This document shows positions 1 to 64,000 of a stretch of 64,000 nt of DNA, one piece after another. Positions within the stretch are counted from its first letter, which is position 1. Each line of letters begins with the position of its first letter. The stretch spans positions 186,001 through 250,000 of the forward strand of contig NZ_QUOK01000005.1 in NCBI RefSeq assembly GCF_003390325.1, given 5' to 3'. The notes under the pieces were generated by a model that saw only the letters and a list, made by a program, of their open reading frames with translations, was not told the origin of the DNA and did not search any database. Position numbers and translations under genes: made by a program. The DNA comes from Rhodohalobacter sp. SW132 (GTDB lineage: Bacteria; Bacteroidota; Rhodothermia; Balneolales; Balneolaceae).

Positions 1-2244
1 CTGGCACATGGGCAACATAATCCGGCTTTTGTATATCATATGGCAACAGATCAATCTGAAGAGACCCTTGAAATGCTTGACGAAGTTATACTTCTGAACA
101 TGCCAATGATGAATCCGGACGGTCATGAAATCGTGGTAGACTGGTATAGAGAACAGAGGGATACAGAGTTTGAACTTACATCTCCGCCCGTTGTCTATCA
201 TGAGTACATTGGTCATGATAACAACCGCGATTGGTATATGCTTTTGCAGAATGAATCTCAGGCTGTAGCTAAGGTTCTATACGAGAGCTGGTATCCACAG
301 ATCGTACTGAATCATCACCAGATGGGTGAGATGCCCCCAAGAATGTTTATTCCACCTTTTGATGACCCGGTGAATCCAAATATCCCTGCTTTAGCTGTCA
401 GAGGCACTAATCTTGTTGGCGAACACATGGCAAACAGGTTTGCTTCAGAAGATAAACCCGGAATTATACAAGGGATTACATTTAATATGTGGTGGAACGG
501 AGGAATGCGAACTGTCCCGTATTTTCATAACATGGTTGGAATTTTAACAGAATCTACCCACCGCTCACCAGTGCCCAAGTATTGGGATGAAGAAGATATA
601 CCAGATACAATCGTTCGAGGCAGCAATGTGATTCCAATGAAAGAACCCAGCATTTTTTATCCCGATCCCTGGGAGGGTGGCTGGACTTCCCTTGGTGAAA
701 TGGTAGAATATCACACAACAGCTTCTCTTGGTGTGATGGATATAGCCGCCAAACGAAAGTACGACTGGCTCTATAATATTTACCTGATGGGGCGAAATGC
801 GATTGAACTTGGACAAAGTCAGTCGCCATACGCTTATATCATACCCCCGGATCAATGGGATGCTCCCGAAGCGATCGAGATGCTGAAAGTTTTAAAAAGA
901 GGAGGAATCGAAATAAGTAAAACAACCGCTTCAACTTCTTATAACGGTGAATCATTACCCGAAGGAAGCTACATTATTTATACATCTCAGGCTTTCAGAC
1001 CCCACCTGATCGATTTAATGGAGCCTCAATCGTATCCAGACAGGCGTCTATACCCTGATGGCCCTCCCGAACCACCTTATGATATGGCAGGCTGGACACT
1101 GCCCCTGCAGATGGGTGTAACTGTTGTTCGTATTGAAGAATCTATAGATGTGGATAGTGAAGTTGTGGAACAAATCGATCCTTTTGAAGCAAATCTTGAT
1201 GGAAACAGCTCATATGGATTTTTGATACCGTCAAACTCCAATATGTCTGCTAAAGTTGTTAATAGTTTGATAAACGATCACACGATCTATCGAACCGCTG
1301 AAGACTTTACTTATCAAGGTTCTACCTATCAGGCAGGTTCTTTTATCATTGAAAGTAATGGCAACAGTTCTGAAACTGCTATGCAAAATCATGCCAGTGA
1401 TCTTGGATTATCGATGACAGGGTTAGGTCAAACACCAAATGTGGAAAAAAAGGAACTGAATACGCCAAATATTGCAATGTATCAATCATGGACGGCAAAT
1501 ATCGATGAGGGATGGACCCGTTGGGTATTTGATAATTATGGATTCAGTTACACAACTCTCAGAGACCAAGACGTACGCACTAATGATTTGTCTGAATATG
1601 ATATTATTATTCTACCGGCACAAGAGCCCGGCTCAATACTTTCAGGGAATGACCCGGGATCTATGCCTGAACAATACGTGGGTGGATTGGGTTTAGAGGG
1701 CGCAATAAACCTGAAGAGGTATGCAGAAGGTGGAGGAACAATATTAGGTTGGGATGGCGCCACTGATTTCTTAATCAATAATTTTGGATTGCCAGTCCGT
1801 AACCATCTTCTGAATGTTGCTCGTGATGATTTTTTTATCCCGGGATCTATCGTCAAATTAACCTCAGACAATACTCACCCCATCGCTTATGGCATGCAGG
1901 ATGAACATGGCGCATTTTTTGTAACCAGAAGGGGGAGTCAAAGCAGATCATTTACAATTATTGAACCCGCCGAAGCAGAAGATCGCCGTGGAGCTGAACC
2001 TGATGTTGAAGTATTTGCACATTTTGCAGAAGAAGATATTTTAATGAGCGGGTGGGCCTTAGGAGAGGATAACTACCTTGCCGGTAAACCAGCTGCTTTA
2101 AGAGTAGGTCTTGGAGAGGGATCCGTAATTTTATTGGGTATCAGGCCACAGTTGAGGGCACAACCCAGGGCCACATTTAAATACATTTTTAATTCAATAT
2201 ATGAATCAGCAACAGTTGAGACACCAGCGGAAAGCGCGGACTAA
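1..2244 (+). CDS. M14-family zinc carboxypeptidase, 5'-truncated by window
   Basis: The frame is open from base 1, so the N-terminus, including any signal peptide, lies outside the window; about 747 residues are visible. It is probably a secreted or periplasmic metallocarboxypeptidase that digests peptides. Visible M14-like motifs are MNPDGHE (about residue 37), HDNNRDW (about 73), NHHQMG (about 104, a likely zinc-ligand region) and TESTHR (about 184). The last 230 or so residues (from about 490) look like the glutamine-amidotransferase-like domain often found C-terminal in large M14 proteins of this phylum. The gene ends 63 nt before an M20 peptidase on the same strand, so the two are likely co-transcribed. 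The family call is firm; the substrate is unknown. Confidence 0.85.
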   Translation: MAHGQHNPAFVYHMATDQSEETLEMLDEVILLNMPMMNPDGHEIVVDWYREQRDTEFELTSPPVVYHEYIGHDNNRDWYMLLQNESQAVAKVLYESWYPQIVLNHHQMGEMPPRMFIPPFDDPVNPNIPALAVRGTNLVGEHMANRFASEDKPGIIQGITFNMWWNGGMRTVPYFHNMVGILTESTHRSPVPKYWDEEDIPDTIVRGSNVIPMKEPSIFYPDPWEGGWTSLGEMVEYHTTASLGVMDIAAKRKYDWLYNIYLMGRNAIELGQSQSPYAYIIPPDQWDAPEAIEMLKVLKRGGIEISKTTASTSYNGESLPEGSYIIYTSQAFRPHLIDLMEPQSYPDRRLYPDGPPEPPYDMAGWTLPLQMGVTVVRIEESIDVDSEVVEQIDPFEANLDGNSSYGFLIPSNSNMSAKVVNSLINDHTIYRTAEDFTYQGSTYQAGSFIIESNGNSSETAMQNHASDLGLSMTGLGQTPNVEKKELNTPNIAMYQSWTANIDEGWTRWVFDNYGFSYTTLRDQDVRTNDLSEYDIIILPAQEPGSILSGNDPGSMPEQYVGGLGLEGAINLKRYAEGGGTILGWDGATDFLINNFGLPVRNHLLNVARDDFFIPGSIVKLTSDNTHPIAYGMQDEHGAFFVTRRGSQSRSFTIIEPAEAEDRRGAEPDVEVFAHFAEEDILMSGWALGEDNYLAGKPAALRVGLGEGSVILLGIRPQLRAQPRATFKYIFNSIYESATVETPAESAD

Positions 2245-2307
2245 ACGGAAAAAACGCTTAGCATTTACCAGTTACATTACTTAAATCTTAACAACGATAT
2301 TTTCACA

Positions 2308-3621
2308 ATGAGTTCAAAATATTACAAACTGATTGGTTTTCTTTTCGCTATTCTTTCTTGCTTGGTTATTTCTGCAACAGCACAGCAAAACTATGAGGAA
2401 TTTGAGTTGGATAGCCAATACACAAATGAAATTGAATCTTTGGTGGGGAAGGCTACTATACAACAAGCCTTCACTTTTATTGAAGAATTTGATGAGCAGA
2501 CGGTCCAGAATCAAATATTGATCAATGAGATCCCTGCACCGCCTTTCATGGAAGATGTTCGTGCTGAAAAATACCTTGAAATGATGATGGCATATGGACT
2601 AACCGATGTCTCTATTGATGAAGAGGGTAATGTTATTGGTAAAAGGCCCGGAACTACGGGAGAAAAGACTATCGTAATCTCTGCTCATCTGGATACCGTT
2701 TTTCCTGAGGATACAGATGTGACTGTTGAAGTCAGAAATGATACACTCTATGCGCCCGGCATTACAGATGACGCCAGAGGATTGACCACTGTGCTAACCA
2801 TTCTAAAAGCGTTGCAAGAAGTTGAAATTCAGACAGAAGCAGATATCTGGTTTGTAGGAACGGTGGGTGAAGAGGGTTTAGGAGATCTGAGAGGAGTGAA
2901 ACACTTATTCAGGGAAGGAGGACCTCAAATTGATTCTTTTATATCTATCGATGGAAGCAACGATCAAAGAATCGTTAATAAGGCACTTGGTTCACACCGG
3001 TACCGTGTAACTTTTGAGGGACCGGGAGGACACTCCTGGGGCGCTTTTGGAACCGCAAATCCAGCCCATGCGCTCGGAAGAGCAATTTACCACTTTGAGG
3101 AAGCAGCTTCCGAGTTTGTTAAAGAAGGACCAAGAACAAGTTACAATGTCGGCAGAATTGGCGGCGGTACTTCAGTCAATTCGGTCCCGTTTTCCAACTG
3201 GATGGAGGTTGACATGAGGTCTGAAAGTCAACAACAACTTCAGCAAATTGATCAGCTTTTGCACGAAGCGGTAGACAAAGGTATACGTGAAGCAAATGAA
3301 ATAAAAACAGAAGGCCGTAACCTCACGGTTGATATGGATATGATTGGAGACCGACCTTCTGGGGAAATCTCACCCGATACACCTTTTATTCAAAAAGCTA
3401 TTGCTGCTTCTCAATATTTCGGTTACGAACCAGAACTCAGGCGATCATCAACGGATTCAAATGTACCCATATCTTTGGGCATTCCATCTATGACGCTCGG
3501 TGGCGGCGGAAGTAGTAGTGGGGCTCACTCACTTGACGAGTGGTGGTATAACGATGATGGCTATATAGGCATACAAAGAGCATTTTTAATACTAATCTCT
3601 CAGGCAGGTTTATCTGAATAA
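2308..3621 (+). CDS. Secreted M20-family metallopeptidase
   Basis: A 437-residue dinuclear-zinc aminopeptidase/dipeptidase-type protein. Residues 1-26 form a signal peptide (basic start, hydrophobic run, ending at SATAQ), so it acts outside the cytoplasm. Metal and catalytic motifs are in family order: SAHLDT with H127 and D129, GITDDARG with bridging D154, and GTVGEEG with the E188/E189 pair. The small dimerisation domain begins near GPGGHSWGA (about residue 241). The C-terminal part carries GGGGSSSGAHS, which holds the last metal-ligand His. It follows the M14 peptidase by 63 nt, suggesting a peptide-scavenging unit. The exact peptide specificity cannot be read from the sequence. Confidence 0.88.
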   Translation: MSSKYYKLIGFLFAILSCLVISATAQQNYEEFELDSQYTNEIESLVGKATIQQAFTFIEEFDEQTVQNQILINEIPAPPFMEDVRAEKYLEMMMAYGLTDVSIDEEGNVIGKRPGTTGEKTIVISAHLDTVFPEDTDVTVEVRNDTLYAPGITDDARGLTTVLTILKALQEVEIQTEADIWFVGTVGEEGLGDLRGVKHLFREGGPQIDSFISIDGSNDQRIVNKALGSHRYRVTFEGPGGHSWGAFGTANPAHALGRAIYHFEEAASEFVKEGPRTSYNVGRIGGGTSVNSVPFSNWMEVDMRSESQQQLQQIDQLLHEAVDKGIREANEIKTEGRNLTVDMDMIGDRPSGEISPDTPFIQKAIAASQYFGYEPELRRSSTDSNVPISLGIPSMTLGGGGSSSGAHSLDEWWYNDDGYIGIQRAFLILISQAGLSE

Positions 3622-3921
3622 ATTTCATTCCAGTTTATTATTGAACCACTCAGAGACAACATCCAAGGGTATACCTTTAGTTAATCTCTCAAAATCAACG
3701 AATTAGTAATTTTTACTAAATGATTTTTTTATCGAGGGTTCAGAACTGTATCCATTTGCTACACTTTTATGTCCATCTTAGTGGATTTCCGAAACATATC
3801 GCATTAACAGATAAACCGTATGAACGTTATTTGGTGGATTATGGAACTCGATTGAAGAGCGATTCAGATTAATGAAAAGATTTTTTTAACAGAGATTAAT
3901 TCTGACATCTACCGATCTCAA
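3622..3921. other. Intergenic, 300 bp
   Basis: No convincing gene. It contains the weak AT-rich hairpin listed separately and a short open stretch (about 3760-3872, + strand) that could be a decayed coding remnant. It has no good start and I do not recognise it. Confidence 0.4.
3703..3730 (+). terminator. Weak intrinsic terminator after the M20 peptidase
   Basis: TTAGTAA (3703-3709) and TTACTAA (3713-3719) form a 7-bp AT-only stem with a 3-nt loop, followed within 5 nt by a run of seven T (3724-3730). The geometry fits a terminator but the stem is weak. Confidence 0.4.
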
Positions 3922-4215
3922 TCAAAACCGGTTTCGGAGGATCTCCCAGATTTTTTCTACAAGCTCAATCAGTTTGGAAAGCAGTGCACGGATGGGGCTC
4001 TCATCATCAAGGCTCCCAGAGATATTTGAAGCAGTGCTTTCCAGCATATAACCTATTTCAGAGTAACTATTTCCAGAAAGAATCTGGCTGAAAGTGTCAG
4101 CTAAATCAGTGAGTGCGTCCAATAAACGATCCGGGTACGTAATTTCCGGAGAGACCGCAAAAACAAAGGGAAGAAACAGGAATATGAGAATAAAATACTT
4201 TAGCGGGTTTTTCAT
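3922..4215 (-). CDS. Small secreted protein, unknown function
   Basis: Ninety-seven residues from the ATG at 4215; a start at 4227 is also possible. The first 20 residues (MKNPLKYFILIFLFLPFVFA) form a clear signal peptide. The mature part of about 77 residues is helical and acidic, and ends in a hydrophobic-basic helix (IELVEKIWEILRNRF) that may be amphipathic and membrane-active. No family is recognised. It stands alone on the minus strand between plus-strand genes. Two copies of a 31-bp promoter-like element, both pointing at it, lie about 40 and 280 nt upstream. A third copy precedes the bacteriocin exporter, which hints at joint regulation. The coding call rests on the signal peptide and the promoter elements. 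Confidence 0.6.
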   Translation of the reverse strand: MKNPLKYFILIFLFLPFVFAVSPEITYPDRLLDALTDLADTFSQILSGNSYSEIGYMLESTASNISGSLDDESPIRALLSKLIELVEKIWEILRNRF

Positions 4216-4253
4216 GACTGCTCTCATTCTGGATTCAAAGACAAGACTAAAGG

Positions 4254-4284
4254 TATGATCCAAAAAACAGAATTTCCTTACACT
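4254..4284 (-). promoter_or_regulatory. 31-bp promoter-like element, copy 1
   Basis: Read on the minus strand: AGTGTAAGGAA at the upstream end and GATCATA at the downstream end, total length 31 bp. It lies about 40 nt before the start of the small secreted protein. The GGAA-containing box followed by a second box resembles ECF sigma-factor promoters; that assignment is inference. Confidence 0.55.
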
Positions 4285-4496
4285 AATTTTGTAGATTTTA
4301 ATGAAATCTGCAAAAAATAATCTGACTATTCTTCAAAATCGACAAAATATTTTTTCATTGTTTGAGAATCTTTATGAACCTGCTTATAAAATTCAAATAA
4401 CAATTCTATCACCAATCAATTATTGATAGAAGGTCAAGCTAATTCAGGGATTTACAATGAATCACATGAGACAGCTCACCACTGATATGATACTTC

Positions 4497-4527
4497 TATG
4501 ATCTAAAAACTTAGAATTCCTTACACT
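4497..4527 (-). promoter_or_regulatory. 31-bp promoter-like element, copy 2
   Basis: Same two boxes (AGTGTAAGGAA and GATCATA on the minus strand) and the same 31-bp total length as copies 1 and 3. It lies 243 bp upstream of copy 1 in the same orientation, so it may be a tandem promoter for the small secreted protein. Confidence 0.5.
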
Positions 4528-4614
4528 TTTTTTTGCATTCCGATACCATTTCTACCAATTTATTGAGGAGTACAAAATCAAACATTAAAATATTTGGGCA
4601 AACCCGAGAAGATC

Positions 4615-6693
4615 ATGAACCGCCTCTCAAAAGAAAAATCCCCCTACCTTCTTCAGCACGCCAATAATCCTGTGGATTGGTTTCCCTGGGGAGATGAAGC
4701 CTTTGAAGAAGCAAAACGGCGCGACTGTCCCGTTTTTTTATCGATTGGATACGCCACCTGCCACTGGTGCCACGTGATGGAGCACGAAAGTTTCGAAGAT
4801 GAACAGGTGGCCGAACTAATGAACGACGCCTTTGTGAACATCAAAGTGGATCGTGAGGAGCGTCCCGATATCGACAATACCTACATGACCGTCTGCCAGA
4901 TGCTGACCGGCCAGGGCGGATGGCCTCTTACCATCATCATGACCCCGGACAAAGAGCCTTTCTTCGCCGCCACCTACATCCCAAAACAATCCAACCAAAG
5001 AATGCAGGGGATGATTGACTTCGTCCCGCAGATCAGCAAAATCTGGATGGAAAAGAGAGAACGGGTGATGGATTCCGTATCTAAAATTAAGAATGGATTC
5101 TCGAAATCTCTGGATCTCGGCTCTTCAAAGGGGAATTTGTCGGATGGAATCACAGATAAAGCCGTACACCTTCTGAAAGGACGGTTTGATGAAGCTCATG
5201 GCGGATTTGGATCTCAGCCCAAATTTCCATCTCCCCACAATTTGCTCTTTCTGCTCCGATATGCCGATTTTCATAATGATACAGAAGCCCTTGAAATGGT
5301 GGAAAAAACGCTGACACAGATGCGCCTGGGCGGAATATGGGATCATATCGGAGGCGGTTTCCATCGCTATTCAACCGATGCAGAGTGGCTGCTACCCCAT
5401 TTTGAGAAGATGCTCTATGATCAGGCGATGCTGCTTCTCACCTATGCCGAAGCGTGGCGCAACACCGAAAATCCGCTCTACAAAGAGACCTGTTACGATA
5501 TTTTCCGCTACCTGAATCGAAAAATGAAATCCCCGGAGGGTGGTTATTATTCAGCCGAAGATGCCGACAGTGAGGGCGAAGAGGGAAAGTTTTACGTATG
5601 GGAGAAGGATGAAATACTGGATCAACTCATGGATCACGATGCAGAAACGTTTTGTGAAATTTACAACATCCGGGAGAAAGGTAATTTCAGGGATGAGGCG
5701 ACCGGTCAGTTTACCGGCAAGAACATCCCCCACCTGAACGAACCCCTGGAAACGATCGCTGAAAAACGCGGAGAGAATCCCGCCGACCTGGAAAAAAGAA
5801 TGCAACAATGCCGGAACCTGCTGCATGATTCCCGCGAGACGCGCGTCTACCCGCTGCTGGATGACAAAATCCTCACCGACTGGAACGGGCTTCTGATGGC
5901 CGCTCTGGCTGCGGCCGGAGCAATTTTTGAGGATACAGAGTTCACAGAAGCCGCCATCGGGATTGAAAAGTTTATCAGCGAAAAAATGACCGGTAAAAGC
6001 GGGGCGCTTCTCCACCGATTTCGAGATGGGGATGCAGCGATCGAAGGAATGGCCGATGATTACTGTTCGGTCATCTGGGGATTGATAGAGCTTCATCAAA
6101 CCACGTATGATCCTCACTATTTGGAAAAAGCGATCTGGCTTCAGGACAAATTCAGCGAACAGTTTCTGGATACCGAGTATGGCGGATATTTCTTCACTTC
6201 AGAATCAGGAGAAACCCTGCTGGGCCGCCAGAAAGAGATTTATGACGGAGCTCTCCCCTCCTCCAACTCCATCGCCGCCCTGAACACATTTCGCCTCGCC
6301 AGGCTTACCGGAAACATGGATTACGATTCAGCTTCAGAACAGATCTTCAGCGCATTTTCGAAAGTGATAGAGGATAATCCGGCAGGTTACACATCTGCGC
6401 TTACCACCCAGCTGGTAAAAGAGAATCAGCCGGTTGAGGTTGTGATCTCCGGCAGCCGTGATTCCGAAGAATTCAACCGGGTGATCGGTGTGATGCATAA
6501 AGCGGACCGGTGGAAACACTCCCTGATTTTAAAAACGCCGCAGAATTCAGAGAAGACTGAACAGCTCTCCCCTTTCCTACAATCATTTCCCGGTGATGAA
6601 AAGATTGCGATTTACGTCTGCCGGAATTTTGCCTGTGAACAGCCCGTTCACACTGCAGAGGATCTGCAAAATTTGCTTGATGATTTTGGGTGA
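4615..6693 (+). CDS. Thioredoxin-fold DUF255 protein (YyaL/SPATA20 family)
   Basis: A 692-residue protein of the YyaL / spermatogenesis-associated protein 20 family. The N-terminal DUF255 domain is thioredoxin-like, with the family hallmarks [14 protein letters not shown] (about residues 9-22) and the CHWC motif (C49, C52) followed by HVMEHESF. The remaining 500 or so residues form an (alpha/alpha)6 barrel like N-acylglucosamine epimerases or glycosidases, with motifs such as [10 protein letters not shown] and [11 protein letters not shown] chose the ATG at 4615 because the family starts at NRLSKEKSP; a TTG seven codons upstream is also open. There is no signal peptide, so it is cytoplasmic. 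The biochemical function of the family is not settled. Confidence 0.9.
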
Positions 6694-6922
6694 TATGATT
6701 GAAAGCCGTAAATGCATCTTTCTGAGAGACTAAATAGGTTACTTTAATAAAGATATTGCCTAACTCTTTTTTTACCGCGTGGGCGCAAAGTCGCCGGGTT
6801 TGTAAATGGAGTGAACTGATAAAAATAGATTACACTTCATGAAAACTATGCGGCCTCTTATGTTTGTGGCCCAAAAAACGATCGCATCTATATACCTGAA
6901 TTCCTAAAAACCACCAGACATC

Positions 6923-7672
6923 TTGAAAACCACCCTGAAATCTCCTGACGGACTCTCCATCGCCGCAAAGAAACTGGAAGGAAAATCACCTGCAGTGATA
7001 TTTATGCCCGGTTTTTTCTCCAACATGGAGGGAACCAAGGCCACTTATCTTGAGGCGATGTGCCGGGAGCGCGGTCAGGCGTACGTCCGGTTTGATTACC
7101 GGGGCCATGGCCAGTCAGATGGGAAGTTCGAAGATGGCACCTTTACCGACTGGCTGAATGATACCCTCCTCGTACTGGATGAACTTGCAGAAGCGCCAGT
7201 GGTTGCGGTCGGCTCTTCGATGGGCGGCTGGATCGCCCTGCTGGCAGCACTGAAGCGTCCGGATAAAATCCGCGGATTGGTGGGCATCGCCTCCTCCCCC
7301 GATTTCACTGAAGATATCTGGCACCACCGCATGACGGAAGAGCAGCGGCAATTAATGGACAAACAGGGATTCATCGCCCAGTCCAGTGCGTACAGGGACG
7401 AACCGGTTATCATCACAAAAAAGCTGCTTGACAGCGGCAAAAATCATCTCCTTTTACACAAACCATCCATCAACCTGGATATCCCCGTTTTCCTCATCCA
7501 TGGCAAAAAAGATGCGGATGTTCCCTGGAAAAAATCACAAAAACTATACCGCCTGATTGGCAAAGAGAACTGCAAACTAATTCTTGTCCCGGACGGAGAA
7601 CACCGGCTTTCGAGGGATGAGGATTTGGAGCTGATTGGCGGGGTTGTTGAGAGGATCTTGAAAAAAGTTTAG
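6923..7672 (+). CDS. Alpha/beta hydrolase
   Basis: A 249-residue serine hydrolase. The nucleophile elbow is GSSMGG with Ser99. The oxyanion-side motif is FMPGFFSNM (about residue 27), and the FDYRGHGQSDG motif (about 57) is typical of the fold. The acid is probably Asp in GKKDADVPW (about 198) and the catalytic His is in PDGEHRLS (about 227). Overall it resembles the ABHD10-like thioesterase/esterase group. The TTG at 6923 is taken as the start because an in-frame TAA lies at 6905-6907 and no ATG precedes the conserved N-terminus. No signal peptide. The substrate is unknown. Confidence 0.82.
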   Translation: MKTTLKSPDGLSIAAKKLEGKSPAVIFMPGFFSNMEGTKATYLEAMCRERGQAYVRFDYRGHGQSDGKFEDGTFTDWLNDTLLVLDELAEAPVVAVGSSMGGWIALLAALKRPDKIRGLVGIASSPDFTEDIWHHRMTEEQRQLMDKQGFIAQSSAYRDEPVIITKKLLDSGKNHLLLHKPSINLDIPVFLIHGKKDADVPWKKSQKLYRLIGKENCKLILVPDGEHRLSRDEDLELIGGVVERILKKV

Positions 7673-7785
7673 TTCGGACTCACCCCTGTCCCCTCTCTAT
7701 CCCATAATAATACAGTAACTTAACTAAGCACTTTCACTTCTCACTTTTCCCTTTTCTCTCCCCCATTATTAAAATTTTCAGGAAA

Positions 7786-7816
7786 AGTGTAAGGAATTTA
7801 TCAAATCCTGATCATA
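7786..7816 (+). promoter_or_regulatory. 31-bp promoter-like element, copy 3 (bacteriocin exporter)
   Basis: AGTGTAAGGAA (7786-7796) and GATCATA (7810-7816), again exactly 31 bp overall. It lies 70 nt upstream of the HlyD ATG and points at it, so it is the probable promoter of the exporter operon. See copies 1 and 2. Confidence 0.6.
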
Positions 7817-7886
7817 TGTAAAGAGTGTTGGTATTCAAGAGATTGGCGCACAAGAGAAAATAAAACTACAAATTTTGGGAGATACG

Positions 7887-9095
7887 ATGAACAAAGAACT
7901 GTTTCCAAAAGAGATTATTGAAAATTCACAAGAACACAATTTTTCAATCCATTCGGTACGCTCCAGGGTCATCTACTCCACGATTGTACTTTCGCTTATC
8001 GGGATGTTTGCTCTCCTGCCATTTATCTACACGGATGTTGGTGTTCGAAGCCAGGGGATGGTCCGGCCGGTTACGGAAGTTATTCAGATCGCCTCCCCGG
8101 TGTCGGCCCAGATCACATCCCTTCAAGCAAAAGAAAACAGCCGCGTGCAAAAGGGAGATATTCTCCTCAAGCTCGATGATGCGGACATCCAGCAGCAACT
8201 GCGTTTTAACAGATCGCGTTTTGAGCAGCTATCTAATTTTATTCAAGATTTAAATACGCTAACGAAATCCGTCTCGATCCAATCTGTACCAATAGATGAC
8301 TTGAAAACCGTGCGGTTTAAACAAGAAACCTTGGAATTCCGTCAGCAACTTGAAAATCAGCAGCAGCTTATAGACCAGCAAAAAAGGCTGCTTGAACGTG
8401 AGACTAATTTGTACAATCGGGATGCCATCAGCCTGCTCTCTCTTGAGGAACGGCAGCATCAGCTTCAATTTGAAGAGAACAAATTGAAGCTGCTCACAGA
8501 GCAACAGTTCAACAGATGGAACCGGGAGAAAGACACGTTTCAGAAAGAGCGTGATGAGATTGAAGCTACATTCAATCAGCTTTCCAATGAAAAACGCCGG
8601 TATGTCATACACTCGCCCGTGACCGGCACCCTTCAAAATACAAACGGTTTGTTAGAGAACAGTTTTGTATTTGTGAACCAGGCGATCGGAGAGATATCGC
8701 CTGATACAACTTTGATAGCCGAAGTTTACGTCCTGCCAAATGAAATCGGTCTTCTCAGACCAGGATTACCCGTACGATTTCAAATTGATGCTTATGACCA
8801 CAATCAATGGGGCACGGCTACCGGAAAGATTGAAAGCATTTCAACGGATATACTCGTAAGCGAAAATACCCCGATGTTCAAAGTTCGCTGTTCGATCGAC
8901 CAAACCTATCTTGAATTGTCAAATGGTTTTAAGGGTGAAATAAAAAAAGGAATGACCTTCCAGGCCCGGTTTGTAATCAATCGAAGAAGCCTGTTTCAGC
9001 TGTTATATGATAATATGGACGATTGGCTCAATCCGTCCTGGTCTGCTACACAGGATAATAATTCCCGGCTAACTCATATAAATCAGTCATCATGA
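7887..9095 (+). CDS. HlyD-family membrane-fusion adaptor of a peptide exporter
   Basis: A 402-residue periplasmic adaptor that would link the ABC exporter to an outer-membrane channel. One N-terminal TM segment lies at about residues 30-50. A half lipoyl/barrel-sandwich segment (about 70-105) is followed by a long coiled coil rich in Gln, Glu and Leu (about 105-235), the second lipoyl half (VTGTLQNTNGLL, about 245) and a beta-barrel region. The ATG at 7887 is preferred to the TTG at 7875 because GGGAGA sits 5 nt before it. It overlaps the ABC gene by 4 nt (ATGA), so the two are translationally coupled. No TolC-like partner is present in the window; it is presumably encoded elsewhere. Confidence 0.88.
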   Translation: MNKELFPKEIIENSQEHNFSIHSVRSRVIYSTIVLSLIGMFALLPFIYTDVGVRSQGMVRPVTEVIQIASPVSAQITSLQAKENSRVQKGDILLKLDDADIQQQLRFNRSRFEQLSNFIQDLNTLTKSVSIQSVPIDDLKTVRFKQETLEFRQQLENQQQLIDQQKRLLERETNLYNRDAISLLSLEERQHQLQFEENKLKLLTEQQFNRWNREKDTFQKERDEIEATFNQLSNEKRRYVIHSPVTGTLQNTNGLLENSFVFVNQAIGEISPDTTLIAEVYVLPNEIGLLRPGLPVRFQIDAYDHNQWGTATGKIESISTDILVSENTPMFKVRCSIDQTYLELSNGFKGEIKKGMTFQARFVINRRSLFQLLYDNMDDWLNPSWSATQDNNSRLTHINQSS

Positions 9096-11284
9096 ACAAG
9101 AGAAAAATAGGTGTAAAACAGCACGATATCACCGATTGCGGAGCCGCATGCCTTGCCTCCGTTGCAGCTCACTTTGGTCTTGAGATGCCCATTTCAAAAA
9201 TTCGTCAGTACGCCTCAACCGACAAAAAAGGAACCAACATTCTTGGAATGATTGAAGCCGCTGAGGCTCTTGGCTTTTCTGCAAAAGGGGTGAAAGGTGA
9301 GTTTGAGAGTTTGTTTGAGATACCCACACCAACCATAGCCCATGTGGTTGTAAAAGAGGTTCTTCATCACTTTGTGGTTATCTATAATGCCACCGACAAA
9401 TTTATTGAAGTGATGGATCCGATGGACGGAAAGCTCCACAGAGTGCCTTACGATGAGTTCAGGAAACAGTGGACCGGTGTCCTGGTTTTAATCATGCCGG
9501 ATGAATCCTTTGTAGCCAGGAATGAAAAGCATTCCATTTTAAGCAGGCTTTGGTTCCTACTCAAGCCTCACCGAACTGTTCTGCTCCAGGCAACTGTCGG
9601 TGCGGCGGTGTTTACCCTCATCGGACTCTCTACCGCCATCTACGTTCAACTCATCGTGGATCATGTCCTTTTAGACGGCAATCGCAATCTGCTGAACCTC
9701 CTGGGTGTAGGAATGATTGCATTGGTTTTGCTGCAAATATTTATTGGAGTGGCAAAAACCGTTTTCACTCTCAAAACCGGTCAATTGATCGATGCGCGGC
9801 TCATACTGGGATACTACAAACATCTTCTTAAATTGCCCCAGCGCTTTTTTGATACGATGCGGGTTGGAGAGATTATCTCCCGGATAAATGATGCCGTAAA
9901 AATCAGAACCTTCATAAATGATGTAGCGATAAATATCATCGTCAGTATCTTTATTGTGCTTTTTTCATTCGGGTTGATGTTTACCTACTACTGGAAACTC
10001 GGGCTCGTGATGCTGGCGATCATACCGGTTTATACGCTGATCTATTTTATTACCAATCAGCTAAACAAGAAAACTCAGAGAGAGTTGATGGAAAATGCTG
10101 CTGACCTTGAATCTCAGCTGGTTGAATCCCTCAATTCAGTACGCACCATTAAGCAGTTCGGCCTTGAGAATTTTGCCAACATGAAAACTGAAACCCGATT
10201 TGTACGGTTGCTGAAGACCGTCTACAGATCAGGATTAAATTCGGTTTTTTCGGGTAACGCATCCCAGTTTTCATCGAGGGTTTTTACAATCATTCTGTTA
10301 TGGGTCGGTGCAATCTTTGTTCTTGAGGGAGACATCACCCCGGGTGAACTTCTCTCCTTCTACGCCGTCATCGGTTATTTTACCGGTCCGGTGAGTGATT
10401 TAGTTGGCATGAACAAAGTCATTCAGGATGCGATGATAGCTGCCGACCGTCTGTTTGAGATTATGGATCTTGAGAAAGAAGAGCAGGGTCAAAAAGTTGA
10501 GTTAAAAAAGGATTTCATCGGGGATATTACTTTCCGGGATATTCACTTCAGATATGGCTCAAGAGTTGATGTTTTTACAGGATTGAACCTGGTGATTCCT
10601 AAAGGAAAAGTGACTGCATTTGTGGGTGAAAGCGGATCCGGAAAAACCACACTGGTTAACATCCTCCAAAAAATGTACCCGATCGATTCCGGTCAGATCG
10701 TCATCGGAGATCTGAATATAGCTCATATCGATACACAGAGCCTTAGAGATATCATCTCAGTCGTTCCGCAAAAAATTGATCTTTTTGCAGGAAATGTGAT
10801 TGATAATATTGCCGTAGGCAGGTTTGAACCGGATATGGAAAAGATCATTACCATCTGTAAAAGACTTGGAATCCTCACCTTTATTGAAGAGTTACCCAAC
10901 GGGTTTGAAACCTACCTTGGTGAAAATGGAGCCTCTCTTTCCGGTGGCCAGAAACAGCGTATAGCCATTGCGAGAGCGCTCTACAAAGATCCCGAAATCC
11001 TTATTCTTGATGAAGCAACTTCATCACTTGATTCGGCCTCTGAGCAGTACGTTCAACAGACGATTAACTACCTGCGTGAAGAGAACAAAACCGTCATCCT
11101 GATTGCCCACCGATTAAGCACGGTTTTTATGGCGGATAAGATCTGTGTACTTGAAAACGGGGAGCTTATTGAAGAGGGAAGTCACCAGGAGCTTATCAAT
11201 CAAGGCACACTTTATCTGAAGCTGTGGAAAAACCAATTCCCATTCCTAAATGGTGATTTGAAAGGCAAAATCCTCAATATCTAA
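9092..11284 (+). CDS. Peptidase-containing ABC exporter (C39, bacteriocin type)
   Basis: A 730-residue protein that cuts double-glycine leaders and exports the core peptide. The N-terminal C39 cysteine protease domain has Q10, C16 (in TDCGAAC), H93 (LHHFVV) and D109 (VMDPMDG), so the catalytic set is intact. The TM domain spans about residues 160-440 with six helices. The nucleotide-binding domain has Walker A GESGSGKTT (about 511), signature LSGGQKQR (about 616), Walker B LILDEATSSLD (about 637) and the H-loop in IAHRLST. Two peptides with GG motifs are encoded 400-840 nt downstream and are the obvious substrates. It is a full-length member of the family. Confidence 0.93.
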   Translation: MNKRKIGVKQHDITDCGAACLASVAAHFGLEMPISKIRQYASTDKKGTNILGMIEAAEALGFSAKGVKGEFESLFEIPTPTIAHVVVKEVLHHFVVIYNATDKFIEVMDPMDGKLHRVPYDEFRKQWTGVLVLIMPDESFVARNEKHSILSRLWFLLKPHRTVLLQATVGAAVFTLIGLSTAIYVQLIVDHVLLDGNRNLLNLLGVGMIALVLLQIFIGVAKTVFTLKTGQLIDARLILGYYKHLLKLPQRFFDTMRVGEIISRINDAVKIRTFINDVAINIIVSIFIVLFSFGLMFTYYWKLGLVMLAIIPVYTLIYFITNQLNKKTQRELMENAADLESQLVESLNSVRTIKQFGLENFANMKTETRFVRLLKTVYRSGLNSVFSGNASQFSSRVFTIILLWVGAIFVLEGDITPGELLSFYAVIGYFTGPVSDLVGMNKVIQDAMIAADRLFEIMDLEKEEQGQKVELKKDFIGDITFRDIHFRYGSRVDVFTGLNLVIPKGKVTAFVGESGSGKTTLVNILQKMYPIDSGQIVIGDLNIAHIDTQSLRDIISVVPQKIDLFAGNVIDNIAVGRFEPDMEKIITICKRLGILTFIEELPNGFETYLGENGASLSGGQKQRIAIARALYKDPEILILDEATSSLDSASEQYVQQTINYLREENKTVILIAHRLSTVFMADKICVLENGELIEEGSHQELINQGTLYLKLWKNQFPFLNGDLKGKILNI

Positions 11285-11301
11285 TCTCAGAATACAGACC
11301 T

Positions 11302-11547
11302 ATGGCGCTATATAACTACATCAACAGAATAGAACGAATGGACACGCTAATACGCCGCAAATCTACCGGCACACCTAAAGAGCTGGCGGAAAAGCTGAAT
11401 ATTTCAGAACGCTGGCTCTATATCTTTTTAGATGAATTGAGATCTGAACTCAACTGCCCTATACGATACGACAGGAGGCAACGCAGTTACGTTTATGAAA
11501 TACCCGGCCGGGTCACCATTGGTTTTAAATCTGAAATGGTAAATTAG
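11302..11547 (+). CDS. Small helix-turn-helix protein
   Basis: An 81-residue protein 17 nt after the exporter gene, so probably in the same operon. Residues 22-60 form a winged-HTH-like unit (GTPKELAEKLNISERWLY, then a recognition helix followed by a basic hairpin RYDRRQRSYVYE). No sensor domain is present. A local regulator of the downstream peptide genes is the simplest reading; the ATCAAC/GTTGAT repeat at 11640-11656 would be a natural operator. DNA binding is inferred from the HTH pattern only. Confidence 0.7.
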   Translation: MALYNYINRIERMDTLIRRKSTGTPKELAEKLNISERWLYIFLDELRSELNCPIRYDRRQRSYVYEIPGRVTIGFKSEMVN

Positions 11548-11639
11548 GAGCTAAAAAAAGTATCCGGCGGAAGAAAATTCAAAAATTTATACTCACTGTA
11601 TTTATAGGTGCAGTGGGAAATTATATTTTTTTCATAGAA

Positions 11640-11656
11640 ATCAACTTTTGGTTGAT
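11640..11656. promoter_or_regulatory. Inverted repeat before the peptide genes
   Basis: ATCAAC (11640-11645) and GTTGAT (11651-11656) with a 5-nt spacer, 33 nt before the first peptide ORF and within an AT-rich stretch (TATTATATAAAC) that could hold the promoter. It is a candidate operator for the adjacent HTH protein. Confidence 0.4.
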
Positions 11657-11682
11657 ATTATATAAACATTAATTAAATAGTA

Positions 11683-11877
11683 ATGATTATGAGAAATATA
11701 AAATATCTAAATCATGAAAATCTCAAGAGAACTAATGGAGGTTTTGTGCCAGTAGTAATATTTGGTGTAACATATTCTGCAAAAGCTGTAGCTGGGTATT
11801 TTGGGGCTGTTACAGCAGCTTCATCTGGTATTACTTTAGCAGTAATTAATAATAATAGTGACGATAACTCTAAATAA
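11683..11877 (+). CDS. Double-glycine bacteriocin-like peptide 1
   Basis: A 64-residue precursor. The leader is MIMRNIKYLNHENLKRTNGG (20 residues, or 18 from the second ATG at 11689), ending in GG, the cut site of C39 exporters. The core is 44 residues. It is hydrophobic and rich in Gly, Ala and Val, has several small-xxx-small spacings (A17/G21, A25/G29 of the core) and ends in a hydrophilic NNNSDDNSK tail. It contains no Cys, so no thioether or disulfide is possible. The composition and the second peptide directly downstream (7-nt gap) fit a class IIb (two-peptide) bacteriocin or a related secreted signal. Activity is inferred. Confidence 0.75.
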   Translation: MIMRNIKYLNHENLKRTNGGFVPVVIFGVTYSAKAVAGYFGAVTAASSGITLAVINNNSDDNSK

Positions 11878-11884
11878 AATAATC

Positions 11885-12121
11885 ATGAATACTGCAATAA
11901 AACTACCCAATAATATAAAAGCGAATAATCCTAATAACAATCTTTCACTTTTAGATGATAATGAGTTAAAATCCATAAATGGTGGAGCAAAACCAGTTGC
12001 ACCTCTTTTTGGGTGGAAAGCTGCTGCACTATTAGTTGGCGGAACAGGCGCTGCAATAATTGTTGGCGTCGCAGGCACATACCTCTTATATAAAGGAGTT
12101 GAATATTTATTAACTGATTAA
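11885..12121 (+). CDS. Double-glycine bacteriocin-like peptide 2
   Basis: A 78-residue precursor from the ATG at 11885 (a GTG at 11858 is also open). The leader is 34 residues and ends LLDDNELKSINGG, with the hydrophobic spacing typical of GG leaders. The core is 44 residues, the same length as that of peptide 1. It has a Trp at core position 10 and a glycine-rich TM-like helix (LLVGGTGAAIIVGVAG). No Cys is present. Small-xxx-small spacings would allow helix-helix pairing with peptide 1. It lies between peptide 1 and a strong hairpin, so the two peptides are probably made in similar amounts. Confidence 0.78.
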   Translation: MNTAIKLPNNIKANNPNNNLSLLDDNELKSINGGAKPVAPLFGWKAAALLVGGTGAAIIVGVAGTYLLYKGVEYLLTD

Positions 12122-12127
12122 ATTTAA

Positions 12128-12153
12128 CCGGTGCAGCGACAGCGTTGCACCGG
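12128..12153 (+). promoter_or_regulatory. Strong hairpin between peptide 2 and the membrane zincin
   Basis: CCGGTGCAGCG and CGTTGCACCGG form an 11-bp stem (one G-U pair) with a 4-nt loop, ending 11 nt before the ATG of the next gene. No T-run follows, so it is not a classical terminator. It could stabilise the upstream peptide mRNA, act as a partial terminator, or limit translation of the protease. Confidence 0.6.
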
Positions 12154-12164
12154 GATACTTGATT

Positions 12165-12758
12165 ATGGAAAAAATAGCAAAGACAAATTCTACAGTTGAT
12201 ATAGATATCGACGAAATACCAAAAATGAGCATCCGAATTCTACTAATTTTGATTTTTATTGTCTTTCTGCCATATCTATTAATTCATGGAAGTGATTTAA
12301 GAGAAGAAATAACAATTTTAAGTCAATTACTTGATGCTTCATTCTTTTCATTCCTGTTTAGGATGGTATTGGTTGGCACAGCATTTGTTGCGGTTTCGAT
12401 ATTAGGCATTTTGATTCATGAAGCTATACATGCAGTGTTTTTCTCTCTTTATTTACCGTCAAAATTCCATGGAGTTAAATTCGGTTTTAACAACGAACAT
12501 GGAATACCTTATGTCCACATCTTAGAACCGATTAGTGTTCTGGGTTTCAGAATTGGAGCAGTCATGCCCCTGATAATTTTAGGAATTACCCCGGTCACAC
12601 TTGGTTTGTACATGGGAAGCCTTAGTCTAACGGCTTTTGGAGCATTATTTACAATTAGCGCAAGCGGAGACCTTCTCTTAATTGCAAGAACAAAAGGATT
12701 ACCATCTGACCAGAAGTTAAAAGACCTTTCTGATAGGATTGGTTTTGAGGTTCTTTAG
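12165..12758 (+). CDS. DUF3267-type membrane zincin
   Basis: A 197-residue integral membrane protein with HEAIH (about residues 85-89) inside a hydrophobic helix, the zinc motif of DUF3267 putative metalloproteases. TM segments lie at about 25-43, 65-90, 120-140 and 145-165; the segment YVHILEPISVLGFR (about 111-124) between them may complete the active site. The ATG at 12165 is preferred to a TTG two codons upstream. Its position after two GG peptides suggests processing, maturation or self-protection. The frame stops at TAG 12756-12758, directly after CTT. A +1 shift there would add a TM tail (see the next feature and the findings). Confidence 0.75.
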   Translation: MEKIAKTNSTVDIDIDEIPKMSIRILLILIFIVFLPYLLIHGSDLREEITILSQLLDASFFSFLFRMVLVGTAFVAVSILGILIHEAIHAVFFSLYLPSKFHGVKFGFNNEHGIPYVHILEPISVLGFRIGAVMPLIILGITPVTLGLYMGSLSLTAFGALFTISASGDLLLIARTKGLPSDQKLKDLSDRIGFEVL

Positions 12759-12897
12759 ACCAAAAATCTTAAAAAATGCCGAAAAACCAGATTTTAGGGA
12801 GATTGCCATACTTGCGATTACAATTTTCATATTTACAATTGTGGTCAGGAATTGGCCAGCGATCAAGCAGTTTATTTATAGTCTGAGTTTCTTGTAA
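12745..12897 (+). pseudogene. TM-peptide ORF in +1 frame after the zincin (copy A)
   Basis: An open frame of 50 codons overlaps the end of the zincin gene. It has no ATG; TTG 12745 is the only plausible start. It encodes a basic stretch then one TM helix (ITIFIFTIVVRNW). Its sequence is conserved with the ORF at 13795-13911, with mostly conservative codon changes, so it was coding at some time. Options: a decayed gene that lost its start, a TTG-started overlapping gene, or the C-terminus of the zincin reached by +1 slippage at CTT-TAG-A. Confidence 0.45.
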
Positions 12898-12926
12898 CTG
12901 AGGCAATAAATACTGAGAATTTCTCC
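12775..12926 (+). repeat. Imperfect direct duplication, copy A
   Basis: About 152 bp that align with 13801-13951, with one single-base gap and roughly three quarters or more identity by eye. The unit carries the TM-peptide coding sequence and about 30 bp after its stop. Confidence 0.8.
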
Positions 12927-13079
12927 AAAAAAATCACCTAAAGCCTTTTTTGATACCCATCTTTTCGCTGACAAAAAGTTTTAATCTCTCACATTAGATT
13001 ATGGGACGACTGCTACTTAGGGTATTACAAAGCACTATGAAGAATAGTTTTTCTATTAACTTAATTACACTAATAAACC

Positions 13080-13289
13080 ATGCTTTACCCACCAGATTAT
13101 CAATACATAAATATTTACATTATAATTATTTTTACTTCATTAGCTATTGGAGTTATTTTACAAAAATCAGTTGACAAAAATGACCCTGAGAACTCACTAA
13201 ATAAGTACAAGAGATATACAGCTAATCTTTTTTTTACTATAACTATTTTATCGACGGCATACTTTATGGTATTACCGCTTTACTTGTGA
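13080..13289 (+). CDS. Small two-TM protein, candidate immunity protein
   Basis: A 69-residue ORF from ATG 13080. Two TM helices (about residues 8-25, YINIYIIIIFTSLAIGV, and 48-66) flank a charged loop (KSVDKNDPENSLNKYKR). No family is recognised. Small membrane proteins beside GG-peptide genes are often the cognate immunity proteins, so this is the best immunity candidate, together with the ORF at 13571. Very AT-rich, as are its neighbours. No clear Shine-Dalgarno. Confidence 0.5.
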   Translation: MLYPPDYQYINIYIIIIFTSLAIGVILQKSVDKNDPENSLNKYKRYTANLFFTITILSTAYFMVLPLYL

Positions 13290-13570
13290 TTAGATTCGTG
13301 AGTTATTTTAATGTAAGGATTGTAAGCCTATTAATTATCATGCAGTTATCGTAATTCTTATCTTCACTCATCAGGTGAACATAAATGATAAACTCTTGGT
13401 GCTGTGAATTTTATATTTGAGCTTAGCTCTACACCCAACACATCTTCGGCCGAACTGGCATTTATTGGCGATCAGCTGGGTGTGGAGGGAGCTGTGAAGA
13501 CCTGTAATATATCCGTTCATTATTTTATAAGCGATTGCACATTAAAACATACAATCGATTATCTCAATGT
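13290..13570. other. Intergenic, about 280 bp
   Basis: AT-rich except for a GC-richer patch (about 13437-13503) that reads as part of an open frame without an ATG. It may be a remnant of a lost gene; no homology is recognised. Confidence 0.35.
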
Positions 13571-13747
13571 ATGAAAATAATAAAATCAAAATACTTTATT
13601 GTTACTACTATATACATTATATATTCTATTTATTATTTAATTACAAGGGATGATTTTACATATAAAATTATTGAAAGCACTGCTATTTACTTCGTGCTTT
13701 TAATCGTATTTTTTCTATACGATAAATATTATAAAAATGGCGTTTAA
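13571..13747 (+). CDS. Small two-TM protein, candidate immunity protein
   Basis: Fifty-eight residues from ATG 13571; the open frame extends 12 codons upstream to an alternative start. Two TM helices (about residues 7-22 and 36-52) separated by a short polar loop TRDDFTYK, with a basic C-terminus. Extremely rich in Ile and Tyr and encoded by very AT-rich DNA. No family is recognised. The context after two GG peptides and the size suggest a second immunity-type protein, but this is inference. Confidence 0.45.
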   Translation: MKIIKSKYFIVTTIYIIYSIYYLITRDDFTYKIIESTAIYFVLLIVFFLYDKYYKNGV

Positions 13748-13794
13748 GTTTTAAAGTAATTTACTTCATAACAAAGTTCTTAAATAGAATTATC

Positions 13795-13911
13795 ATGAAA
13801 AATGCCAAAAAAACAGATCTCAGGGATTTAGTCATACTCACGATTACAATTTTCATATTTACCCTCGTGACCAGGAATTGGCCTGTGATCAAGCAGTTTA
13901 TTTTAACTTGA
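13795..13911 (+). CDS. Tiny single-TM peptide (copy B)
   Basis: Thirty-eight residues from ATG 13795: a charged start (MKNAKKTDLRD), one TM helix (LVILTITIFIFTLVTRNW) and a short tail. It is a diverged copy of the frame at 12745-12897. The retained reading frame and mostly conservative differences argue that the peptide is or was translated. The function is unknown; a role in immunity or as a membrane partner of the zincin is possible. Confidence 0.4.
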   Translation: MKNAKKTDLRDLVILTITIFIFTLVTRNWPVIKQFILT

Positions 13912-13951
13912 GTTCCTAGTAACTGAGGCAATTAATACTGAGAATGCCTCC
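13801..13951 (+). repeat. Imperfect direct duplication, copy B
   Basis: Partner of 12775-12926, in the same orientation and 1026 bp downstream. Confidence 0.8.
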
Positions 13952-14278
13952 TAATAAATCACAAAATAAACAGCTTACCCCCTCTTTCTTCGTGATCCGA
14001 AAAAGCAATAGCTTAGAATCTGATTGTTCCACCCGATAGTTCTGCCCGGGTTGAGTGGATTTACTACAATTGAGCCTCTCTTAGTTCCAGTTTTTCACAT
14101 CCTTTTTTTTAACCATGGAATAGTTACTCCATCCGGTTAGCCCCTTACCTGTTTCCTGTGCAACAATCATCCCGAAAGTGAAAAAATAATGGTGAGTGGA
14201 ATTCGTAGCACAATCACTTAACAGTTAGAGCTTTATCGATTTCTACTCATCACTCGTAAACACTTAATAATGCAATTG

Positions 14279-14307
14279 TTGACCACTTCATTATTTATTG
14301 TTACCAT
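14279..14307 (+). promoter_or_regulatory. Possible sigma70-type promoter for the two-TM protein gene
   Basis: TTGACC (14279-14284), a 17-nt spacer and TACCAT (14302-14307). The -35 box is good and the -10 box matches 4 of 6. Confidence 0.35.
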
Positions 14308-14341
14308 TTTTCAGATATACGCTGAAACACATTTCGAATAG

Positions 14342-14366
14342 GTTGAATAGCGTATCGCTATTCAAC
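14342..14366. promoter_or_regulatory. Perfect 11-bp-arm palindrome
   Basis: GTTGAATAGCG, a TAT centre, then CGCTATTCAAC. It lies 40 nt before the next start and about 35 nt after the possible promoter, without a T-run. It is either an operator or a 5'-UTR hairpin. Confidence 0.5.
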
Positions 14367-14406
14367 GTGATGCATATTTTAAGAAAATTAAGGAGAGGGG
14401 GTAACC

Positions 14407-14841
14407 ATGAAGGATACAGATACACTTTTAAAAAGGATTAAAACAAAACGCCGCGAGGTTGCTGATTATCTTAATCAGAATGAGCCAAAGCAATCCCGCT
14501 ACATCATGATCTCAATCGTGGCCGGAACTCTGGCTGCGGCTTTAACGGCCGGACCCGGTTTTGGCGGAAGTGGTTTTATTGATACTGCCAGCGGACTTTT
14601 TTCTTTCGGAGTCCCGGTTTGGCAGGTTATCTGTCTGCTCGCTACCCTTCTTTCCATGTCAGCAGTTATCAGCAATGGATTGCTGAAATCCACCGATCTG
14701 ACATCCAAAATCTCACAGGTCCGCGGCTGCGATGCAAAACTGGAGGGACTGGAAATCATGCTCGATATGGAACAGATTGAACTTAAACAGGCAACTTCAC
14801 TCTACACACAATATCTGACCGAGATTTCCCACGTCAGATGA
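14407..14841 (+). CDS. Two-TM protein with coiled-coil ends, unknown function
   Basis: 144 residues with a strong Shine-Dalgarno (AGGAGAGGGGG, 5 nt before the ATG). A basic helical N-terminus (about 1-28) is followed by two TM helices (about 30-50, IMISIVAGTLAAALTAG, and 70-92, WQVICLLATLLSMSAVIS) linked by a glycine-rich loop, then a long helix (about 95-140) likely to form a coiled coil. The outline (helix, two TM, helix) resembles SLATT-type membrane proteins, but I cannot assign a family. A lone gene between the bacteriocin cassette and a GH5 pseudogene. Confidence 0.65.
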   Translation: MKDTDTLLKRIKTKRREVADYLNQNEPKQSRYIMISIVAGTLAAALTAGPGFGGSGFIDTASGLFSFGVPVWQVICLLATLLSMSAVISNGLLKSTDLTSKISQVRGCDAKLEGLEIMLDMEQIELKQATSLYTQYLTEISHVR

Positions 14842-14986
14842 TGTTTAGCCTGTCAAATTTCTTTTTTTCTCTTCGGGGAAAAGTCTCTACCTAAATATTT
14901 ACCAGTAAAATCTAAATTTCAATTAATCAAAAACTGTATAATATTGAAATAAACGGCATTAACCATTTTTTTTAGAATATTCCGTT

Positions 14987-16080
14987 ATGAAATTTTCCAA
15001 ACTTTTGCTGTTGACCAGCTGTATAATAATGGCCGCTGCCATTACCTGTTCTTCAAATTCTGTTGATTCTGAGACAGAAACTAAAGTAGAAGACGTCCCG
15101 GACCAGAAACATTTTATGGACGCTTTTGAAATGAACAAAGTGTTGGGAAAAGGAATCAATTTGGGCAACGCACTGGAGGCTCCTGAAGAAGGGGAATGGT
15201 GATTGAGGAGGAGTTTATTCAATGTATTAAAGATGCCGGTTTTGAATCTGTCCGCATACCCATCCGGTGGAATGCTTATGCTGCACCAAGCGAGCCGTAT
15301 AAAATTAATAAAAAAAAATTTGAACGTGTGGATGAGGTCATCGGCTGGTCACTTGATCGCGGTCTGGCTGTGATGATTAATATTCATCATTATAATGAGT
15401 TGATGGAAACCCCCCGTGCTCATCGAAACAGGTTATCAGGACTTTGGAAGCAGATAGCCTCACACTATAAGGAGTATCCCGAAGAAGTTGTGTTTGAAGT
15501 ACTGAATGAGCCTCACGAAAATCTGACCCCCGACCTTTGGAATATGTACCTCTATGAGGTCATCGAAGTCATCCGGCACACCAACACACACCGGGTTATA
15601 GTAGCGGGAACCGCCAACTGGGGTGGCTTTGATGGATTGCAATACCTGGAAATGCCTGAAGATGACCGTCAGATGATTACTACCGTTCATTATTATAATC
15701 CTTTCCAGTTTACACACCAGGATGCGGAATAGACAGGCCCGGAAGCCCATGAATGGATTGGTACTGAATGGTCCGGAACCCATGAAGAGAAAAGTGAAGT
15801 TGACGAAGATTTTGACAATGTTTTGGAATGGGCAAACGAGCATGAACGGCCTGTCCATTTGGGTGAGTTTGGTGCGTATTTAACAGCCGATGATGATTCG
15901 AAAGAACTATGGACCGCCTATATCCGTGAAGCGGCAGAACTCAGGGATTTCAGCTGGGCCTACTGGGAATTCGGGGCAGGTTTTGGCGTGTATGACCGTA
16001 ATGCCCAACAATGGCGAGACTACCTGCTCAGGGCACTGATACCCGGGAGCCCGGAGCTGGATTCAATTCAGAAATATTGA
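14987..16080 (+). pseudogene. GH5-family glycoside hydrolase (cellulase-like), broken
   Basis: The remains of a lipoprotein-type endoglucanase. The N-terminal part (frame of 14987) has a signal sequence and lipobox-like AAAITC, then the GH5 start motif KGINLGNALEAP. At about 15199 the frame is lost by a net one-base deletion. The family then continues in the next frame from about 15199 (SVRIPIRWNAYA, VFEVLNEPHENL with the acid/base Glu, TTVHYYNPFQFTHQ). A TAG at 15730-15732 replaces what is probably TGG (DAE-W-TGPEAHEW). The same frame then runs to 16080 with PVHLGEFGAY, which holds the nucleophile Glu. Two separate lesions make a functional enzyme unlikely; a sequencing error could explain one of them. 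Confidence 0.85.
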
Positions 16081-16571
16081 CAAATAAATCCGCCTGCCTG
16101 CCGACAAGATCTCATCGTTATAGTAGTGAGCCGTGTTATGCATATCGAGCTGTTATCCGTTGGTTCACTCACGGAATTAAACACCCAATCCCATAACCAA
16201 TTGGGAATCTTTGACAATTAAACGGACACTACGGATCTCTCCCCCTATTTGGCCCAAAACATTATCCAGCTATGAACCTATTTTATCACCATGCAATGTA
16301 TATCATTAGGTACAGGGTAATTGCAAAGGTTATAAACAAGTTAAATCTGAAAATATTAAAAAACACATTCCGTCATAAAAGAATAGATTCCTGTTATAAT
16401 GTATTTTAGTAAAATATATATTATAATCTCAGTGAGGGCTGTAAGAAGGCTTTGCAAAACAGAGATTTTGACCAGTTATACTCAAGTCGACTCGTAAGGT
16501 ATTCTTTTGTAATAAAGTCCTCTTAAAATTACAGAGAACCTGCAACCCACAATAAAGAGGGAGAGAATACG
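16081..16571. other. Intergenic, about 490 bp
   Basis: No gene seen. It contains TATAAT at 16395-16400 without a matching -35 box at 17 nt, and GGGAGAG (16559-16565) just before the DUF2235 start, which is its likely Shine-Dalgarno. Confidence 0.4.
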
Positions 16572-17648
16572 ATGAAACGAATAATATTATGTTGCGACGG
16601 GACCTGGAATAGTGCCGATCAATCGTCAAACGGAATTCCATGCCCAACCAATGTCGTCCGTATTGCCTACAGGATTGCAAAACGGAAAGACGATATTCAA
16701 CAGATAGTGTACTACAGCCAGGGAGTTGGCACGGGTAACTCTCTCGACCGGTTCACAGGAGGCGCCTTCGGCAGAGGAGTAGATGACAACATTTTCGATA
16801 TCTATCGATTTCTTGTAGCCAATTACGAGCCGGATGACCAGCTATTTCTTTTTGGATTCAGCCGCGGAGCATTTACAGCACGCAGTATCGCGGGAATGAT
16901 CCGTAAGTGCGGTATTCTGAAGCGGGAAGAAGTTGAGCGATACATGAACGCCACATACATGTACAGGTCCGATGATAGCCCGAATGCCGAAATTCCCACA
17001 ATGTTCCGGCATAAATATTCTGTAAACGGTGATCAGGAAACACCAATCCATTTTATCGGCGTATGGGATACGGTTGGCTCCCTCGGCATCCCGCTGTCGG
17101 GTCTTCGGAATCTCACCAAACGCAAACACCAGTTTCATGACACAGAACTCAGTGGTTCTGTGAAAAATGCCTTTCATGCTCTTGCGATAAACGAACAAAG
17201 ATCTCCTTTTAAACCCACATTGTGGCAATTTAAACCTAAAGAGGGGCAATCTGTGGAGCAGATGTGGTTTCCGGGAGTACATAGTAATGTTGGCGGCGGT
17301 TATACCGATTATTCGCTGACCGACTTCTCCCTTGAATGGATGGTCCAAAAGGCACAAGAGGCAGGCCTGGTGTTTGATCACTCTGTCGAAAATCGCCACC
17401 CTCTTAACCCTAACTGCAAGGGAGAAATCATCGAATCAAGAAAAGGAATTTACCGGGTTTTGAAGCCCCATAACCGGGTGATCGGGATATCTGAAAAGAT
17501 CATTCGGGAAGAGGGAATAATTGAACAAGTTCCGGATCCCACTCAGAAGGTTCACAAAAGTGCACTTGACCGATGGGATAAAGACTCCGAAGATTGTCCG
17601 CCCGAACTGGCTAAATACCTGAATCGTACATCAGATGAAAGAGCATAA
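16572..17648 (+). CDS. DUF2235 alpha/beta hydrolase (Tle1-like phospholipase fold)
   Basis: 358 residues. DUF2235 hallmarks are CCDGTWNSA at the N-terminus (residues 7-15), the nucleophile motif GFSRGAFTAR (about 94-103), VWDTVGSLG (about 164), a probable acid region, and PGVHSNVGGGY (about 235), which holds the catalytic His region. The family includes T6SS phospholipase effectors (Tle1) and many uncharacterised intracellular hydrolases. No signal peptide. No T6SS gene lies nearby, so an effector role is not supported here. It sits 53 nt upstream of a 1551-residue membrane protein on the same strand, so the two probably form one unit. The substrate is unknown; a lipid ester is the best guess. 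Confidence 0.85.
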   Translation: MKRIILCCDGTWNSADQSSNGIPCPTNVVRIAYRIAKRKDDIQQIVYYSQGVGTGNSLDRFTGGAFGRGVDDNIFDIYRFLVANYEPDDQLFLFGFSRGAFTARSIAGMIRKCGILKREEVERYMNATYMYRSDDSPNAEIPTMFRHKYSVNGDQETPIHFIGVWDTVGSLGIPLSGLRNLTKRKHQFHDTELSGSVKNAFHALAINEQRSPFKPTLWQFKPKEGQSVEQMWFPGVHSNVGGGYTDYSLTDFSLEWMVQKAQEAGLVFDHSVENRHPLNPNCKGEIIESRKGIYRVLKPHNRVIGISEKIIREEGIIEQVPDPTQKVHKSALDRWDKDSEDCPPELAKYLNRTSDERA

Positions 17649-17701
17649 ACTGCCTGATTAATGACTGGTGAAGTCCACTTTCCACCAAAACTAAACGCGT
17701 T

Positions 17702-20700
17702 ATGAAGCGATCCATCAGCAGCAGAATCACTAAAACCGCCAGCGTGATGATTATCCTGGTACTGCTGATTGGTGGAACTATTTACCTCCGCACGATTTCC
17801 AATGCGGAGAGTTTGGATAACCGAAATTTGCGTGAATTGTCCCGCATCGGGCAGGGAGTGGAAGGGCGTGTAAATAATATTGGCCGTTTGATGAAAAATC
17901 TTACAAGCCTTACAGAAGACACATCCAAAAAAAATAAGTTTATAAAAGATCTACTAGCCAGTGCGGACCTGATCCCACATCTGAGTATTGATACAACGAT
18001 GGCTTCGCAAAAGGAAAAATTCGACCAGCTTACCGCCGGCAGAACAGCTTTCAAAACTGATCTTACGGCAAACTCCTTAGAGCTTTGGCATACACTCAGT
18101 AAACAACATAAAATTGAGGTCAATTCAGATACTGTAGATACCGTTCATACCCTTCGTGCTGCATACAGTTTTGAATCACTCCGGCCAACATTGTCATCTG
18201 AATATATGGAGACTATTTTTCTGGCCAACGAGAAAGGGGCCATTTTCATTTGGGAAACGGAACGCACGGGTGTTCGTATCCATGAACTTGCCGCCCTGGA
18301 TACGCTGCAATTCAAACAAGGCCTGGGAACAGGCGGAATCGGGAAAAGCGATATTCTACAGACATCCATTGCAGGTCAGGAGTACCGTTTTTACCTGCTG
18401 CCAATTCGCGTTCATCTTAGCGAAATGCAGGATTCCACTGTTTTAGACTCCGAATATACAAAATGGATACTTGGCGGATTAGTTCCTCAATCGGAATACC
18501 GTCAGCAAAGCTTGGCCCTGGATCCAAATATGGCAATGTTCCTTGGTTTCCTTCTCATAGCTGGATTTCTGATTGTCCCGTTCGTAAGAATTTTCACCAT
18601 GGGACCAAAAGAACGTCTCAGAGTGGGAAATCTTTTTTACCTGGTTATTGCGCTGATTTTCGGTTCTGGCCTGGCCGGATTGTGGCTGGCCGATGTGGTT
18701 CACTTTTCGCCATTTAAAAAGAATGTACATACCCAGTTGGAAAAAACGGCTAACCAGTTGGCTCTAAACATCGACCAGGAGCTGCAGGCAGCAATAGAAG
18801 AGCTCGAAAAGAAAACCAAAAGTTTGAATGAACAACTCAGCGACTCTACTATCATTCTTATAGATTCTATTCGTCTGGACAGCACTGAGTTCGATTCTAT
18901 TCGCCTGGACAGCACTGAGTTCGATTTCGTTCGCTTATACAGCACTAAGTTTGATTCTATTCGCATGGACAGCAATGAGTTTGATTCTCTTCGCTTGGAC
19001 AGCACTGAGTTCGATTCTGTTCGCTTATACAGGACTGAGTTCGATACTATTCGCTTATACAGCACTGAGTTCGATTCTATTAGCATGAAAAATAATATGC
19101 GCTTCGACTCATCCGGCACCTATCCTTTTTACCACATGGTGTTCTGGGCCGATTCCGCCGGTCAACAAATTGCTAAATGGACACCCCGTGCCAACAACAC
19201 GCCTCGTATTTCGGTAGCACAGCGGGAATACTTCCGTGCCATACATCAAGGTCGCGGCTGGGATCAAAGATTTCATACGAATCCGAATTCGACCCCCTGT
19301 GAGAAAACGACGGGCATGAAAACCGGTAATCATCCATATTATGTTGAATCAATCCGCTCCTGGACAACCGGTGAAAATCTTGCGGCAATCTCGATTCCCT
19401 GGGAATACGCGGACAGTACAAATGAAGTAAATAGCGGTATTGCAGCCATTACCACAGAACTTGCCTCTCTCTCTAAACCGGTTCTTCCAACAGGAGTTGG
19501 ATTTGCCATTGTTGATGCTAATGCCCTAACGCAGTTTCATATCCGTCCGGAACGCATTCTGGACGAGAACTTTGCCGAGGAAACCAGTAACGAAGACCTT
19601 CTGAGATCTGTTCTTGCTGCACGTTCTTGTAGTGAACTTGAGCTGCACTACGAGGGACAAAACAAGCTGATTGTTATACGGCCACTGAACGGACGCCCAC
19701 TTTACCTGATTTTATTTAAAGACCTGTCCCTGATTGATACCGTCCGGTTTGAGGCCTGGTTTGAAGGAGGTGCTCTTTTTGGATTATGGGTACTTTTGAT
19801 CCTGTTCCTGATCTTTATCCGGGAACGGCTGCCGTCATCACGTATGGACTGGCTGTGGCCCGATCTGGATCATCTGGAAAAGTACACAATCTTTACTATA
19901 TACTCCCTCCCATTTATACTTCTTTTCATGATCCAGGCCCTCACTGAGGAGCACCTCCACATCCACCCTGCCATACTGGTGATCCCGGTTCTCTACCTTG
20001 GCCTTGGGCTAATGATTTTATCACAAGGCACCTCGTCTGATTCCAACGACTATAAAAGCATTCTGGGATGGGCGCTGTTTGCATCTTCTATTCTGCTGAT
20101 AGGTTGGCTTACATTCCAGAATGGTTTGGAAACGACACTAAATGAAATCCTGGCGATCGCCATTTCACTGATGATTATCTACCTTTGGCTGAGTCGGAAA
20201 AAGCTTCAGGAACCCATCAAGCGATGGTCGAATTTGTCGCCGCGTGGGGTCTACACGGCTGCCATGGTATCGGGCCTTTTGGTTCTGGGGCTACTACCCG
20301 GTTACCTAACCTACCGGTTCACCTTTCATGATCATAGCGAGCACCTTGTAAAATATCATCAGCTTGAACTATCGGAATCACTTCAAAACAGGTATGACCG
20401 GGTAGGAGCACTGATGAAGTCCACCTGGGAAATAGATAACTGGTGGGAGCTAATGGCCCATTTTCCGGCTTTTTCTGTCCACAATTACGATTTGGCTTAC
20501 GAGAACCTCATATTTAGAACTAATTTACAGCCGCTATTGACCATACCAAATCACGATAATGATCCTGAAACAGATCTTCATGATCACATGCACGGTTTAC
20601 TTGGAAATCATATCCCATTCCTGACCGATGCCTCCATCAGGATGCGTCAGCTTTCTTCTCAGCAGGCCGATCGGAGCTGGGCCTCTGATCATCACGACCA

Positions 20701-22357
20701 TTTGCTGCAGCTATCGGGCGTAACCCCGGAGCTCCTCACCTCTGAGCTCCCAATTGCCAGGAGCTGGTTGAATCCTTTGCGAATCGCCATCCTGTTAACT
20801 GTATTAGGATTGTTATGCCTGATTGTTTATCGCGTCAGCCGCTGGGTATTTTTTGTCCACCTCGAACATTCAAAGCCGCTTACGCTTGAAAATGTGATAC
20901 CCAAACCCGGCGAAACATGGAGATCAACAATCCTTGTTGGCACACGGTCAATTTCCCGGGAACCGCTTCGTAAACGCAGCCCTGAGATTCACTTCATCGA
21001 TTTGAATAGGGATGTTGACAAGCCAGGCGATATCAGGAAACTCCTGAACAAACCGCTCCCTGATGAAACAAAGGTTTTGTGCCTTGATTATTTTGATCAC
21101 AGGATAGACGAAAATGAGCGAAACCTCTTCCTGCTTGAACTTCTTGAGAAAAATATGACGGATAATCACTCCCTACCCGTACTATTGATAACCAGTCGGA
21201 ACCCGGATGAATGCCTTCTGACGGCTAACATGGCAGAGGAGAAAAAAGAGACGCTGAAACATCGATGGGATCGGGTACTTGGCCGCTTTTCTAAGATTTT
21301 ACTCTCGGATTTAGTATCTGAAGAGCCGTTTAAAACTCAGCTGCGGCTTCGTATCATTCAAAAAATTGCGGATGACATGGATAAGTTAATTATTGATTTG
21401 AATAAAACTCTTAAGGAGGATTCTTCTGAAGAAAAAACGGCGAAATTGAATAAATTACTGGCTAAGCTGGCATCCAGAAGCAAGTGGTTAAGTGAAGAGC
21501 TTCAAACTCTGGCCAACCCGGCGATTACCTTAACCCGGGAACAACAAGGTATGGCCGACCAATTTAAAAACCGGCAGGAAATAATACGTCAAGAAACTGA
21601 GACTATTAAGCAAGCGATAGCAAAGAAAAAAACGAGTTCCGAGAAGCTGACTAAACAAAATCCTGCAAAACCAGGCTTATTATCCACAAAGTATTTTAAA
21701 AAGGATTCGATCAAGCTTTTAGCCAAATGGGAAATGGAAGCCAGGCGGGAAGTTATCCATGATAAAAAAACGATCCATAGAGTCAGACAAATGCTGATTC
21801 AAGAGTGCGGACATCATCAGCGGCTGCAGGAAATCGGCGAGCAATTGACGTACAGGCCCGACTGGCATTCTCTAACCAAACAAGAGATCATCGACCTTGT
21901 GAGAGAAGGGGGCGAAGCATACTATAGAGCCCGCTGGGCTATTCTTTCCGATGGAGAACGACTAGTAGCCGCACAGCTTTCAAGAGGTGCGGTAATCAAC
22001 CCTAAATCTCATCAAGCGATCTCACGTCTGTTTGCCCGTGGACTGATAAGAAAAAGTCCTGAATTAAGACTGGATAATTCTAGCTTTTCCGATTTTGTAA
22101 AGAATACTGTTTCTGAAGATCAGCTACACAGCTGGGAACGGGCCGGTATTCCCAGCAAATGGGAGATGATTCGCGCCCCGCTTGTGATTGCACTGCTCAT
22201 TATAGCATTATTCCTGTTTTGGTCACAGCGGGAATTTATGGGTAATACTATCGCCTTCCTTGGCACCATCGGTGTAGGCGTCGGAGCCATAATTAATCTC
22301 CTCTCAAAGATTGGCAGCGTCACCGGCAAAACGGAACTTAAAAACCTGGAAAAATAA
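17702..22357 (+). CDS. 1551-residue multi-pass membrane protein, unknown
   Basis: No family recognised. Approximate order: TM1 (13-30); extracytoplasmic helical region (31-275); TM2 and TM3 (277-297, 308-332); a second extracytoplasmic region with a coiled coil (338-385), seven decapeptide repeats (389-458) and a Cache-like sensor domain (about 470-685, AQREYFRAI..., YYVESIRSW); six TM helices (689-870); a third extracytoplasmic domain (870-1028); TM (1028-1052); a cytoplasmic region (1055-1490); two C-terminal TM helices (1497-1540). Part of the cytoplasmic region (about 1075-1200) reads like an NTPase fold with Walker-B-like VLCLDYFDH and sensor-like VLLITSRNPDE but without a Walker A. It follows the DUF2235 hydrolase by 53 nt. 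A membrane sensor controlling that hydrolase is a reasonable guess only. Confidence 0.8.
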   Translation: MKRSISSRITKTASVMIILVLLIGGTIYLRTISNAESLDNRNLRELSRIGQGVEGRVNNIGRLMKNLTSLTEDTSKKNKFIKDLLASADLIPHLSIDTTMASQKEKFDQLTAGRTAFKTDLTANSLELWHTLSKQHKIEVNSDTVDTVHTLRAAYSFESLRPTLSSEYMETIFLANEKGAIFIWETERTGVRIHELAALDTLQFKQGLGTGGIGKSDILQTSIAGQEYRFYLLPIRVHLSEMQDSTVLDSEYTKWILGGLVPQSEYRQQSLALDPNMAMFLGFLLIAGFLIVPFVRIFTMGPKERLRVGNLFYLVIALIFGSGLAGLWLADVVHFSPFKKNVHTQLEKTANQLALNIDQELQAAIEELEKKTKSLNEQLSDSTIILIDSIRLDSTEFDSIRLDSTEFDFVRLYSTKFDSIRMDSNEFDSLRLDSTEFDSVRLYRTEFDTIRLYSTEFDSISMKNNMRFDSSGTYPFYHMVFWADSAGQQIAKWTPRANNTPRISVAQREYFRAIHQGRGWDQRFHTNPNSTPCEKTTGMKTGNHPYYVESIRSWTTGENLAAISIPWEYADSTNEVNSGIAAITTELASLSKPVLPTGVGFAIVDANALTQFHIRPERILDENFAEETSNEDLLRSVLAARSCSELELHYEGQNKLIVIRPLNGRPLYLILFKDLSLIDTVRFEAWFEGGALFGLWVLLILFLIFIRERLPSSRMDWLWPDLDHLEKYTIFTIYSLPFILLFMIQALTEEHLHIHPAILVIPVLYLGLGLMILSQGTSSDSNDYKSILGWALFASSILLIGWLTFQNGLETTLNEILAIAISLMIIYLWLSRKKLQEPIKRWSNLSPRGVYTAAMVSGLLVLGLLPGYLTYRFTFHDHSEHLVKYHQLELSESLQNRYDRVGALMKSTWEIDNWWELMAHFPAFSVHNYDLAYENLIFRTNLQPLLTIPNHDNDPETDLHDHMHGLLGNHIPFLTDASIRMRQLSSQQADRSWASDHHDHLLQLSGVTPELLTSELPIARSWLNPLRIAILLTVLGLLCLIVYRVSRWVFFVHLEHSKPLTLENVIPKPGETWRSTILVGTRSISREPLRKRSPEIHFIDLNRDVDKPGDIRKLLNKPLPDETKVLCLDYFDHRIDENERNLFLLELLEKNMTDNHSLPVLLITSRNPDECLLTANMAEEKKETLKHRWDRVLGRFSKILLSDLVSEEPFKTQLRLRIIQKIADDMDKLIIDLNKTLKEDSSEEKTAKLNKLLAKLASRSKWLSEELQTLANPAITLTREQQGMADQFKNRQEIIRQETETIKQAIAKKKTSSEKLTKQNPAKPGLLSTKYFKKDSIKLLAKWEMEARREVIHDKKTIHRVRQMLIQECGHHQRLQEIGEQLTYRPDWHSLTKQEIIDLVREGGEAYYRARWAILSDGERLVAAQLSRGAVINPKSHQAISRLFARGLIRKSPELRLDNSSFSDFVKNTVSEDQLHSWERAGIPSKWEMIRAPLVIALLIIALFLFWSQREFMGNTIAFLGTIGVGVGAIINLLSKIGSVTGKTELKNLEK
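18866..19075 (+). repeat. Seven 30-bp tandem repeats encoding decapeptides
   Basis: In-frame units of 30 bp coding for SIRLDSTEFD and close variants (FVRLYSTKFD, SIRMDSNEFD, SLRLDSTEFD, SVRLYRTEFD, TIRLYSTEFD), plus a partial unit up to about 19085. They lie just after a coiled coil and before the Cache-like domain, so they probably form an extended stalk. The DNA similarity suggests recent copy-number change. Confidence 0.92.
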
Positions 22358-22831
22358 CAGAAATGAAGACATGCTCGTTTTCATTTGTTGAACATCAAAA
22401 AAGTTCAAACCGATCTTGGTTGTCGTCTTTTTCCTCGTGCTGCTAAGCGTCTTCGTTGACTACCTGTACCCGATGTTGAAGGCGTTGTTGTTCTAATGGT
22501 ATCTATATAGTCCAATTCCCCACTCGGCGCTTATTATAATCCAAGTTCCTACCTCCCCTGGCCGACATTGCCGAAATGTTAACCTGTTCATTCAATAAAA
22601 TGGAATTGCGTTCTCCTGTTATTAAGACCATAGAAATCTTATAATGATCACTCACGTGCTAACTCAAGAAAATACTGTTCCCTTTGTTCCAAGTGTTCGG
22701 GGACGAATTGCTGGAATAATCTGGCTATAAATGTTGCTACACATTGCCTTCTGTTTTGTGAAAGGAAATATGGTATAATCTATATTTTACAGAACTTTTT
22801 CCCCTTCTCACCTTTCACTTTTCCCTTCCTG
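22358..22831. other. Intergenic, about 470 bp
   Basis: A short open frame (about 22416-22496) would encode a 26-residue TM-like peptide from a TTG, but it has no good start. At the ilvD end there is a pyrimidine tract (TCTCACCTTTCACTTTTCCC) like those at 7.74 and 43.25 kb. No terminator is obvious for either flanking gene. Confidence 0.35.
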
Positions 22832-24511
22832 CTACAAATCCGTCACACAACCCTCGCTCGCGGTTGAAACGGTTTTTGCATATTTCCGCAGCACGCCAGT
22901 TGTGAAGGCGGGTGTTGGGGCTTGCCAGTTTTTGCGGCGTTTTTCGATCACTTCGTCGGTCAGGTCTACGTTAATAGTCTGGTCGTCCGCATCGATGGTG
23001 ATGGTATCGCCGTTTTCAACGAGGCCGATCAGTCCGCCCGTCTGCGCTTCAGGGGTTACGTGGCCGATTACAAATCCGTGCGTTCCGCCCGAGAACCGTC
23101 CATCGGTAATCAGCGCCACTTCGTTGCCAAGCCCCGCTCCCATAATTGCCGCGGTGATGGATAGCATTTCGCGCATCCCCGGTCCGCCTTTCGGACCCTC
23201 ATAGCGGATAATCACCACATCCCCTTCCTCAACTTCGCCGTTCTGAATTCCAACCAGGCTCTCCTCTTCCGAGTTATACACTTTGGCCGTACCGGAAAAT
23301 TTCGTCCCCTCTTTCCCGGTAATTTTTGCCACGGATCCTTTTTCTGCCAGGTTTCCGTAAAGAATCTGCAGGTGCCCGGTTTTCTTGATCGGCTCCGATA
23401 CCGGGTGAATTACTTTCTGCTCCTCCAGCAGTCCGGGCAATTCGGCAACATTCTCTTCCAGCGTCTTGCCGGTAACGGTCATGCAGCTACCATCGAGCAA
23501 GCCTTCTTTCAGCAGAAGTTTTTGCACTGCAGGAACGCCTCCCGCGTTATAGAGATCCTCCATCACATATTTACCGCTCGGTTTCAGATCGGCAATAAAC
23601 GGGGTGCGATTACTCACTTCCTGGAAGTCATCAATTGAAAATGGCACATCGGCCGCGTGTGCCATGGCCAGCATGTGCATCACGGCGTTTGTAGAACCGC
23701 CAAGCGCGATAATCATCGTTACCGCATTCTCCAGGGAAGTCCGCGTGATGATATCTCTCGGTTTGATATCCTCTTCAAGCAGCAGCCGGATCGCCGCGCC
23801 GGCCCGTTCACACTCTTTAATCTTCTCTTTGTGAGTTGCCGGAATGGAGGAACTGAAAGGCAGACTCATCCCCAGTGTTTCAATAGCTGATGCCATCGTA
23901 TTGGCGGTGTACATTCCGCCGCAAGCTCCCGCGCCGGGACAGGCGTGTTTCAGAACTTTGTTCATCTGCTCTTCGGTAAACTCTTCCGACAGATATTTTC
24001 CGTACGATTCAAATGCCGAGACAATATCGAGCTTTTCGCCATTGAGATTGCCCGGACGGATCGTTCCGCCGTAGATCATTATGGAAGGACGGTTCACGCG
24101 GCCCATCGCCATAATCGCACCCGGCATATTTTTATCACAACCCACCACGGAGATGTTGGCATCATACCACTGGGCATTCATCACCGTTTCGATGGAGTCT
24201 GCGATGATATCCCGGGAAGGGAGGGAAAACTTCATCCCCTGCGTTCCCATCGAAATTCCGTCGCTCACACCGATAGAGTGAAACATGAAACCAACAAGTT
24301 CATTTTCCCATACACTCTTTTTTGCCACGGCTGCCAAATCGTTCAAATGCATATTGCAGGGATTACCGTCCCAGCCTGTGGATGCCACCCCGACCTGGGG
24401 CTTTTTCAGGTCATCCTCGCTCAAACCGGTGGCGTATAACATCGCTTTGGAGCCGACCTGAGACTTCGATTCGGTTAACCGGGCACTAAATTTGTTTAAT
24501 TTTACCGACAT
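22832..24511 (-). CDS. ilvD: Dihydroxy-acid dehydratase
   Basis: 559 residues, normal length. It dehydrates 2,3-dihydroxy-isovalerate and 2,3-dihydroxy-3-methylvalerate to the 2-oxo acids of valine and isoleucine synthesis in the cytoplasm. Fe-S and active-site motifs: [15 protein letters not shown] (about 124), [17 protein letters not shown] (about 190), and the C-terminal [16 protein letters not shown] (about 471). It is transcribed divergently from the ilvB-leuB operon across a 446-bp region, so it is separated from the rest of the pathway but probably co-regulated. Confidence 0.97.
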
Positions 24512-24637
24512 GCAATTCTTCCTTCTTTAGTATTGTTTTTATTAGCCTTATGACTTTTATGAATTTTTAATGAAAGCGCTTTTAAATGCTGCCTATACAT
24601 TAATATGAACTGTCGCAATAATAAATGAATATTTTTC

Positions 24638-24666
24638 TTGACACCAAAATCCTATACGCATATACT
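24638..24666 (+). promoter_or_regulatory. Sigma70-type promoter of the ilv-leu operon
   Basis: TTGACA (24638-24643), exactly 17 nt, then TATACT (24661-24666). This matches the bacterial sigma70 consensus in 11 of 12 positions. Transcription would start near 24673 and give a leader of about 285 nt before ilvB, containing the leader peptide and attenuator. Confidence 0.8.
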
Positions 24667-24760
24667 GTTAGTAGAATTTAATCATTGATACACTTTGTCT
24701 ACCACAAACACACATACAACGCTTCAAAACATCCGCACAGGCGGAGCTGGAGAAGTTTTT

Positions 24761-24880
24761 TTGGGTAGCCTTAACGCCTTACCTGTTGTATCCATTGATT
24801 CATTAGATAACAACCTAATTTTGGGTCTGTCTATTCTATCTATTCTAATTATTAATATTCTAATTCTAATTCTGAGCTAA
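24761..24880 (+). CDS. Ile/Leu-rich leader peptide of the ilv-leu operon
   Basis: A 39-residue ORF from TTG 24761, preceded by GGAGAAG (24749-24755) at good spacing; the frame is open upstream to another TTG at 24695. The last 21 residues (LILGLSILSILIINILILILS) contain 16 Ile or Leu codons, and VV and several Leu occur before. Such clustered regulatory codons are the hallmark of attenuation leader peptides. It ends 77 nt before ilvB, and its final codons (24862-24870) are one arm of a competing RNA stem. Ribosome stalling at low charged tRNA-Ile or tRNA-Leu would free the downstream RNA. Neither the ATG-less start nor translation can be proven here. Confidence 0.8.
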   Translation: MGSLNALPVVSIDSLDNNLILGLSILSILIINILILILS

Positions 24881-24940
24881 ACTTACAGCCGGAGATTAGA
24901 ATTTAGATTCCTCAACACATCTTAAATTTTGACCTCCGGC
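24862..24940 (+). promoter_or_regulatory. Attenuator with mutually exclusive stems before ilvB
   Basis: Stem 1: AATTCTAAT (24862-24870, within the leader codons) pairs perfectly with ATTAGAATT (24895-24903). Stem 2: GCCGGAG (24888-24894) pairs with CTCCGGC (24934-24940), enclosing a second helix AATTTAGA/TCT(T)AAATT. The stems interleave, so they exclude each other unless a pseudoknot forms. No T-run follows stem 2. Instead AGGA (24941-24944), the ilvB Shine-Dalgarno, begins right after it. Control may therefore be translational rather than by intrinsic termination. Confidence 0.7.
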
Positions 24941-24957
24941 AGGAAACGTATATCCCT

Positions 24958-26739
24958 ATGCCAATGAAACCTGCCAAACAAAACTCACAAGATTCAACCA
25001 AAGCCTCGTTTCTCGAATCCGTGCCTTCCGGCAAACCGGACGGCGCAACGTTTAACGGTGCTGAAATCCTCATCAAAACGCTCACCGATCTCGGTGTAGA
25101 CACCATCTTCGGCTACCCCGGAGGCGCGGTGCTCCCGATTTATGATCAGCTTTTTGACTGCCACGATATTAATCACTACCTGATTCGTCACGAACAGGCG
25201 GGAACGCACGCCGCTGACGGCTATTCCCGCGCAACGGGCAAACCGGGTGTGGTACTGGCTACATCGGGCCCCGGCGGTACGAATACCGTAACCGGAATTG
25301 CAACTGCAGCGATGGACTCCATTCCGCTTGTGGTTCTTACCGGACAGGTTCCAACCGGCGTGATTGGGAATGATGCGTTTCAGGAGGCGGATATTGTAGG
25401 GATTACCCGCCCCATCACCAAGCACAGCTACCTGGTGCGGGACGTAAATGAGCTGGAACACAGTTTGCGTGAAGCGTTTCATATTGCCACCAGCGGCAGG
25501 CCCGGTCCGGTTCTTGTGGATCTCCCGAAGGATATGCTCAACACTCAGGGTACGTTTACAGGCACCAAGCAGGTTCAGATACCAAGTTATAAGCCGAACA
25601 CACATGGACATCACTCCCAGATAGCAAAGGCCGCAAAAATGCTCAGTGAAGCGAAAAAGCCTTTGATTTATGCAGGAGGAGGCGTCATTCTCGGTGAGGC
25701 ATGGGAAGAACTCACAGAGATGGCAGAACGGCACAACATTCCGGTCACCACCACACTTATGGGACTTGGCGGTTTCCCGGAAACCAAGCCGCAATCTCTC
25801 GGAATGCTGGGCATGCACGGAACCTGGTACGCCAACATGGCGATGACCGACTGCGATGTTCTTCTCTGTGTAGGCGCCCGGTTTGATGACCGCGTAACGG
25901 GCCGATTGGATGGTTTTTCACAAAATTCAAGAAAGATTCATATTGATATCGATCCGTCCAGTATTGGAAAAAATGTGCCTACTGAAGTTCCGATAGTGGG
26001 TGATGTAAAACATGTTCTTCCGGTGCTCGACAAGATGATAAAAGCTCCTCAAATTGATGAATGGTGGGATCAGATTCACACCTGGCAAAAAGATCATCCG
26101 CTTAAGGTGCCAAAAGCCGAGGATAAGATCTACCCGCAGCATATGGTTCAAATGATCTCGGAAATCACAAACGGTAACGCCATTGTGGTGACCGATGTGG
26201 GACAGCACCAGATGTGGGCGGCACAACATTATAAATATAACCATCCCCGCTCCTGGATCTCTTCTGGCGGACTCGGAACGATGGGATACGGATTTCCGGC
26301 GGCCATCGGCGCCACCATTGCTTGTCCGGATCGTGACGTAGTCTGTATCACGGGCGACGGCGGGTTCCAGATGTCATCTTATGAATTAATGACCGCTGTG
26401 GAGTACAAAATCCCTGTTAAGATCGCCCTGATGAATAACAACTGCCTCGGCATGGTTCGCCAGTGGCAGCAGCTCTTCTACAAAAACCGAACCAGCTACT
26501 CCGTGTTCGGCCACAACAATCCCGACTTTTTGAAAATGGCTGAAGCCTACGGTGCTGTCGGGATGCGTGCAACCACCCCCGCCGAAATGCGCGACGTACT
26601 CGAAAAAGCGATGAAAATTGATGACGGACCTGTATTGATGGATTTCCGCGTGGTAGAGACAGAAAATTGCTACCCGATGGTTCCATCCGGTGCTGCTCTC
26701 AATGAAATGGTTGAATCAGACGAGGAAGCCCAGCGATGA
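24958..26739 (+). CDS. ilvB: Acetolactate synthase, large (catalytic) subunit
   Basis: 593 residues; a ThDP- and FAD-dependent enzyme that condenses pyruvate with pyruvate or 2-oxobutyrate, the first common step to Val/Leu and Ile. Motifs: GYPGGAVLPIYD (N-terminal, Pyr domain), RHEQAGTHAADGYSRATG with the catalytic Glu, TSGPGGTN, and the ThDP/Mg motif GDGGFQM with NNNCLGMVRQW (about 460-500). A 25-residue polar N-terminal extension precedes the conserved part. The start ATG follows AGGAAACG. It overlaps ilvN by 4 nt, typical of subunit coupling. First structural gene of the operon. Confidence 0.97.
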   Translation: MPMKPAKQNSQDSTKASFLESVPSGKPDGATFNGAEILIKTLTDLGVDTIFGYPGGAVLPIYDQLFDCHDINHYLIRHEQAGTHAADGYSRATGKPGVVLATSGPGGTNTVTGIATAAMDSIPLVVLTGQVPTGVIGNDAFQEADIVGITRPITKHSYLVRDVNELEHSLREAFHIATSGRPGPVLVDLPKDMLNTQGTFTGTKQVQIPSYKPNTHGHHSQIAKAAKMLSEAKKPLIYAGGGVILGEAWEELTEMAERHNIPVTTTLMGLGGFPETKPQSLGMLGMHGTWYANMAMTDCDVLLCVGARFDDRVTGRLDGFSQNSRKIHIDIDPSSIGKNVPTEVPIVGDVKHVLPVLDKMIKAPQIDEWWDQIHTWQKDHPLKVPKAEDKIYPQHMVQMISEITNGNAIVVTDVGQHQMWAAQHYKYNHPRSWISSGGLGTMGYGFPAAIGATIACPDRDVVCITGDGGFQMSSYELMTAVEYKIPVKIALMNNNCLGMVRQWQQLFYKNRTSYSVFGHNNPDFLKMAEAYGAVGMRATTPAEMRDVLEKAMKIDDGPVLMDFRVVETENCYPMVPSGAALNEMVESDEEAQR

Positions 26740-27257
26740 GCACGAATTCAATCATATCTGCATCAGGTACAAAAAACACGCTTTCTGTTTTAGTAAAGCA
26801 CAATTTGAACACGTTTTCGAGGATCATCGGAATTTTCAGCGGAAAGGGATTTGAGATCGACAGCATCACATTTGCTTCGGAAGCCGATCCCGGCATGGCT
26901 CGAATTACGCTTACAACCACGGGAAGTGAAGAGGTTGTGGAGCAGATCACCAAACTTCTCCACAATGTGGTAGATGTGCTGAAAGTGACCAACCTCACAA
27001 ATAAGAAATTTATTGAACGGGAACTTGCGCTTATCAAAGTGGCGAGCACCTCCGAAAACCGCACGGAGATCATGCTGGTTGCCCAGGCTTTTAAAGCCAA
27101 GGTGATTGACCTGAGCCCAACCCGGATCTCCCTTGAAGTAACCGGGATCCGCGATAAGATCGATGCTCTGATTGAAGTGCTTCGTCCGCACGGTATCTCC
27201 TCGGTAGCCCGAACCGGCACCGTTGCAACCAAACGAGAATTTAAAGGGAGTGCGTGA
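26736..27257 (+). CDS. ilvN: Acetolactate synthase, small (regulatory) subunit
   Basis: 173 residues. The N-terminal ACT domain (about 12-85: TLSVLVKHNLNTFSRIIGIF, then GFEIDSITFA) binds the feedback inhibitor (usually valine), and the C-terminal domain (about 90-165) is the usual ALS_SS_C region ending in ARTGTVATKREF. The 4-nt ATGA overlap with ilvB indicates stoichiometric translation. The length matches the long small-subunit type. Confidence 0.95.
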   Translation: MSTNSIISASGTKNTLSVLVKHNLNTFSRIIGIFSGKGFEIDSITFASEADPGMARITLTTTGSEEVVEQITKLLHNVVDVLKVTNLTNKKFIERELALIKVASTSENRTEIMLVAQAFKAKVIDLSPTRISLEVTGIRDKIDALIEVLRPHGISSVARTGTVATKREFKGSA

Positions 27258-27274
27258 TGAGGATGATTGATTTT

Positions 27275-27460
27275 AAAACTCTCCCCTGCGCTTGCGTCCC
27301 GGGCGTTTTTCCCCGGGGAGGGGAATCCTCCGCTTGCGGAGGGAGGGGTGTTCACAGGACTTTGATACAAATTATAAACTTAACACAAAGGTATCCCCTC
27401 AAAGAACATCCCCCAGAGCATCCGCTGGACGCGTCTGCTCATCCCCCTTCCAAGGGGGAC
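27275..27460. repeat. Fold-back intergenic repeat, type 1 (ilvN-ilvC gap)
   Basis: Begins AAAACTCTCCCCT, contains GAGGGGTGTTCAC and GCTTGCGGAGGGAGG, and ends CATCCCCCTTCCAAGGGGGA. It is GC-rich with internal short hairpins, and related copies fill other gaps of the same operon. It does not code. Confidence 0.75.
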
Positions 27461-27509
27461 TTTTTAGCAACAAAATTTAATAACAAACCAACTCAACCAA
27501 ACAAACTCA

Positions 27510-28547
27510 ATGAAAGCTAAAGTTTTTTACAACACCGATGCTAACCTCGATGAATTGAATGGTAAGACTGTAGCCGTAATCGGTTATGGCAGCCAGGGTC
27601 ATGCTCATGCACTAAATCTTAAAGATAGCGGAGTGGATGTTGTTGTTGGGCTGCGCAAAAGCAGCTCATCCTGGCAGGAAGCAAAGGATGCAGGATTGGA
27701 AGTTACTGAAACAGCCGATGCAGCTAAAAAAGGGGATATCATTATGGTATTGATTCCTGATCAGTTCCAGGCGGATGTTTTTAAATCGGATATCGAGCCG
27801 AACCTTGAAGAGGGCAACGCGCTGGCTTTTGCTCACGGATTTAACATCCACTTCGACGGGATTGTACCACCAAAAAATGTTGATGTGTTTATGGTCGCTC
27901 CAAAAGGCCCGGGCCATCTTGTACGGCGCGTGTTTACACAGGAATCGGGTGTGCCGTGCCTTTATGCTATTTACCAGGATCACAGCGGCAAAACCAAAGA
28001 GACAGCTCTTGCTTATGCCAAAGCGATCGGCGGAACGCGTGCTGGTGTACTGGAGACCACATTTAAGGAAGAGACCGAAACCGATCTCTTTGGTGAGCAG
28101 GCCGTATTGTGCGGCGGCGCATCAGAACTGGTAAAGGCCGGATTTGAAACGCTTGTTGAAGCAGGATATCAGCCGGAAATTGCCTATTTCGAATGCCTCC
28201 ATGAGCTGAAACTGATTGTGGACCTGATGTATGAGGGTGGAATTGAACGGATGTACTACTCAGTAAGTGATACGGCAGAATACGGCGGATTGAGCCGCGG
28301 TGACCGTGTGATTGATGCTGATACCAAAAAACGAATGAAGAAAATTCTTGAAGAAGTCCAGAAAGGCGAATTCGCCAAAGAGTGGATGAAGGAGAACAGC
28401 GATGGTCTTCCAAAACTGACTGAGATGCGATCAGGCCTTGGCGCCCATCAAATCGAAAAAGTAGGAAAAGAGCTGCGCTCAATGATGAACTGGATTGATG
28501 ACGGAAAAAAATCGAAATCGAAAAAAGAAGCGGAGCCCGCTGAGTGA
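27510..28547 (+). CDS. ilvC: Ketol-acid reductoisomerase (class I)
   Basis: 345 residues. It isomerises and reduces acetolactate or acetohydroxybutyrate, using Mg2+ and NAD(P)H. The N-terminal Rossmann motif is [16 protein letters not shown] (about 21-36), followed by LRKSSSSW, whose serines suggest NADPH use. The catalytic region has [12 protein letters not shown] (about 192) and [18 protein letters not shown]-like metal ligands (about 215-235). The acidic/lysine-rich C-terminus ([12 protein letters not shown]) extends slightly beyond the family core. It is separated from ilvN by a 252-bp gap filled with a repeat. Confidence 0.96.
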
Positions 28548-28555
28548 TAAGATCA

Positions 28556-28706
28556 TCCCCTCTTGAGAGGGGACAGATCAAGAGCGTCCAGCGATTGATC
28601 AGGGATGTGTCCTGTTAAGGTTTTAAAACTTCAAAGGGAAACACACCCCTCGATCGTGTTAACAGGCTTCGCCTTTAACACTCACTTTTCCCCTCTTAAG
28701 AGGGGA
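28556..28706. repeat. Fold-back intergenic repeat, type 2 (ilvC-cimA gap)
   Basis: Starts TCCCCTCTTGAGAGGGGA and ends TCCCCTCTTAAGAGGGGA, both self-complementary. Inside, the segment 28574-28611 (CAGATCAAGAGCGTC...) is nearly identical to 34201-34238. GGATGTGT and ACACACCCC form an inner inverted pair. Confidence 0.8.
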
Positions 28707-28746
28707 TTTATAAAACCAAATTTGAATACCACAACAACCATTACTC

Positions 28747-30360
28747 ATGTCCAAAACCATCCAGATATTCGATACAACGTTGCGGGACGGCACTCAGGGA
28801 GAGAAGGTGTGCCTTTCTGCTGCTGATAAGGTCCGCATCGCAGAACGGCTTGATCAGTTCGGCGTGAGTTTTATTGAGGGCGGATGGCCGGGTTCAAACC
28901 CTAAAGATCTCGAGTTTTTTCAGCTTGTTAAAAATAAAACGTTTAATAACGCTAAAATTGTAGCCTTTGGGAGCACCTGCCGGGCAGGATCGAAACCGGA
29001 AGAGGATAAAAATATTCAGTTTTTACTGGAGGCTGAGACGGATGTGGTTTCCATTTTTGGTAAATCGTGGCTTCTTCATGTAACACAGGCATTGAAGATT
29101 TCAGCCGAAGATAACCTTGCCATCATTAAAGATTCCGTTGCCTACCTGAAGAAAAACGGAAAAGAGGTAGTGTACGATGCGGAACATTTTTTCGACGGGT
29201 ACAAAGACGATCCGGAGTATGCCGTAAAAACCCTGAAAGAAGCTGAAGCTGCCGGTGCGGATGTTCTGGTTTTGTGTGATACAAATGGCGGAACCATGAC
29301 TCACGAGGTATCGGAGATTATCTCTGCTGTACGAAAACAGGTGAAGGGTAAACTTGGTATACACGCACATAACGACAGTGAACTTGCCGTTGCAAACAGT
29401 CTTGCAGCCGTAGCTGCCGGGTGTGAACATGTGCAGGGAACCATCAACGGATACGGAGAACGGTGCGGTAATGCCAATCTCTGCTCGGTGATTCCCAACC
29501 TTCAGATCAAACAGAACTATAGCTGTGTACCGGAGAGCAGCCTGGAAAAACTTTCTTCCATCTCGGGTTTTGTCAGTGAGGTGGCCAATGTGGCTCCTGA
29601 TTATAAAATGCCCTACACCGGACGAAGTGCTTTTGCCCATAAAGGGGGCGTTCATGTGAGTGCCATCATGAAAAATGAGGCGACCTATGAACACATCAAA
29701 CCGGAAGCAGTCGGTAATAAACGCCGCGTTCTGGTATCTGATCTTTCAGGAAAAAGCAATGTGCTCTACAAATCGGATGAACTCGGGATCGAGATCGACC
29801 GGGAGACCAATAATGTGCCGCAAATTGTCGAACGGCTGAAAGAGCTGGAGAATGAAGGATTTCAGTTTGAGGCAGCAGAAGCGTCGTTCGAACTTCTGGT
29901 GAAGAAGATGAGCGAACCGTTTACCGACCTCTTTGACCTTGAAGGATTCAGGGTAATTATGGACCGGGACTCTTCAGGAAATTCACGATCTGAGGCAACT
30001 ATCCGGGTAAATGTTAACGGACAGCTTGAACACAGTGCCGCCGAGGGGAACGGCCCTGTTCACGCGCTCGATAAAGCATTGAGGAAAGCTCTTTGCAAAT
30101 TTTACCCGGATATTGCCGAAATCGTGCTGAAAGATTACAAAGTGAGGGTATTAAACGAAAAAGACGGCACCGGTGCCCGTGTCAGGGTATTGATCGATTC
30201 CGGGAAGAACCGGGAATCGTGGGGCACCGTCGGAGTATCCAAAAATATTGTGGACGCAAGCTGGCAGGCACTCGCCGACAGCATGAACTACTATTTGATG
30301 CATCATAAAAATCAAAATTCAAAGGAGAAGGAGGTTCGCGATGAAGTACAGGTCCATTAA
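28747..30360 (+). CDS. cimA: Citramalate synthase
   Basis: 537 residues of the LeuA/HMGL superfamily, CimA branch. It condenses pyruvate with acetyl-CoA to (R)-citramalate, a threonine-independent start for isoleucine. Motifs: [17 protein letters not shown] (residues 8-24; the DGTQGE version separates it from LeuA's DGEQSPG), GGWPGSNPKD, LCDTNGG, HAHNDSELAVANS and the metal site HKGGVHVSAI (about 298). The C-terminal allosteric domain is present (about 400-525), consistent with feedback control, normally by isoleucine. It sits directly before leuA; LeuCD and LeuB downstream would carry citramalate to 2-oxobutyrate. Confidence 0.93.
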   Translation: MSKTIQIFDTTLRDGTQGEKVCLSAADKVRIAERLDQFGVSFIEGGWPGSNPKDLEFFQLVKNKTFNNAKIVAFGSTCRAGSKPEEDKNIQFLLEAETDVVSIFGKSWLLHVTQALKISAEDNLAIIKDSVAYLKKNGKEVVYDAEHFFDGYKDDPEYAVKTLKEAEAAGADVLVLCDTNGGTMTHEVSEIISAVRKQVKGKLGIHAHNDSELAVANSLAAVAAGCEHVQGTINGYGERCGNANLCSVIPNLQIKQNYSCVPESSLEKLSSISGFVSEVANVAPDYKMPYTGRSAFAHKGGVHVSAIMKNEATYEHIKPEAVGNKRRVLVSDLSGKSNVLYKSDELGIEIDRETNNVPQIVERLKELENEGFQFEAAEASFELLVKKMSEPFTDLFDLEGFRVIMDRDSSGNSRSEATIRVNVNGQLEHSAAEGNGPVHALDKALRKALCKFYPDIAEIVLKDYKVRVLNEKDGTGARVRVLIDSGKNRESWGTVGVSKNIVDASWQALADSMNYYLMHHKNQNSKEKEVRDEVQVH

Positions 30361-30466
30361 ACCGCACTCCATAATTTTTCTGGTTGATTTGCTAGCCGGT
30401 TCGGCTGAATAAAAAAACCACCACCGACCAAGGCAAAAAATCAATCAGAACAAAACTTTTTATACC

Positions 30467-31660
30467 ATGAGTAATCAAATTAAAATTTTCGACACCACCC
30501 TTCGCGACGGCGAACAGTCGCCCGGATACAGCATGAACGAGAGTGAAAAACTCCGGCTTGCCCGTCAGCTCGAGAAGCTTGGCGTAGATATTATCGAGGC
30601 CGGTTTCCCGATCGCTTCGGAAGGGGATTTTCAAACCGTGAAAAAAATCGCGGAGATAATCACCGAAAGCAGCGTGGCAGGCCTCTGCCGAACCACCGAT
30701 TTGGATATTGAAACAGCTGCTAAAGCTGTGGAGAAAGCGGCCAAACCGAGAATTCACACCTTTATCGCCACTTCTGATATTCACATGAAATATAAGTTGT
30801 GCAAGTCGCGGGATGAGGTGGTAGAATCGACCATTCACGCAGTTGAAAAGGCCCGCTCCTATTGTGATGATGTGGAATTTTCTGCGGAAGACGCTTCCCG
30901 CAGCGATCCTGAATTTTTATACCGGGTGTTCGAGGCCGCAATTAGTGCCGGAGCCACCACCATCAACGTGCCGGATACCGTTGGCTACGCCCTCCCCTGG
31001 GAATTTGGCGAGCTGATCAAGGGAATCCGTGAAAACGTGCCCAACATCAGCGATGCCGTACTCAGCGTGCACTGCCATAACGACCTGGGACTTGCCGTTG
31101 CAAATTCACTTTTTGCCGTGCAAAACGGGGCAGAGCAGGTGGAATGCACCATTAACGGGATTGGTGAACGGGCCGGAAATGCATCACTCGAGGAGATTGT
31201 GATGGCGATTGAAACGCGAAAAAACAACATGGACTTTACTACCGGTGTGAACACCCGCGAGATCTATCCGGCCAGTCAGCTTCTTGCTGAAATCACCGGC
31301 AAAGGTGTTCAGCCAAACAAAGCGATCGTGGGCGATAACGCGTTTGCGCATGAAGCGGGTATCCATCAGCATGGCGTATTGAAAAATCCGCTTTGCTACG
31401 AAATTATGACACCCGAATCAGTGGGTCTCACCTGTAATAAAATCGTTATCGGAAAACACTCCGGACGATTTGCACTCGGGAAAAAACTCGAAGATATGGG
31501 TTATAAACTCAGCAAAGACGAATTGAACTCAGCGTACAAAAGCGTAACTCGTCTCGCCGATGAGAAGAAGATTGTGAAAGATCACGATCTGACATCCATC
31601 ATGTCGATGATGAGAAATCAGCCAAATCCGGAACCACAAAAAATGGCTTCTGGTGGGTGA
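30467..31660 (+). CDS. leuA: 2-isopropylmalate synthase, short form
   Basis: 397 residues. It joins acetyl-CoA and 3-methyl-2-oxobutanoate in the first step of leucine synthesis. Motifs: [16 protein letters not shown] (residues 8-23), [25 protein letters not shown] (about 201) and the metal site [12 protein letters not shown] (about 290). The usual C-terminal leucine-binding domain (about 120 residues) is absent: after a short linker domain the protein ends [11 protein letters not shown] with no frameshift in sight. Such short enzymes are expected to lack leucine feedback inhibition, so control may rest on the leader peptide. The close paralogue CimA next door keeps its domain. Confidence 0.93.
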
Positions 31661-31686
31661 TGTTTTTTTTCGCGGAGTGAGTAGTT

Positions 31687-31810
31687 ACTCTCCCCTAATA
31701 AGGGGAGACACAGAGGGGTGTTTACGAAGCTTTGATGTAAACCGAATCCTCAAAGATAACTCCTTGCAGTAATTAACATCCCCCTAAATCCCCCTTTTTT
31801 AAGGGGGAGT
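31687..31810. repeat. Fold-back intergenic repeat, type 1 (leuA-leuC gap)
   Basis: ACTCTCCCCTAATAAGGGGAG, then GAGGGGTGTTTACGAAGCTTTGATG, and at the far end AACATCCCCC and CCCCCTTTTTTAAGGGGGAG. Same order of parts as 27275-27460 and 33212-33402. Confidence 0.75.
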
Positions 31811-31866
31811 ATTCAAACACATTTTAAATTAATATCATCAAACCACTACAAAACCAATACCAAACC

Positions 31867-33180
31867 ATGGGAATGACATTAACTGAAAAGATCCTGGCAA
31901 AAAAGAGCGGAAACAGTAAAGTATCACCCGGCGAGAGTGTCTGGGTGGATGTGGATGTGCTGATGACGCACGATGTATGCGGCCCGCCGGCGATCCAGAT
32001 CTTTCAGCGGGAATTTGGCGAAAATGCCAGGGTCTGGGATAAAGAGAAGCTTGTGATTATCCCCGATCACTACATTTTCACAAAAGATAAATATGCCAAC
32101 CGAAACGTCGATATTCTGCGCGCATTTGCTGCCGACCAGGATCTTCCCCACTATTATGATGTGGGAACTGATCGCTATAAAGGAGTTTGTCACGTAGCTC
32201 TCCCTGAGGAAGGATTTACACGTCCGGGCGAAGTACTCTTCGGTACTGATTCCCATACCTGTACTGCAGGTGCGTTTGGCCAGTTTGCCACCGGAATCGG
32301 GAATACCGACGCTGCGTTTATCATGGGCACAGGAAAATTATGGGTAAAAGTCCCAGAAACGATGCGGTTTGTATTTGAAGGCAGCAAACTTCCTCCCTAC
32401 CTGATGGCAAAAGATATCATCCTGAAAATTATCGGGGATATCGGGGTGGATGGCGCTACCTACCGAACCATGGAATTTGCCGGAAGCGGCATCAAAGCGT
32501 TTACGATGGAAGACCGCATGACACTGACCAATATGGCGATTGAAGCCGGTGGAAAAAATGGTGTTGTAGAGACGGATAAAATCACCCGGGAATATGTGAA
32601 AGCGCGTACCGATCATCCGTTTGAGGAGTTTAAAAGTGATCCCGATGCCGAATATCACAGTGAACATTTTTATAACCTGAATGATATTGTGCCGATGGTT
32701 GCCAAACCGCACAGCCCGGACAACAAAGCCACCGCTGAAGAACTCGAAGGCACCGAATTGACACGCGCCTACATCGGGTCATGCACCGGCGGGAAGCTTT
32801 CAGATTTCCGGGCCGCGGCGGAAATCATCAAAGGTAAGACACTCAAAATCGACACCTACATCGTTCCGGCTACTACCGAGATCGCCAAAGGGCTTGAAAC
32901 GGAAACCATTATGGGCGAAACGCTGATAGATATCTTCAAAAATGCCGGATGCAAAATCGGCCGTGCGTCGTGTGCAGCGTGTCTTGGCGGACCGTCGGAC
33001 ACATTTGGACGACTGAACGAAGATGAAATCTGTATCTCCACAACCAACCGGAATTATCCCGGGCGAATGGGATCAAAAGCCGCATCGGTTTATTTGGCTT
33101 CGCCTTACACCGTTGCTGCATCTGCAGTTACGGGGACAATTACCGATCCGAGGGTATTTATCCAGGAGACGGTTATATAG
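31867..33180 (+). CDS. leuC: 3-isopropylmalate dehydratase, large subunit
   Basis: 437 residues, aconitase superfamily, with a [4Fe-4S] cluster. It isomerises 2- to 3-isopropylmalate and, in this pathway, probably citramalate to methylmalate. Motifs: DVLMTHDVCGPPAI (about 29), FGTDSHTCTAGAFGQFATG with the first cluster Cys (about 125), GSCTGGKLSDF with the second (about 303), and CAACLGGPSDTF with the third (about 368). The size and GSCTGG pattern match the shorter LeuC/HacA-like type. LeuD follows as a separate gene. Confidence 0.94.
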   Translation: MGMTLTEKILAKKSGNSKVSPGESVWVDVDVLMTHDVCGPPAIQIFQREFGENARVWDKEKLVIIPDHYIFTKDKYANRNVDILRAFAADQDLPHYYDVGTDRYKGVCHVALPEEGFTRPGEVLFGTDSHTCTAGAFGQFATGIGNTDAAFIMGTGKLWVKVPETMRFVFEGSKLPPYLMAKDIILKIIGDIGVDGATYRTMEFAGSGIKAFTMEDRMTLTNMAIEAGGKNGVVETDKITREYVKARTDHPFEEFKSDPDAEYHSEHFYNLNDIVPMVAKPHSPDNKATAEELEGTELTRAYIGSCTGGKLSDFRAAAEIIKGKTLKIDTYIVPATTEIAKGLETETIMGETLIDIFKNAGCKIGRASCAACLGGPSDTFGRLNEDEICISTTNRNYPGRMGSKAASVYLASPYTVAASAVTGTITDPRVFIQETVI

Positions 33181-33211
33181 ATGTGAGATGTGAGATGATA
33201 GATGTGAGAAA

Positions 33212-33402
33212 AAGTCTCCCCTTGAGGGGAGATGGAAATCATCGTTCAGATGATTTCGTGAGGGGTGTTCACGGAGCTTTGACAAAGATTGAAATTTGAA
33301 ATTTATTCATATCCCTATTGAACATCCCCCGGATAAAACACTGGACGTGTTTTATCATCCCCCTTCCCCCAAAGGGATGCCTGCGGCAGAAGAGGGATAC
33401 TC
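33212..33402. repeat. Fold-back intergenic repeat, type 1 (leuC-leuD gap)
   Basis: AAGTCTCCCCTTGAGGGGAGA, then GAGGGGTGTTCACGGAGCTTTGA, later GAACATCCCCC and CATCCCCCTTCCCCC. Just upstream (33181-33210) is a GATGTGAGATG simple repeat. Confidence 0.75.
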
Positions 33403-33435
33403 TTTAACAATTTTTAAAACCACACATTAAACCCA

Positions 33436-34017
33436 ATGCCACAAAAAACAACCACCATCAAAGGTAAAGCTTTTGTTCTCGGTAAGAATATTGATACTGA
33501 TCAAATCATCCCGGCGGCACATCTTGTGTATAGCCTGGAAGATCCTGAGGAGCGAAAGCTCTACGGCAAATATGCGCTTTCAGGAGTTCCTGATGATGAG
33601 TCCGGGTTACCGCAGGGGAACATTCCTCTAACCAAAGAGGATGCTACTGAAAGTGAATTCAACATTATCGTCGGCGGCCCGAATTTCGGGTGCGGATCAT
33701 CCCGCGAACACGCACCGGCATGCCTTGAAATTGCGGGGGTAAAAGCGATCATCGCGCCCACTTATGCACGGATCTTTTACCGCAACTCAGTGGACGGCGG
33801 CTTTGTGATTCCTTACGAAAGCCTCGAAGATCTCAGCCAGAAAGTTCATACACACGACGAGCTGGAGATCGACCAGGAGAAGCAAGTGGTTAAAAACCTG
33901 ACTCAGAATGAAGAGTATAAAATCCGGCCGCTTGGCAGCGTGGCTGATATCGTCAGTGCCGGCGGAATTTTTGCCTACGCCCGGGAGACGGGGATGGTGG
34001 AATCAGTGAACAGCTGA
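33436..34017 (+). CDS. leuD: 3-isopropylmalate dehydratase, small subunit
   Basis: 193 residues; the swivel domain that completes the LeuCD active site. Motifs: LGKNIDTDQIIPAAHL (about 16-31) and GPNFGCGSSREHAPACLEIAG (about 76), the substrate-binding loop, followed by IIAPTYARIFYRNSVDGGF. The length fits the family. It is in the operon after leuC, separated by a 255-bp repeat-filled gap. Confidence 0.94.
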   Translation: MPQKTTTIKGKAFVLGKNIDTDQIIPAAHLVYSLEDPEERKLYGKYALSGVPDDESGLPQGNIPLTKEDATESEFNIIVGGPNFGCGSSREHAPACLEIAGVKAIIAPTYARIFYRNSVDGGFVIPYESLEDLSQKVHTHDELEIDQEKQVVKNLTQNEEYKIRPLGSVADIVSAGGIFAYARETGMVESVNS

Positions 34018-34050
34018 CAGAAGTTAGTTTGGAGTTTTTTCAGTGGCGAC

Positions 34051-34341
34051 AAAACTCTCCCCTAAAAAGGGGAGACTGAGAGGGGTGTTAAATAAGTTAT
34101 GAAATAGACGAATCCCTCATTTCAGTCTCTGAACTCCGATTGAACAACCCTTAAATCCCCTCCCCGAAATAATCGGGACCAAGTGTGGCTCGAGAGGGGA
34201 CAGATCAAGAGCGTCTAGCGATTGATCAGGGATGTGTCGGTCGAGAATAGGAACTTCAAACGGCAAACACACCCCTCGCTTGGCTCAATATCCGCCAATG
34301 GCGGATTGAGCTTGCGCCTGTCCCCTCTGAAGAGGGGATTA
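34051..34341. repeat. Composite fold-back repeat, types 1 and 2 (leuD-leuB gap)
   Basis: A type 1 head (AAAACTCTCCCCTAAAAAGG, GAGGGGTGTT) at 34051-34160 runs into a type 2 unit (CGAGAGGGGACAGATCAAGA from about 34190; ACACACCCCTCG; CCCCTCTGAAGAGGGGA at the end). The second unit appears inserted into or joined to the first. Confidence 0.75.
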
Positions 34342-34379
34342 TATATTCCAAAATTTCAAATAGTTACTTAACTCATAAA

Positions 34380-35477
34380 ATGACCACAAAAAAAATAGCA
34401 GTACTCCCCGGTGATGGAATTGGAACAGAAGTTACATCGGTAGCAGTGGAGGTTTTGAAGAGAGCATGTGAAGCTCACGGTATTGAGATTGAAACAGAAA
34501 GCTTCCTTTTTGGCGGATGCAGTTACGATGAGTTTGGCGAGCCTGTTACGGATGAAACACTCGATGCGTGTCTCGAGGCAGATGCTGTACTTCTGGGTGC
34601 GGTGGGAGGCCCTCAGTACGATGATCTCCCCAAACAGCACCGTCCGGAAGCAGCACTGCTTAAACTTCGCAAAACACTCGGCACCTACACCAATCTGCGT
34701 CCGATTAAGATCTATCCCGCGCTGATGGGATCATCTTCCCTGAAGCCGGAAATACTGGAAGGAACCGATATTCTGATCGTCCGTGAGCTCACCGGAGGCA
34801 TCTATTTCGGCCGGCCGCGTCACACCAAAGAAGTTGATGGTGATGTGGTTGCCACCGACTCGATGGTCTACTCCAAATCAGAAATTCAGAGAGTGGCAAA
34901 ACATGCGTTTGAAGCCGCTGCAAAACGAAACGGACGTGTCTGTTCTGTGGATAAATCAAATATCCTGGACACCTCCCGCCTCTGGAGAAAAACGGTATCG
35001 GAAATGGCGCCGGATTATAAAGAGATTGAACTCAGCCATATGCTGGTAGACAACTGTGCCATGCAGTTGGTCCGTAATCCCGGTCAGTTTGACGTAATCC
35101 TGACCGGAAATCTTTTCGGCGATATTTTAAGCGATGAAGCCTCAATGCTGACCGGCTCAATCGGGATGCTGCCATCGGCGAGTATCGGCGACAAAAACGG
35201 ACTCTACGAACCGGTTCACGGCTCCGCACCCGATATTGCCGGAGAAAACAAAGCCAACCCACTGGCCGCAATCGCCTCAGCCGCGATGCTCTGCCGCTAC
35301 TCCCTGGACCTCACGGAGGCCGCATCTGAAATTGAAGACGCGATAGACCGCGTATTGGCAGCCGGTTTCCGATCGGGAGATATCTACACCGGATCAGAAG
35401 AAGAGACGCTGATCGGCACAGATGAAATGGGAGCAAACGTATTAGGTGAGTTAAAGAAAAAAGCGATTATCCGATAA
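34380..35477 (+). CDS. leuB: 3-isopropylmalate dehydrogenase
   Basis: 365 residues; an NAD-dependent decarboxylating dehydrogenase. Motifs: LPGDGIGTEVT (residues 9-19), LLGAVGGPQYDD (about 71), RELTGGIYFGRPR with substrate-binding Arg (about 138), VDKSNILDTSRLWR, the metal-binding Asp in GNLFGDILSDEASMLTGSIG, and EPVHGSAPDIAGENKANP (about 281). In a citramalate pathway the same enzyme oxidises 3-methylmalate to 2-oxobutyrate. Last gene of the operon; a CTCGTCCGA/TCGGACGAG fold-back follows within 7 nt. Confidence 0.96.
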   Translation: MTTKKIAVLPGDGIGTEVTSVAVEVLKRACEAHGIEIETESFLFGGCSYDEFGEPVTDETLDACLEADAVLLGAVGGPQYDDLPKQHRPEAALLKLRKTLGTYTNLRPIKIYPALMGSSSLKPEILEGTDILIVRELTGGIYFGRPRHTKEVDGDVVATDSMVYSKSEIQRVAKHAFEAAAKRNGRVCSVDKSNILDTSRLWRKTVSEMAPDYKEIELSHMLVDNCAMQLVRNPGQFDVILTGNLFGDILSDEASMLTGSIGMLPSASIGDKNGLYEPVHGSAPDIAGENKANPLAAIASAAMLCRYSLDLTEAASEIEDAIDRVLAAGFRSGDIYTGSEEETLIGTDEMGANVLGELKKKAIIR

Positions 35478-35483
35478 AAAAAC

Positions 35484-35988
35484 CTCGTCCGACGATAGCC
35501 CCGAAGGGATCGCTTTGCGGCTCTTTTCTTCGGACGAGTTCATGTGTATCAATTTTATTGCACAACACCACTCCGAAGGAGTACAACGTGAATAGCTCTC
35601 AGTGTTGCTGGGGGGAATTGAACGCACAGCCTAAACCTCAACCCCGACAGCGGGTTGAATTCTCCAGCATCGGAATTTATCCTTCTTGTTCAACCCACTC
35701 CGGGGTTGACCCATCTGCGCCCGCAATTTCTGTCCCAGAGCTTCACACAGTTGAAGAACCCGACCCATCGGGTGGGCTATTCGTGCTTGACCCCTCCGGG
35801 ATTTTTCTGTGGACCTGAAGAAATTACCAATCACTTCGACTCACCAATTCAACTTCACACGCAGTGCGAAACTCAACAGCATGCGCAGCATGCCCCTCAA
35901 CAGTTCAACTCCAAACCAATTCTTGCTCGGAAATTCATCGGATGAAAAAAACAATCATCCGATGAGGATCTGCCCTTCGTCGGACGAG
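35484..35988. repeat. Type 3 intergenic repeat with terminal inverted ends, copy 1
   Basis: About 505 bp bounded by CTCGTCCGACGA (35484-35495) and its reverse complement TCGTCGGACGAG (35977-35988). The core 35549-35812 is closely similar to 39001-39264. It is packed with short palindromes (CTCCGAAGGAG, CCCGACCCATCGGG, CATCGGATGA/TCATCCGATG). The open frame inside it is broken in the other copy, so it is judged non-coding. MITE-like in outline; no transposase. Confidence 0.75.
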
Positions 35989-36127
35989 TTCATGTGACCC
36001 TATCCCCTATTTTTTAGATTTTTTTGATAGCTGCGAATACTCAGGTACGCATACTATACAAAACTCCTGTATTAAAATTTTCTAATGGTTAGTGCAGGCC
36101 TTAAACTGAATCAAAAACAAAAATCAT

Positions 36128-38833
36128 ATGATGTTCGATACGATAAACAAATGTGCGTATGTTTTCATATTGTCGTTTTCAGTTCTGTTATCTACAGCTG
36201 TAATGGCATTTTCGCAACACAACAATGGAGAGCAAAACCACTCCACAGATAGCGGCCTGATGAACCAGGTCAATCAACTACAACAAAAGTCCGGTGAGGA
36301 TCTGAACCGGGTTTTAAAGAAAAACACATCCCCTTCAACCACCTCTTTCGATTCTCAATTCGCAGAAGAAAATGAGCGCTGGTCGGGGGAATTCGGCGAA
36401 GCCTACATTCAGGAAATAGTATTTAAGGTAAAAGAATATCAGGGTGACTTATACATTGCCGGTGATATTGAAGCCGCATCCGATGGAACTCAAGTAGTTT
36501 CAGCAACTGGACTGGTAAAATGGGATGGCGAATCTTATAGCACTTTTCCCGGTGAGTTTGACGGACCGGTCTTCGATATTGCATTTATTGATGGTAACCT
36601 TTTTATTGGCGGAGCCTTTTCATCCGTAACCGTAGACGGTGAGGTAACTGAGCTAAACCACATTGCGAAATGGGATGGCGAATCCTGGTCTCCGCTCGAC
36701 GGGGGAACAGATGGTAACGTATGGGCATTATTGGCTGTAAACAATACTCTCTACGTTGGTGGTGATTTTGAACATTCAAATGGCGACCAGGTAGCTTCAC
36801 CCTATATCTCACGCTGGAGTGAAAATTCAGAAAGCTGGAGCAGTCTGTCTGGAATGGAATTGAATTCCGTGGTACAAACTCTTACTACGGACGGCAGCAA
36901 CATCATTGCCGGCGGAGATTTTAGTAACAATGGCCTGAACCGCATCGCTATGTGGGATGGATCAGACTGGGAGCCGTTGGGGGATGGTTTTAACAATTTC
37001 GTTACCGACATATTGATTGACGATGATCTTATCTATGCAGCCGGACGGTTTGATGAACGGGGTGACGGTACAACACTACGGTATATTGGCGTATACGACT
37101 TGTCTGAAGATCTACAGGATCGAAACTGGAAAAGCCCCGGACAAAGTTCGCCGGATGAACCCGCAATACGTATGAGCATGCACAATGGTGAACTGGTCAT
37201 TGGCGGTGAGTTTCAAAATATCGGAATCAACGAAATTCGCGGTGTTGCAACTTTAAACGATGGTCAGTGGCAACCGATCGGTAATGGAATAGATGGTGCA
37301 GTTACATCGGTTGTGCACAACTCAGACGGCACGTTATATGCTGGCGGAGTATTCGAAAGTGCAAACGGTATCTCTTCTCCCAACTTTTCAATGTTCAACG
37401 GGTCAGAGTGGCAGCGGGTAGGAAGCCAGGATGTTACTTTGTCTCTGGCAAGTATTGATAATGGATCCATGATTTTTGACGTTGCCTGGTACCAGGGTGA
37501 TTTATATGTCACCGGATTTATTGATGAAATCGGTGGAATTGAGGTTTCAGGCATTGCCCGCTGGGATGGTGAAACATGGCACGATCTCGATGGCGGACTT
37601 ACCGTTGAGGAAGGCGGCTATAGCCCTGCAGGTTCATCCCTCCTGGTTCATGACGGAAACCTGTATGTCGGCGGACAGTTTGAACACGCTGGTTCCCTTC
37701 CTCAACCCGCCAACGGCATCGCCCGATGGAACGGTCAGGAGTGGTCTCGCCTCGGATCAGGGATCACAAGCGATATAATTAGTACCCCGTATATCTGGGA
37801 TTTGGCTGAATTCGACGGCAATATCTATGCAGTTGGTGAATTTACGGAAGCTACAGGCATGCAGGTAAATAGTGTCGCCTACTGGAACGGGAGTGACTGG
37901 TTTGATGTGGGAAACGGGACAGCCAACAACGATTTAGTTCGAGCCATTTATAAAGAGGGAGATACGGTCTTTATCGGTGGAAGTTTTCAATCTGTTGGGT
38001 CGGATGATAACCCGATTGATGCCACAGGTGTTGCCGCCTGGTCTGAGACCGATCAGGAATGGAGCCCCTTAGGAAACGGGCTTGATGGTAATATTTTCTA
38101 CCTCACGCGCTATAAAGATGAACTCATCGCTGCCGGAGAATTTACAAACCAGGGCGCATCGGCGAATCTATCCGGTATTGCTGCGTGGGATCCGGTTAAT
38201 GAAACCTGGTCTGACTTTCAAAATGCAGACCTCTCGGATAATACGACTATCACAAGCCTTGTAAACGCTGACGAAACTCTCTATGTCGCAGGTAGTTTTG
38301 AAAGTATAAACGGGCAGAAAGGTGTAAATTCCATCGCATCCTTTTCACAAGATGAAGGGTGGAACCCGCTGGGAGATGGAATAACAGTTTTCGGCCATTC
38401 ACCAGGTACCGTTTTAAAAATTAGTCATCTGGATGATAAACTTTGGACGACGGGCATGTTCACACAGGCCGGTAACAAATCGGCACACACGATCAGTAAC
38501 TGGGATCTCCAAATCGTGGATGTCTCCATTGATGAACCAATCGCTGAAGAGCCGAAACAATTCCAGCTTGATCAAAACTATCCCAATCCGTTTAACCCGG
38601 CGACTACCATCCATTTTGCTTTGGAGGATGCCGCAGATGTTCAGCTTCGGGTATATGACATGGCGGGCCGCGAAGTTGCTACAATTGTGGATAATCGCAT
38701 GAGCAGTGGATCACACTCGGTCAACTTTGACGCTTCCCGGCTCTCTTCCGGAGTATACCTGTATCGTCTCGAAGCGACCCTGGGCAGCGGACAATCTTTC
38801 ACTCAAAGCAGAAAGATGACTTTAATTAAATAA
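36128..38833 (+). CDS. Secreted repeat protein with type IX sorting domain
   Basis: 901 residues. Signal peptide at about 1-32 (hydrophobic run to AVMAFSQ). The bulk (about 70-800) consists of repeated beta-propeller-like modules of about 45-55 residues with the pattern LYVGGDFE...IAKWDGESWSPLDGG (also IAGGDFS, AAGEFTNQG, WDG-W). The last 85 or so residues form a type IX secretion C-terminal domain: FQLDQNYPNPFNPATTI (about 812), VYDMAGREV and SGVYLYRLEA. It would be exported by the T9SS and held on or released from the surface. The role is unknown; adhesion or polymer binding is possible. It stands alone, flanked by type 3 repeats, and is followed by a clear terminator. Confidence 0.88.
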   Translation: MMFDTINKCAYVFILSFSVLLSTAVMAFSQHNNGEQNHSTDSGLMNQVNQLQQKSGEDLNRVLKKNTSPSTTSFDSQFAEENERWSGEFGEAYIQEIVFKVKEYQGDLYIAGDIEAASDGTQVVSATGLVKWDGESYSTFPGEFDGPVFDIAFIDGNLFIGGAFSSVTVDGEVTELNHIAKWDGESWSPLDGGTDGNVWALLAVNNTLYVGGDFEHSNGDQVASPYISRWSENSESWSSLSGMELNSVVQTLTTDGSNIIAGGDFSNNGLNRIAMWDGSDWEPLGDGFNNFVTDILIDDDLIYAAGRFDERGDGTTLRYIGVYDLSEDLQDRNWKSPGQSSPDEPAIRMSMHNGELVIGGEFQNIGINEIRGVATLNDGQWQPIGNGIDGAVTSVVHNSDGTLYAGGVFESANGISSPNFSMFNGSEWQRVGSQDVTLSLASIDNGSMIFDVAWYQGDLYVTGFIDEIGGIEVSGIARWDGETWHDLDGGLTVEEGGYSPAGSSLLVHDGNLYVGGQFEHAGSLPQPANGIARWNGQEWSRLGSGITSDIISTPYIWDLAEFDGNIYAVGEFTEATGMQVNSVAYWNGSDWFDVGNGTANNDLVRAIYKEGDTVFIGGSFQSVGSDDNPIDATGVAAWSETDQEWSPLGNGLDGNIFYLTRYKDELIAAGEFTNQGASANLSGIAAWDPVNETWSDFQNADLSDNTTITSLVNADETLYVAGSFESINGQKGVNSIASFSQDEGWNPLGDGITVFGHSPGTVLKISHLDDKLWTTGMFTQAGNKSAHTISNWDLQIVDVSIDEPIAEEPKQFQLDQNYPNPFNPATTIHFALEDAADVQLRVYDMAGREVATIVDNRMSSGSHSVNFDASRLSSGVYLYRLEATLGSGQSFTQSRKMTLIK

Positions 38834-38864
38834 TCTCAGAAATCTATTCCTAATTGAGCAAGAG

Positions 38865-38894
38865 AAAGCCACGTTTGAACGCGTGGCTTTTTTT
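38865..38894 (+). terminator. Intrinsic terminator of the type IX-sorted protein gene
   Basis: AAAGCCACG (38865-38873) and CGTGGCTTT (38882-38890) form a 9-bp stem with an 8-nt loop, followed directly by more T (seven in a row, 38888-38894). It lies 32 nt after the stop codon. Confidence 0.85.
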
Positions 38895-38910
38895 ATCTGG
38901 TACTAAAAAC

Positions 38911-39486
38911 CCTCGTCCGACGAGTTCATGTGACCCCTATCCCCTTTTCAAAACACGTGACATACCGGCCGGGGCCTGCATGAACTACCGGGCACATTCA
39001 TCAATTTTTATTGCACAACACCAAAATGAAGGAGTACAAAGTGAATAGCCCTCAGCGTAGCTGGGGGAATTGAACGCACAGCCTAAACCTCAACCCCGAC
39101 AGCAGGTTGAATTCTCCAGTATCGGAATTTATCCATCTTGTTCAACCCACTCCGGGGTTGACATATCTATGTCCCCAAATTCTCTCCCCGAGTTTCACAC
39201 AGTCGAAGAACCCGACCCATCGGGTGGGCTATTCGTGTTTAATCCCTCCGGGATTTTTCTGTGGCTTGTATGATCTAAAGGACACTTTCACAATCGCCTT
39301 TTTCTATACTGCGTGTTTTGCCTAACCGGTCAAATTCTGAATGGAATACCAATCACTTCAACTCATCGGACGAAAGAAACAATCGTCCGACAAAGATACC
39401 CTTTCCACAATTCAACTTCGAACGCAGTGCGAAACTCAACAGCTTGCGCAAGCATGCCCCTCCAACAGTTCAAACCAAAACCAATT
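38911..39486. repeat. Type 3 intergenic repeat, copy 2
   Basis: Begins CCTCGTCCGACGAGTTCATG, as at the ends of copy 1. The core 39001-39264 has the same length (264 bp) as copy 1. The tail (ACGCAGTGCGAAACTCAACA and on) is shared but interrupted by a TCGGACGA/TCGTCCGA hairpin (39366-39391 region) that sits elsewhere in copy 1. Same orientation as copy 1. Confidence 0.75.
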
Positions 39487-39525
39487 GAATGCCCGGAAAC
39501 TCATCGCCTCAACCGGTGAAGGATA

Positions 39526-40662
39526 TTACAACTGCACCCAGCCGCCCTGTACGTGAGCGTTGTAGATTTCGGTGATCACGCGGTTGACTTCAGCGGCTTC
39601 GTCTGCGGTGATTAATGGCAGATTTTCCTCGCCGGCCACTACATCAAAAAAGAGCTCCAGCGGGTGTTTGTGGTCCTCCGGGAGATCGGTCCGGGGTTCA
39701 GATGCATCGATGTCTCTATCCGGAATTCGTAAAAAGAGTTCGCCATTCGTTACCCGCAGATGACCTTCCGTACCGGAGATCTCTATTTGATTTGGATTGG
39801 CGTGATCCACCCATCCGCCGGCAATGGTGGCAACCGCGCCCGATTCAAACGTTACCATTCCCTCTCCATATTCATCACTGGTAGGATATCGCTCCAGAAC
39901 CTCGTTCACATAACCGGTACACGCTTTTGGCGAGTCATTTTCCATAAACCAGAGGAGCAGATCCATCACGTGAGACCCCAAGTCGCCAAACGCGCCTACA
40001 CCGGCCTGTTCGGTGTCGGTCATCCAGTACCAGTCCGTATCAAACCATCCCCCGATCGCGCCGCTGTGGACATTACTGAGCCGTAACCTGGTGATATCAC
40101 CCAGCGCGCTATCCTGCAAGAGGGATTTTATTTTTTGATTCACCCCGCTGCTCCGCATAAAATAGCCGGTCTGGAAAATCACCCCCGCCCGGTTAACCTC
40201 ATCCGCAATCGCTTTTGCTTCATCGCCATTCAGACCCACAGGTTTTTCCACAAACAAATGCTTTCCCGCTTCGGCAGCCTGTGGCACCAGTTCTGCGTGA
40301 AGATTGGTTTGTGAGCAGATCACCACGCCATCCACCTCAGGGTCCTGAAATATCACTGATGGGTCATCCGCAATTTCACCGCCCGTCACGTCGCGACGCT
40401 CCTCGGCTACTTCCCGGCTGGGATCCCACACATATTTGGTGGTCACAATGGGTGATTCCGCCATCCGGTTGGCAAAATTGGGTGCATGAATATGAGCTCC
40501 GCCTACCAGTGCCAGCGTAACGGAATTGATGTTTGATCGATGTCTGCCGGCAGATGTTAACGAGCTTATTGCCAGCGGTGAGATCGCTACGGCTGCAGCT
40601 CCGGTTGCGAGGTGACGCAGCGCTTTCCTGCGTGTGATATGGATATCGGGTTTTTGAGTCAT
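39526..40662 (-). CDS. Gfo/Idh/MocA-family oxidoreductase, Tat-exported
   Basis: 378 residues. The N-terminus has a Tat-type signal (TRRKALRHLATGAAAVAIS, about 11-29), so it would be folded with its NAD(P) before export. The Rossmann part starts at VTLALVGGAHIHAPNF (about 48); VFEKP-type motif is LFVEKPVGL (about 134), with the family Lys. The C-terminal alpha/beta domain includes FGDLGSHVMDLLLWF (about 231), which holds the catalytic His. Tat-linked members of this family in Bacteroidetes usually act on sugars or sugar acids; the substrate here is unknown. Isolated gene. Confidence 0.88.
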   Translation of the reverse strand: MTQKPDIHITRRKALRHLATGAAAVAISPLAISSLTSAGRHRSNINSVTLALVGGAHIHAPNFANRMAESPIVTTKYVWDPSREVAEERRDVTGGEIADDPSVIFQDPEVDGVVICSQTNLHAELVPQAAEAGKHLFVEKPVGLNGDEAKAIADEVNRAGVIFQTGYFMRSSGVNQKIKSLLQDSALGDITRLRLSNVHSGAIGGWFDTDWYWMTDTEQAGVGAFGDLGSHVMDLLLWFMENDSPKACTGYVNEVLERYPTSDEYGEGMVTFESGAVATIAGGWVDHANPNQIEISGTEGHLRVTNGELFLRIPDRDIDASEPRTDLPEDHKHPLELFFDVVAGEENLPLITADEAAEVNRVITEIYNAHVQGGWVQL

Positions 40663-40904
40663 GGCAGTATCTCCTGTCTATTTGAGATTTACAGAAATCT
40701 GTTGATCATCTAAAAACAAAAACTGAGGGCGGGTATCCAGCTTATTTCGCTTACCAAAAATCTGAATTTACCAACCCTCATGCAGACGATCCCGAAATAC
40801 GTTTGTTTACATTCGCCACGGCGATTCAGGCTTCAAAAAAATGGGAGAGCCCGCATTGCAGTTCAGGCTCTCACATCTCATATCTCGTATCTCCAATCTA
40901 TCTA

Positions 40905-42506
40905 CTACGGTGCCGGATAAACATACGGTGCTTCAAAACTGAGCGGGATTCCGATCCACCAGTAAACGAGCAGAAAGATGGTCCATGTGATGGCAAAAAT
41001 GATGGAATAGGGAATCATCATTGAGATCAGAGTTCCGATCCCGGTGTTTTTCACGTAACGCTGACAAAATACCACTACCAGCGGGAAGTACGGAAGTAGC
41101 GGTGTGATGATGTTTGATACGGAATCACCCACACGATATGCCGCCTGAGTGAGATCGGGACTGATCCCGAGCTGCATCAGCATCGGTACGAAAATGGGTG
41201 CGATTAACAGCCATTTTGCTGAAGCTGAGCCAACCAACAGGTTCACGAATGCGCTTAGGAAGATGATTCCCACGATTGTAACCTGTCCCGGCAGCGCAAG
41301 TGCTTCCAGAAAATTTGCGCCTTTTACGGCAATCAGCAACCCTACGTTCGACTGGTTGAACGCATCAATAAAGAGTGCACAGAAGAACGCCATCACAATG
41401 TAATAGCCCATACTCTCCATCGACTTCGTCATGTTATTGATCATATCTTTCGAGCTATCGTATTTGCCCGATACATATCCGTACACCACTCCCGGAATCA
41501 GCAGCAAAACAAAAATCAGCGGTACAATCGCCTGCATGAGGGCTGCATTCGGAGAGAAAAGTGAGCTCACTTCAGGATTTTGCCAGTCAGGATCACGAAG
41601 CCCTGAACTTTCTGGCCAGGCCCAGATGATCAAACCTACAATACCGAGAATCATTGCGGTAAATCCCCACCAAAAAGCTTTACTTTCCTGCGGAGTTACG
41701 GTTTCCATTTGAGGCATTTCATCCTCATCTCCATCCACTTCAATTCCTTCAAGACGGGGCTCCACAATTTTATCGGTGATGTACCAGCCAACCAATACAA
41801 TCAGGATACAGGACGCTGAAGTGAAGTACCAGTTATTGATTGGGTTGATGGTCATTGCCGGGTCAACAATTCGAGCGGCTTCAAGTGTAATACTGGAAAG
41901 CAGCGGATCAATAGCCGACGGGATAAAGTTGGCTGAAAACCCCCCGCTCACCCCTGCAAAGGCTGCAGCAATACCGGCAAGGGGATGCCTCCCGGCTGCG
42001 TAAAAAATCACACCTCCCAGCGGAATCACCAGCACGTATCCGGCATCAGCGGCTGTGTGACTAATGATGGCAATGAAGATCAGCATGGGGGTTAAAAAAG
42101 AAGCCGGCGTAAAATTGAGTAGTTTTTTCAGGCCGGCATCAATCCAGCCGGAGTGTTCGGCAACTCCAACACCGAGCATCGCCACCAGAACAATCCCGAG
42201 CGGTGCAAAGAGTACGAAGGTCTGAATCATATTTGCCAGGAAATCAGCCAGGCTGTCACCGGTGAGCTGATTTTGGACCACAAGTTCTTCCCCTGTTCTC
42301 GGATCGATCTCAGTAAAGGCAAACTGGGCGAGTATGGCGGACGTGACCCATACAATGATCATCAGCCAAAAGAAAAGCATAGCCGGATCGGGGAGTTTAT
42401 TTCCTGCCGTTTCGATTACATTTAAAAATTTGTCAAACAGGGTTCCGCGACCTTCCGATTCGGGGATCTCATTATCTTCAGCAGGTTCGTTATTTTCTTC
42501 AGCCAC
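40905..42506 (-). CDS. AbgT-family transporter
   Basis: 533 residues with about 11-12 TM helices, typical of the AbgT family (p-aminobenzoyl-glutamate uptake in E. coli AbgT; sulfonamide or p-aminobenzoate efflux in MtrF and YdaH). Family features: the N-terminal FLNVIETAGNKLPDPAMLFFW segment (about residues 27-47, the PDP motif), SHTAADAGYVLVIPLGGVIF (about 170) and LLVGSASAKWLLIAPIFVPML (about 425). An acidic N-terminal tail of about 24 residues precedes it. Whether it works as importer or exporter cannot be read from the sequence. Divergent from the AhpD-like gene. Confidence 0.9.
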   Translation of the reverse strand: MAEENNEPAEDNEIPESEGRGTLFDKFLNVIETAGNKLPDPAMLFFWLMIIVWVTSAILAQFAFTEIDPRTGEELVVQNQLTGDSLADFLANMIQTFVLFAPLGIVLVAMLGVGVAEHSGWIDAGLKKLLNFTPASFLTPMLIFIAIISHTAADAGYVLVIPLGGVIFYAAGRHPLAGIAAAFAGVSGGFSANFIPSAIDPLLSSITLEAARIVDPAMTINPINNWYFTSASCILIVLVGWYITDKIVEPRLEGIEVDGDEDEMPQMETVTPQESKAFWWGFTAMILGIVGLIIWAWPESSGLRDPDWQNPEVSSLFSPNAALMQAIVPLIFVLLLIPGVVYGYVSGKYDSSKDMINNMTKSMESMGYYIVMAFFCALFIDAFNQSNVGLLIAVKGANFLEALALPGQVTIVGIIFLSAFVNLLVGSASAKWLLIAPIFVPMLMQLGISPDLTQAAYRVGDSVSNIITPLLPYFPLVVVFCQRYVKNTGIGTLISMMIPYSIIFAITWTIFLLVYWWIGIPLSFEAPYVYPAP

Positions 42507-42612
42507 GTTTAAGGATAATAAAGTTAGAGCATTATTTTCTGATTGAGGGAAAATAAGAGATTCACATTTCGATGCAACATTTTTGGATAATTTAATTTTT
42601 GTGCAGCCTGAT

Positions 42613-42627
42613 AACCATCAGATGGTT
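42613..42627. promoter_or_regulatory. 15-bp palindrome between divergent genes
   Basis: AACCATC, a central A, then GATGGTT. It lies in the 254-bp gap between the AbgT and AhpD-like genes. A possible operator; the binding protein is unknown. Confidence 0.35.
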
Positions 42628-42760
42628 TTCATTAATTTTATCCTTTTGTTAGGAATCATTGTTCGTATCATTGTATTTATGTTAACAACACCACCTGCCT
42701 GCTGATCAAATTAGCCGGTGCCGATTTTTTAATTTTTACACTAATCAAACGAATCTATCG

Positions 42761-43096
42761 ATGGATAAAACCTACTACAACCCTGAAGACCTCAAAAAAT
42801 TTGGCGATGTCGGCGAGTTTCAGAAAGATCTTGCTGATAAATTTTTCGACTATTACGGAGCTGTTTTTTCTGACAGCGCTCTCTCTGCCAAGGAAAAATC
42901 GCTGATTGCGCTTGCTGTAGCCCACGCCGTTCAGTGCCCGTACTGCATTGACGCCTACACCGAGGAGAGCCTCGAAAAAGGATTTTCTGAAGAGCAGATG
43001 ATGGAAGCAGTACACGTTGCAACCGCCATCCGCGGCGGAGCATCGCTGGTTCACGGTGTTCAGATGATGAATAAAGTGGATAAGCTGAGTATGTAG
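42761..43096 (+). CDS. AhpD-like peroxidase-fold protein linked to arsenosugar synthesis
   Basis: 111 residues of the carboxymuconolactone decarboxylase/AhpD family with the redox CPYC motif (C59, C62) in HAVQCPYCIDAYTEE and the following ALRGGASL-like helix (AIRGGASLVHG, about 89). This length and motif match the peroxidase-like protein annotated with arsenosugar biosynthesis. ArsS follows 179 nt downstream on the same strand, which supports the assignment. The catalytic role in the pathway is not established. Confidence 0.82.
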   Translation: MDKTYYNPEDLKKFGDVGEFQKDLADKFFDYYGAVFSDSALSAKEKSLIALAVAHAVQCPYCIDAYTEESLEKGFSEEQMMEAVHVATAIRGGASLVHGVQMMNKVDKLSM

Positions 43097-43275
43097 AAGA
43101 GATTATAGATATGAGATGTGAGAATTTAGATTGGAGATAGGTTAGTGATGAAAGGTCTGAGATTTTCCAAAAAAGTAATCAGCTCTCATGTCTATAAATC
43201 TTTACTAAGATCTCACCCATAAATTAAGCTTTTGATAAATTTTTCACTTTTCACTTTTCACCTTTCAGTTATAGA

Positions 43276-44319
43276 ATGAAGTCACTCATCGCACAGCAGC
43301 ACGCATTGTCTCATCCGGATCGCCAGATTGAGGTCATCAACAGCCACACAGAAAAAGTGAAGGAGTTTGAAAAGTTTGAAGAGAAGCTGAAGGAGATTGA
43401 TCTCTTCCCTCTCAAACCTACCGGGATTGAAATTTTCCAGATCAATCTTGGGTACATGTGTAATATGACCTGTAAACACTGCCACGTGGATGCCGGTCCG
43501 GACCGTAAAGAGATTATGACCCGCGAAACGCTCCGGCTTTGTCTCGATGCATTGAAAGAATCAGATATCGAAACCGTAGATCTGACCGGCGGCGCTCCTG
43601 AGATGAATCCGCATTTCCGCTGGTTTGTGGATGAGGTTTCGAAACTTGGCAAACACATCATCGTACGTTCAAACCTGACGATCCTCGATACCCGAAAGTT
43701 TGAAGACCTGCCGCAGTTTATGGCCGACAGAAGCGTGGAGATCACCTGCTCGCTTCCTTTCTACAGCAAACGCCGAACGGATAACCAGCGGGGTGAGGGC
43801 ACCTATGACAAGTCGATGAAGGTACTGAAGCTGCTGAATGATCTTGGATATGGGCGTGATGAGAATCTTTCTCTGAATCTTGTTTATAATCCCGTTGGCG
43901 CCTTTCTTCCGCCTGACCAGGCTTCTCTTGAAAAAGATTACAAAAAGAGACTCGGGGATGAATACGGTATTGTATTTAATGATCTTTATACGATTACAAA
44001 CCTGCCGATCAGCCGCTATCTCAATTTTCTCGTTGAAAGCGGTAATCTCGAAGAGTACATGGAAAAACTGATCACCTCTTTCAATCCGGGCGCAGCACTG
44101 GGCGTAATGTGCCGCAATACCATTTCAATCGGGTGGGACGGATCGCTTTATGACTGCGATTTTAACCAGATGCTGGAGCTGAAAACCAACCACGGCGCGC
44201 CCGATCATATTAAAAACTGGGATGAGGAGAACCTTAACAACCGCGAAATTATCGTAAACCAGCATTGTTACGGCTGCACGGCAGGGATGGGCAGCAGCTG
44301 CGGCGGGGCAACGGCGTAA
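43276..44319 (+). CDS. arsS: Arsenosugar biosynthesis radical SAM protein ArsS
   Basis: 347 residues. Radical SAM cluster CNMTCKHC (C62, C66, C69) in the sequence QINLGYMCNMTCKHCHVDAG, then the DLTGGAPEMNP motif (about 97) that binds SAM. The C-terminal Cys-rich tail (HCYGCTAGMGSSCGGATA) matches the ArsS-specific end and may bind an extra cluster. ArsS-type enzymes are proposed to transfer the deoxyadenosyl moiety to dimethylarsenic to form arsenosugars. No ArsM methyltransferase is in the window, so methylation would have to be encoded elsewhere. A TTTTCACTTTTCAC tract precedes the gene. Confidence 0.87.
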   Translation: MKSLIAQQHALSHPDRQIEVINSHTEKVKEFEKFEEKLKEIDLFPLKPTGIEIFQINLGYMCNMTCKHCHVDAGPDRKEIMTRETLRLCLDALKESDIETVDLTGGAPEMNPHFRWFVDEVSKLGKHIIVRSNLTILDTRKFEDLPQFMADRSVEITCSLPFYSKRRTDNQRGEGTYDKSMKVLKLLNDLGYGRDENLSLNLVYNPVGAFLPPDQASLEKDYKKRLGDEYGIVFNDLYTITNLPISRYLNFLVESGNLEEYMEKLITSFNPGAALGVMCRNTISIGWDGSLYDCDFNQMLELKTNHGAPDHIKNWDEENLNNREIIVNQHCYGCTAGMGSSCGGATA

Positions 44320-44338
44320 GACTTCGCCCGTTGCAGGC

Positions 44339-45649
44339 TTATCCGTACTGTTCGGTGAGAAACTCTTTCAGTGAATCGTAACCGGCATCCATCGGAATCG
44401 ATTTCTCTTCTTTTTCTTTCGCTTTTTTCAGGCGTTCCGGAATTTCCACTTCGCGCCCGATTACCTCTTCAACCACATCCGCAAATTTTGACGGATGTGC
44501 CGTGGAAAGCACAATGGCAGGTGAGTCATCACCGGACTGTTCCCGGTACTGATCCAGCGCAAGCACTCCGACCGCTGTATGGGGATCAGCGATATATCCA
44601 AATTCCTGATACAGGTCCCCGATCTTTTTACGGGTCTGTTCATCCGAGTACGCAGTTCCAAAAATGTGTTTTCTGATCCGTTCGTCATCTCCATCAAAAA
44701 GAGACCGGATCCTGCTGAAATTACTCGGATTCCCAACATCCATCGCGTTGGAAATAGTTTGAATAGACGGCCTGGGTTTAAAATCGGTTCCGGACAAATA
44801 CTGCGGTACAACATCATTCCTGTTGGTAGCAGCGATAAACTTTTTGACGGGCATGCCCATTTTTTCAGCAAACAGTCCGGCTGTGAGATTTCCAAAATTA
44901 CCGCTTGGCACGGAAAAAACCGGAGTTTGGTTTGTCAGCTTTTTCAGCTGAAAAAAAGCGTGCAGATAGTAAAAACTCTGCGGCAAAAGTCGGGCAATAT
45001 TGATTGAATTAGCTGAACTGAGATTCAGTGCGTTATTCAGTTTTTGATCTGAAAACGCCTGCTTCACCAGTTTCTGGCAGTCATCAAAAGTGCCGCTAAT
45101 TTCGAGTGCAGTCACATTTTTACCCAATGTTGTCATCTGCTTCCGCTGGAGATCACTCACTTTTCCTTCAGGATAAAGCAGACAGACCTGAACTCCCGGC
45201 AGATCATAAAATCCGCCGGCAACCGCCCCGCCGGTATCCCCGGATGTAGCTACCAGAATCACGAGGTCGCCATTGCTGCGGGTTCGATGAGCTGAAAAGA
45301 GCCGCGCCATAAAGCGGGCTCCAAAATCTTTGAAGGCCAGCGTAGGTCCGTGAAAAAGTTCAAGAATAAATAGAGTTTCGCTGAGCTGAACCAGCGGTGC
45401 TTCAAAATTGATCGCGTCATCAATCAGCCGATCTGTATCATCAGACGAAAGGTCTTCATCTAAAAACGGGTAGCTGCAGATTTTGGCAAGCTGCTGCAGT
45501 GAAAATTCTGAATTCGGTGAATCGAACGGTAATGGAAGAGATGGAAATTCTGTAGGCATGTAGAGCCCGCCATCCGGAGCCAGTCCCTGTTCGGCTGCTT
45601 TCAGAAAAGAGATTTCAGGTGACTGCCCCCCCGTGCTGAAAAATCTCAT
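44339..45649 (-). CDS. thrC: Threonine synthase
   Basis: 436 residues; a PLP enzyme converting phosphohomoserine to threonine. The PLP lysine is in LAFKDFGARFMARL (about residue 107), the phosphate-binding loops in VATSGDTGGAVA (about 133) and VPSGNFGNLTAG (about 245), and the N-terminal MRFFSTGGQSP is typical. It overlaps thrB by 4 nt. Last gene of thrA-thrB-thrC; it converges on arsS with only 19 nt between them and no visible terminator. Confidence 0.95.
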   Translation of the reverse strand: MRFFSTGGQSPEISFLKAAEQGLAPDGGLYMPTEFPSLPLPFDSPNSEFSLQQLAKICSYPFLDEDLSSDDTDRLIDDAINFEAPLVQLSETLFILELFHGPTLAFKDFGARFMARLFSAHRTRSNGDLVILVATSGDTGGAVAGGFYDLPGVQVCLLYPEGKVSDLQRKQMTTLGKNVTALEISGTFDDCQKLVKQAFSDQKLNNALNLSSANSINIARLLPQSFYYLHAFFQLKKLTNQTPVFSVPSGNFGNLTAGLFAEKMGMPVKKFIAATNRNDVVPQYLSGTDFKPRPSIQTISNAMDVGNPSNFSRIRSLFDGDDERIRKHIFGTAYSDEQTRKKIGDLYQEFGYIADPHTAVGVLALDQYREQSGDDSPAIVLSTAHPSKFADVVEEVIGREVEIPERLKKAKEKEEKSIPMDAGYDSLKEFLTEQYG

Positions 45650-46614
45650 ACCGGATCCTCACCTTCTTCAATGACATAACTACCTTTCCGGTTTACCGGC
45701 GATACATAAGTGTCGACTTGCAGATTGTAGGTATCGAGAATTTTTACGATATCGTTTTGGATCGTGCGGGCGATTTCTTCGGAACGGCAGAGTGCAAACA
45801 CCGATGGGCCGGCTCCTGAAATACTGAATCCGAGCGCTCCTGCCTTCAGTGCATATTCTTTCATCTCATCAAAGCCGGGTATCAAAATAGAACGGGCGGG
45901 TTCCACGATATGATCTTCCATTGAACGCGAAATCAAATCGAAATCTTCGGTGTATAAGCCCGCAATCAAACCGCCTACATTGCCCCACTGTTTTACAGCC
46001 TGTGACATCTGCACCGATTTTCGAAGTATCAGCCGTGTATTCTTCGTGCTGATGGATAGATGCGGATGAAAAACAGCGATAACAAGGCCATCGGGGACGT
46101 GAAGCTGAACCACATCGAGCGGATTCTGACTTCGGATCAGTGTAAACCCACCCAGTAACGAAGCTGAAACATTATCGGCATGAGGGCTCCCGCTCGCCGC
46201 CAGTTCACCCTCGAGGGCAAAATTAAGCAGATCCATTTTGCTGAAGGGGTCACCCAGCAGGCGGTTCAGCGCTACCACAGCTGCTACGGAACTCGCAGCG
46301 CTGGATCCCATTCCGCTGCCCAGGGGCATCATTTTGTGAATTCGTATCGAAATACCAAAATCCGGTTCCTCATCCAGATTTGCAATCAGTGCCAGTGCTG
46401 CTCGTCCGGCCGTGTTTTTGATCGGTTCACGGGGCAGAAGGCCGTCGTCGCCCGTAATCTCATCAATCGAAACGCCGGGTTTATCACTTTTTGAGACTTC
46501 AACAATGTCCCCCGGTTCGTTGATGGCGAGGGCAAGTACATCAAAACCGCACGACACATTTGCCACTGAGGCGGGAGCAAACGCTTTGACTGTGTCTGAT
46601 TTTTTAATGCTCAT
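45646..46614 (-). CDS. thrB: Homoserine kinase
   Basis: 322 residues of the GHMP kinase family. ATP-binding motif PLGSGMGSSAASSVAA (about 96-111); N-terminal FAPASVANVSCGFDVLALA (about 13), a ThrB signature; C-terminal ISGAGPSVFAL (about 270). It phosphorylates homoserine for ThrC. It is 2 nt downstream of thrA and overlaps thrC by 4 nt, so the three genes form a tight operon. Confidence 0.95.
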   Translation of the reverse strand: MSIKKSDTVKAFAPASVANVSCGFDVLALAINEPGDIVEVSKSDKPGVSIDEITGDDGLLPREPIKNTAGRAALALIANLDEEPDFGISIRIHKMMPLGSGMGSSAASSVAAVVALNRLLGDPFSKMDLLNFALEGELAASGSPHADNVSASLLGGFTLIRSQNPLDVVQLHVPDGLVIAVFHPHLSISTKNTRLILRKSVQMSQAVKQWGNVGGLIAGLYTEDFDLISRSMEDHIVEPARSILIPGFDEMKEYALKAGALGFSISGAGPSVFALCRSEEIARTIQNDIVKILDTYNLQVDTYVSPVNRKGSYVIEEGEDPV

Positions 46615-46616
46615 GA

Positions 46617-49091
46617 TTACCCCGCGTTGCTTGCCGCTTTTGTACTTACAACCCTTAAAATGTCAGCTACGATACCGCCTGATGTCACATTTGCGCCGGC
46701 ACCCGGACCTTTGATAACCATCGGGCTTTCTTTGTAATATCTTGTGTAGAGTGCCATAATATTATCGCTTCCGTCGAGACCATAAAATGGGTGATCTGCT
46801 GATATTTTTTCCAGCTTCACTACGCCTCTGCCGTTTTCAAATCGCGCGATATAACAGAGTTTTTTTCCATGCTCCTCTGCTTCCAGCCTCATTTTTTCGA
46901 ATTCATGATCATACTCAGAAAGTTTTTCGAAAAACTGATCCACATCCATGCCATTTCGCGCCGGTTCCGGCACCAGGTTTTGAACGTCAATATCTTCCGG
47001 TTCAATTTTAAAACCGGCTTCCCTCGCCAGAATCAGAAGTTTTCGGGCGACATCACGGCCATTCAGATCTTCCCGCGGATCGGGTTCGGTGTACCCTTTC
47101 TCGCGAGCCTGCCGTACAATCTCGCTGAACTTTTGATCTCCCGTAAAGGAGTTAAAAATGTAACTGAGTGTTCCGGAAAGTACGCCTTCAATTTTATCCA
47201 CCTGATCTCCGGTGGATACCAGTTCATCAATGGTGGATATGATCGGCAAACCGGCACCCGCGTTGGTCTCATACTTAAACGCAACGTTGTGTTTACTGGC
47301 AAGATCGTGCAGTTCCTGGTAGTATTTGAGCGATCCCGAATTCGCCTTTTTATTTGGCGTAACCACCGAAATACTTGATGAGAGCAGTTCCGGGTAGATT
47401 TCCGATACTTCATCACTGGCTGTACAGTCTACAAATATAGAGTTGGGCAGGTTGTGCTGTTTAATCTGACTGATAAACTCCGGCAAAGAGGTCGGTTTTC
47501 CGTGATTGTCAAGCTGTTCATTCCAGTCAGATAACGGAACGCCCTCTTCGCGGATCAGCATCTGCCGGGAGTTGGCAACTCCTCTTAAACAAAAATCAAT
47601 ATTGTAATCATCATAAAAAACCTGGAGCTGTCCGCGGATCATTTCCAGCAGGGTTCCGCCGATCAGTCCGATGCCGGCCACGTAGAGATTTACCGTTTTC
47701 ACACCAGCCAGGAAAAAGGCATCGTGCAGTGTATTGATCGCTTTTTTCTCATCTTTATTATTCACTACAAACGAGATATTCCGCTCCGATGAGCCCTGTG
47801 CGATCGCGCGAATATTGATACCATTTCGTCCCAGTGCACGAAATACACGGCCTGCAATTCCGGGGATATTCTTCATGTTATCCCCGACAACAGCAATGAC
47901 GGACAGATCTTTCTCCACATCCACTTCATCAATTTCGTGTCCAAGCATCTCCTGCTCAAATTCTGACTGGATCGCGTTTTTTGCAGTCTCTGACTGATTT
48001 GGCGGCACCGCGATCGAAACCGTATGTTCCGATGAAGCCTGCGTAATCATGATGATATTCACATCAGCATCCGCAAGAGAGGTGAAGATACGGGCGGCAA
48101 TGCCACTAACGCCAATCATGCCACTTCCTTTTACGGTCAGCATGGTAATGTTCCCGATGGATGAGAGCCCTTTAATGAGATTATGTGTGGGCTGAATTTC
48201 TTTCCGAATGGACGTTCCGGGCTGTGAAGGATCGAATGTATTTTTGATAACAATAGGAATCTGTGCCTTTAGCGCCGGGATGAGCGTTGGCGGATAGATC
48301 ACTTTTGCTCCGAAATGCGATAGTTCCATCGCCTCTTCATAAGAAATCTCATAGATCGGGAACGCACGTTTAACCTTTACGGGATCTGCGGTCATTAAAC
48401 CGTTTACATCTGTCCAGATCTCAATCAGTTCACTTTTGAGAGCAGCGCCCAGCAGGGAAGCGGTGTAATCGGATCCGCCGCGCCCGAGGGTTGTGGGAAG
48501 TTTTGCGCGGTTTGCGGCGATAAAACCCGTGACCACATAAACTTTCGTTTTACCGGAACCGTTAAAATAGTTCTTAATTTTTTTATACGTGGTTTCTTCA
48601 TCCACTCTTGCATTACCGAAGCGTGAGTCGGTCACAATAAACGATCGGGCATCGGTATAAGAAGATTCGATCCCCTCATTTTTTACCAGGTAGGTAAGTA
48701 GTTTTGCCGAGAGTCTTTCGCCGAATCCCATGATAAAATCCCTGGTTTTCGGGGTAATCTCCTGAACCAGTGAAACGCCTTGAAGAACATCCTCAAGCTC
48801 GTTTAAGATGAGTTTCAGCTCGGTAATCAGTTCACTTTGTGCCTGTGCCGGAAGCATTTGCCGGGCCACACTGTAATGCCGTTCTTCAAGATTTTTTATC
48901 GTCTCTTCATAGCTGAATGAAGCTCGCTCCATCCGGTCGCACGTTTCTACAAGCTGATCAGTTACACCCTTCATCGCCGAAACAACAACGGCAACAGAGC
49001 CGCTTTCCGCCCTCTTTTTTACGATTGAAATAACGCTTGATATCGACTCGGCTGTACCCATTGAAGAGCCGCCAAACTTCAGCACTTGCAT
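46617..49091 (-). CDS. thrA: Bifunctional aspartate kinase / homoserine dehydrogenase
   Basis: 824 residues, the full fused length. The aspartokinase half (about 1-290) starts MQVLKFGGSSMGT with the kinase KFGGSS motif and has GRGGSDYTASLLGAAL (about 213). Two ACT domains (about 310-460) bind the feedback inhibitor, usually threonine. The homoserine dehydrogenase half begins at VAGIGLIGGTLLEMI (about 470), with catalytic region YETNAGAGLPIIST (about 657) and KGPGAGANVTSGGIVADI near the end. It supplies homoserine for the thrB and thrC products. First gene of the operon. Confidence 0.96.
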   Translation of the reverse strand: MQVLKFGGSSMGTAESISSVISIVKKRAESGSVAVVVSAMKGVTDQLVETCDRMERASFSYEETIKNLEERHYSVARQMLPAQAQSELITELKLILNELEDVLQGVSLVQEITPKTRDFIMGFGERLSAKLLTYLVKNEGIESSYTDARSFIVTDSRFGNARVDEETTYKKIKNYFNGSGKTKVYVVTGFIAANRAKLPTTLGRGGSDYTASLLGAALKSELIEIWTDVNGLMTADPVKVKRAFPIYEISYEEAMELSHFGAKVIYPPTLIPALKAQIPIVIKNTFDPSQPGTSIRKEIQPTHNLIKGLSSIGNITMLTVKGSGMIGVSGIAARIFTSLADADVNIIMITQASSEHTVSIAVPPNQSETAKNAIQSEFEQEMLGHEIDEVDVEKDLSVIAVVGDNMKNIPGIAGRVFRALGRNGINIRAIAQGSSERNISFVVNNKDEKKAINTLHDAFFLAGVKTVNLYVAGIGLIGGTLLEMIRGQLQVFYDDYNIDFCLRGVANSRQMLIREEGVPLSDWNEQLDNHGKPTSLPEFISQIKQHNLPNSIFVDCTASDEVSEIYPELLSSSISVVTPNKKANSGSLKYYQELHDLASKHNVAFKYETNAGAGLPIISTIDELVSTGDQVDKIEGVLSGTLSYIFNSFTGDQKFSEIVRQAREKGYTEPDPREDLNGRDVARKLLILAREAGFKIEPEDIDVQNLVPEPARNGMDVDQFFEKLSEYDHEFEKMRLEAEEHGKKLCYIARFENGRGVVKLEKISADHPFYGLDGSDNIMALYTRYYKESPMVIKGPGAGANVTSGGIVADILRVVSTKAASNAG

Positions 49092-49412
49092 AGAAAATAT
49101 TTCATTAATAGTGTGGTATGAAGCGATTTATGTTAGTCAACTGTAGGTTCCTGTTCAAGTTAATTTCGTGAATTTCTTTCATTTTTCAATCTTTGCTTTA
49201 GAAGCGCTTCCTGATATTTTCGCCGATTTTCAGCTTCTGAACTGTATTCTTCAACTTTTATATGTTAAATAGAGTGTGGAGTTACAATAACTATACTTTT
49301 TTATAGTGTCATATTTGTGGTGAACAACCTAAAAGTCATCCGATAACACCACACCAGATACGTTAACAACGATCCACTGATATCAATGTCTGCCAAATCT
49401 AAATAAATACTC
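49092..49412. other. Divergent intergenic region, thrA / proC (321 bp)
   Basis: No Thr/Ile-rich leader peptide is seen before thrA, unlike the ilv operon. On the minus strand a 25-residue ORF (49105-49182) precedes thrA, with no enrichment for regulatory codons. TTGTAA, 17 nt, CATATA on the minus strand (around 49262-49290) is a weak promoter candidate for thrA. Confidence 0.35.
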
Positions 49413-50231
49413 ATGAGTACATCCATCGCCATTCTTGGTGCCGGGAATATCGGCACTGCCATCGCTACCGGGCTTGTTTCATCCGGCACCTACACTGCTC
49501 CTTCAATCACGCTTACGCGCCGAAGGATCAAGCTTCTTGAACCATTTTCAGAAAAGGGGTTCAATGTAACAACCAGTAATAAAGAGGCCATTGACCAATC
49601 GGATATCATTATTGTTGCCGTTGAACCGAGCCAGATCGACGAGCTTCTGAAACAGATTTCCGGGTTTCTGGATAGCGGCCGTCACACTTTGATTTCAGTC
49701 GTATCGGGAGTGAATATCGGTCACATGAAATCGATTGTATCGCCGGATCTGCCCGTTGTTCGCGCGATGCCGAATACCGCCATTGCAATTGGAGAATCGA
49801 TGACCTGCATCTGCACAGATAACGGAAATGCCGAAGTTTTAGAGATGGCTACACAAATTTTCAACGCGGTTGGGAAAACGGTTACCATCATGGAGGAGCA
49901 GATGACTGCAGCCACCGCTCTTTGCGCATGTGGTATTGCTTTCTTTCTGCGCTCCATCCGGGCGGCTTCTCAGGGCGGAACGGAGATCGGGTTTCATGCG
50001 CATGAAGCGCTTGAGATGGCGGCACAGACGGCCAAAGGCGCCGCTTCACTTTTGGCTGATAAAGCCAATCATCCCGAATATGAAATTGACAGGGTCACCA
50101 CTCCGCGCGGATGCACCATTTCAGGATTGAATGAAATGGAACACAGCGGCTTTAGTTCAGCCATGATCAAAGGGATTTTACTCTCCGCTAAAAAAGCGGA
50201 AGGACTGCATAAAGCAGATGATGAATCCTGA
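49413..50231 (+). CDS. proC: Pyrroline-5-carboxylate reductase
   Basis: 272 residues. It reduces P5C to proline with NAD(P)H. N-terminal Rossmann motif IAILGAGNIGTAIATGL (about 6-22); VAVEPSQIDELL (about 68), the usual KP replaced by EP; VRAMPNTAIAIGESMT (about 115); C-terminal family signature ITTPRGCTISGLNEMEHSGF-like (VTTPRGCTISGLNEME, about 227), which binds the substrate. Divergent from thrA; converges with fadE. Confidence 0.94.
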   Translation: MSTSIAILGAGNIGTAIATGLVSSGTYTAPSITLTRRRIKLLEPFSEKGFNVTTSNKEAIDQSDIIIVAVEPSQIDELLKQISGFLDSGRHTLISVVSGVNIGHMKSIVSPDLPVVRAMPNTAIAIGESMTCICTDNGNAEVLEMATQIFNAVGKTVTIMEEQMTAATALCACGIAFFLRSIRAASQGGTEIGFHAHEALEMAAQTAKGAASLLADKANHPEYEIDRVTTPRGCTISGLNEMEHSGFSSAMIKGILLSAKKAEGLHKADDES

Positions 50232-50283
50232 GGTTGAATTGAACCCTGCCCGGTTTTTGCAGTGCCGGACAGTGAACTCAACC
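50232..50283. terminator. Possible bidirectional terminator, proC/fadE
   Basis: GGTTGAATTGAACCCTGCCC pairs imperfectly with CCGGACAGTGAACTCAACC around a T-rich loop. It lies between two convergent genes. The stem has several bulges and no flanking T-run, so this is weak. Confidence 0.35.
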
Positions 50284-50284
50284 A

Positions 50285-52780
50285 TTACGCCATCAACGGA
50301 TTCTCCTCCTTCTCCATCCCGAGGCCTTCCGCCGGATCAACAGCGTTGCGGTTATACTCTTCAAGTGTAAATTCATCAACCAGGATTGCATCAAACCGGG
50401 CGTTTTCGGTTTCTTTCACGCGGTTTGCCTCTTCGTGGGTGATAATTCCTTTTTCCAGTGCGGGATCAAGCTGCTTCAGCACACTCCCTTTTTTGAGCTC
50501 GCCCGCCTTAGTGGCTTTGTAGAGTTTTTTGTAGATCGGGAAGTTATCTTCAATAAGCTTCAGAGCATGTTCGTATTTACCGATCGCCTCATCGTTTGAT
50601 TTGCTCATGTAAATTCCTTTTGTCAGCCTGTCGCGCTGTTCACCACGCTGCTGCATCGCCTGGGCAACTTTATGGCCCAGTATATCAGATGGCTTTTTCC
50701 CAATCCGGTTGATCCGTGACCACAGAGCAACCGGTCCGCGGAATACCCAGCTAAACCCCGGAACTTCAATTTCGTTGTAGATCTCATCAAAAGCGGTCTG
50801 AATTCGATAAAATGCATACTGCATCGCCCATTCGAAAAAGATACGATCTTCTTCTTTCCGACCTTCCGCTTCAAACCGGCGAAGCGTAGCTGATGCAAGA
50901 ACCATCCAGCTCAGAATATCGGCGTAGCGTCCGGCGAGTTTCTCTTTCATTTTGAGTGCACCGCCGTAGGAACCGAGAGCGATATCCGCCATAAATGCAA
51001 AAGATGCGGATGCCCACGCCAGTTTTCGGTAATATCTGGCAGCCGGGCCGCTGACGGGCGATCTGGCAAGACGCCCGCGGGTCAGGCTCAGCATCAGTGA
51101 CCGTATTTTATTCTGCACCACATGTCCAAGGTGTCCGGTGAACGCTTCATCAAACGCTTTCACATCATTCTCCATTAAGGCATTAATTTCCTTCAATGCG
51201 TAAGGGTGACTGCGGATTGCACCCTGACCAAAGATCATGAGCGTACGGGTGAGAATATTGGCGCCCTCAACCGTAATGGCGATCGGCGTGGCAATGTAAC
51301 TATGTGCAAAGAGATTCCGTGGTCCGCGTGAAATTCCCGCTCCGCCAACGATGTCCATCGAATCATTGATGATTTCACGACCAAGTTCAGTGAAGTTATA
51401 TTTGGCAATTGCGGTAACCACAGCCGGTTTGGCGCCTTTGTCGAGAGCACCGCAAATATATCCGCGGGCAGCATCCATAAGATAAGTGTAACCGCCGATT
51501 CGGGCCATCGGCTCCTCAATTCCTTCAAACTTCCCAATGTTCAGGCCGAACTGTTTCCGGATTCCGGCGTAAGCTCCCACCGCGCGAAACGCCATCCGTG
51601 CTCCACCAATCGATTGTGCGGGAAGTGAAATTCCGCGGCCCACAGCAAGTGACTCCATCAGCATACGCCAGCCGTTTCCGGCTCCTTCCTTTCCGCCAAT
51701 AATGGCATCAATCGGAACCTTCACATTCTTTCCACGGGTCGGGCAGTTATAAAACGGAACGCCGAGCGGATCGTGACGTTTGCCAAGTTCAACACCCTCC
51801 GTGTCGCTCGGCACCAGGGCGCATGTAATTCCCAGATCTTCGCCCTTACCCAGGTAATCCTTGGGATCACTCAATTTAAAAGCCAATCCTATTACCGATG
51901 AAATCGCCGCAAGTGTGATGTACCGCTTATCCCAGTTTAGAAGAAGGTAAAGATTACCGTTATCATCCATTTTCACTACACCCGTACTCTGCATCGCGCC
52001 TGCATCTGATCCGGCATTGGGTTCGGTCAGCGCAAAACAGGGAATCTCCCGCCCGTCTGCAAGTCGAGGCAGATAGTGATTTTTCTGATCTTCAGTTCCG
52101 TAATGCATAAGCAGTTCGGCAGGACCGAGTGAGTTGGGCACCATCACGGTTGTTGCAAGCGGGCCGCAGCGGGAAGCGAGCTTAGACACGATCGCGCTGT
52201 GTGCATTCGCCGAAAAACCGTAGCCGCCATACTCCTCGGGGATAATCAACCCGAAAAATCGTTTCTCTTTCAGGTATTTCCACGTCTGATCATCAAACCC
52301 TTTCCTTTGAAAAACGTCCCAGTCGCTCACCATTCCGCAGAGCTCCTCTACCGGGCCGTCCATAAACTCCTGCTCTTTCTCTGTCAGTTCAGGATAGGCC
52401 TCATCCATCATTTTTTTGAAATTGGGTTTTCCCGAAAAAAGCTCTCCTTCTATCCAAACCGTGCCGGAATCAATCGCTGTCTGCTCCGTTTCCGAAATGG
52501 CGGGTAATATTTTCAGGGCGTCCAGCAGTTTCATCACCGGTCCCGAAAAGAGCACCCGTCTCAGCGGTTTTACATTAAAAATCAAGACAAGTACAAGATA
52601 GGTTGTGACCAGCCATACGGGAGCGCCAAATCCTGCAAGCGCTACCAAGCCGGCAATCGCCCAGATCCATAAAGGTGCTCCTGTGTATGCAAAAATTATA
52701 AATGCAGCAATTACGCTTCCCCATGAAACCCAGCCGGGGAGCTCTGCAAAAAATGAAAATTGTTGAATGAAAGATTCCAT
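50285..52780 (-). CDS. fadE: Acyl-CoA dehydrogenase, FadE type
   Basis: 831 residues, the long FadE form. Two to three hydrophobic N-terminal helices (about 17-75) anchor it in the membrane. The dehydrogenase core (about 120-560) has FALTEPNAGSDAGAM (about 251) for FAD/substrate binding, ISLPAQSIGGARMAFRAVGAY (about 395) and a flavin-binding DIVGGAGISRGPRNL (about 476). The C-terminal DUF1974-type extension (about 565-800) is typical of FadE. It catalyses the first step of fatty-acid beta-oxidation. It lies 11 nt after a TetR-type regulator gene, which very probably controls it. Confidence 0.92.
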   Translation of the reverse strand: MESFIQQFSFFAELPGWVSWGSVIAAFIIFAYTGAPLWIWAIAGLVALAGFGAPVWLVTTYLVLVLIFNVKPLRRVLFSGPVMKLLDALKILPAISETEQTAIDSGTVWIEGELFSGKPNFKKMMDEAYPELTEKEQEFMDGPVEELCGMVSDWDVFQRKGFDDQTWKYLKEKRFFGLIIPEEYGGYGFSANAHSAIVSKLASRCGPLATTVMVPNSLGPAELLMHYGTEDQKNHYLPRLADGREIPCFALTEPNAGSDAGAMQSTGVVKMDDNGNLYLLLNWDKRYITLAAISSVIGLAFKLSDPKDYLGKGEDLGITCALVPSDTEGVELGKRHDPLGVPFYNCPTRGKNVKVPIDAIIGGKEGAGNGWRMLMESLAVGRGISLPAQSIGGARMAFRAVGAYAGIRKQFGLNIGKFEGIEEPMARIGGYTYLMDAARGYICGALDKGAKPAVVTAIAKYNFTELGREIINDSMDIVGGAGISRGPRNLFAHSYIATPIAITVEGANILTRTLMIFGQGAIRSHPYALKEINALMENDVKAFDEAFTGHLGHVVQNKIRSLMLSLTRGRLARSPVSGPAARYYRKLAWASASFAFMADIALGSYGGALKMKEKLAGRYADILSWMVLASATLRRFEAEGRKEEDRIFFEWAMQYAFYRIQTAFDEIYNEIEVPGFSWVFRGPVALWSRINRIGKKPSDILGHKVAQAMQQRGEQRDRLTKGIYMSKSNDEAIGKYEHALKLIEDNFPIYKKLYKATKAGELKKGSVLKQLDPALEKGIITHEEANRVKETENARFDAILVDEFTLEEYNRNAVDPAEGLGMEKEENPLMA

Positions 52781-52791
52781 GACGATCTCCT

Positions 52792-53379
52792 TTAAACCGT
52801 TGTTTTTTGTGAAATAAAACCTTGTATGATGTGATCCACTGCCTGCTTAATAAACGTGTCTGTGGGTATACGCGTATCCAGCCGTTTGCTGATAACAACC
52901 GATGCCACACCGTGAAGCTGCGCCCATACCGTGTAGGCACTCATGAGCGGATCATCGACGTGCAGTATTCCCCGCTCTTTTCCCTCCTTAATGATATCGG
53001 CCAGCAGTTCGTAGATTTTCCGAATCTGCTCGAACTTCTCCTTTGGAAACCGTGGCATCTCTTCGGGCCGAACCATATAGATAATTTCATACTCCTGGGG
53101 ATGATTCAGCGCAAAATAGATAAATCCGTCCGCCATCTTCTCCAGTTTTCGGATCGGATCATCACCATCTTCAAGCTGCTGCTGCAACACATTTGCCAGC
53201 CTGCCTATGCTTGTTTCAATCAGGGCAAGTATCAGTTCATCTTTATTTTTGAAATGCAGATAGATACTGGTTGCGGAAACATCCACTTCGCCAGCAATTT
53301 TTCGCATCGACATTTTCCCGAAACCCTCTTTTATCAAAAGAGTACGGCTTACTGTTAAAATATCATCCCTGAGAGACAT
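52792..53379 (-). CDS. TetR-family regulator of fatty-acid oxidation (inferred)
   Basis: 195 residues. N-terminal HTH (about 8-52): LIKEGFGKMSMRKIAGEVDV followed by SATSIYLHFKNKDELILAL, the canonical TetR DNA-binding domain. The rest is the all-helical ligand/dimer domain. It is upstream of fadE in one operon (11-nt gap), so an acyl-CoA-sensing repressor is the natural inference. A 13-bp palindrome lies 11 nt before its start and is the likely autoregulatory operator. Confidence 0.88.
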   Translation of the reverse strand: MSLRDDILTVSRTLLIKEGFGKMSMRKIAGEVDVSATSIYLHFKNKDELILALIETSIGRLANVLQQQLEDGDDPIRKLEKMADGFIYFALNHPQEYEIIYMVRPEEMPRFPKEKFEQIRKIYELLADIIKEGKERGILHVDDPLMSAYTVWAQLHGVASVVISKRLDTRIPTDTFIKQAVDHIIQGFISQKTTV

Positions 53380-53389
53380 AAAAGAGAGG

Positions 53390-53402
53390 TTAACACTGTT
53401 AA
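53390..53402. promoter_or_regulatory. TetR operator candidate before tetR-fadE
   Basis: TTAACACTGTTAA, a perfect palindrome about the central C, 11 nt upstream of the tetR ATG. Its position would let the protein block its own operon. Confidence 0.55.
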
Positions 53403-53456
53403 GTACACAGTATCAATTTATCATTTTATGGCAGAAAGTCAATAGAGATTAATAAT

Positions 53457-54119
53457 TCAGTTATTTAGCCTGAACTGTATGTACTGAATTGTCCGGCCGT
53501 CCTGAAGATGCTTCTTTTCGTAGTAGGTTTTTATGGAAAGGATTTCATCATTCGGGTTTTGCGCGTAAAGATCGCTGTAGTGTTCCATTATGGAAAGACC
53601 CTGCTCTTCGACAACCTCTTCCGTAAAATTGAACAGCGGTTTCGAATCCGTTTTCAAATGCACGACGGCATCCGCATGGGCAACTTTTCGGTAGATGGAC
53701 AGAAACCGTGGCGAAGTGAGCCTTTTTTTTGATTTGGACTTTCTTAAATACGGGTCGGGAAAAGTGATCCAGATTTCAGAAATTTCTCCTTCGCTAAAAA
53801 ATTGATCGAGGTGATCGATGAAGCACCTCAGAAAACGGACGTTCTCCAGCTCCTGCTCCATTGCGCGCCGGGCCCCTTTCCAGATGCGGTCTCCCTTGAT
53901 ATCAATCCCGATATAGTTTTTGTCCGGATTGAGTTCGGCGAGATTTGTGGTGTACTCCCCTTTTCCGCACGCAAGCTCTACTACAATCGGGTTGTCGTTC
54001 CCAAAAATTTCTTGAGCCCACTTTCCGGCAGGTGGTTCCCCTGTTTCAAATTCGGTGTGTTCAATAACATTTTCAAAACCAACATTATCAGCATATCGCT
54101 GCAGTTTATTCTTTCCCAT
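53457..54119 (-). CDS. trmB: tRNA (guanine-N7)-methyltransferase
   Basis: 220 residues; a SAM-dependent enzyme making m7G46 in tRNA. SAM-binding motif VVELACGKGEYTTNLA (about 46-61), then YIGIDIKGDRIWKGA (about 73), WITFPDPYLRKSKSKKRL (about 117; family motif FPDPW.K..H.KRR is varied here) and LKTDSKPLFN (about 157). The length fits. An apparently single housekeeping gene between tetR and pdxH. Confidence 0.93.
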   Translation of the reverse strand: MGKNKLQRYADNVGFENVIEHTEFETGEPPAGKWAQEIFGNDNPIVVELACGKGEYTTNLAELNPDKNYIGIDIKGDRIWKGARRAMEQELENVRFLRCFIDHLDQFFSEGEISEIWITFPDPYLRKSKSKKRLTSPRFLSIYRKVAHADAVVHLKTDSKPLFNFTEEVVEEQGLSIMEHYSDLYAQNPNDEILSIKTYYEKKHLQDGRTIQYIQFRLNN

Positions 54120-54169
54120 CCCAGGTACTGCTAAATTATTTTAAATCAATTTATTGTTCATTACGCACA

Positions 54170-54838
54170 TTATGGCTGGAGCCGTTTTCTGCTCCATTTA
54201 CCGTCTGTTTTTTGATACAGGATTCTGTCGTGCAGGCGGCCGGGTCTTCCCTGCCAAAACTCAATCTCTTCGATTTCAATACTATATCCGCCCCAGAAGT
54301 CGGGTGTCGGAACTTCATCATCACCAAACTTCTGTGAGATTTTATCGGCTCTCTCTTTGAGTGCGTCCCGGTTTTCCACCGGTGAACTTTGGCGAGACAC
54401 CCACGCACCGATCTGACTCTCCCTCGGCCGGGACTGAAAATAGCTGTCATTTTCTTTGCGGCTCAGCTTTTCCACTCTTCCGCGTATTCTAACCTGACGT
54501 TCCAGTTCCGGCCACCAGAACGAAACAGCGGCACTGGGCGTTATTTTTAGTTCGTCGCCTTTGCGGCTGGTGTAATTTGTAAAAAACTGAAGCGTTTCCC
54601 CTTCAATGCCTTTCAGCAGAACAATCCGAACATTCGGTGCCCCGTTCGGGGTGACGGTAGCCAGAGACATCGCGTTTGGCTCATTTACTTCCGACTCAAT
54701 CGCCTCATCAAGCCAGCGGGCAAACATCGGCACCGGTTGACTGGGCAGATCCTCATCCCGAATTCCGCCTTTCGTGTAATTTTCTCGCAGTGAGGCGATA
54801 TCACGTTTAATCTCCTTACCCAAAGTACTCCGGTTCAT
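54170..54838 (-). CDS. pdxH: Pyridoxamine 5'-phosphate oxidase
   Basis: 222 residues from ATG 54838; the open frame continues 11 codons further up. It is an FMN enzyme forming PLP from PMP or PNP. Motifs: LRENYTKGGIRDEDLPSQP-like N-terminus, NAMSLATVTPNGAPNVRIVLLK (about 57-78) with FMN contacts, FFTNYTSRKGDEL (about 87), SFWWPELERQVRIRG (about 107) and WGGYSIEIEEIEFWQGRPGR-type C-terminus ending KRLQP. The start at 54838 is chosen for the AAGGAA before it and the family N-terminus. It overlaps the redoxin gene by 23 nt, so translation is probably coupled. Confidence 0.92.
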   Translation of the reverse strand: MNRSTLGKEIKRDIASLRENYTKGGIRDEDLPSQPVPMFARWLDEAIESEVNEPNAMSLATVTPNGAPNVRIVLLKGIEGETLQFFTNYTSRKGDELKITPSAAVSFWWPELERQVRIRGRVEKLSRKENDSYFQSRPRESQIGAWVSRQSSPVENRDALKERADKISQKFGDDEVPTPDFWGGYSIEIEEIEFWQGRPGRLHDRILYQKTDGKWSRKRLQP

Positions 54839-55394
54839 TTCCTTTTTTCCATTTGATGTTGCACCCGACACTCGGTATCTGATCTTCGGGAACCGGCTTT
54901 CCGCTCAGCATTTTGTTGGTAGCCTCACGTAAATCTTCTCCGGTTGGTTTTACGCCGTTGCCCGGACGGGATGAATCAAACTGCCCCCTGTAGGCCAGCT
55001 CAAGGTTTTCATCAAACAGAAAAAAATCGGGCGTGCATGCTGCTTTATACTTTTTTGCCACCTCCTGGGTCTCATCATACAGGTACGGAAACGGGTAGCC
55101 GAAAGCTTCAACATCTTCTTTCATTTTTTCAGGGCTGTCATCCGGGTAGTTGTCCACATCATTCGAACTGATTGCCACTACTTTCAGCCCGCGGCTTTCA
55201 AAATCTTTGGCGTAACGCACCAGTTCCTGTTTGATATTCTTTACATACGGGCAGTGATTGCAGATAAACATAACGAGCAAACCATCGGCATCTTTAAAAT
55301 CATCCAGCGATACCGTGTTGCCATCTGTATCGGGTAGTGAAAAACCTGGAGCTTTGGTTCCAAGCTCCAGCATTGTTGAATTTACTGCAGACAT
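54816..55394 (-). CDS. Thioredoxin-like redoxin (AhpC/TSA-type)
   Basis: 192 residues. Redoxin fold starting GTKAPGFSLPDTDGNTVSL (about 12), with the Cys motif CNHCPYVKNIKQEL (about 45-58), a CxxC variant known from a family of small thioredoxin-like proteins (also annotated as TlpA-like or peroxiredoxin-like). A third conserved Cys lies in KAACTPDFFLFD (about 118, a cis-Pro loop). No signal peptide. It precedes pdxH with a 23-nt overlap. The partner and substrate are unknown. Confidence 0.85.
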   Translation of the reverse strand: MSAVNSTMLELGTKAPGFSLPDTDGNTVSLDDFKDADGLLVMFICNHCPYVKNIKQELVRYAKDFESRGLKVVAISSNDVDNYPDDSPEKMKEDVEAFGYPFPYLYDETQEVAKKYKAACTPDFFLFDENLELAYRGQFDSSRPGNGVKPTGEDLREATNKMLSGKPVPEDQIPSVGCNIKWKKGNEPEYFG

Positions 55395-55514
55395 ATTTTC
55401 TTAATTTGATTTATAAATTTAATTCAGTTTTTCAACAAAAAGTTACCGTAACTCATTCGATAAATGAAAATATACCAACTATTTGAAGGGGATATAAACC
55501 GAAACTTACCGAAA

Positions 55515-56567
55515 TTAAAAAAGCCTGAGTTGCGCGGTTGACGGACGCCTGAAAGCTGAAGTATTCAGCGGCTTTCGGTCACCCTCCAGCCCGAGCCGTT
55601 TTTTGTGAATGGAAAATAGCTGGCGGATCTGTTCCCCATATGCTCCCTCTCCGTGAAATCGTTTCCCAAATTCCGAGCGGTTTAGCTGGCCATCCTTCAG
55701 GCTTTTGACTTTGTTAACGACTTTCTGTTTTCGGTTGGGCTGATGGTCATCCAGCCATTTCAAAAAGATATCCTTCACAGAGTAGGGCAATCGCAGGATC
55801 GTATACGAAACCGATGAAGCACCGGCATTTTTCGCGGCTTCCATAATCGGCACAATTTCATCATCCGTGAGCCCGGGAATCAGCGGGGCGATGTTTGCGT
55901 GAACCGGAATTCCGGCCCTGGTTAACTCTTCAACCGCCTGTAGCCGTTTTTCAGGGCGTGATGTCCTCGGCTCAAGACTACCGATCAGATCACGGTCCAG
56001 GCTGGTGATCGAAAGCACAACACGAACCGCATTCACTTCCGCGAGCTTTTTAAGCAAATCGATATCCCGAGTAACCCCGTAATTTTTGGTGATGATCACG
56101 AGCGGATGGAGCGATTCGGCAAGAACTTCCACGCACCCACGAGTGATTCTCAGCTCTTTTTCCAGCGGCTGATAGGGATCGGTCACGCCGCTCATCACAA
56201 TGGGTTTGGGTTTCCAGCTCTCACCCGACAGTTTCTCCCTCAGCAGTTCAGGGGCATTGTATTTCGCTACAATTTTTGATTCAAAATCGAGACCGGCCGA
56301 CATCCCCAGAAATTCGTGGCTTGGCCGGGCGTAACAATATGCGCACCCGTGCTCACACCCTCTGTATGGATTCAGGCTAACCTCAAACGGAATATCGGGA
56401 CTTTGATTCGTTGAAATGATCTCTTTGGTGTGATCGGTCAGAATCTTGGTTTTCGGCCTCTCCAGCCGGCCCGTTTTCTCATCGGGATCATACTCCAGCT
56501 TTTCATCTGTAAATCTGTGCTTCGGATTGTCGGCAGCTCCCCTGCCGCGGATCGGTTGATGCTTCAT
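55515..56567 (-). CDS. PA0069-family radical SAM protein
   Basis: 350 residues. The radical SAM cluster motif CEHGCAYCYARPSHEFLG (about 70) is of the CxxxCxxC type seen in SplB-like and PA0069-family proteins, with the Elp3-type fold following (VMSGVTDPYQPLEKEL, about 123). The N-terminal RGRGAADNPKHRF segment is characteristic of this group. No function has been established for the family. Its neighbour is a DASH cryptochrome transcribed the same way, which is a light/DNA-repair context but not proof. Confidence 0.88.
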   Translation of the reverse strand: MKHQPIRGRGAADNPKHRFTDEKLEYDPDEKTGRLERPKTKILTDHTKEIISTNQSPDIPFEVSLNPYRGCEHGCAYCYARPSHEFLGMSAGLDFESKIVAKYNAPELLREKLSGESWKPKPIVMSGVTDPYQPLEKELRITRGCVEVLAESLHPLVIITKNYGVTRDIDLLKKLAEVNAVRVVLSITSLDRDLIGSLEPRTSRPEKRLQAVEELTRAGIPVHANIAPLIPGLTDDEIVPIMEAAKNAGASSVSYTILRLPYSVKDIFLKWLDDHQPNRKQKVVNKVKSLKDGQLNRSEFGKRFHGEGAYGEQIRQLFSIHKKRLGLEGDRKPLNTSAFRRPSTAQLRLF

Positions 56568-56648
56568 GGTTACATATTTTACACATATATTACAACATAT
56601 TTTCCTCTCTTAAAAGCAGAACAAAATTTTGCAAGGGAATTTTTCTGA

Positions 56649-58070
56649 TCAGTCTCTCGCCTTAATCTCCTCGTAGCTTTTTTCCAGATCGATCATGGGT
56701 TCTGGATAATCCCTGCCGATTTCCGTTTCGTAGAGTTTCTGCTGATCCGGGGTCATTTTCCACGGTTGGTGGACGAATTCTGATGGAAGGTTTTTTAGTT
56801 CAGGGATCCATAGCCGCACGTACTCCCCTTTTTTATCATATTTCTGTGCCTGGTTTATGATATTGAAATATCGGTTCCTGGGATCGTGACCCACGGTTGC
56901 GTTGTAGGCCCAGTTTCCCCAATTGCTGCATACGTCGTAATCTATCAGTTTAGATTCAAACCAGGCTGCTCCCCGGCGCCAGTCGAAGTTCAGATTTTGC
57001 GCAAGAAAACTGGCCGCATTTTGTCGTCCGCGATTGCTCATATACCCTGTGGCGTTCAATTCACGCATATTCGCATCCACGAACGGAATTCCGGTAGTAC
57101 CTGAAGCCCATCGTTCAAAAATATCGTGATCTTTTTCTTTATCGAGAACTTTTTCCTGGATCCCACCAAGTTTAAAAATCTGACTGCCATATTTAACTGC
57201 AGAAAATCGGAAATAATCTCTCCAGATCAGTTCAAACTTCATCCAGTAGGTTGATACGTTTTCATGCACGTCTGTTTCATACTTTTCAACCTCTGCATGA
57301 ATCGATCGAGCCGAAATACAGCCGTGTGCCAGCCAGGGTGAAAACTTGGATGAATAATCGGCGCCAAGGAGTCCGTTCCGGGTAAATTTATAATCTCTGA
57401 GTTTATCCGCCTCAAAAAAGTAATGATTCAATCTTTCCCACGCAGCACTCTCTCCGCCTTTAAATTGCAGAACAGCCCTGCCATCCGGTTCCGCCGGTTC
57501 AAGGCCAAGATCCTGAATTGCGGGGATTTTGCCCGGCTCAACTTCATCGGGAGTTTTAAATTTTGCCGGTACATTTACCGGCTCGCGGACCAAACTTTGA
57601 TTCTCTGTCTTTTTCCGAAACTGTGTAAATACGTCTGGGATGGAAAAAAGACTGAAAGGCAGATCATCCCTGTGATACATAGTGTTGTCCCAATACCTTT
57701 TAAACGGAATTTCCAGGCTTTCTTCAACCCTTGCCTCAACATCTTTCTCCTCCTGTGTCACTTCTCCATGATACAAAAGTTGACCGGCGCCTGTTTCTAA
57801 CACTATTCCCTGCAAAATCTCTTCGGGCTTTCCACACCTCACAATCAGTTCACCACCATTCTCCCTGATCCGATTTCGTAAATCTTCCACGGATTCTATC
57901 AAAAATTGTGCTCTAAGGGAGTCCGTTTTAGGAAAACCGTAGCGAGTTTTTGAAAAATGACGCGGATCAAAACAGTAAACCGGAAGCACCTCTCCTGTTT
58001 CGGCTGCGGCTTTCAGCGGTTGATGGTCGGTTAGCCTGAGGTCGTTGCGCAGCCATACAATAGATTTCAT
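56649..58070 (-). CDS. DASH-type cryptochrome / photolyase
   Basis: 473 residues from ATG 58070 (a TTG 12 codons upstream is also open). The N-terminal photolyase domain begins KSIVWLRNDLRLTDHQPLKA. The FAD domain has SSKFSPWLAHGCISARSIH (about 260), GIPFVDANMRELNATGYMSN (about 345) and NRGRQNAASFLAQNL (about 365), then DPRNRYFNIINQAQKYDKKG, the DASH hallmark. DASH proteins bind FAD and MTHF and repair cyclobutane dimers in single-stranded DNA under blue light. Gene order PA0069-like then cry-DASH. Confidence 0.93.
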   Translation of the reverse strand: MKSIVWLRNDLRLTDHQPLKAAAETGEVLPVYCFDPRHFSKTRYGFPKTDSLRAQFLIESVEDLRNRIRENGGELIVRCGKPEEILQGIVLETGAGQLLYHGEVTQEEKDVEARVEESLEIPFKRYWDNTMYHRDDLPFSLFSIPDVFTQFRKKTENQSLVREPVNVPAKFKTPDEVEPGKIPAIQDLGLEPAEPDGRAVLQFKGGESAAWERLNHYFFEADKLRDYKFTRNGLLGADYSSKFSPWLAHGCISARSIHAEVEKYETDVHENVSTYWMKFELIWRDYFRFSAVKYGSQIFKLGGIQEKVLDKEKDHDIFERWASGTTGIPFVDANMRELNATGYMSNRGRQNAASFLAQNLNFDWRRGAAWFESKLIDYDVCSNWGNWAYNATVGHDPRNRYFNIINQAQKYDKKGEYVRLWIPELKNLPSEFVHQPWKMTPDQQKLYETEIGRDYPEPMIDLEKSYEEIKARD

Positions 58071-58620
58071 AAACGGGACTTTTATTCTGAAAACAGATCG
58101 AAGCAATAACCTAAATCCTCTACAAAAAGTTGACTCAAAAAGGATTGTTTATTTTTCTGTACGATAGAAATGATTCTGTTTTCGATATTTTAAAATCATC
58201 AACAGTGAAATCCCAAATGTTTTAATTCATTTTAACTGCAATTTCAGGTATTTAAATGTGGTCAGAATCCCCAATAATTGAGACTGTAATTTAAACCCGA
58301 ATTTCTTTCCAATTACTCCTGCCAATTACTCCTGAATTTCAGTGAGTAAAAAAATCAGCCTTGAAAAATATGCTTAAAAAATCAGCAGACACTAAGTTGA
58401 AAAAAAGCTATAAAGAAGATCTGCCAGAAATCTTTAAGAAGATCAATAACGGGATTATAAGTTCTTATTTTACTGCAATTTAAATATTCAAATAAATTGA
58501 TTGCGACCGCTATTTTTTTTAAGATGGAAGGAATGTTATCGAGTTGAGTCTTTTTTACATGTGTTGTATATCGAGCATGTTAGATCTTTAATATTTAGGA
58601 TTAACTTAAATTACAAATAC
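58071..58620. other. Intergenic, about 550 bp
   Basis: Mostly AT-rich. A possible small ORF at 58370-58483 on the plus strand would encode a basic 37-residue peptide (MLKKSADTKLKKSYKEDLPE...) with no recognisable family or Shine-Dalgarno. The promoter of the porin-BCCT-Usp unit should lie here but none stands out. Confidence 0.35.
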
Positions 58621-59862
58621 ATGAAATCAATTAAGACTATTAAACAGCTATTTCTTACCGTTTTTATACTTTTACTCATCAGCGGTTTCGATATGTGTGC
58701 CTTTGCCCAATCTGATGACGAGGATGAAAGCTCACTTCACGTTGGCGGGGCGGTGCGATACAATCTTATACTTCAGGATTTTGAAAGTGATATGGATGCC
58801 ACCAGCGGTCAGTTTACCTGGGACACGTGGCGCATAAATGTACTGTATGACAACCCCGGCGGAATCGGGCTAAACTTTGAGTATCGTTTCTATCCAACCT
58901 TCGGCACAAATTTCATCAAACAGGGTTGGTTCGACTACAGCATTTCTGAAAGAACTGAAGTGCAGCTTGGTGTAACCCAGGTTCCATTTGGCAATATCCA
59001 GTATAATTCCAATAACTGGTGGTTCAGCCTTCCTTATTATGTTGGCCTTGAAGATGATCACGACATGGGGATCAAATTTACCCGCACGACAGATAGCTGG
59101 CAATGGGATTTTGCCTATTTTTTCCAGCCTGAGCCGGAAGGCCCTGTTGGCGGTGACGGATCGTTTGGCATAGGCGGAAGCGGACGCTACTCTTACGATG
59201 TTATTCCCGAAGGTGAGGCTTCTCTCACGGAAAGAAATCAATTCAACATTCGTGGTGCATATCAGCTGGAAAACGGTGAATTTGGAGCATCCGTACAATA
59301 CGGTCAACTCTATAATAGTGTATTGGATGAGATGAATGGCCGGTACGCTTTCGCAGCACATGCGGATTTTACATTCGGCAATTTTGGGGTAATGCCGCAA
59401 TTCCTCTATTACGGAATGGATGCCGTGAATGATGCCGGCGAAGATATCAGCACGGTTTTTATGGGCGCATACGGCATACCTTATGAAGTATCAACAGAAG
59501 CATGGATCGCAACTCTCGGACTCTCCTACTCATATGATGTAGACTGGGGCCCCATCACAAACATCAACTTCTACAACGATTTCAGCTACATGGAAAACCA
59601 GGTTGGAGCTGAAAACTCGTTACTAGCAAGCGGTGATAATCTGAACCTGAATGACAACTTTCAGCACACTATCCAGAATATCACCGGATTCCTAGTATCT
59701 GCCGGTCCCGTGTTTGCATATTTTGATATTGCACAAGGAGTAAATCAGCCCTGGCTGACAGATGATTTTGGTGTGGGTGTAGGACCCGGGCATGAAGATC
59801 TGGGGTCGGGAGAATCGGAATACAATATTCGGTACAATATTAATCTTGGCTTTTATTTCTGA
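58621..59862 (+). CDS. Outer-membrane porin-like protein
   Basis: 413 residues. The start at ATG 58621 is chosen because a clean signal peptide follows (KTIKQLFLTVFILLLISGF to CAFAQ, about 1-30). The mature protein shows alternating beta-strand patterns, aromatic girdles (LNFEYRFYPTF, NIQYNSNNWWF) and a terminal aromatic residue (NLGFYF), typical of an outer-membrane beta-barrel of about 16 strands. It is 50 nt before a BCCT transporter and may admit the same solutes. The exact porin family is not recognised. Confidence 0.78.
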   Translation: MKSIKTIKQLFLTVFILLLISGFDMCAFAQSDDEDESSLHVGGAVRYNLILQDFESDMDATSGQFTWDTWRINVLYDNPGGIGLNFEYRFYPTFGTNFIKQGWFDYSISERTEVQLGVTQVPFGNIQYNSNNWWFSLPYYVGLEDDHDMGIKFTRTTDSWQWDFAYFFQPEPEGPVGGDGSFGIGGSGRYSYDVIPEGEASLTERNQFNIRGAYQLENGEFGASVQYGQLYNSVLDEMNGRYAFAAHADFTFGNFGVMPQFLYYGMDAVNDAGEDISTVFMGAYGIPYEVSTEAWIATLGLSYSYDVDWGPITNINFYNDFSYMENQVGAENSLLASGDNLNLNDNFQHTIQNITGFLVSAGPVFAYFDIAQGVNQPWLTDDFGVGVGPGHEDLGSGESEYNIRYNINLGFYF

Positions 59863-59912
59863 TATCCCCGCCTATGATGAATGATTTTTTCTCACTCTTA
59901 AAATAGAACGAT

Positions 59913-61532
59913 ATGGCTTTACGTGGAGAAGAGGACAAACCGGAGTCTAAAAAATCCCGGAAAAAAAAGATTTTTAAAATTCATGGACCAGTCTTCTGGC
60001 CGTCTGTGTTTTTAATAACGGTATTGATTGTCGGTACTCTGATTGTCGGAGACGCGGCAGAGGAAATGTTTAGTGCTGTTCAAGTCAATATCACCGACTG
60101 GGCAAGCTGGCTGTTTGTAGCCGGTGTGAATATTTTCATCGCCTTTGCACTATACTTTGCTTTTAGCAAATTTGGTGGAATACGATTAGGCGGAGTAGAT
60201 GCAAAACCGGAGTTCAGTAAAATGGCATGGTTTGCCATGTTATTTAGTGCCGGTATGGGAATCGGCCTGATGTTTTTCGCTGTAGCCGAGCCGATGTGGC
60301 ACCTGCTTTATCCTCCGCACGCCGAAACAGGGTCTGTTGAAGCGATCAGGGATTCGATGGGAGTTACGTTTTTGCACTGGGGCCTGCACGCCTGGGCGGT
60401 TTATGCAATCGTAGGACTCGCGCTCGCATTTTTTGCTTTCAACCGGAAACTTCCGCTCTCTTTCCGCTCTGTATTCTACCCGCTTTTGGGTGACAGAATC
60501 AACGGATGGATTGGTGATGTAATCGATATCCTTGCAGTTCTTGCCACCCTGTTTGGATTGGCAACCTCGCTCGGACTTGGTGCACAGCAGGCCGGTGCGG
60601 GAATGGAATTTGTATTCGGCCTCGATAACACCGTAAACCTGCAGGTTATCATTATTGTAGCAGTAACACTCGTAGCTGTTGGATCCGTGGTACTCGGTAT
60701 ACATAAAGGTGTAAAAGTACTCAGTGAGTTCAACATCCGCCTGGCCGGATTGTTTTTGCTGTTCATCCTTGTATTCGGCCCAACTCTTTACATATTGGGG
60801 ACTTTTGTACAGAGCACAGGGTATTACCTGCAAAACTTTGCAAGTTACGCCACCTGGACTCAATCCTTCGAAGAAGGTGAGTTTATGAGCACCTGGACCG
60901 TATTTTACTGGGCCTGGTGGATTTCATGGTCACCTTATGTAGGAATGTTTATTGCCCGTATTTCAAAGGGGCGCACCATTAAAGAATTTATCCTCGGCGT
61001 GCTGATCGTACCCACCCTCGTTACGTTCTTGTGGATGAGCGGCTTTGGCGGGAGCGCACTATACCTTGAAACAACCGGTATTGCGGAAATTGCGAGCGCC
61101 GTTGAAGCAGATCAAACAACGTCTCTCTTTATTTTGCTTAATGAATTCCCGTTTGGAATTATAACCAGCTTTCTTGCAATCGTTCTTGTACTCAGCTTCT
61201 TTGTAACATCATCTGACTCTGGCTCCCTAGTGATAGACAACCTGACAAGTGGCGGAAAACTCGATTCACCCGTAGGCCAGAGAGTATTCTGGGCATCAAC
61301 TGAGGGTGCAGTAGCAGCTGTTCTGCTTATTGGCGGCGGCCTTGGAGCACTCCAGGCAGCGGCAATTAGTTCGGGCCTTCCATTCGTTATTTTACTGCTG
61401 ATTATGTGCTATAGCCTCAGGCAGGGACTAAATCGCGAATACAAAGACAATATGCTCAAAGAGAAGGATAAAGAACGCGAATCCTACAGGGAACTCTTAT
61501 CCAAGACAATCGAACAACAAAAGAACAAATAG
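59913..61532 (+). CDS. BCCT-family (betaine/choline/carnitine) transporter
   Basis: 539 residues, about 12 TM helices. The family signature MAWFAMLFSAGMGIGLMFF, then AVAEPMWH (about 105-132), and the substrate-site region WTVFYWAWWISWSPYVGMF (about 328) are clear, with the tryptophan box of betaine carriers. GGSALYLE follows at about 378. It probably takes up a compatible solute with Na+ or H+, fitting a saline habitat. The C-terminus is charged and may sense osmotic state. It lies between a porin-like gene and a universal stress protein, all close together. Confidence 0.94.
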   Translation: MALRGEEDKPESKKSRKKKIFKIHGPVFWPSVFLITVLIVGTLIVGDAAEEMFSAVQVNITDWASWLFVAGVNIFIAFALYFAFSKFGGIRLGGVDAKPEFSKMAWFAMLFSAGMGIGLMFFAVAEPMWHLLYPPHAETGSVEAIRDSMGVTFLHWGLHAWAVYAIVGLALAFFAFNRKLPLSFRSVFYPLLGDRINGWIGDVIDILAVLATLFGLATSLGLGAQQAGAGMEFVFGLDNTVNLQVIIIVAVTLVAVGSVVLGIHKGVKVLSEFNIRLAGLFLLFILVFGPTLYILGTFVQSTGYYLQNFASYATWTQSFEEGEFMSTWTVFYWAWWISWSPYVGMFIARISKGRTIKEFILGVLIVPTLVTFLWMSGFGGSALYLETTGIAEIASAVEADQTTSLFILLNEFPFGIITSFLAIVLVLSFFVTSSDSGSLVIDNLTSGGKLDSPVGQRVFWASTEGAVAAVLLIGGGLGALQAAAISSGLPFVILLLIMCYSLRQGLNREYKDNMLKEKDKERESYRELLSKTIEQQKNK

Positions 61533-61547
61533 ATCGGGAGCAAATTT

Positions 61548-62465
61548 ATGGAACGTTATGAAGATTGGTTTGTGTGCTTAGATTTAACCAGTATGGATGA
61601 TATTCTTACCGGTTACACACATTTTCTAACCACTGAAATGAAACCGAAATCGATCACCTTCCTCCACGTGATAAAATCTCACGAAGCGGCTGATGATATG
61701 ATCGAGATGTTTCCTGAAGTAAAAGACCGCGAAGATGTAGAAAAAGCCCTGAGAAATAACCTCCAGGAAAAAATCGACAGATACTTCAGCGACTCTAAGG
61801 TCGAAATAGATTTACTTCTTAGAACCGGACGCCCAACGGAAGAGATCGTCAAGGTGTTGGATCAAATCAACCCGGATCTCACCGTAATGGGTAAAAAATC
61901 GGGATATGCCGGTAGCGGAGTTATTCCCCGGCGGATTATGAAATATGTACCTACATCCATTCTTTTTGTACCGGAAACAAGCCGGTATCAGTTAAAGAAA
62001 GCCATTGTTCCGGTGGATTTTTCCGATCAGTCGGCAACGGCTGTAAAAGCCGCGCTTGAACTCACCGCTGAAAAGGGTGGTTCTGTTACCGCACAGCACG
62101 TGTACAACTATCCCGCCCGATTTTTCCCCAATCTGCCCGATGAGGAAGACGAGAAAAAAATGGACAACTATCTAGAGGAGAAAAAACATGATTTTGTTAA
62201 AAAACATTCTTTACCGGATGATGTAGAGTTTGTTTTTTCACTGAATGTAGACGGGCCGAAAATGGATCAGATTTATGATCAGATTGTCCACGATCAGGCT
62301 GATTTAATTGTAGCTGTTTCCAAATCAGGTAAAGGAATAACCAGCATTTTACGTGAAGATTTCACCGATAAAATGGCCTATTACAGGTTTGGCATCCCCA
62401 TTCTTCTCGTGAAGGATAAAGAGAAACATCAGGGCTTCTTCAAATCTTTACTGAAGAAAAACTGA
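61548..62465 (+). CDS. Tandem universal stress protein (UspA-like)
   Basis: 305 residues with two Usp domains (about 1-150 and 151-300). The first ends with GYAGSGVIPRRIMKYVPTSI-like text that resembles the ATP-binding G-2x-G-9x-G motif in altered form; the second begins LKKAIVPVDFSDQSATAVKAAL (about 148) and ends KSGKGITSILREDFTDKMAY, also a variant. It lies 15 nt after the BCCT gene, so it is co-expressed with it; Usp domains often pair with transporters as cytoplasmic regulators. A strong terminator follows. Confidence 0.85.
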   Translation: MERYEDWFVCLDLTSMDDILTGYTHFLTTEMKPKSITFLHVIKSHEAADDMIEMFPEVKDREDVEKALRNNLQEKIDRYFSDSKVEIDLLLRTGRPTEEIVKVLDQINPDLTVMGKKSGYAGSGVIPRRIMKYVPTSILFVPETSRYQLKKAIVPVDFSDQSATAVKAALELTAEKGGSVTAQHVYNYPARFFPNLPDEEDEKKMDNYLEEKKHDFVKKHSLPDDVEFVFSLNVDGPKMDQIYDQIVHDQADLIVAVSKSGKGITSILREDFTDKMAYYRFGIPILLVKDKEKHQGFFKSLLKKN

Positions 62466-62486
62466 TCACAGTTCGTTAATCAACAT

Positions 62487-62514
62487 AAGCCCCGGATCAT
62501 TTCCGGGGCTTTTT
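62487..62514 (+). terminator. Intrinsic terminator after the BCCT-Usp unit
   Basis: AAGCCCCGGA (62487-62496) and TCCGGGGCTT (62502-62511) form a perfect 10-bp stem with loop TCATT and a T-run through 62514. It lies 22 nt after the Usp stop codon. Confidence 0.92.
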
Positions 62515-62591
62515 ATATTTATTCCCATATGGCACATCAGTATTGAATCTGCAAGATTAAGCCACAACACTTCTATTTCCCCGCCCTCTGG

Positions 62592-64000
62592 TTACTCCTC
62601 TGCAATCTGCATAAATACCCTGTTATGCGGATCAACAGTGACGGCAGCACCGGGTTCATACTCCAGCCGAAATACACCATCTTCCGGATTTACAAGTACA
62701 ATTTCACCATCCACCTCAACTTCAACCGGCATGTGAAAGCGGCCTCCGGATTCCGTTTCCCATTTCATTGACACCTGCTCTTCACCTTTTTCAACCCTCA
62801 GCTTCGGAACTTGCGCCTCACGCAGGTACGCCCGGAACATCCAGGACAGATCCTCGCCTGATAACCGGTTCACCAGCGTTAAATAGTCATCGGTCGTTGC
62901 ATGCCGCATGTGGCTTCCATCCGTGATATTCTCCATTTCAGGATCAGGATATGCAAACCGCCTTAATGATTCGAAGAAGATCTCATCACCCAAATAAAAA
63001 CGGAGCGTATGCAGGAAAACTGCACCTTTAAAGTAGATATCACCGCCTCTTCCGCCGCCGGTGACTTCGCGGGTTGTCATGCTTTGCAGTGGGGCTGTGG
63101 GACTCACAGAGGAGATTCTGCCCTCAAAGTGGCGGATCATCGCGCGGTAGTTCTCCTCTCCGCTGACATGCTCGGTATACAGGGCCTGCATATAGGTACC
63201 GAATCCCTCGTGGATCCAAAAATCACGCCAGTCCCACACCGTTACCATGTTTCCCCACCACTCGTGCGCAAGTTCGTGCTGATGGAGATCATCAAAAGGT
63301 GCAGGATCACCAAAAAGCACGCCATCTTCAAAGCCGGCTCCATACGCGATTAACGACTGATGTTCCATCCCGAGGTAAGGCGCATGCGCGACTCCGTATT
63401 TATCTGCCCTGAACGGATACGGACCGAGAATCTCTTCCAGGTACCTCATCTGATCTGCAAACTGCGGAAACAGCTGCCGCCCTTCCTCCACAAATTCGGG
63501 AAGAACCCAGAACGTCATCTCCATCTCACCCCCATTTACATTTTCATACGTATCGGTGATCACTTCGTATGGAGCTGCATTAAACGTAACATTGTAGTTG
63601 TTGATGGGTGTGGATACGAACCAGTGCCAGGTTTTATACCCGTCTTCAAGGTTAGTGGTACCTCTGGATCGTCCGTTTGATGCAACAACCAGATCATCCG
63701 GCATGGTGATGTCGATGGCAACTGAATCGGGGCGGTCTGACGGATGGTCTTTATTCGGCCACCAAACCCACGCACCGATTGTCTGGCACGCTACCCCTGC
63801 CCAGGTTTCGCCCGATGGCGTACGGTCCCAAACCATTCCGCCATCCCATGGCGGGTTTGCAGCCACCACAGGCTTTCCACCATAATGAATCTCAACCACA
63901 CCCGACTCGCCGGGCTGGCGCGTTTCGGGAAACCAAATGTTAAAGGTCCGGTTCTGGCCACCGCGTGTATATCGAAGGGACTCACCATTCATATTATCGG
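62592..64000 (-). CDS. M1-family aminopeptidase, 5'-truncated by window
   Basis: The frame is open through the window edge, so the N-terminus is missing; an in-frame ATG at 63992 is internal or alternative. About 469 residues are visible. Zinc motif HELAHEWWGN with the third ligand Glu in FWIHEGFGTYMQAL, in the usual HEXXH-18x-E spacing. GMEHQSLIAYG (a variant of the GAMEN-type substrate motif) lies before it. The C-terminal part is beta-rich (residues from about 400). A secreted M1 peptidase that releases N-terminal amino acids, most likely, but localisation cannot be judged without the start. Confidence 0.9.
   Translation of the reverse strand, partial: DNMNGESLRYTRGGQNRTFNIWFPETRQPGESGVVEIHYGGKPVVAANPPWDGGMVWDRTPSGETWAGVACQTIGAWVWWPNKDHPSDRPDSVAIDITMPDDLVVASNGRSRGTTNLEDGYKTWHWFVSTPINNYNVTFNAAPYEVITDTYENVNGGEMEMTFWVLPEFVEEGRQLFPQFADQMRYLEEILGPYPFRADKYGVAHAPYLGMEHQSLIAYGAGFEDGVLFGDPAPFDDLHQHELAHEWWGNMVTVWDWRDFWIHEGFGTYMQALYTEHVSGEENYRAMIRHFEGRISSVSPTAPLQSMTTREVTGGGRGGDIYFKGAVFLHTLRFYLGDEIFFESLRRFAYPDPEMENITDGSHMRHATTDDYLTLVNRLSGEDLSWMFRAYLREAQVPKLRVEKGEEQVSMKWETESGGRFHMPVEVEVDGEIVLVNPEDGVFRLEYEPGAAVTVDPHNRVFMQIAEE

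What the first reader, a model, noticed from the sequence alone, without database searches (positions are those of the whole stretch)
11683..12758. Two-peptide GG cassette with equal 44-residue cores and a membrane zincin
Two adjacent ORFs have different GG leaders (18-20 and 34 residues) but cores of 44 residues each, no Cys, and small-xxx-small helix motifs. The upstream exporter has an intact C39 triad. A DUF3267-type HEAIH membrane protein follows. The equal core lengths and helix motifs suggest an obligate pair. The zincin could trim the peptides, act in immunity, or clear leader peptides. Two-peptide bacteriocins are well known in Firmicutes; this architecture in a Balneolota-like genome seems less described.
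Basis: partly seen in the sequence, partly recalled or inferred. Interest (0 to 1): 0.62.

Follow-up and report, generated by a model that had tools for sequence, protein, structure and literature searches.

The report
Paired bacteriocin peptides with membrane protease
Two small secreted peptides, probably halves of a two-part antibacterial toxin, sit beside their exporter and a membrane-embedded zinc protease that most likely protects the producer; the same trio recurs in related bacteria, where the protease occupies the place usually held by an unrelated protease family linked to self-protection.

Summary
pepA (64 aa) and pepB (78 aa) are the only two GG-leader ORFs in the window (0.005 expected by chance) and the only Bacteriocin_IIc (PF10439) matches in the 5.08 Mb genome. 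They follow HlyD, the genome's only full C39-ABC exporter (triad C16/H93/D109) and an HTH protein. The HEAIH protein is PF11667/DUF3267 with S2P-clan residues.

The cassette recurs. GG pairs followed by a DUF3267 protein occur in G415 and G359 (same gene order), G396 (orthologous pair, no local exporter), and G316 and G025. In 394 genomes of the phylum, 5 of 39 DUF3267 genes lie within 6 kb of a C39 exporter, against 0.11 expected (P about 1e-7). In G270 the orthologous pair is followed by a CPBP (PF02517) intramembrane protease instead. I therefore read the zincin as an immunity protein in the slot usually filled by CPBP/Abi. Maturation is the main rival: a DUF3267 protease (TmcP) was recently shown to remove a bacteriocin leader.

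The equal 44-residue cores are not conserved (orthologues 39/38, 40/43) and do not show pairing.

Separately: the HTH regulator family ends in a C39-like motif plus a tail, cut off in the window by an in-frame TAG.

The parts
7887..9095 (+). HlyD-type membrane fusion protein of the exporter
   Evidence: PF13437 E 1.3e-15; orthologues beside C39 in most sister loci
9092..11284 (+). C39 peptidase-ABC exporter (PCAT type), triad C16/H93/D109, intact Walker A/B and signature
   Evidence: PF03412 3.1e-33, TIGR01193 524.6 bits vs cutoff 523.85; aligned with PCAT1 4RY2 E 3e-37; triad positions
11302..11547 (+). HTH regulator, 81 aa; most relatives run further and end in a C39-like GG motif plus tail
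   Evidence: HTH_11-like, below Pfam cutoff; orthologues 37-75% identical beside the same exporter
11548..11607 (+). in-frame remnant of the HTH C-terminal tail (ELKKVSGG|RKFKNLYSLYL) behind the TAG at 11545-11547
   Evidence: (match 1-100 with 1 TAG inside)
11638..11658 (.). imperfect inverted repeat AAATCAAC-TTTTG-GTTGATAT upstream of pepA; possible operator, weak
   Evidence: comparable repeats at the same place in L122 and L088 only
11683..11877 (+). pepA precursor: leader 20 aa (11683-11742), core 44 aa (11743-11874)
   Evidence: orthologues in L121, L081
11885..12121 (+). pepB precursor: leader 34 aa (11885-11986), core 44 aa (11987-12118)
   Evidence: PF10439 over cutoff; orthologues in L121, L081
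12165..12758 (+). DUF3267 membrane zincin, HEAIH 85-89, P135, G168-D169
   Evidence: PF11667 3.5e-16; invariant H85 E86 H89 P135 D169; tree
12757..12897 (+). small one-helix ORF directly after the zincin (no ATG; TTG at 12739 possible); candidate accessory or immunity peptide
   Evidence: 68% identical to the copy at 13795
13795..13911 (+). second copy of the small one-helix ORF, 38 aa with ATG

Best explanation
This is a class IIb-like two-peptide bacteriocin locus of a Gram-negative bacterium. The C39 domain of the exporter cuts both precursors after GG and, with HlyD, exports two hydrophobic, Cys-free helical cores that act together on the membrane of competitors. The DUF3267 protein is an S2P-type intramembrane metalloprotease. 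It stands in the place that other loci of this exporter family give to CPBP/Abi proteases, and it most likely makes the producer immune by cutting or displacing peptides that insert into its own inner membrane. Shown here: the genes, motifs, recurrence, and the CPBP/DUF3267 exchange at orthologous pairs. Inferred: bacteriocin activity, the need for both peptides, and immunity by proteolysis.
For: Only two PF10439 matches and one full C39 exporter in the genome. GG-pair then DUF3267, same strand, in the window, G415, G396, G359, G316 and G025. DUF3267 near C39: 5 of 39 vs 0.11 expected. Peptides of G359, G316 and G025 pass the class IIb model TIGR03949. Bacteriocin-linked zincins form a supported four-member clade in the window's family (100/99), including the window; the label clusters on the tree, 0 of 500 shuffles as low. 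Orthologous pepA/pepB in G270 are followed by a PF02517 CPBP protease instead; GG peptides with CPBP also in G359 (second unit), L103 and L106. No single pair was seen with both proteases. CAAX/CPBP proteins are reported as bacteriocin self-immunity factors (reviewed in PMC9298176). Leader removal is already covered by C39, and sister pairs on the same exporter lack the zincin.
Against: pepA and pepB score below the TIGR03949 cutoff (17.1, 20.0 vs 21.5) and lack GxxxG. A DUF3267 protease, TmcP, is shown to be a leader peptidase, not an immunity factor (PMC13252029). CPBP proteins in bacteriocin loci are not always immunity proteins (SilX, PMC9298176). Other small membrane ORFs downstream (12757-12897, 13080-13289, 13574-13747, 13795-13911) could be the immunity genes. 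Many sister loci have neither protease.
Confidence: 0.57

Rival explanations
1. The zincin is a maturation protease. It makes a second cut in the peptides (trimming or releasing them in the membrane) in addition to C39, as TmcP does for TMcin.
For: TmcP, a DUF3267 protease of a bacteriocin cluster, removes the precursor leader in the membrane (PMC13252029). The zincin always lies downstream of the pair on the same strand.
Against: C39 already supplies leader cleavage at GG; close sister pairs (G270) do without the zincin and have CPBP. TMcin export uses TmcBC and its precursor has a conserved Cys pair; here there is no Cys, and no TmcE or DsbA homologue was recognised nearby.
Confidence: 0.22
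2. The zincin clears cut leader peptides or mis-inserted precursors from the membrane, a housekeeping role within the locus.
For: S2P-clan proteases elsewhere degrade remnant signal peptides (general knowledge). Strong linkage to secreted peptides.
Against: The leaders are hydrophilic and are cut on the cytoplasmic side by C39, so they need no intramembrane protease; replacement by CPBP is better explained by immunity.
Confidence: 0.08
3. The immunity function lies in the small one- or two-helix ORFs downstream, and the zincin is accessory.
For: Duplicated 38-46 aa one-helix ORFs at 12757-12897 and 13795-13911; other small membrane ORFs near zincins in G025 and G415.
Against: These small ORFs are not conserved with the pair (only weak hits elsewhere, which lie within conserved coding genes in L124/L125), and the first copy has no ATG.
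Confidence: 0.15
4. The peptides are independent one-peptide bacteriocins or secreted signals, not an obligate pair.
For: GG peptides of this exporter family occur singly, in triplets and in large arrays (L111) as well as in pairs.
Against: pepA and pepB orthologues stay adjacent in the same order in G396 and G270; sister peptides pass class IIb models.
Confidence: 0.2

Closest known systems
Class IIb two-peptide bacteriocins (NCBIfam TIGR03949 lactobin A/cerein 7B; Pfam PF10439)
   Same: Two adjacent GG-leader genes, Cys-free Gly/Ala-rich cores, own C39-ABC exporter and accessory protein
   Different: Gram-negative host with HlyD; window peptides fall under the TIGR03949 cutoff; no GxxxG in the window cores; DUF3267 neighbour
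CPBP/Abi immunity proteases of bacteriocin loci (PF02517)
   Same: Membrane metalloprotease gene after the peptide pair; the two families exchange at orthologous pairs
   Different: DUF3267 is a different family (HExxH plus distal Asp, S2P clan); no PF02517 match
TmcP of TMcin clusters (DUF3267; PMC13252029)
   Same: Same Pfam family, HExxH plus distal Asp and Pro, in an antibacterial peptide cluster
   Different: TmcP removes the leader of a membrane-anchored, disulfide-bonded peptide exported by TmcBC; here C39 does the GG cut and there is no Cys
Bacteroidetocins
   Same: Antibacterial peptides of the phylum Bacteroidetes (PMC6671954)
   Different: Related to class IIa bacteriocins (abstract); not compared with pepA/pepB by sequence here
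PCAT1 / ComA C39-ABC transporters
   Same: C39 domain and triad aligned
   Different: Works with an HlyD partner across two membranes

Membership tests
Class IIb bacteriocin | two adjacent precursor genes with GG leaders | tested here: met
   conserved in G396, G270, G415, G359, G316, G025
Class IIb bacteriocin | passes curated family model TIGR03949 or PF10439 | tested here: inconclusive
   pepB passes PF10439 (27.8 vs 27.1); both under TIGR03949 (17.1, 20.0 vs 21.5); peptides in G359, G316, G025 pass TIGR03949
Class IIb bacteriocin | GxxxG or GxxxG-like helix motifs in both peptides | tested here: inconclusive
   no GxxxG; small-xxx-small p 0.009 (pepA), 0.09 (pepB)
Class IIb bacteriocin | dedicated C39-ABC exporter | tested here: met
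   only full C39 in the genome, just upstream of the HTH gene and the pair
Class IIb bacteriocin | both peptides needed for activity | not testable with these tools
   needs synthetic peptides
DUF3267 / S2P clan protease | HExxH, distal Asp, conserved Pro | tested here: met
   H85 E86 H89 P135 G168 D169 invariant in 8 sequences; PF11667 60 bits vs 27.1
DUF3267 / S2P clan protease | S2P-like fold | tested here: inconclusive
   shallow-alignment model pLDDT 68, pTM 0.61; Foldseek on PDB gave nothing
CPBP/Abi immunity protein | PF02517 domain | tested here: not met
   no PF02517 hit for the window zincin
TMcin cluster | precursor with Cys pair and TmcB/C/E/D partners | tested here: not met
   cores have no Cys; neighbours are HlyD, C39-ABC and HTH
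PCAT-type C39 exporter | C39 triad, ABC membrane and ATPase domains in one chain | tested here: met

The most novel reading that the evidence does not exclude
DUF3267 proteins form a second, unrelated class of intramembrane-protease immunity for two-peptide bacteriocins, interchangeable with CPBP/Abi and acting by cutting the incoming helices. In addition, the exporter's C39 domain may read the locus regulator, because the HTH family ends in a C39-type motif (phi-12, acidic or Gln at -8, phi-4, GG) plus a short tail; exporter activity would then be coupled to transcription. In the window this tail is lost behind a TAG.
Probability: 0.3. Interest if true: 0.75.

Novelty: new variant of a known kind. 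Interest (0 to 1): 0.55.

Why it matters
DUF3267 was an uncharacterised zincin family until one member was shown in 2026 to process a bacteriocin. Its repeated place beside two-peptide bacteriocins, where CPBP proteases otherwise sit, gives the family a second testable role and a ready-made comparison: the same pair with either protease. It also makes testable how intramembrane proteases protect bacteriocin producers.

Tried and rejected
Equal core lengths as evidence of pairing: rejected, not conserved in orthologues. The genome's second DUF3267 gene (C1) as part of the system: rejected, no GG peptide or C39 nearby. Plasmid carriage: one Prevotella plasmid hit, without bacteriocin genes. Genome-contig scan with the zincin: two distant hits, neither with a C39 exporter in the DNA held. 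Fold comparison of the zincin: model too weak, no PDB match; profile search of PDB sequences, none. sORF homologues in G163 and G054: weak hits lying within conserved coding genes in both genomes, taken as chance. Conserved operator upstream of pepA: inverted repeats seen in window, L122 and L088, not in the other loci. bacteriocin_sig model on the HTH tails: no match, so that claim rests on the aligned motif alone.

Full report
Observation. Two short ORFs, pepA (11683-11877) and pepB (11885-12121), carry GG leaders of 20 and 34 residues and cores of 44 residues each. They are the only 2 of 164 ATG ORFs of 40-100 aa in the window that pass a GG-leader plus hydrophobic-core test, with 0.005 expected after shuffling. 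They are also the only matches to Pfam PF10439 in the whole 5.08 Mb genome at E up to 1. pepB passes the curated cutoff; pepA does not. pepB has the textbook leader pattern (L-12, E-8, L-7, I-4, GG); pepA keeps L-12 and L-7.

Exporter. Upstream lie HlyD (7887-9095) and a C39-ABC exporter (9092-11284) that passes TIGR01193, with C16, H93 and D109 aligned to PCAT1. It is the only C39 over the cutoff in this genome, so if these precursors are processed by C39, this is the enzyme.

Zincin. The protein at 12165-12758 is PF11667/DUF3267. HEAIH, P135 and G168-D169 are invariant in an eight-sequence alignment; HExxH with a distal Asp and Pro are the residues named as S2P-clan hallmarks of DUF3267 in PMC13252029. 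An AlphaFold2 model from three sequences was of moderate quality and matched nothing in the PDB, so the fold was not confirmed here.

Recurrence. I searched 394 genomes of the phylum for the zincin, PF11667 and PF03412, fetched neighbourhoods and scanned them. 34 genomes hold 39 DUF3267 genes over the cutoff; five lie within 6 kb of a C39 exporter, against 0.11 expected (P 1e-7; relatedness not corrected, G316 and G025 share a genus). A search of the window's family added G396 and G415. G415 has HlyD-C39-HTH-GG-GG-126aa-185aa-zincin, G359 has HlyD-C39-TolC-like-HTH-GG-GG-54aa-zincin, and G316 and G025 have GG-GG-x-zincin-81aa-HlyD-C39. G396 has orthologues of pepA and pepB followed by the zincin with no exporter nearby, although a C39 gene exists elsewhere in that genome. 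G332 has the zincin beside a C39 exporter of another type, and no GG peptide was recognised. In a tree of 29 DUF3267 proteins the zincins of the window, G332, G415 and G396 form a clade supported at 100/99; those of G359, G316 and G025 group weakly. The linkage has therefore lasted while the zincins diverged to about 40% identity.

Slot exchange. In G270 the orthologues of pepA and pepB (L081 2430-2239 and 2061-1831) are followed by a 103-aa membrane protein and a CPBP protease (PF02517, E 1.6e-8), not by a DUF3267 protein. G359 carries a second GG pair, lactococcin G-like in weak matches, followed by CPBP. L103 and L106 have GG peptides with CPBP. No single pair was seen with both. CPBP/CAAX proteins have been reported as immunity factors, processing proteases or receptors in bacteriocin systems (PMC9298176). 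Two unrelated intramembrane metalloprotease families in one position suggests one shared task. Because the GG cut is provided by C39 and sister pairs lack the zincin, I favour immunity over maturation. TmcP shows that a DUF3267 protease can act in maturation (PMC13252029), so this stays a ranking, not a demonstration. The sample of loci was partly chosen for the presence of DUF3267, so the relative frequency of the two proteases is not estimated.

The pair. Orthologous cores measure 39 and 38 (G396), 40 and 43 (G270), 40 and 39 (G415), 31 and 36 (G359), and 20-26 in G316 and G025. The equality in the window is coincidence. Better evidence for a pair is that pepA and pepB stay adjacent and in order with recognisable similarity in G396 and G270, and that peptides in G359, G316 and G025 pass the class IIb model TIGR03949.

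Regulator. The HTH protein at 11302-11547 belongs to a family most of whose members run 20 residues or more further. In 21 relatives the end shows hydrophobic -12 (95%), mostly Glu/Asp/Gln at -8, hydrophobic -4 (100%) and [GA]G, then a tail of 11-31 residues, with one tail cut off directly after GG. This resembles the C39 leader pattern. Eight proteins not used in the profile alignment kept it; four more distant or truncated relatives (L147-L150) did not. In the window the tail is in frame behind a TAG (11545-11547), where G415 has Trp; the profile match runs through that stop. No curated bacteriocin-signal model matched the tails, and a short literature search found no description. I report it as a lead.

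Literature. Held papers that name DUF3267 with bacteriocins are the TMcin preprint and one unrelated staphylococcal genome paper. I found no description of DUF3267 in two-peptide bacteriocin loci, within an open-access library only.

Noticed in passing
window 11302-11607; L122 5873-6178; L088 1215-1520 (-); L051 6531-6851; L143: Small HTH regulators encoded with this exporter family end in a C39-leader-like motif (phi-12, E/D/Q-8, phi-4, [GA]G) followed by a tail of 11-31 aa; the exporter's protease might cut the regulator. In the window the tail lies in frame behind a TAG.
   Followed up: partly
window 12757-12897 and 13795-13911: Duplicated one-helix ORF (68% identical) after the zincin; the first copy lacks ATG. 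No convincing homologues in 92 genomes of the family.
   Followed up: partly
L121 8035-9123: G396: pepA-pepB-zincin cassette with no exporter nearby; the genome's single C39 gene is on another contig.
   Followed up: partly
L111 9004-12170: Tandem array of about 18 GG-leader peptide genes, many nearly identical, upstream of the same exporter type.
   Followed up: no
L037 1604-5403: G332: zincin of the window's clade beside a different C39-ABC exporter (30% identical), a thioredoxin-like ORF and a 131-aa membrane protein resembling the 185-aa one in L122; no peptide recognised.
   Followed up: partly
L142: HTH regulator in G245 with TAA directly after its GG, the usual tail readable behind it; a second case of tail loss.
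   Followed up: no
L003 8228-8893: Second DUF3267 paralogue (HELLH) in the window's own genome, next to ABC transporter genes, without GG peptides.
   Followed up: yes
window 11638-11658: Imperfect inverted repeat just upstream of pepA; similar repeats at the same place in L122 and L088; possible operator.
   Followed up: partly
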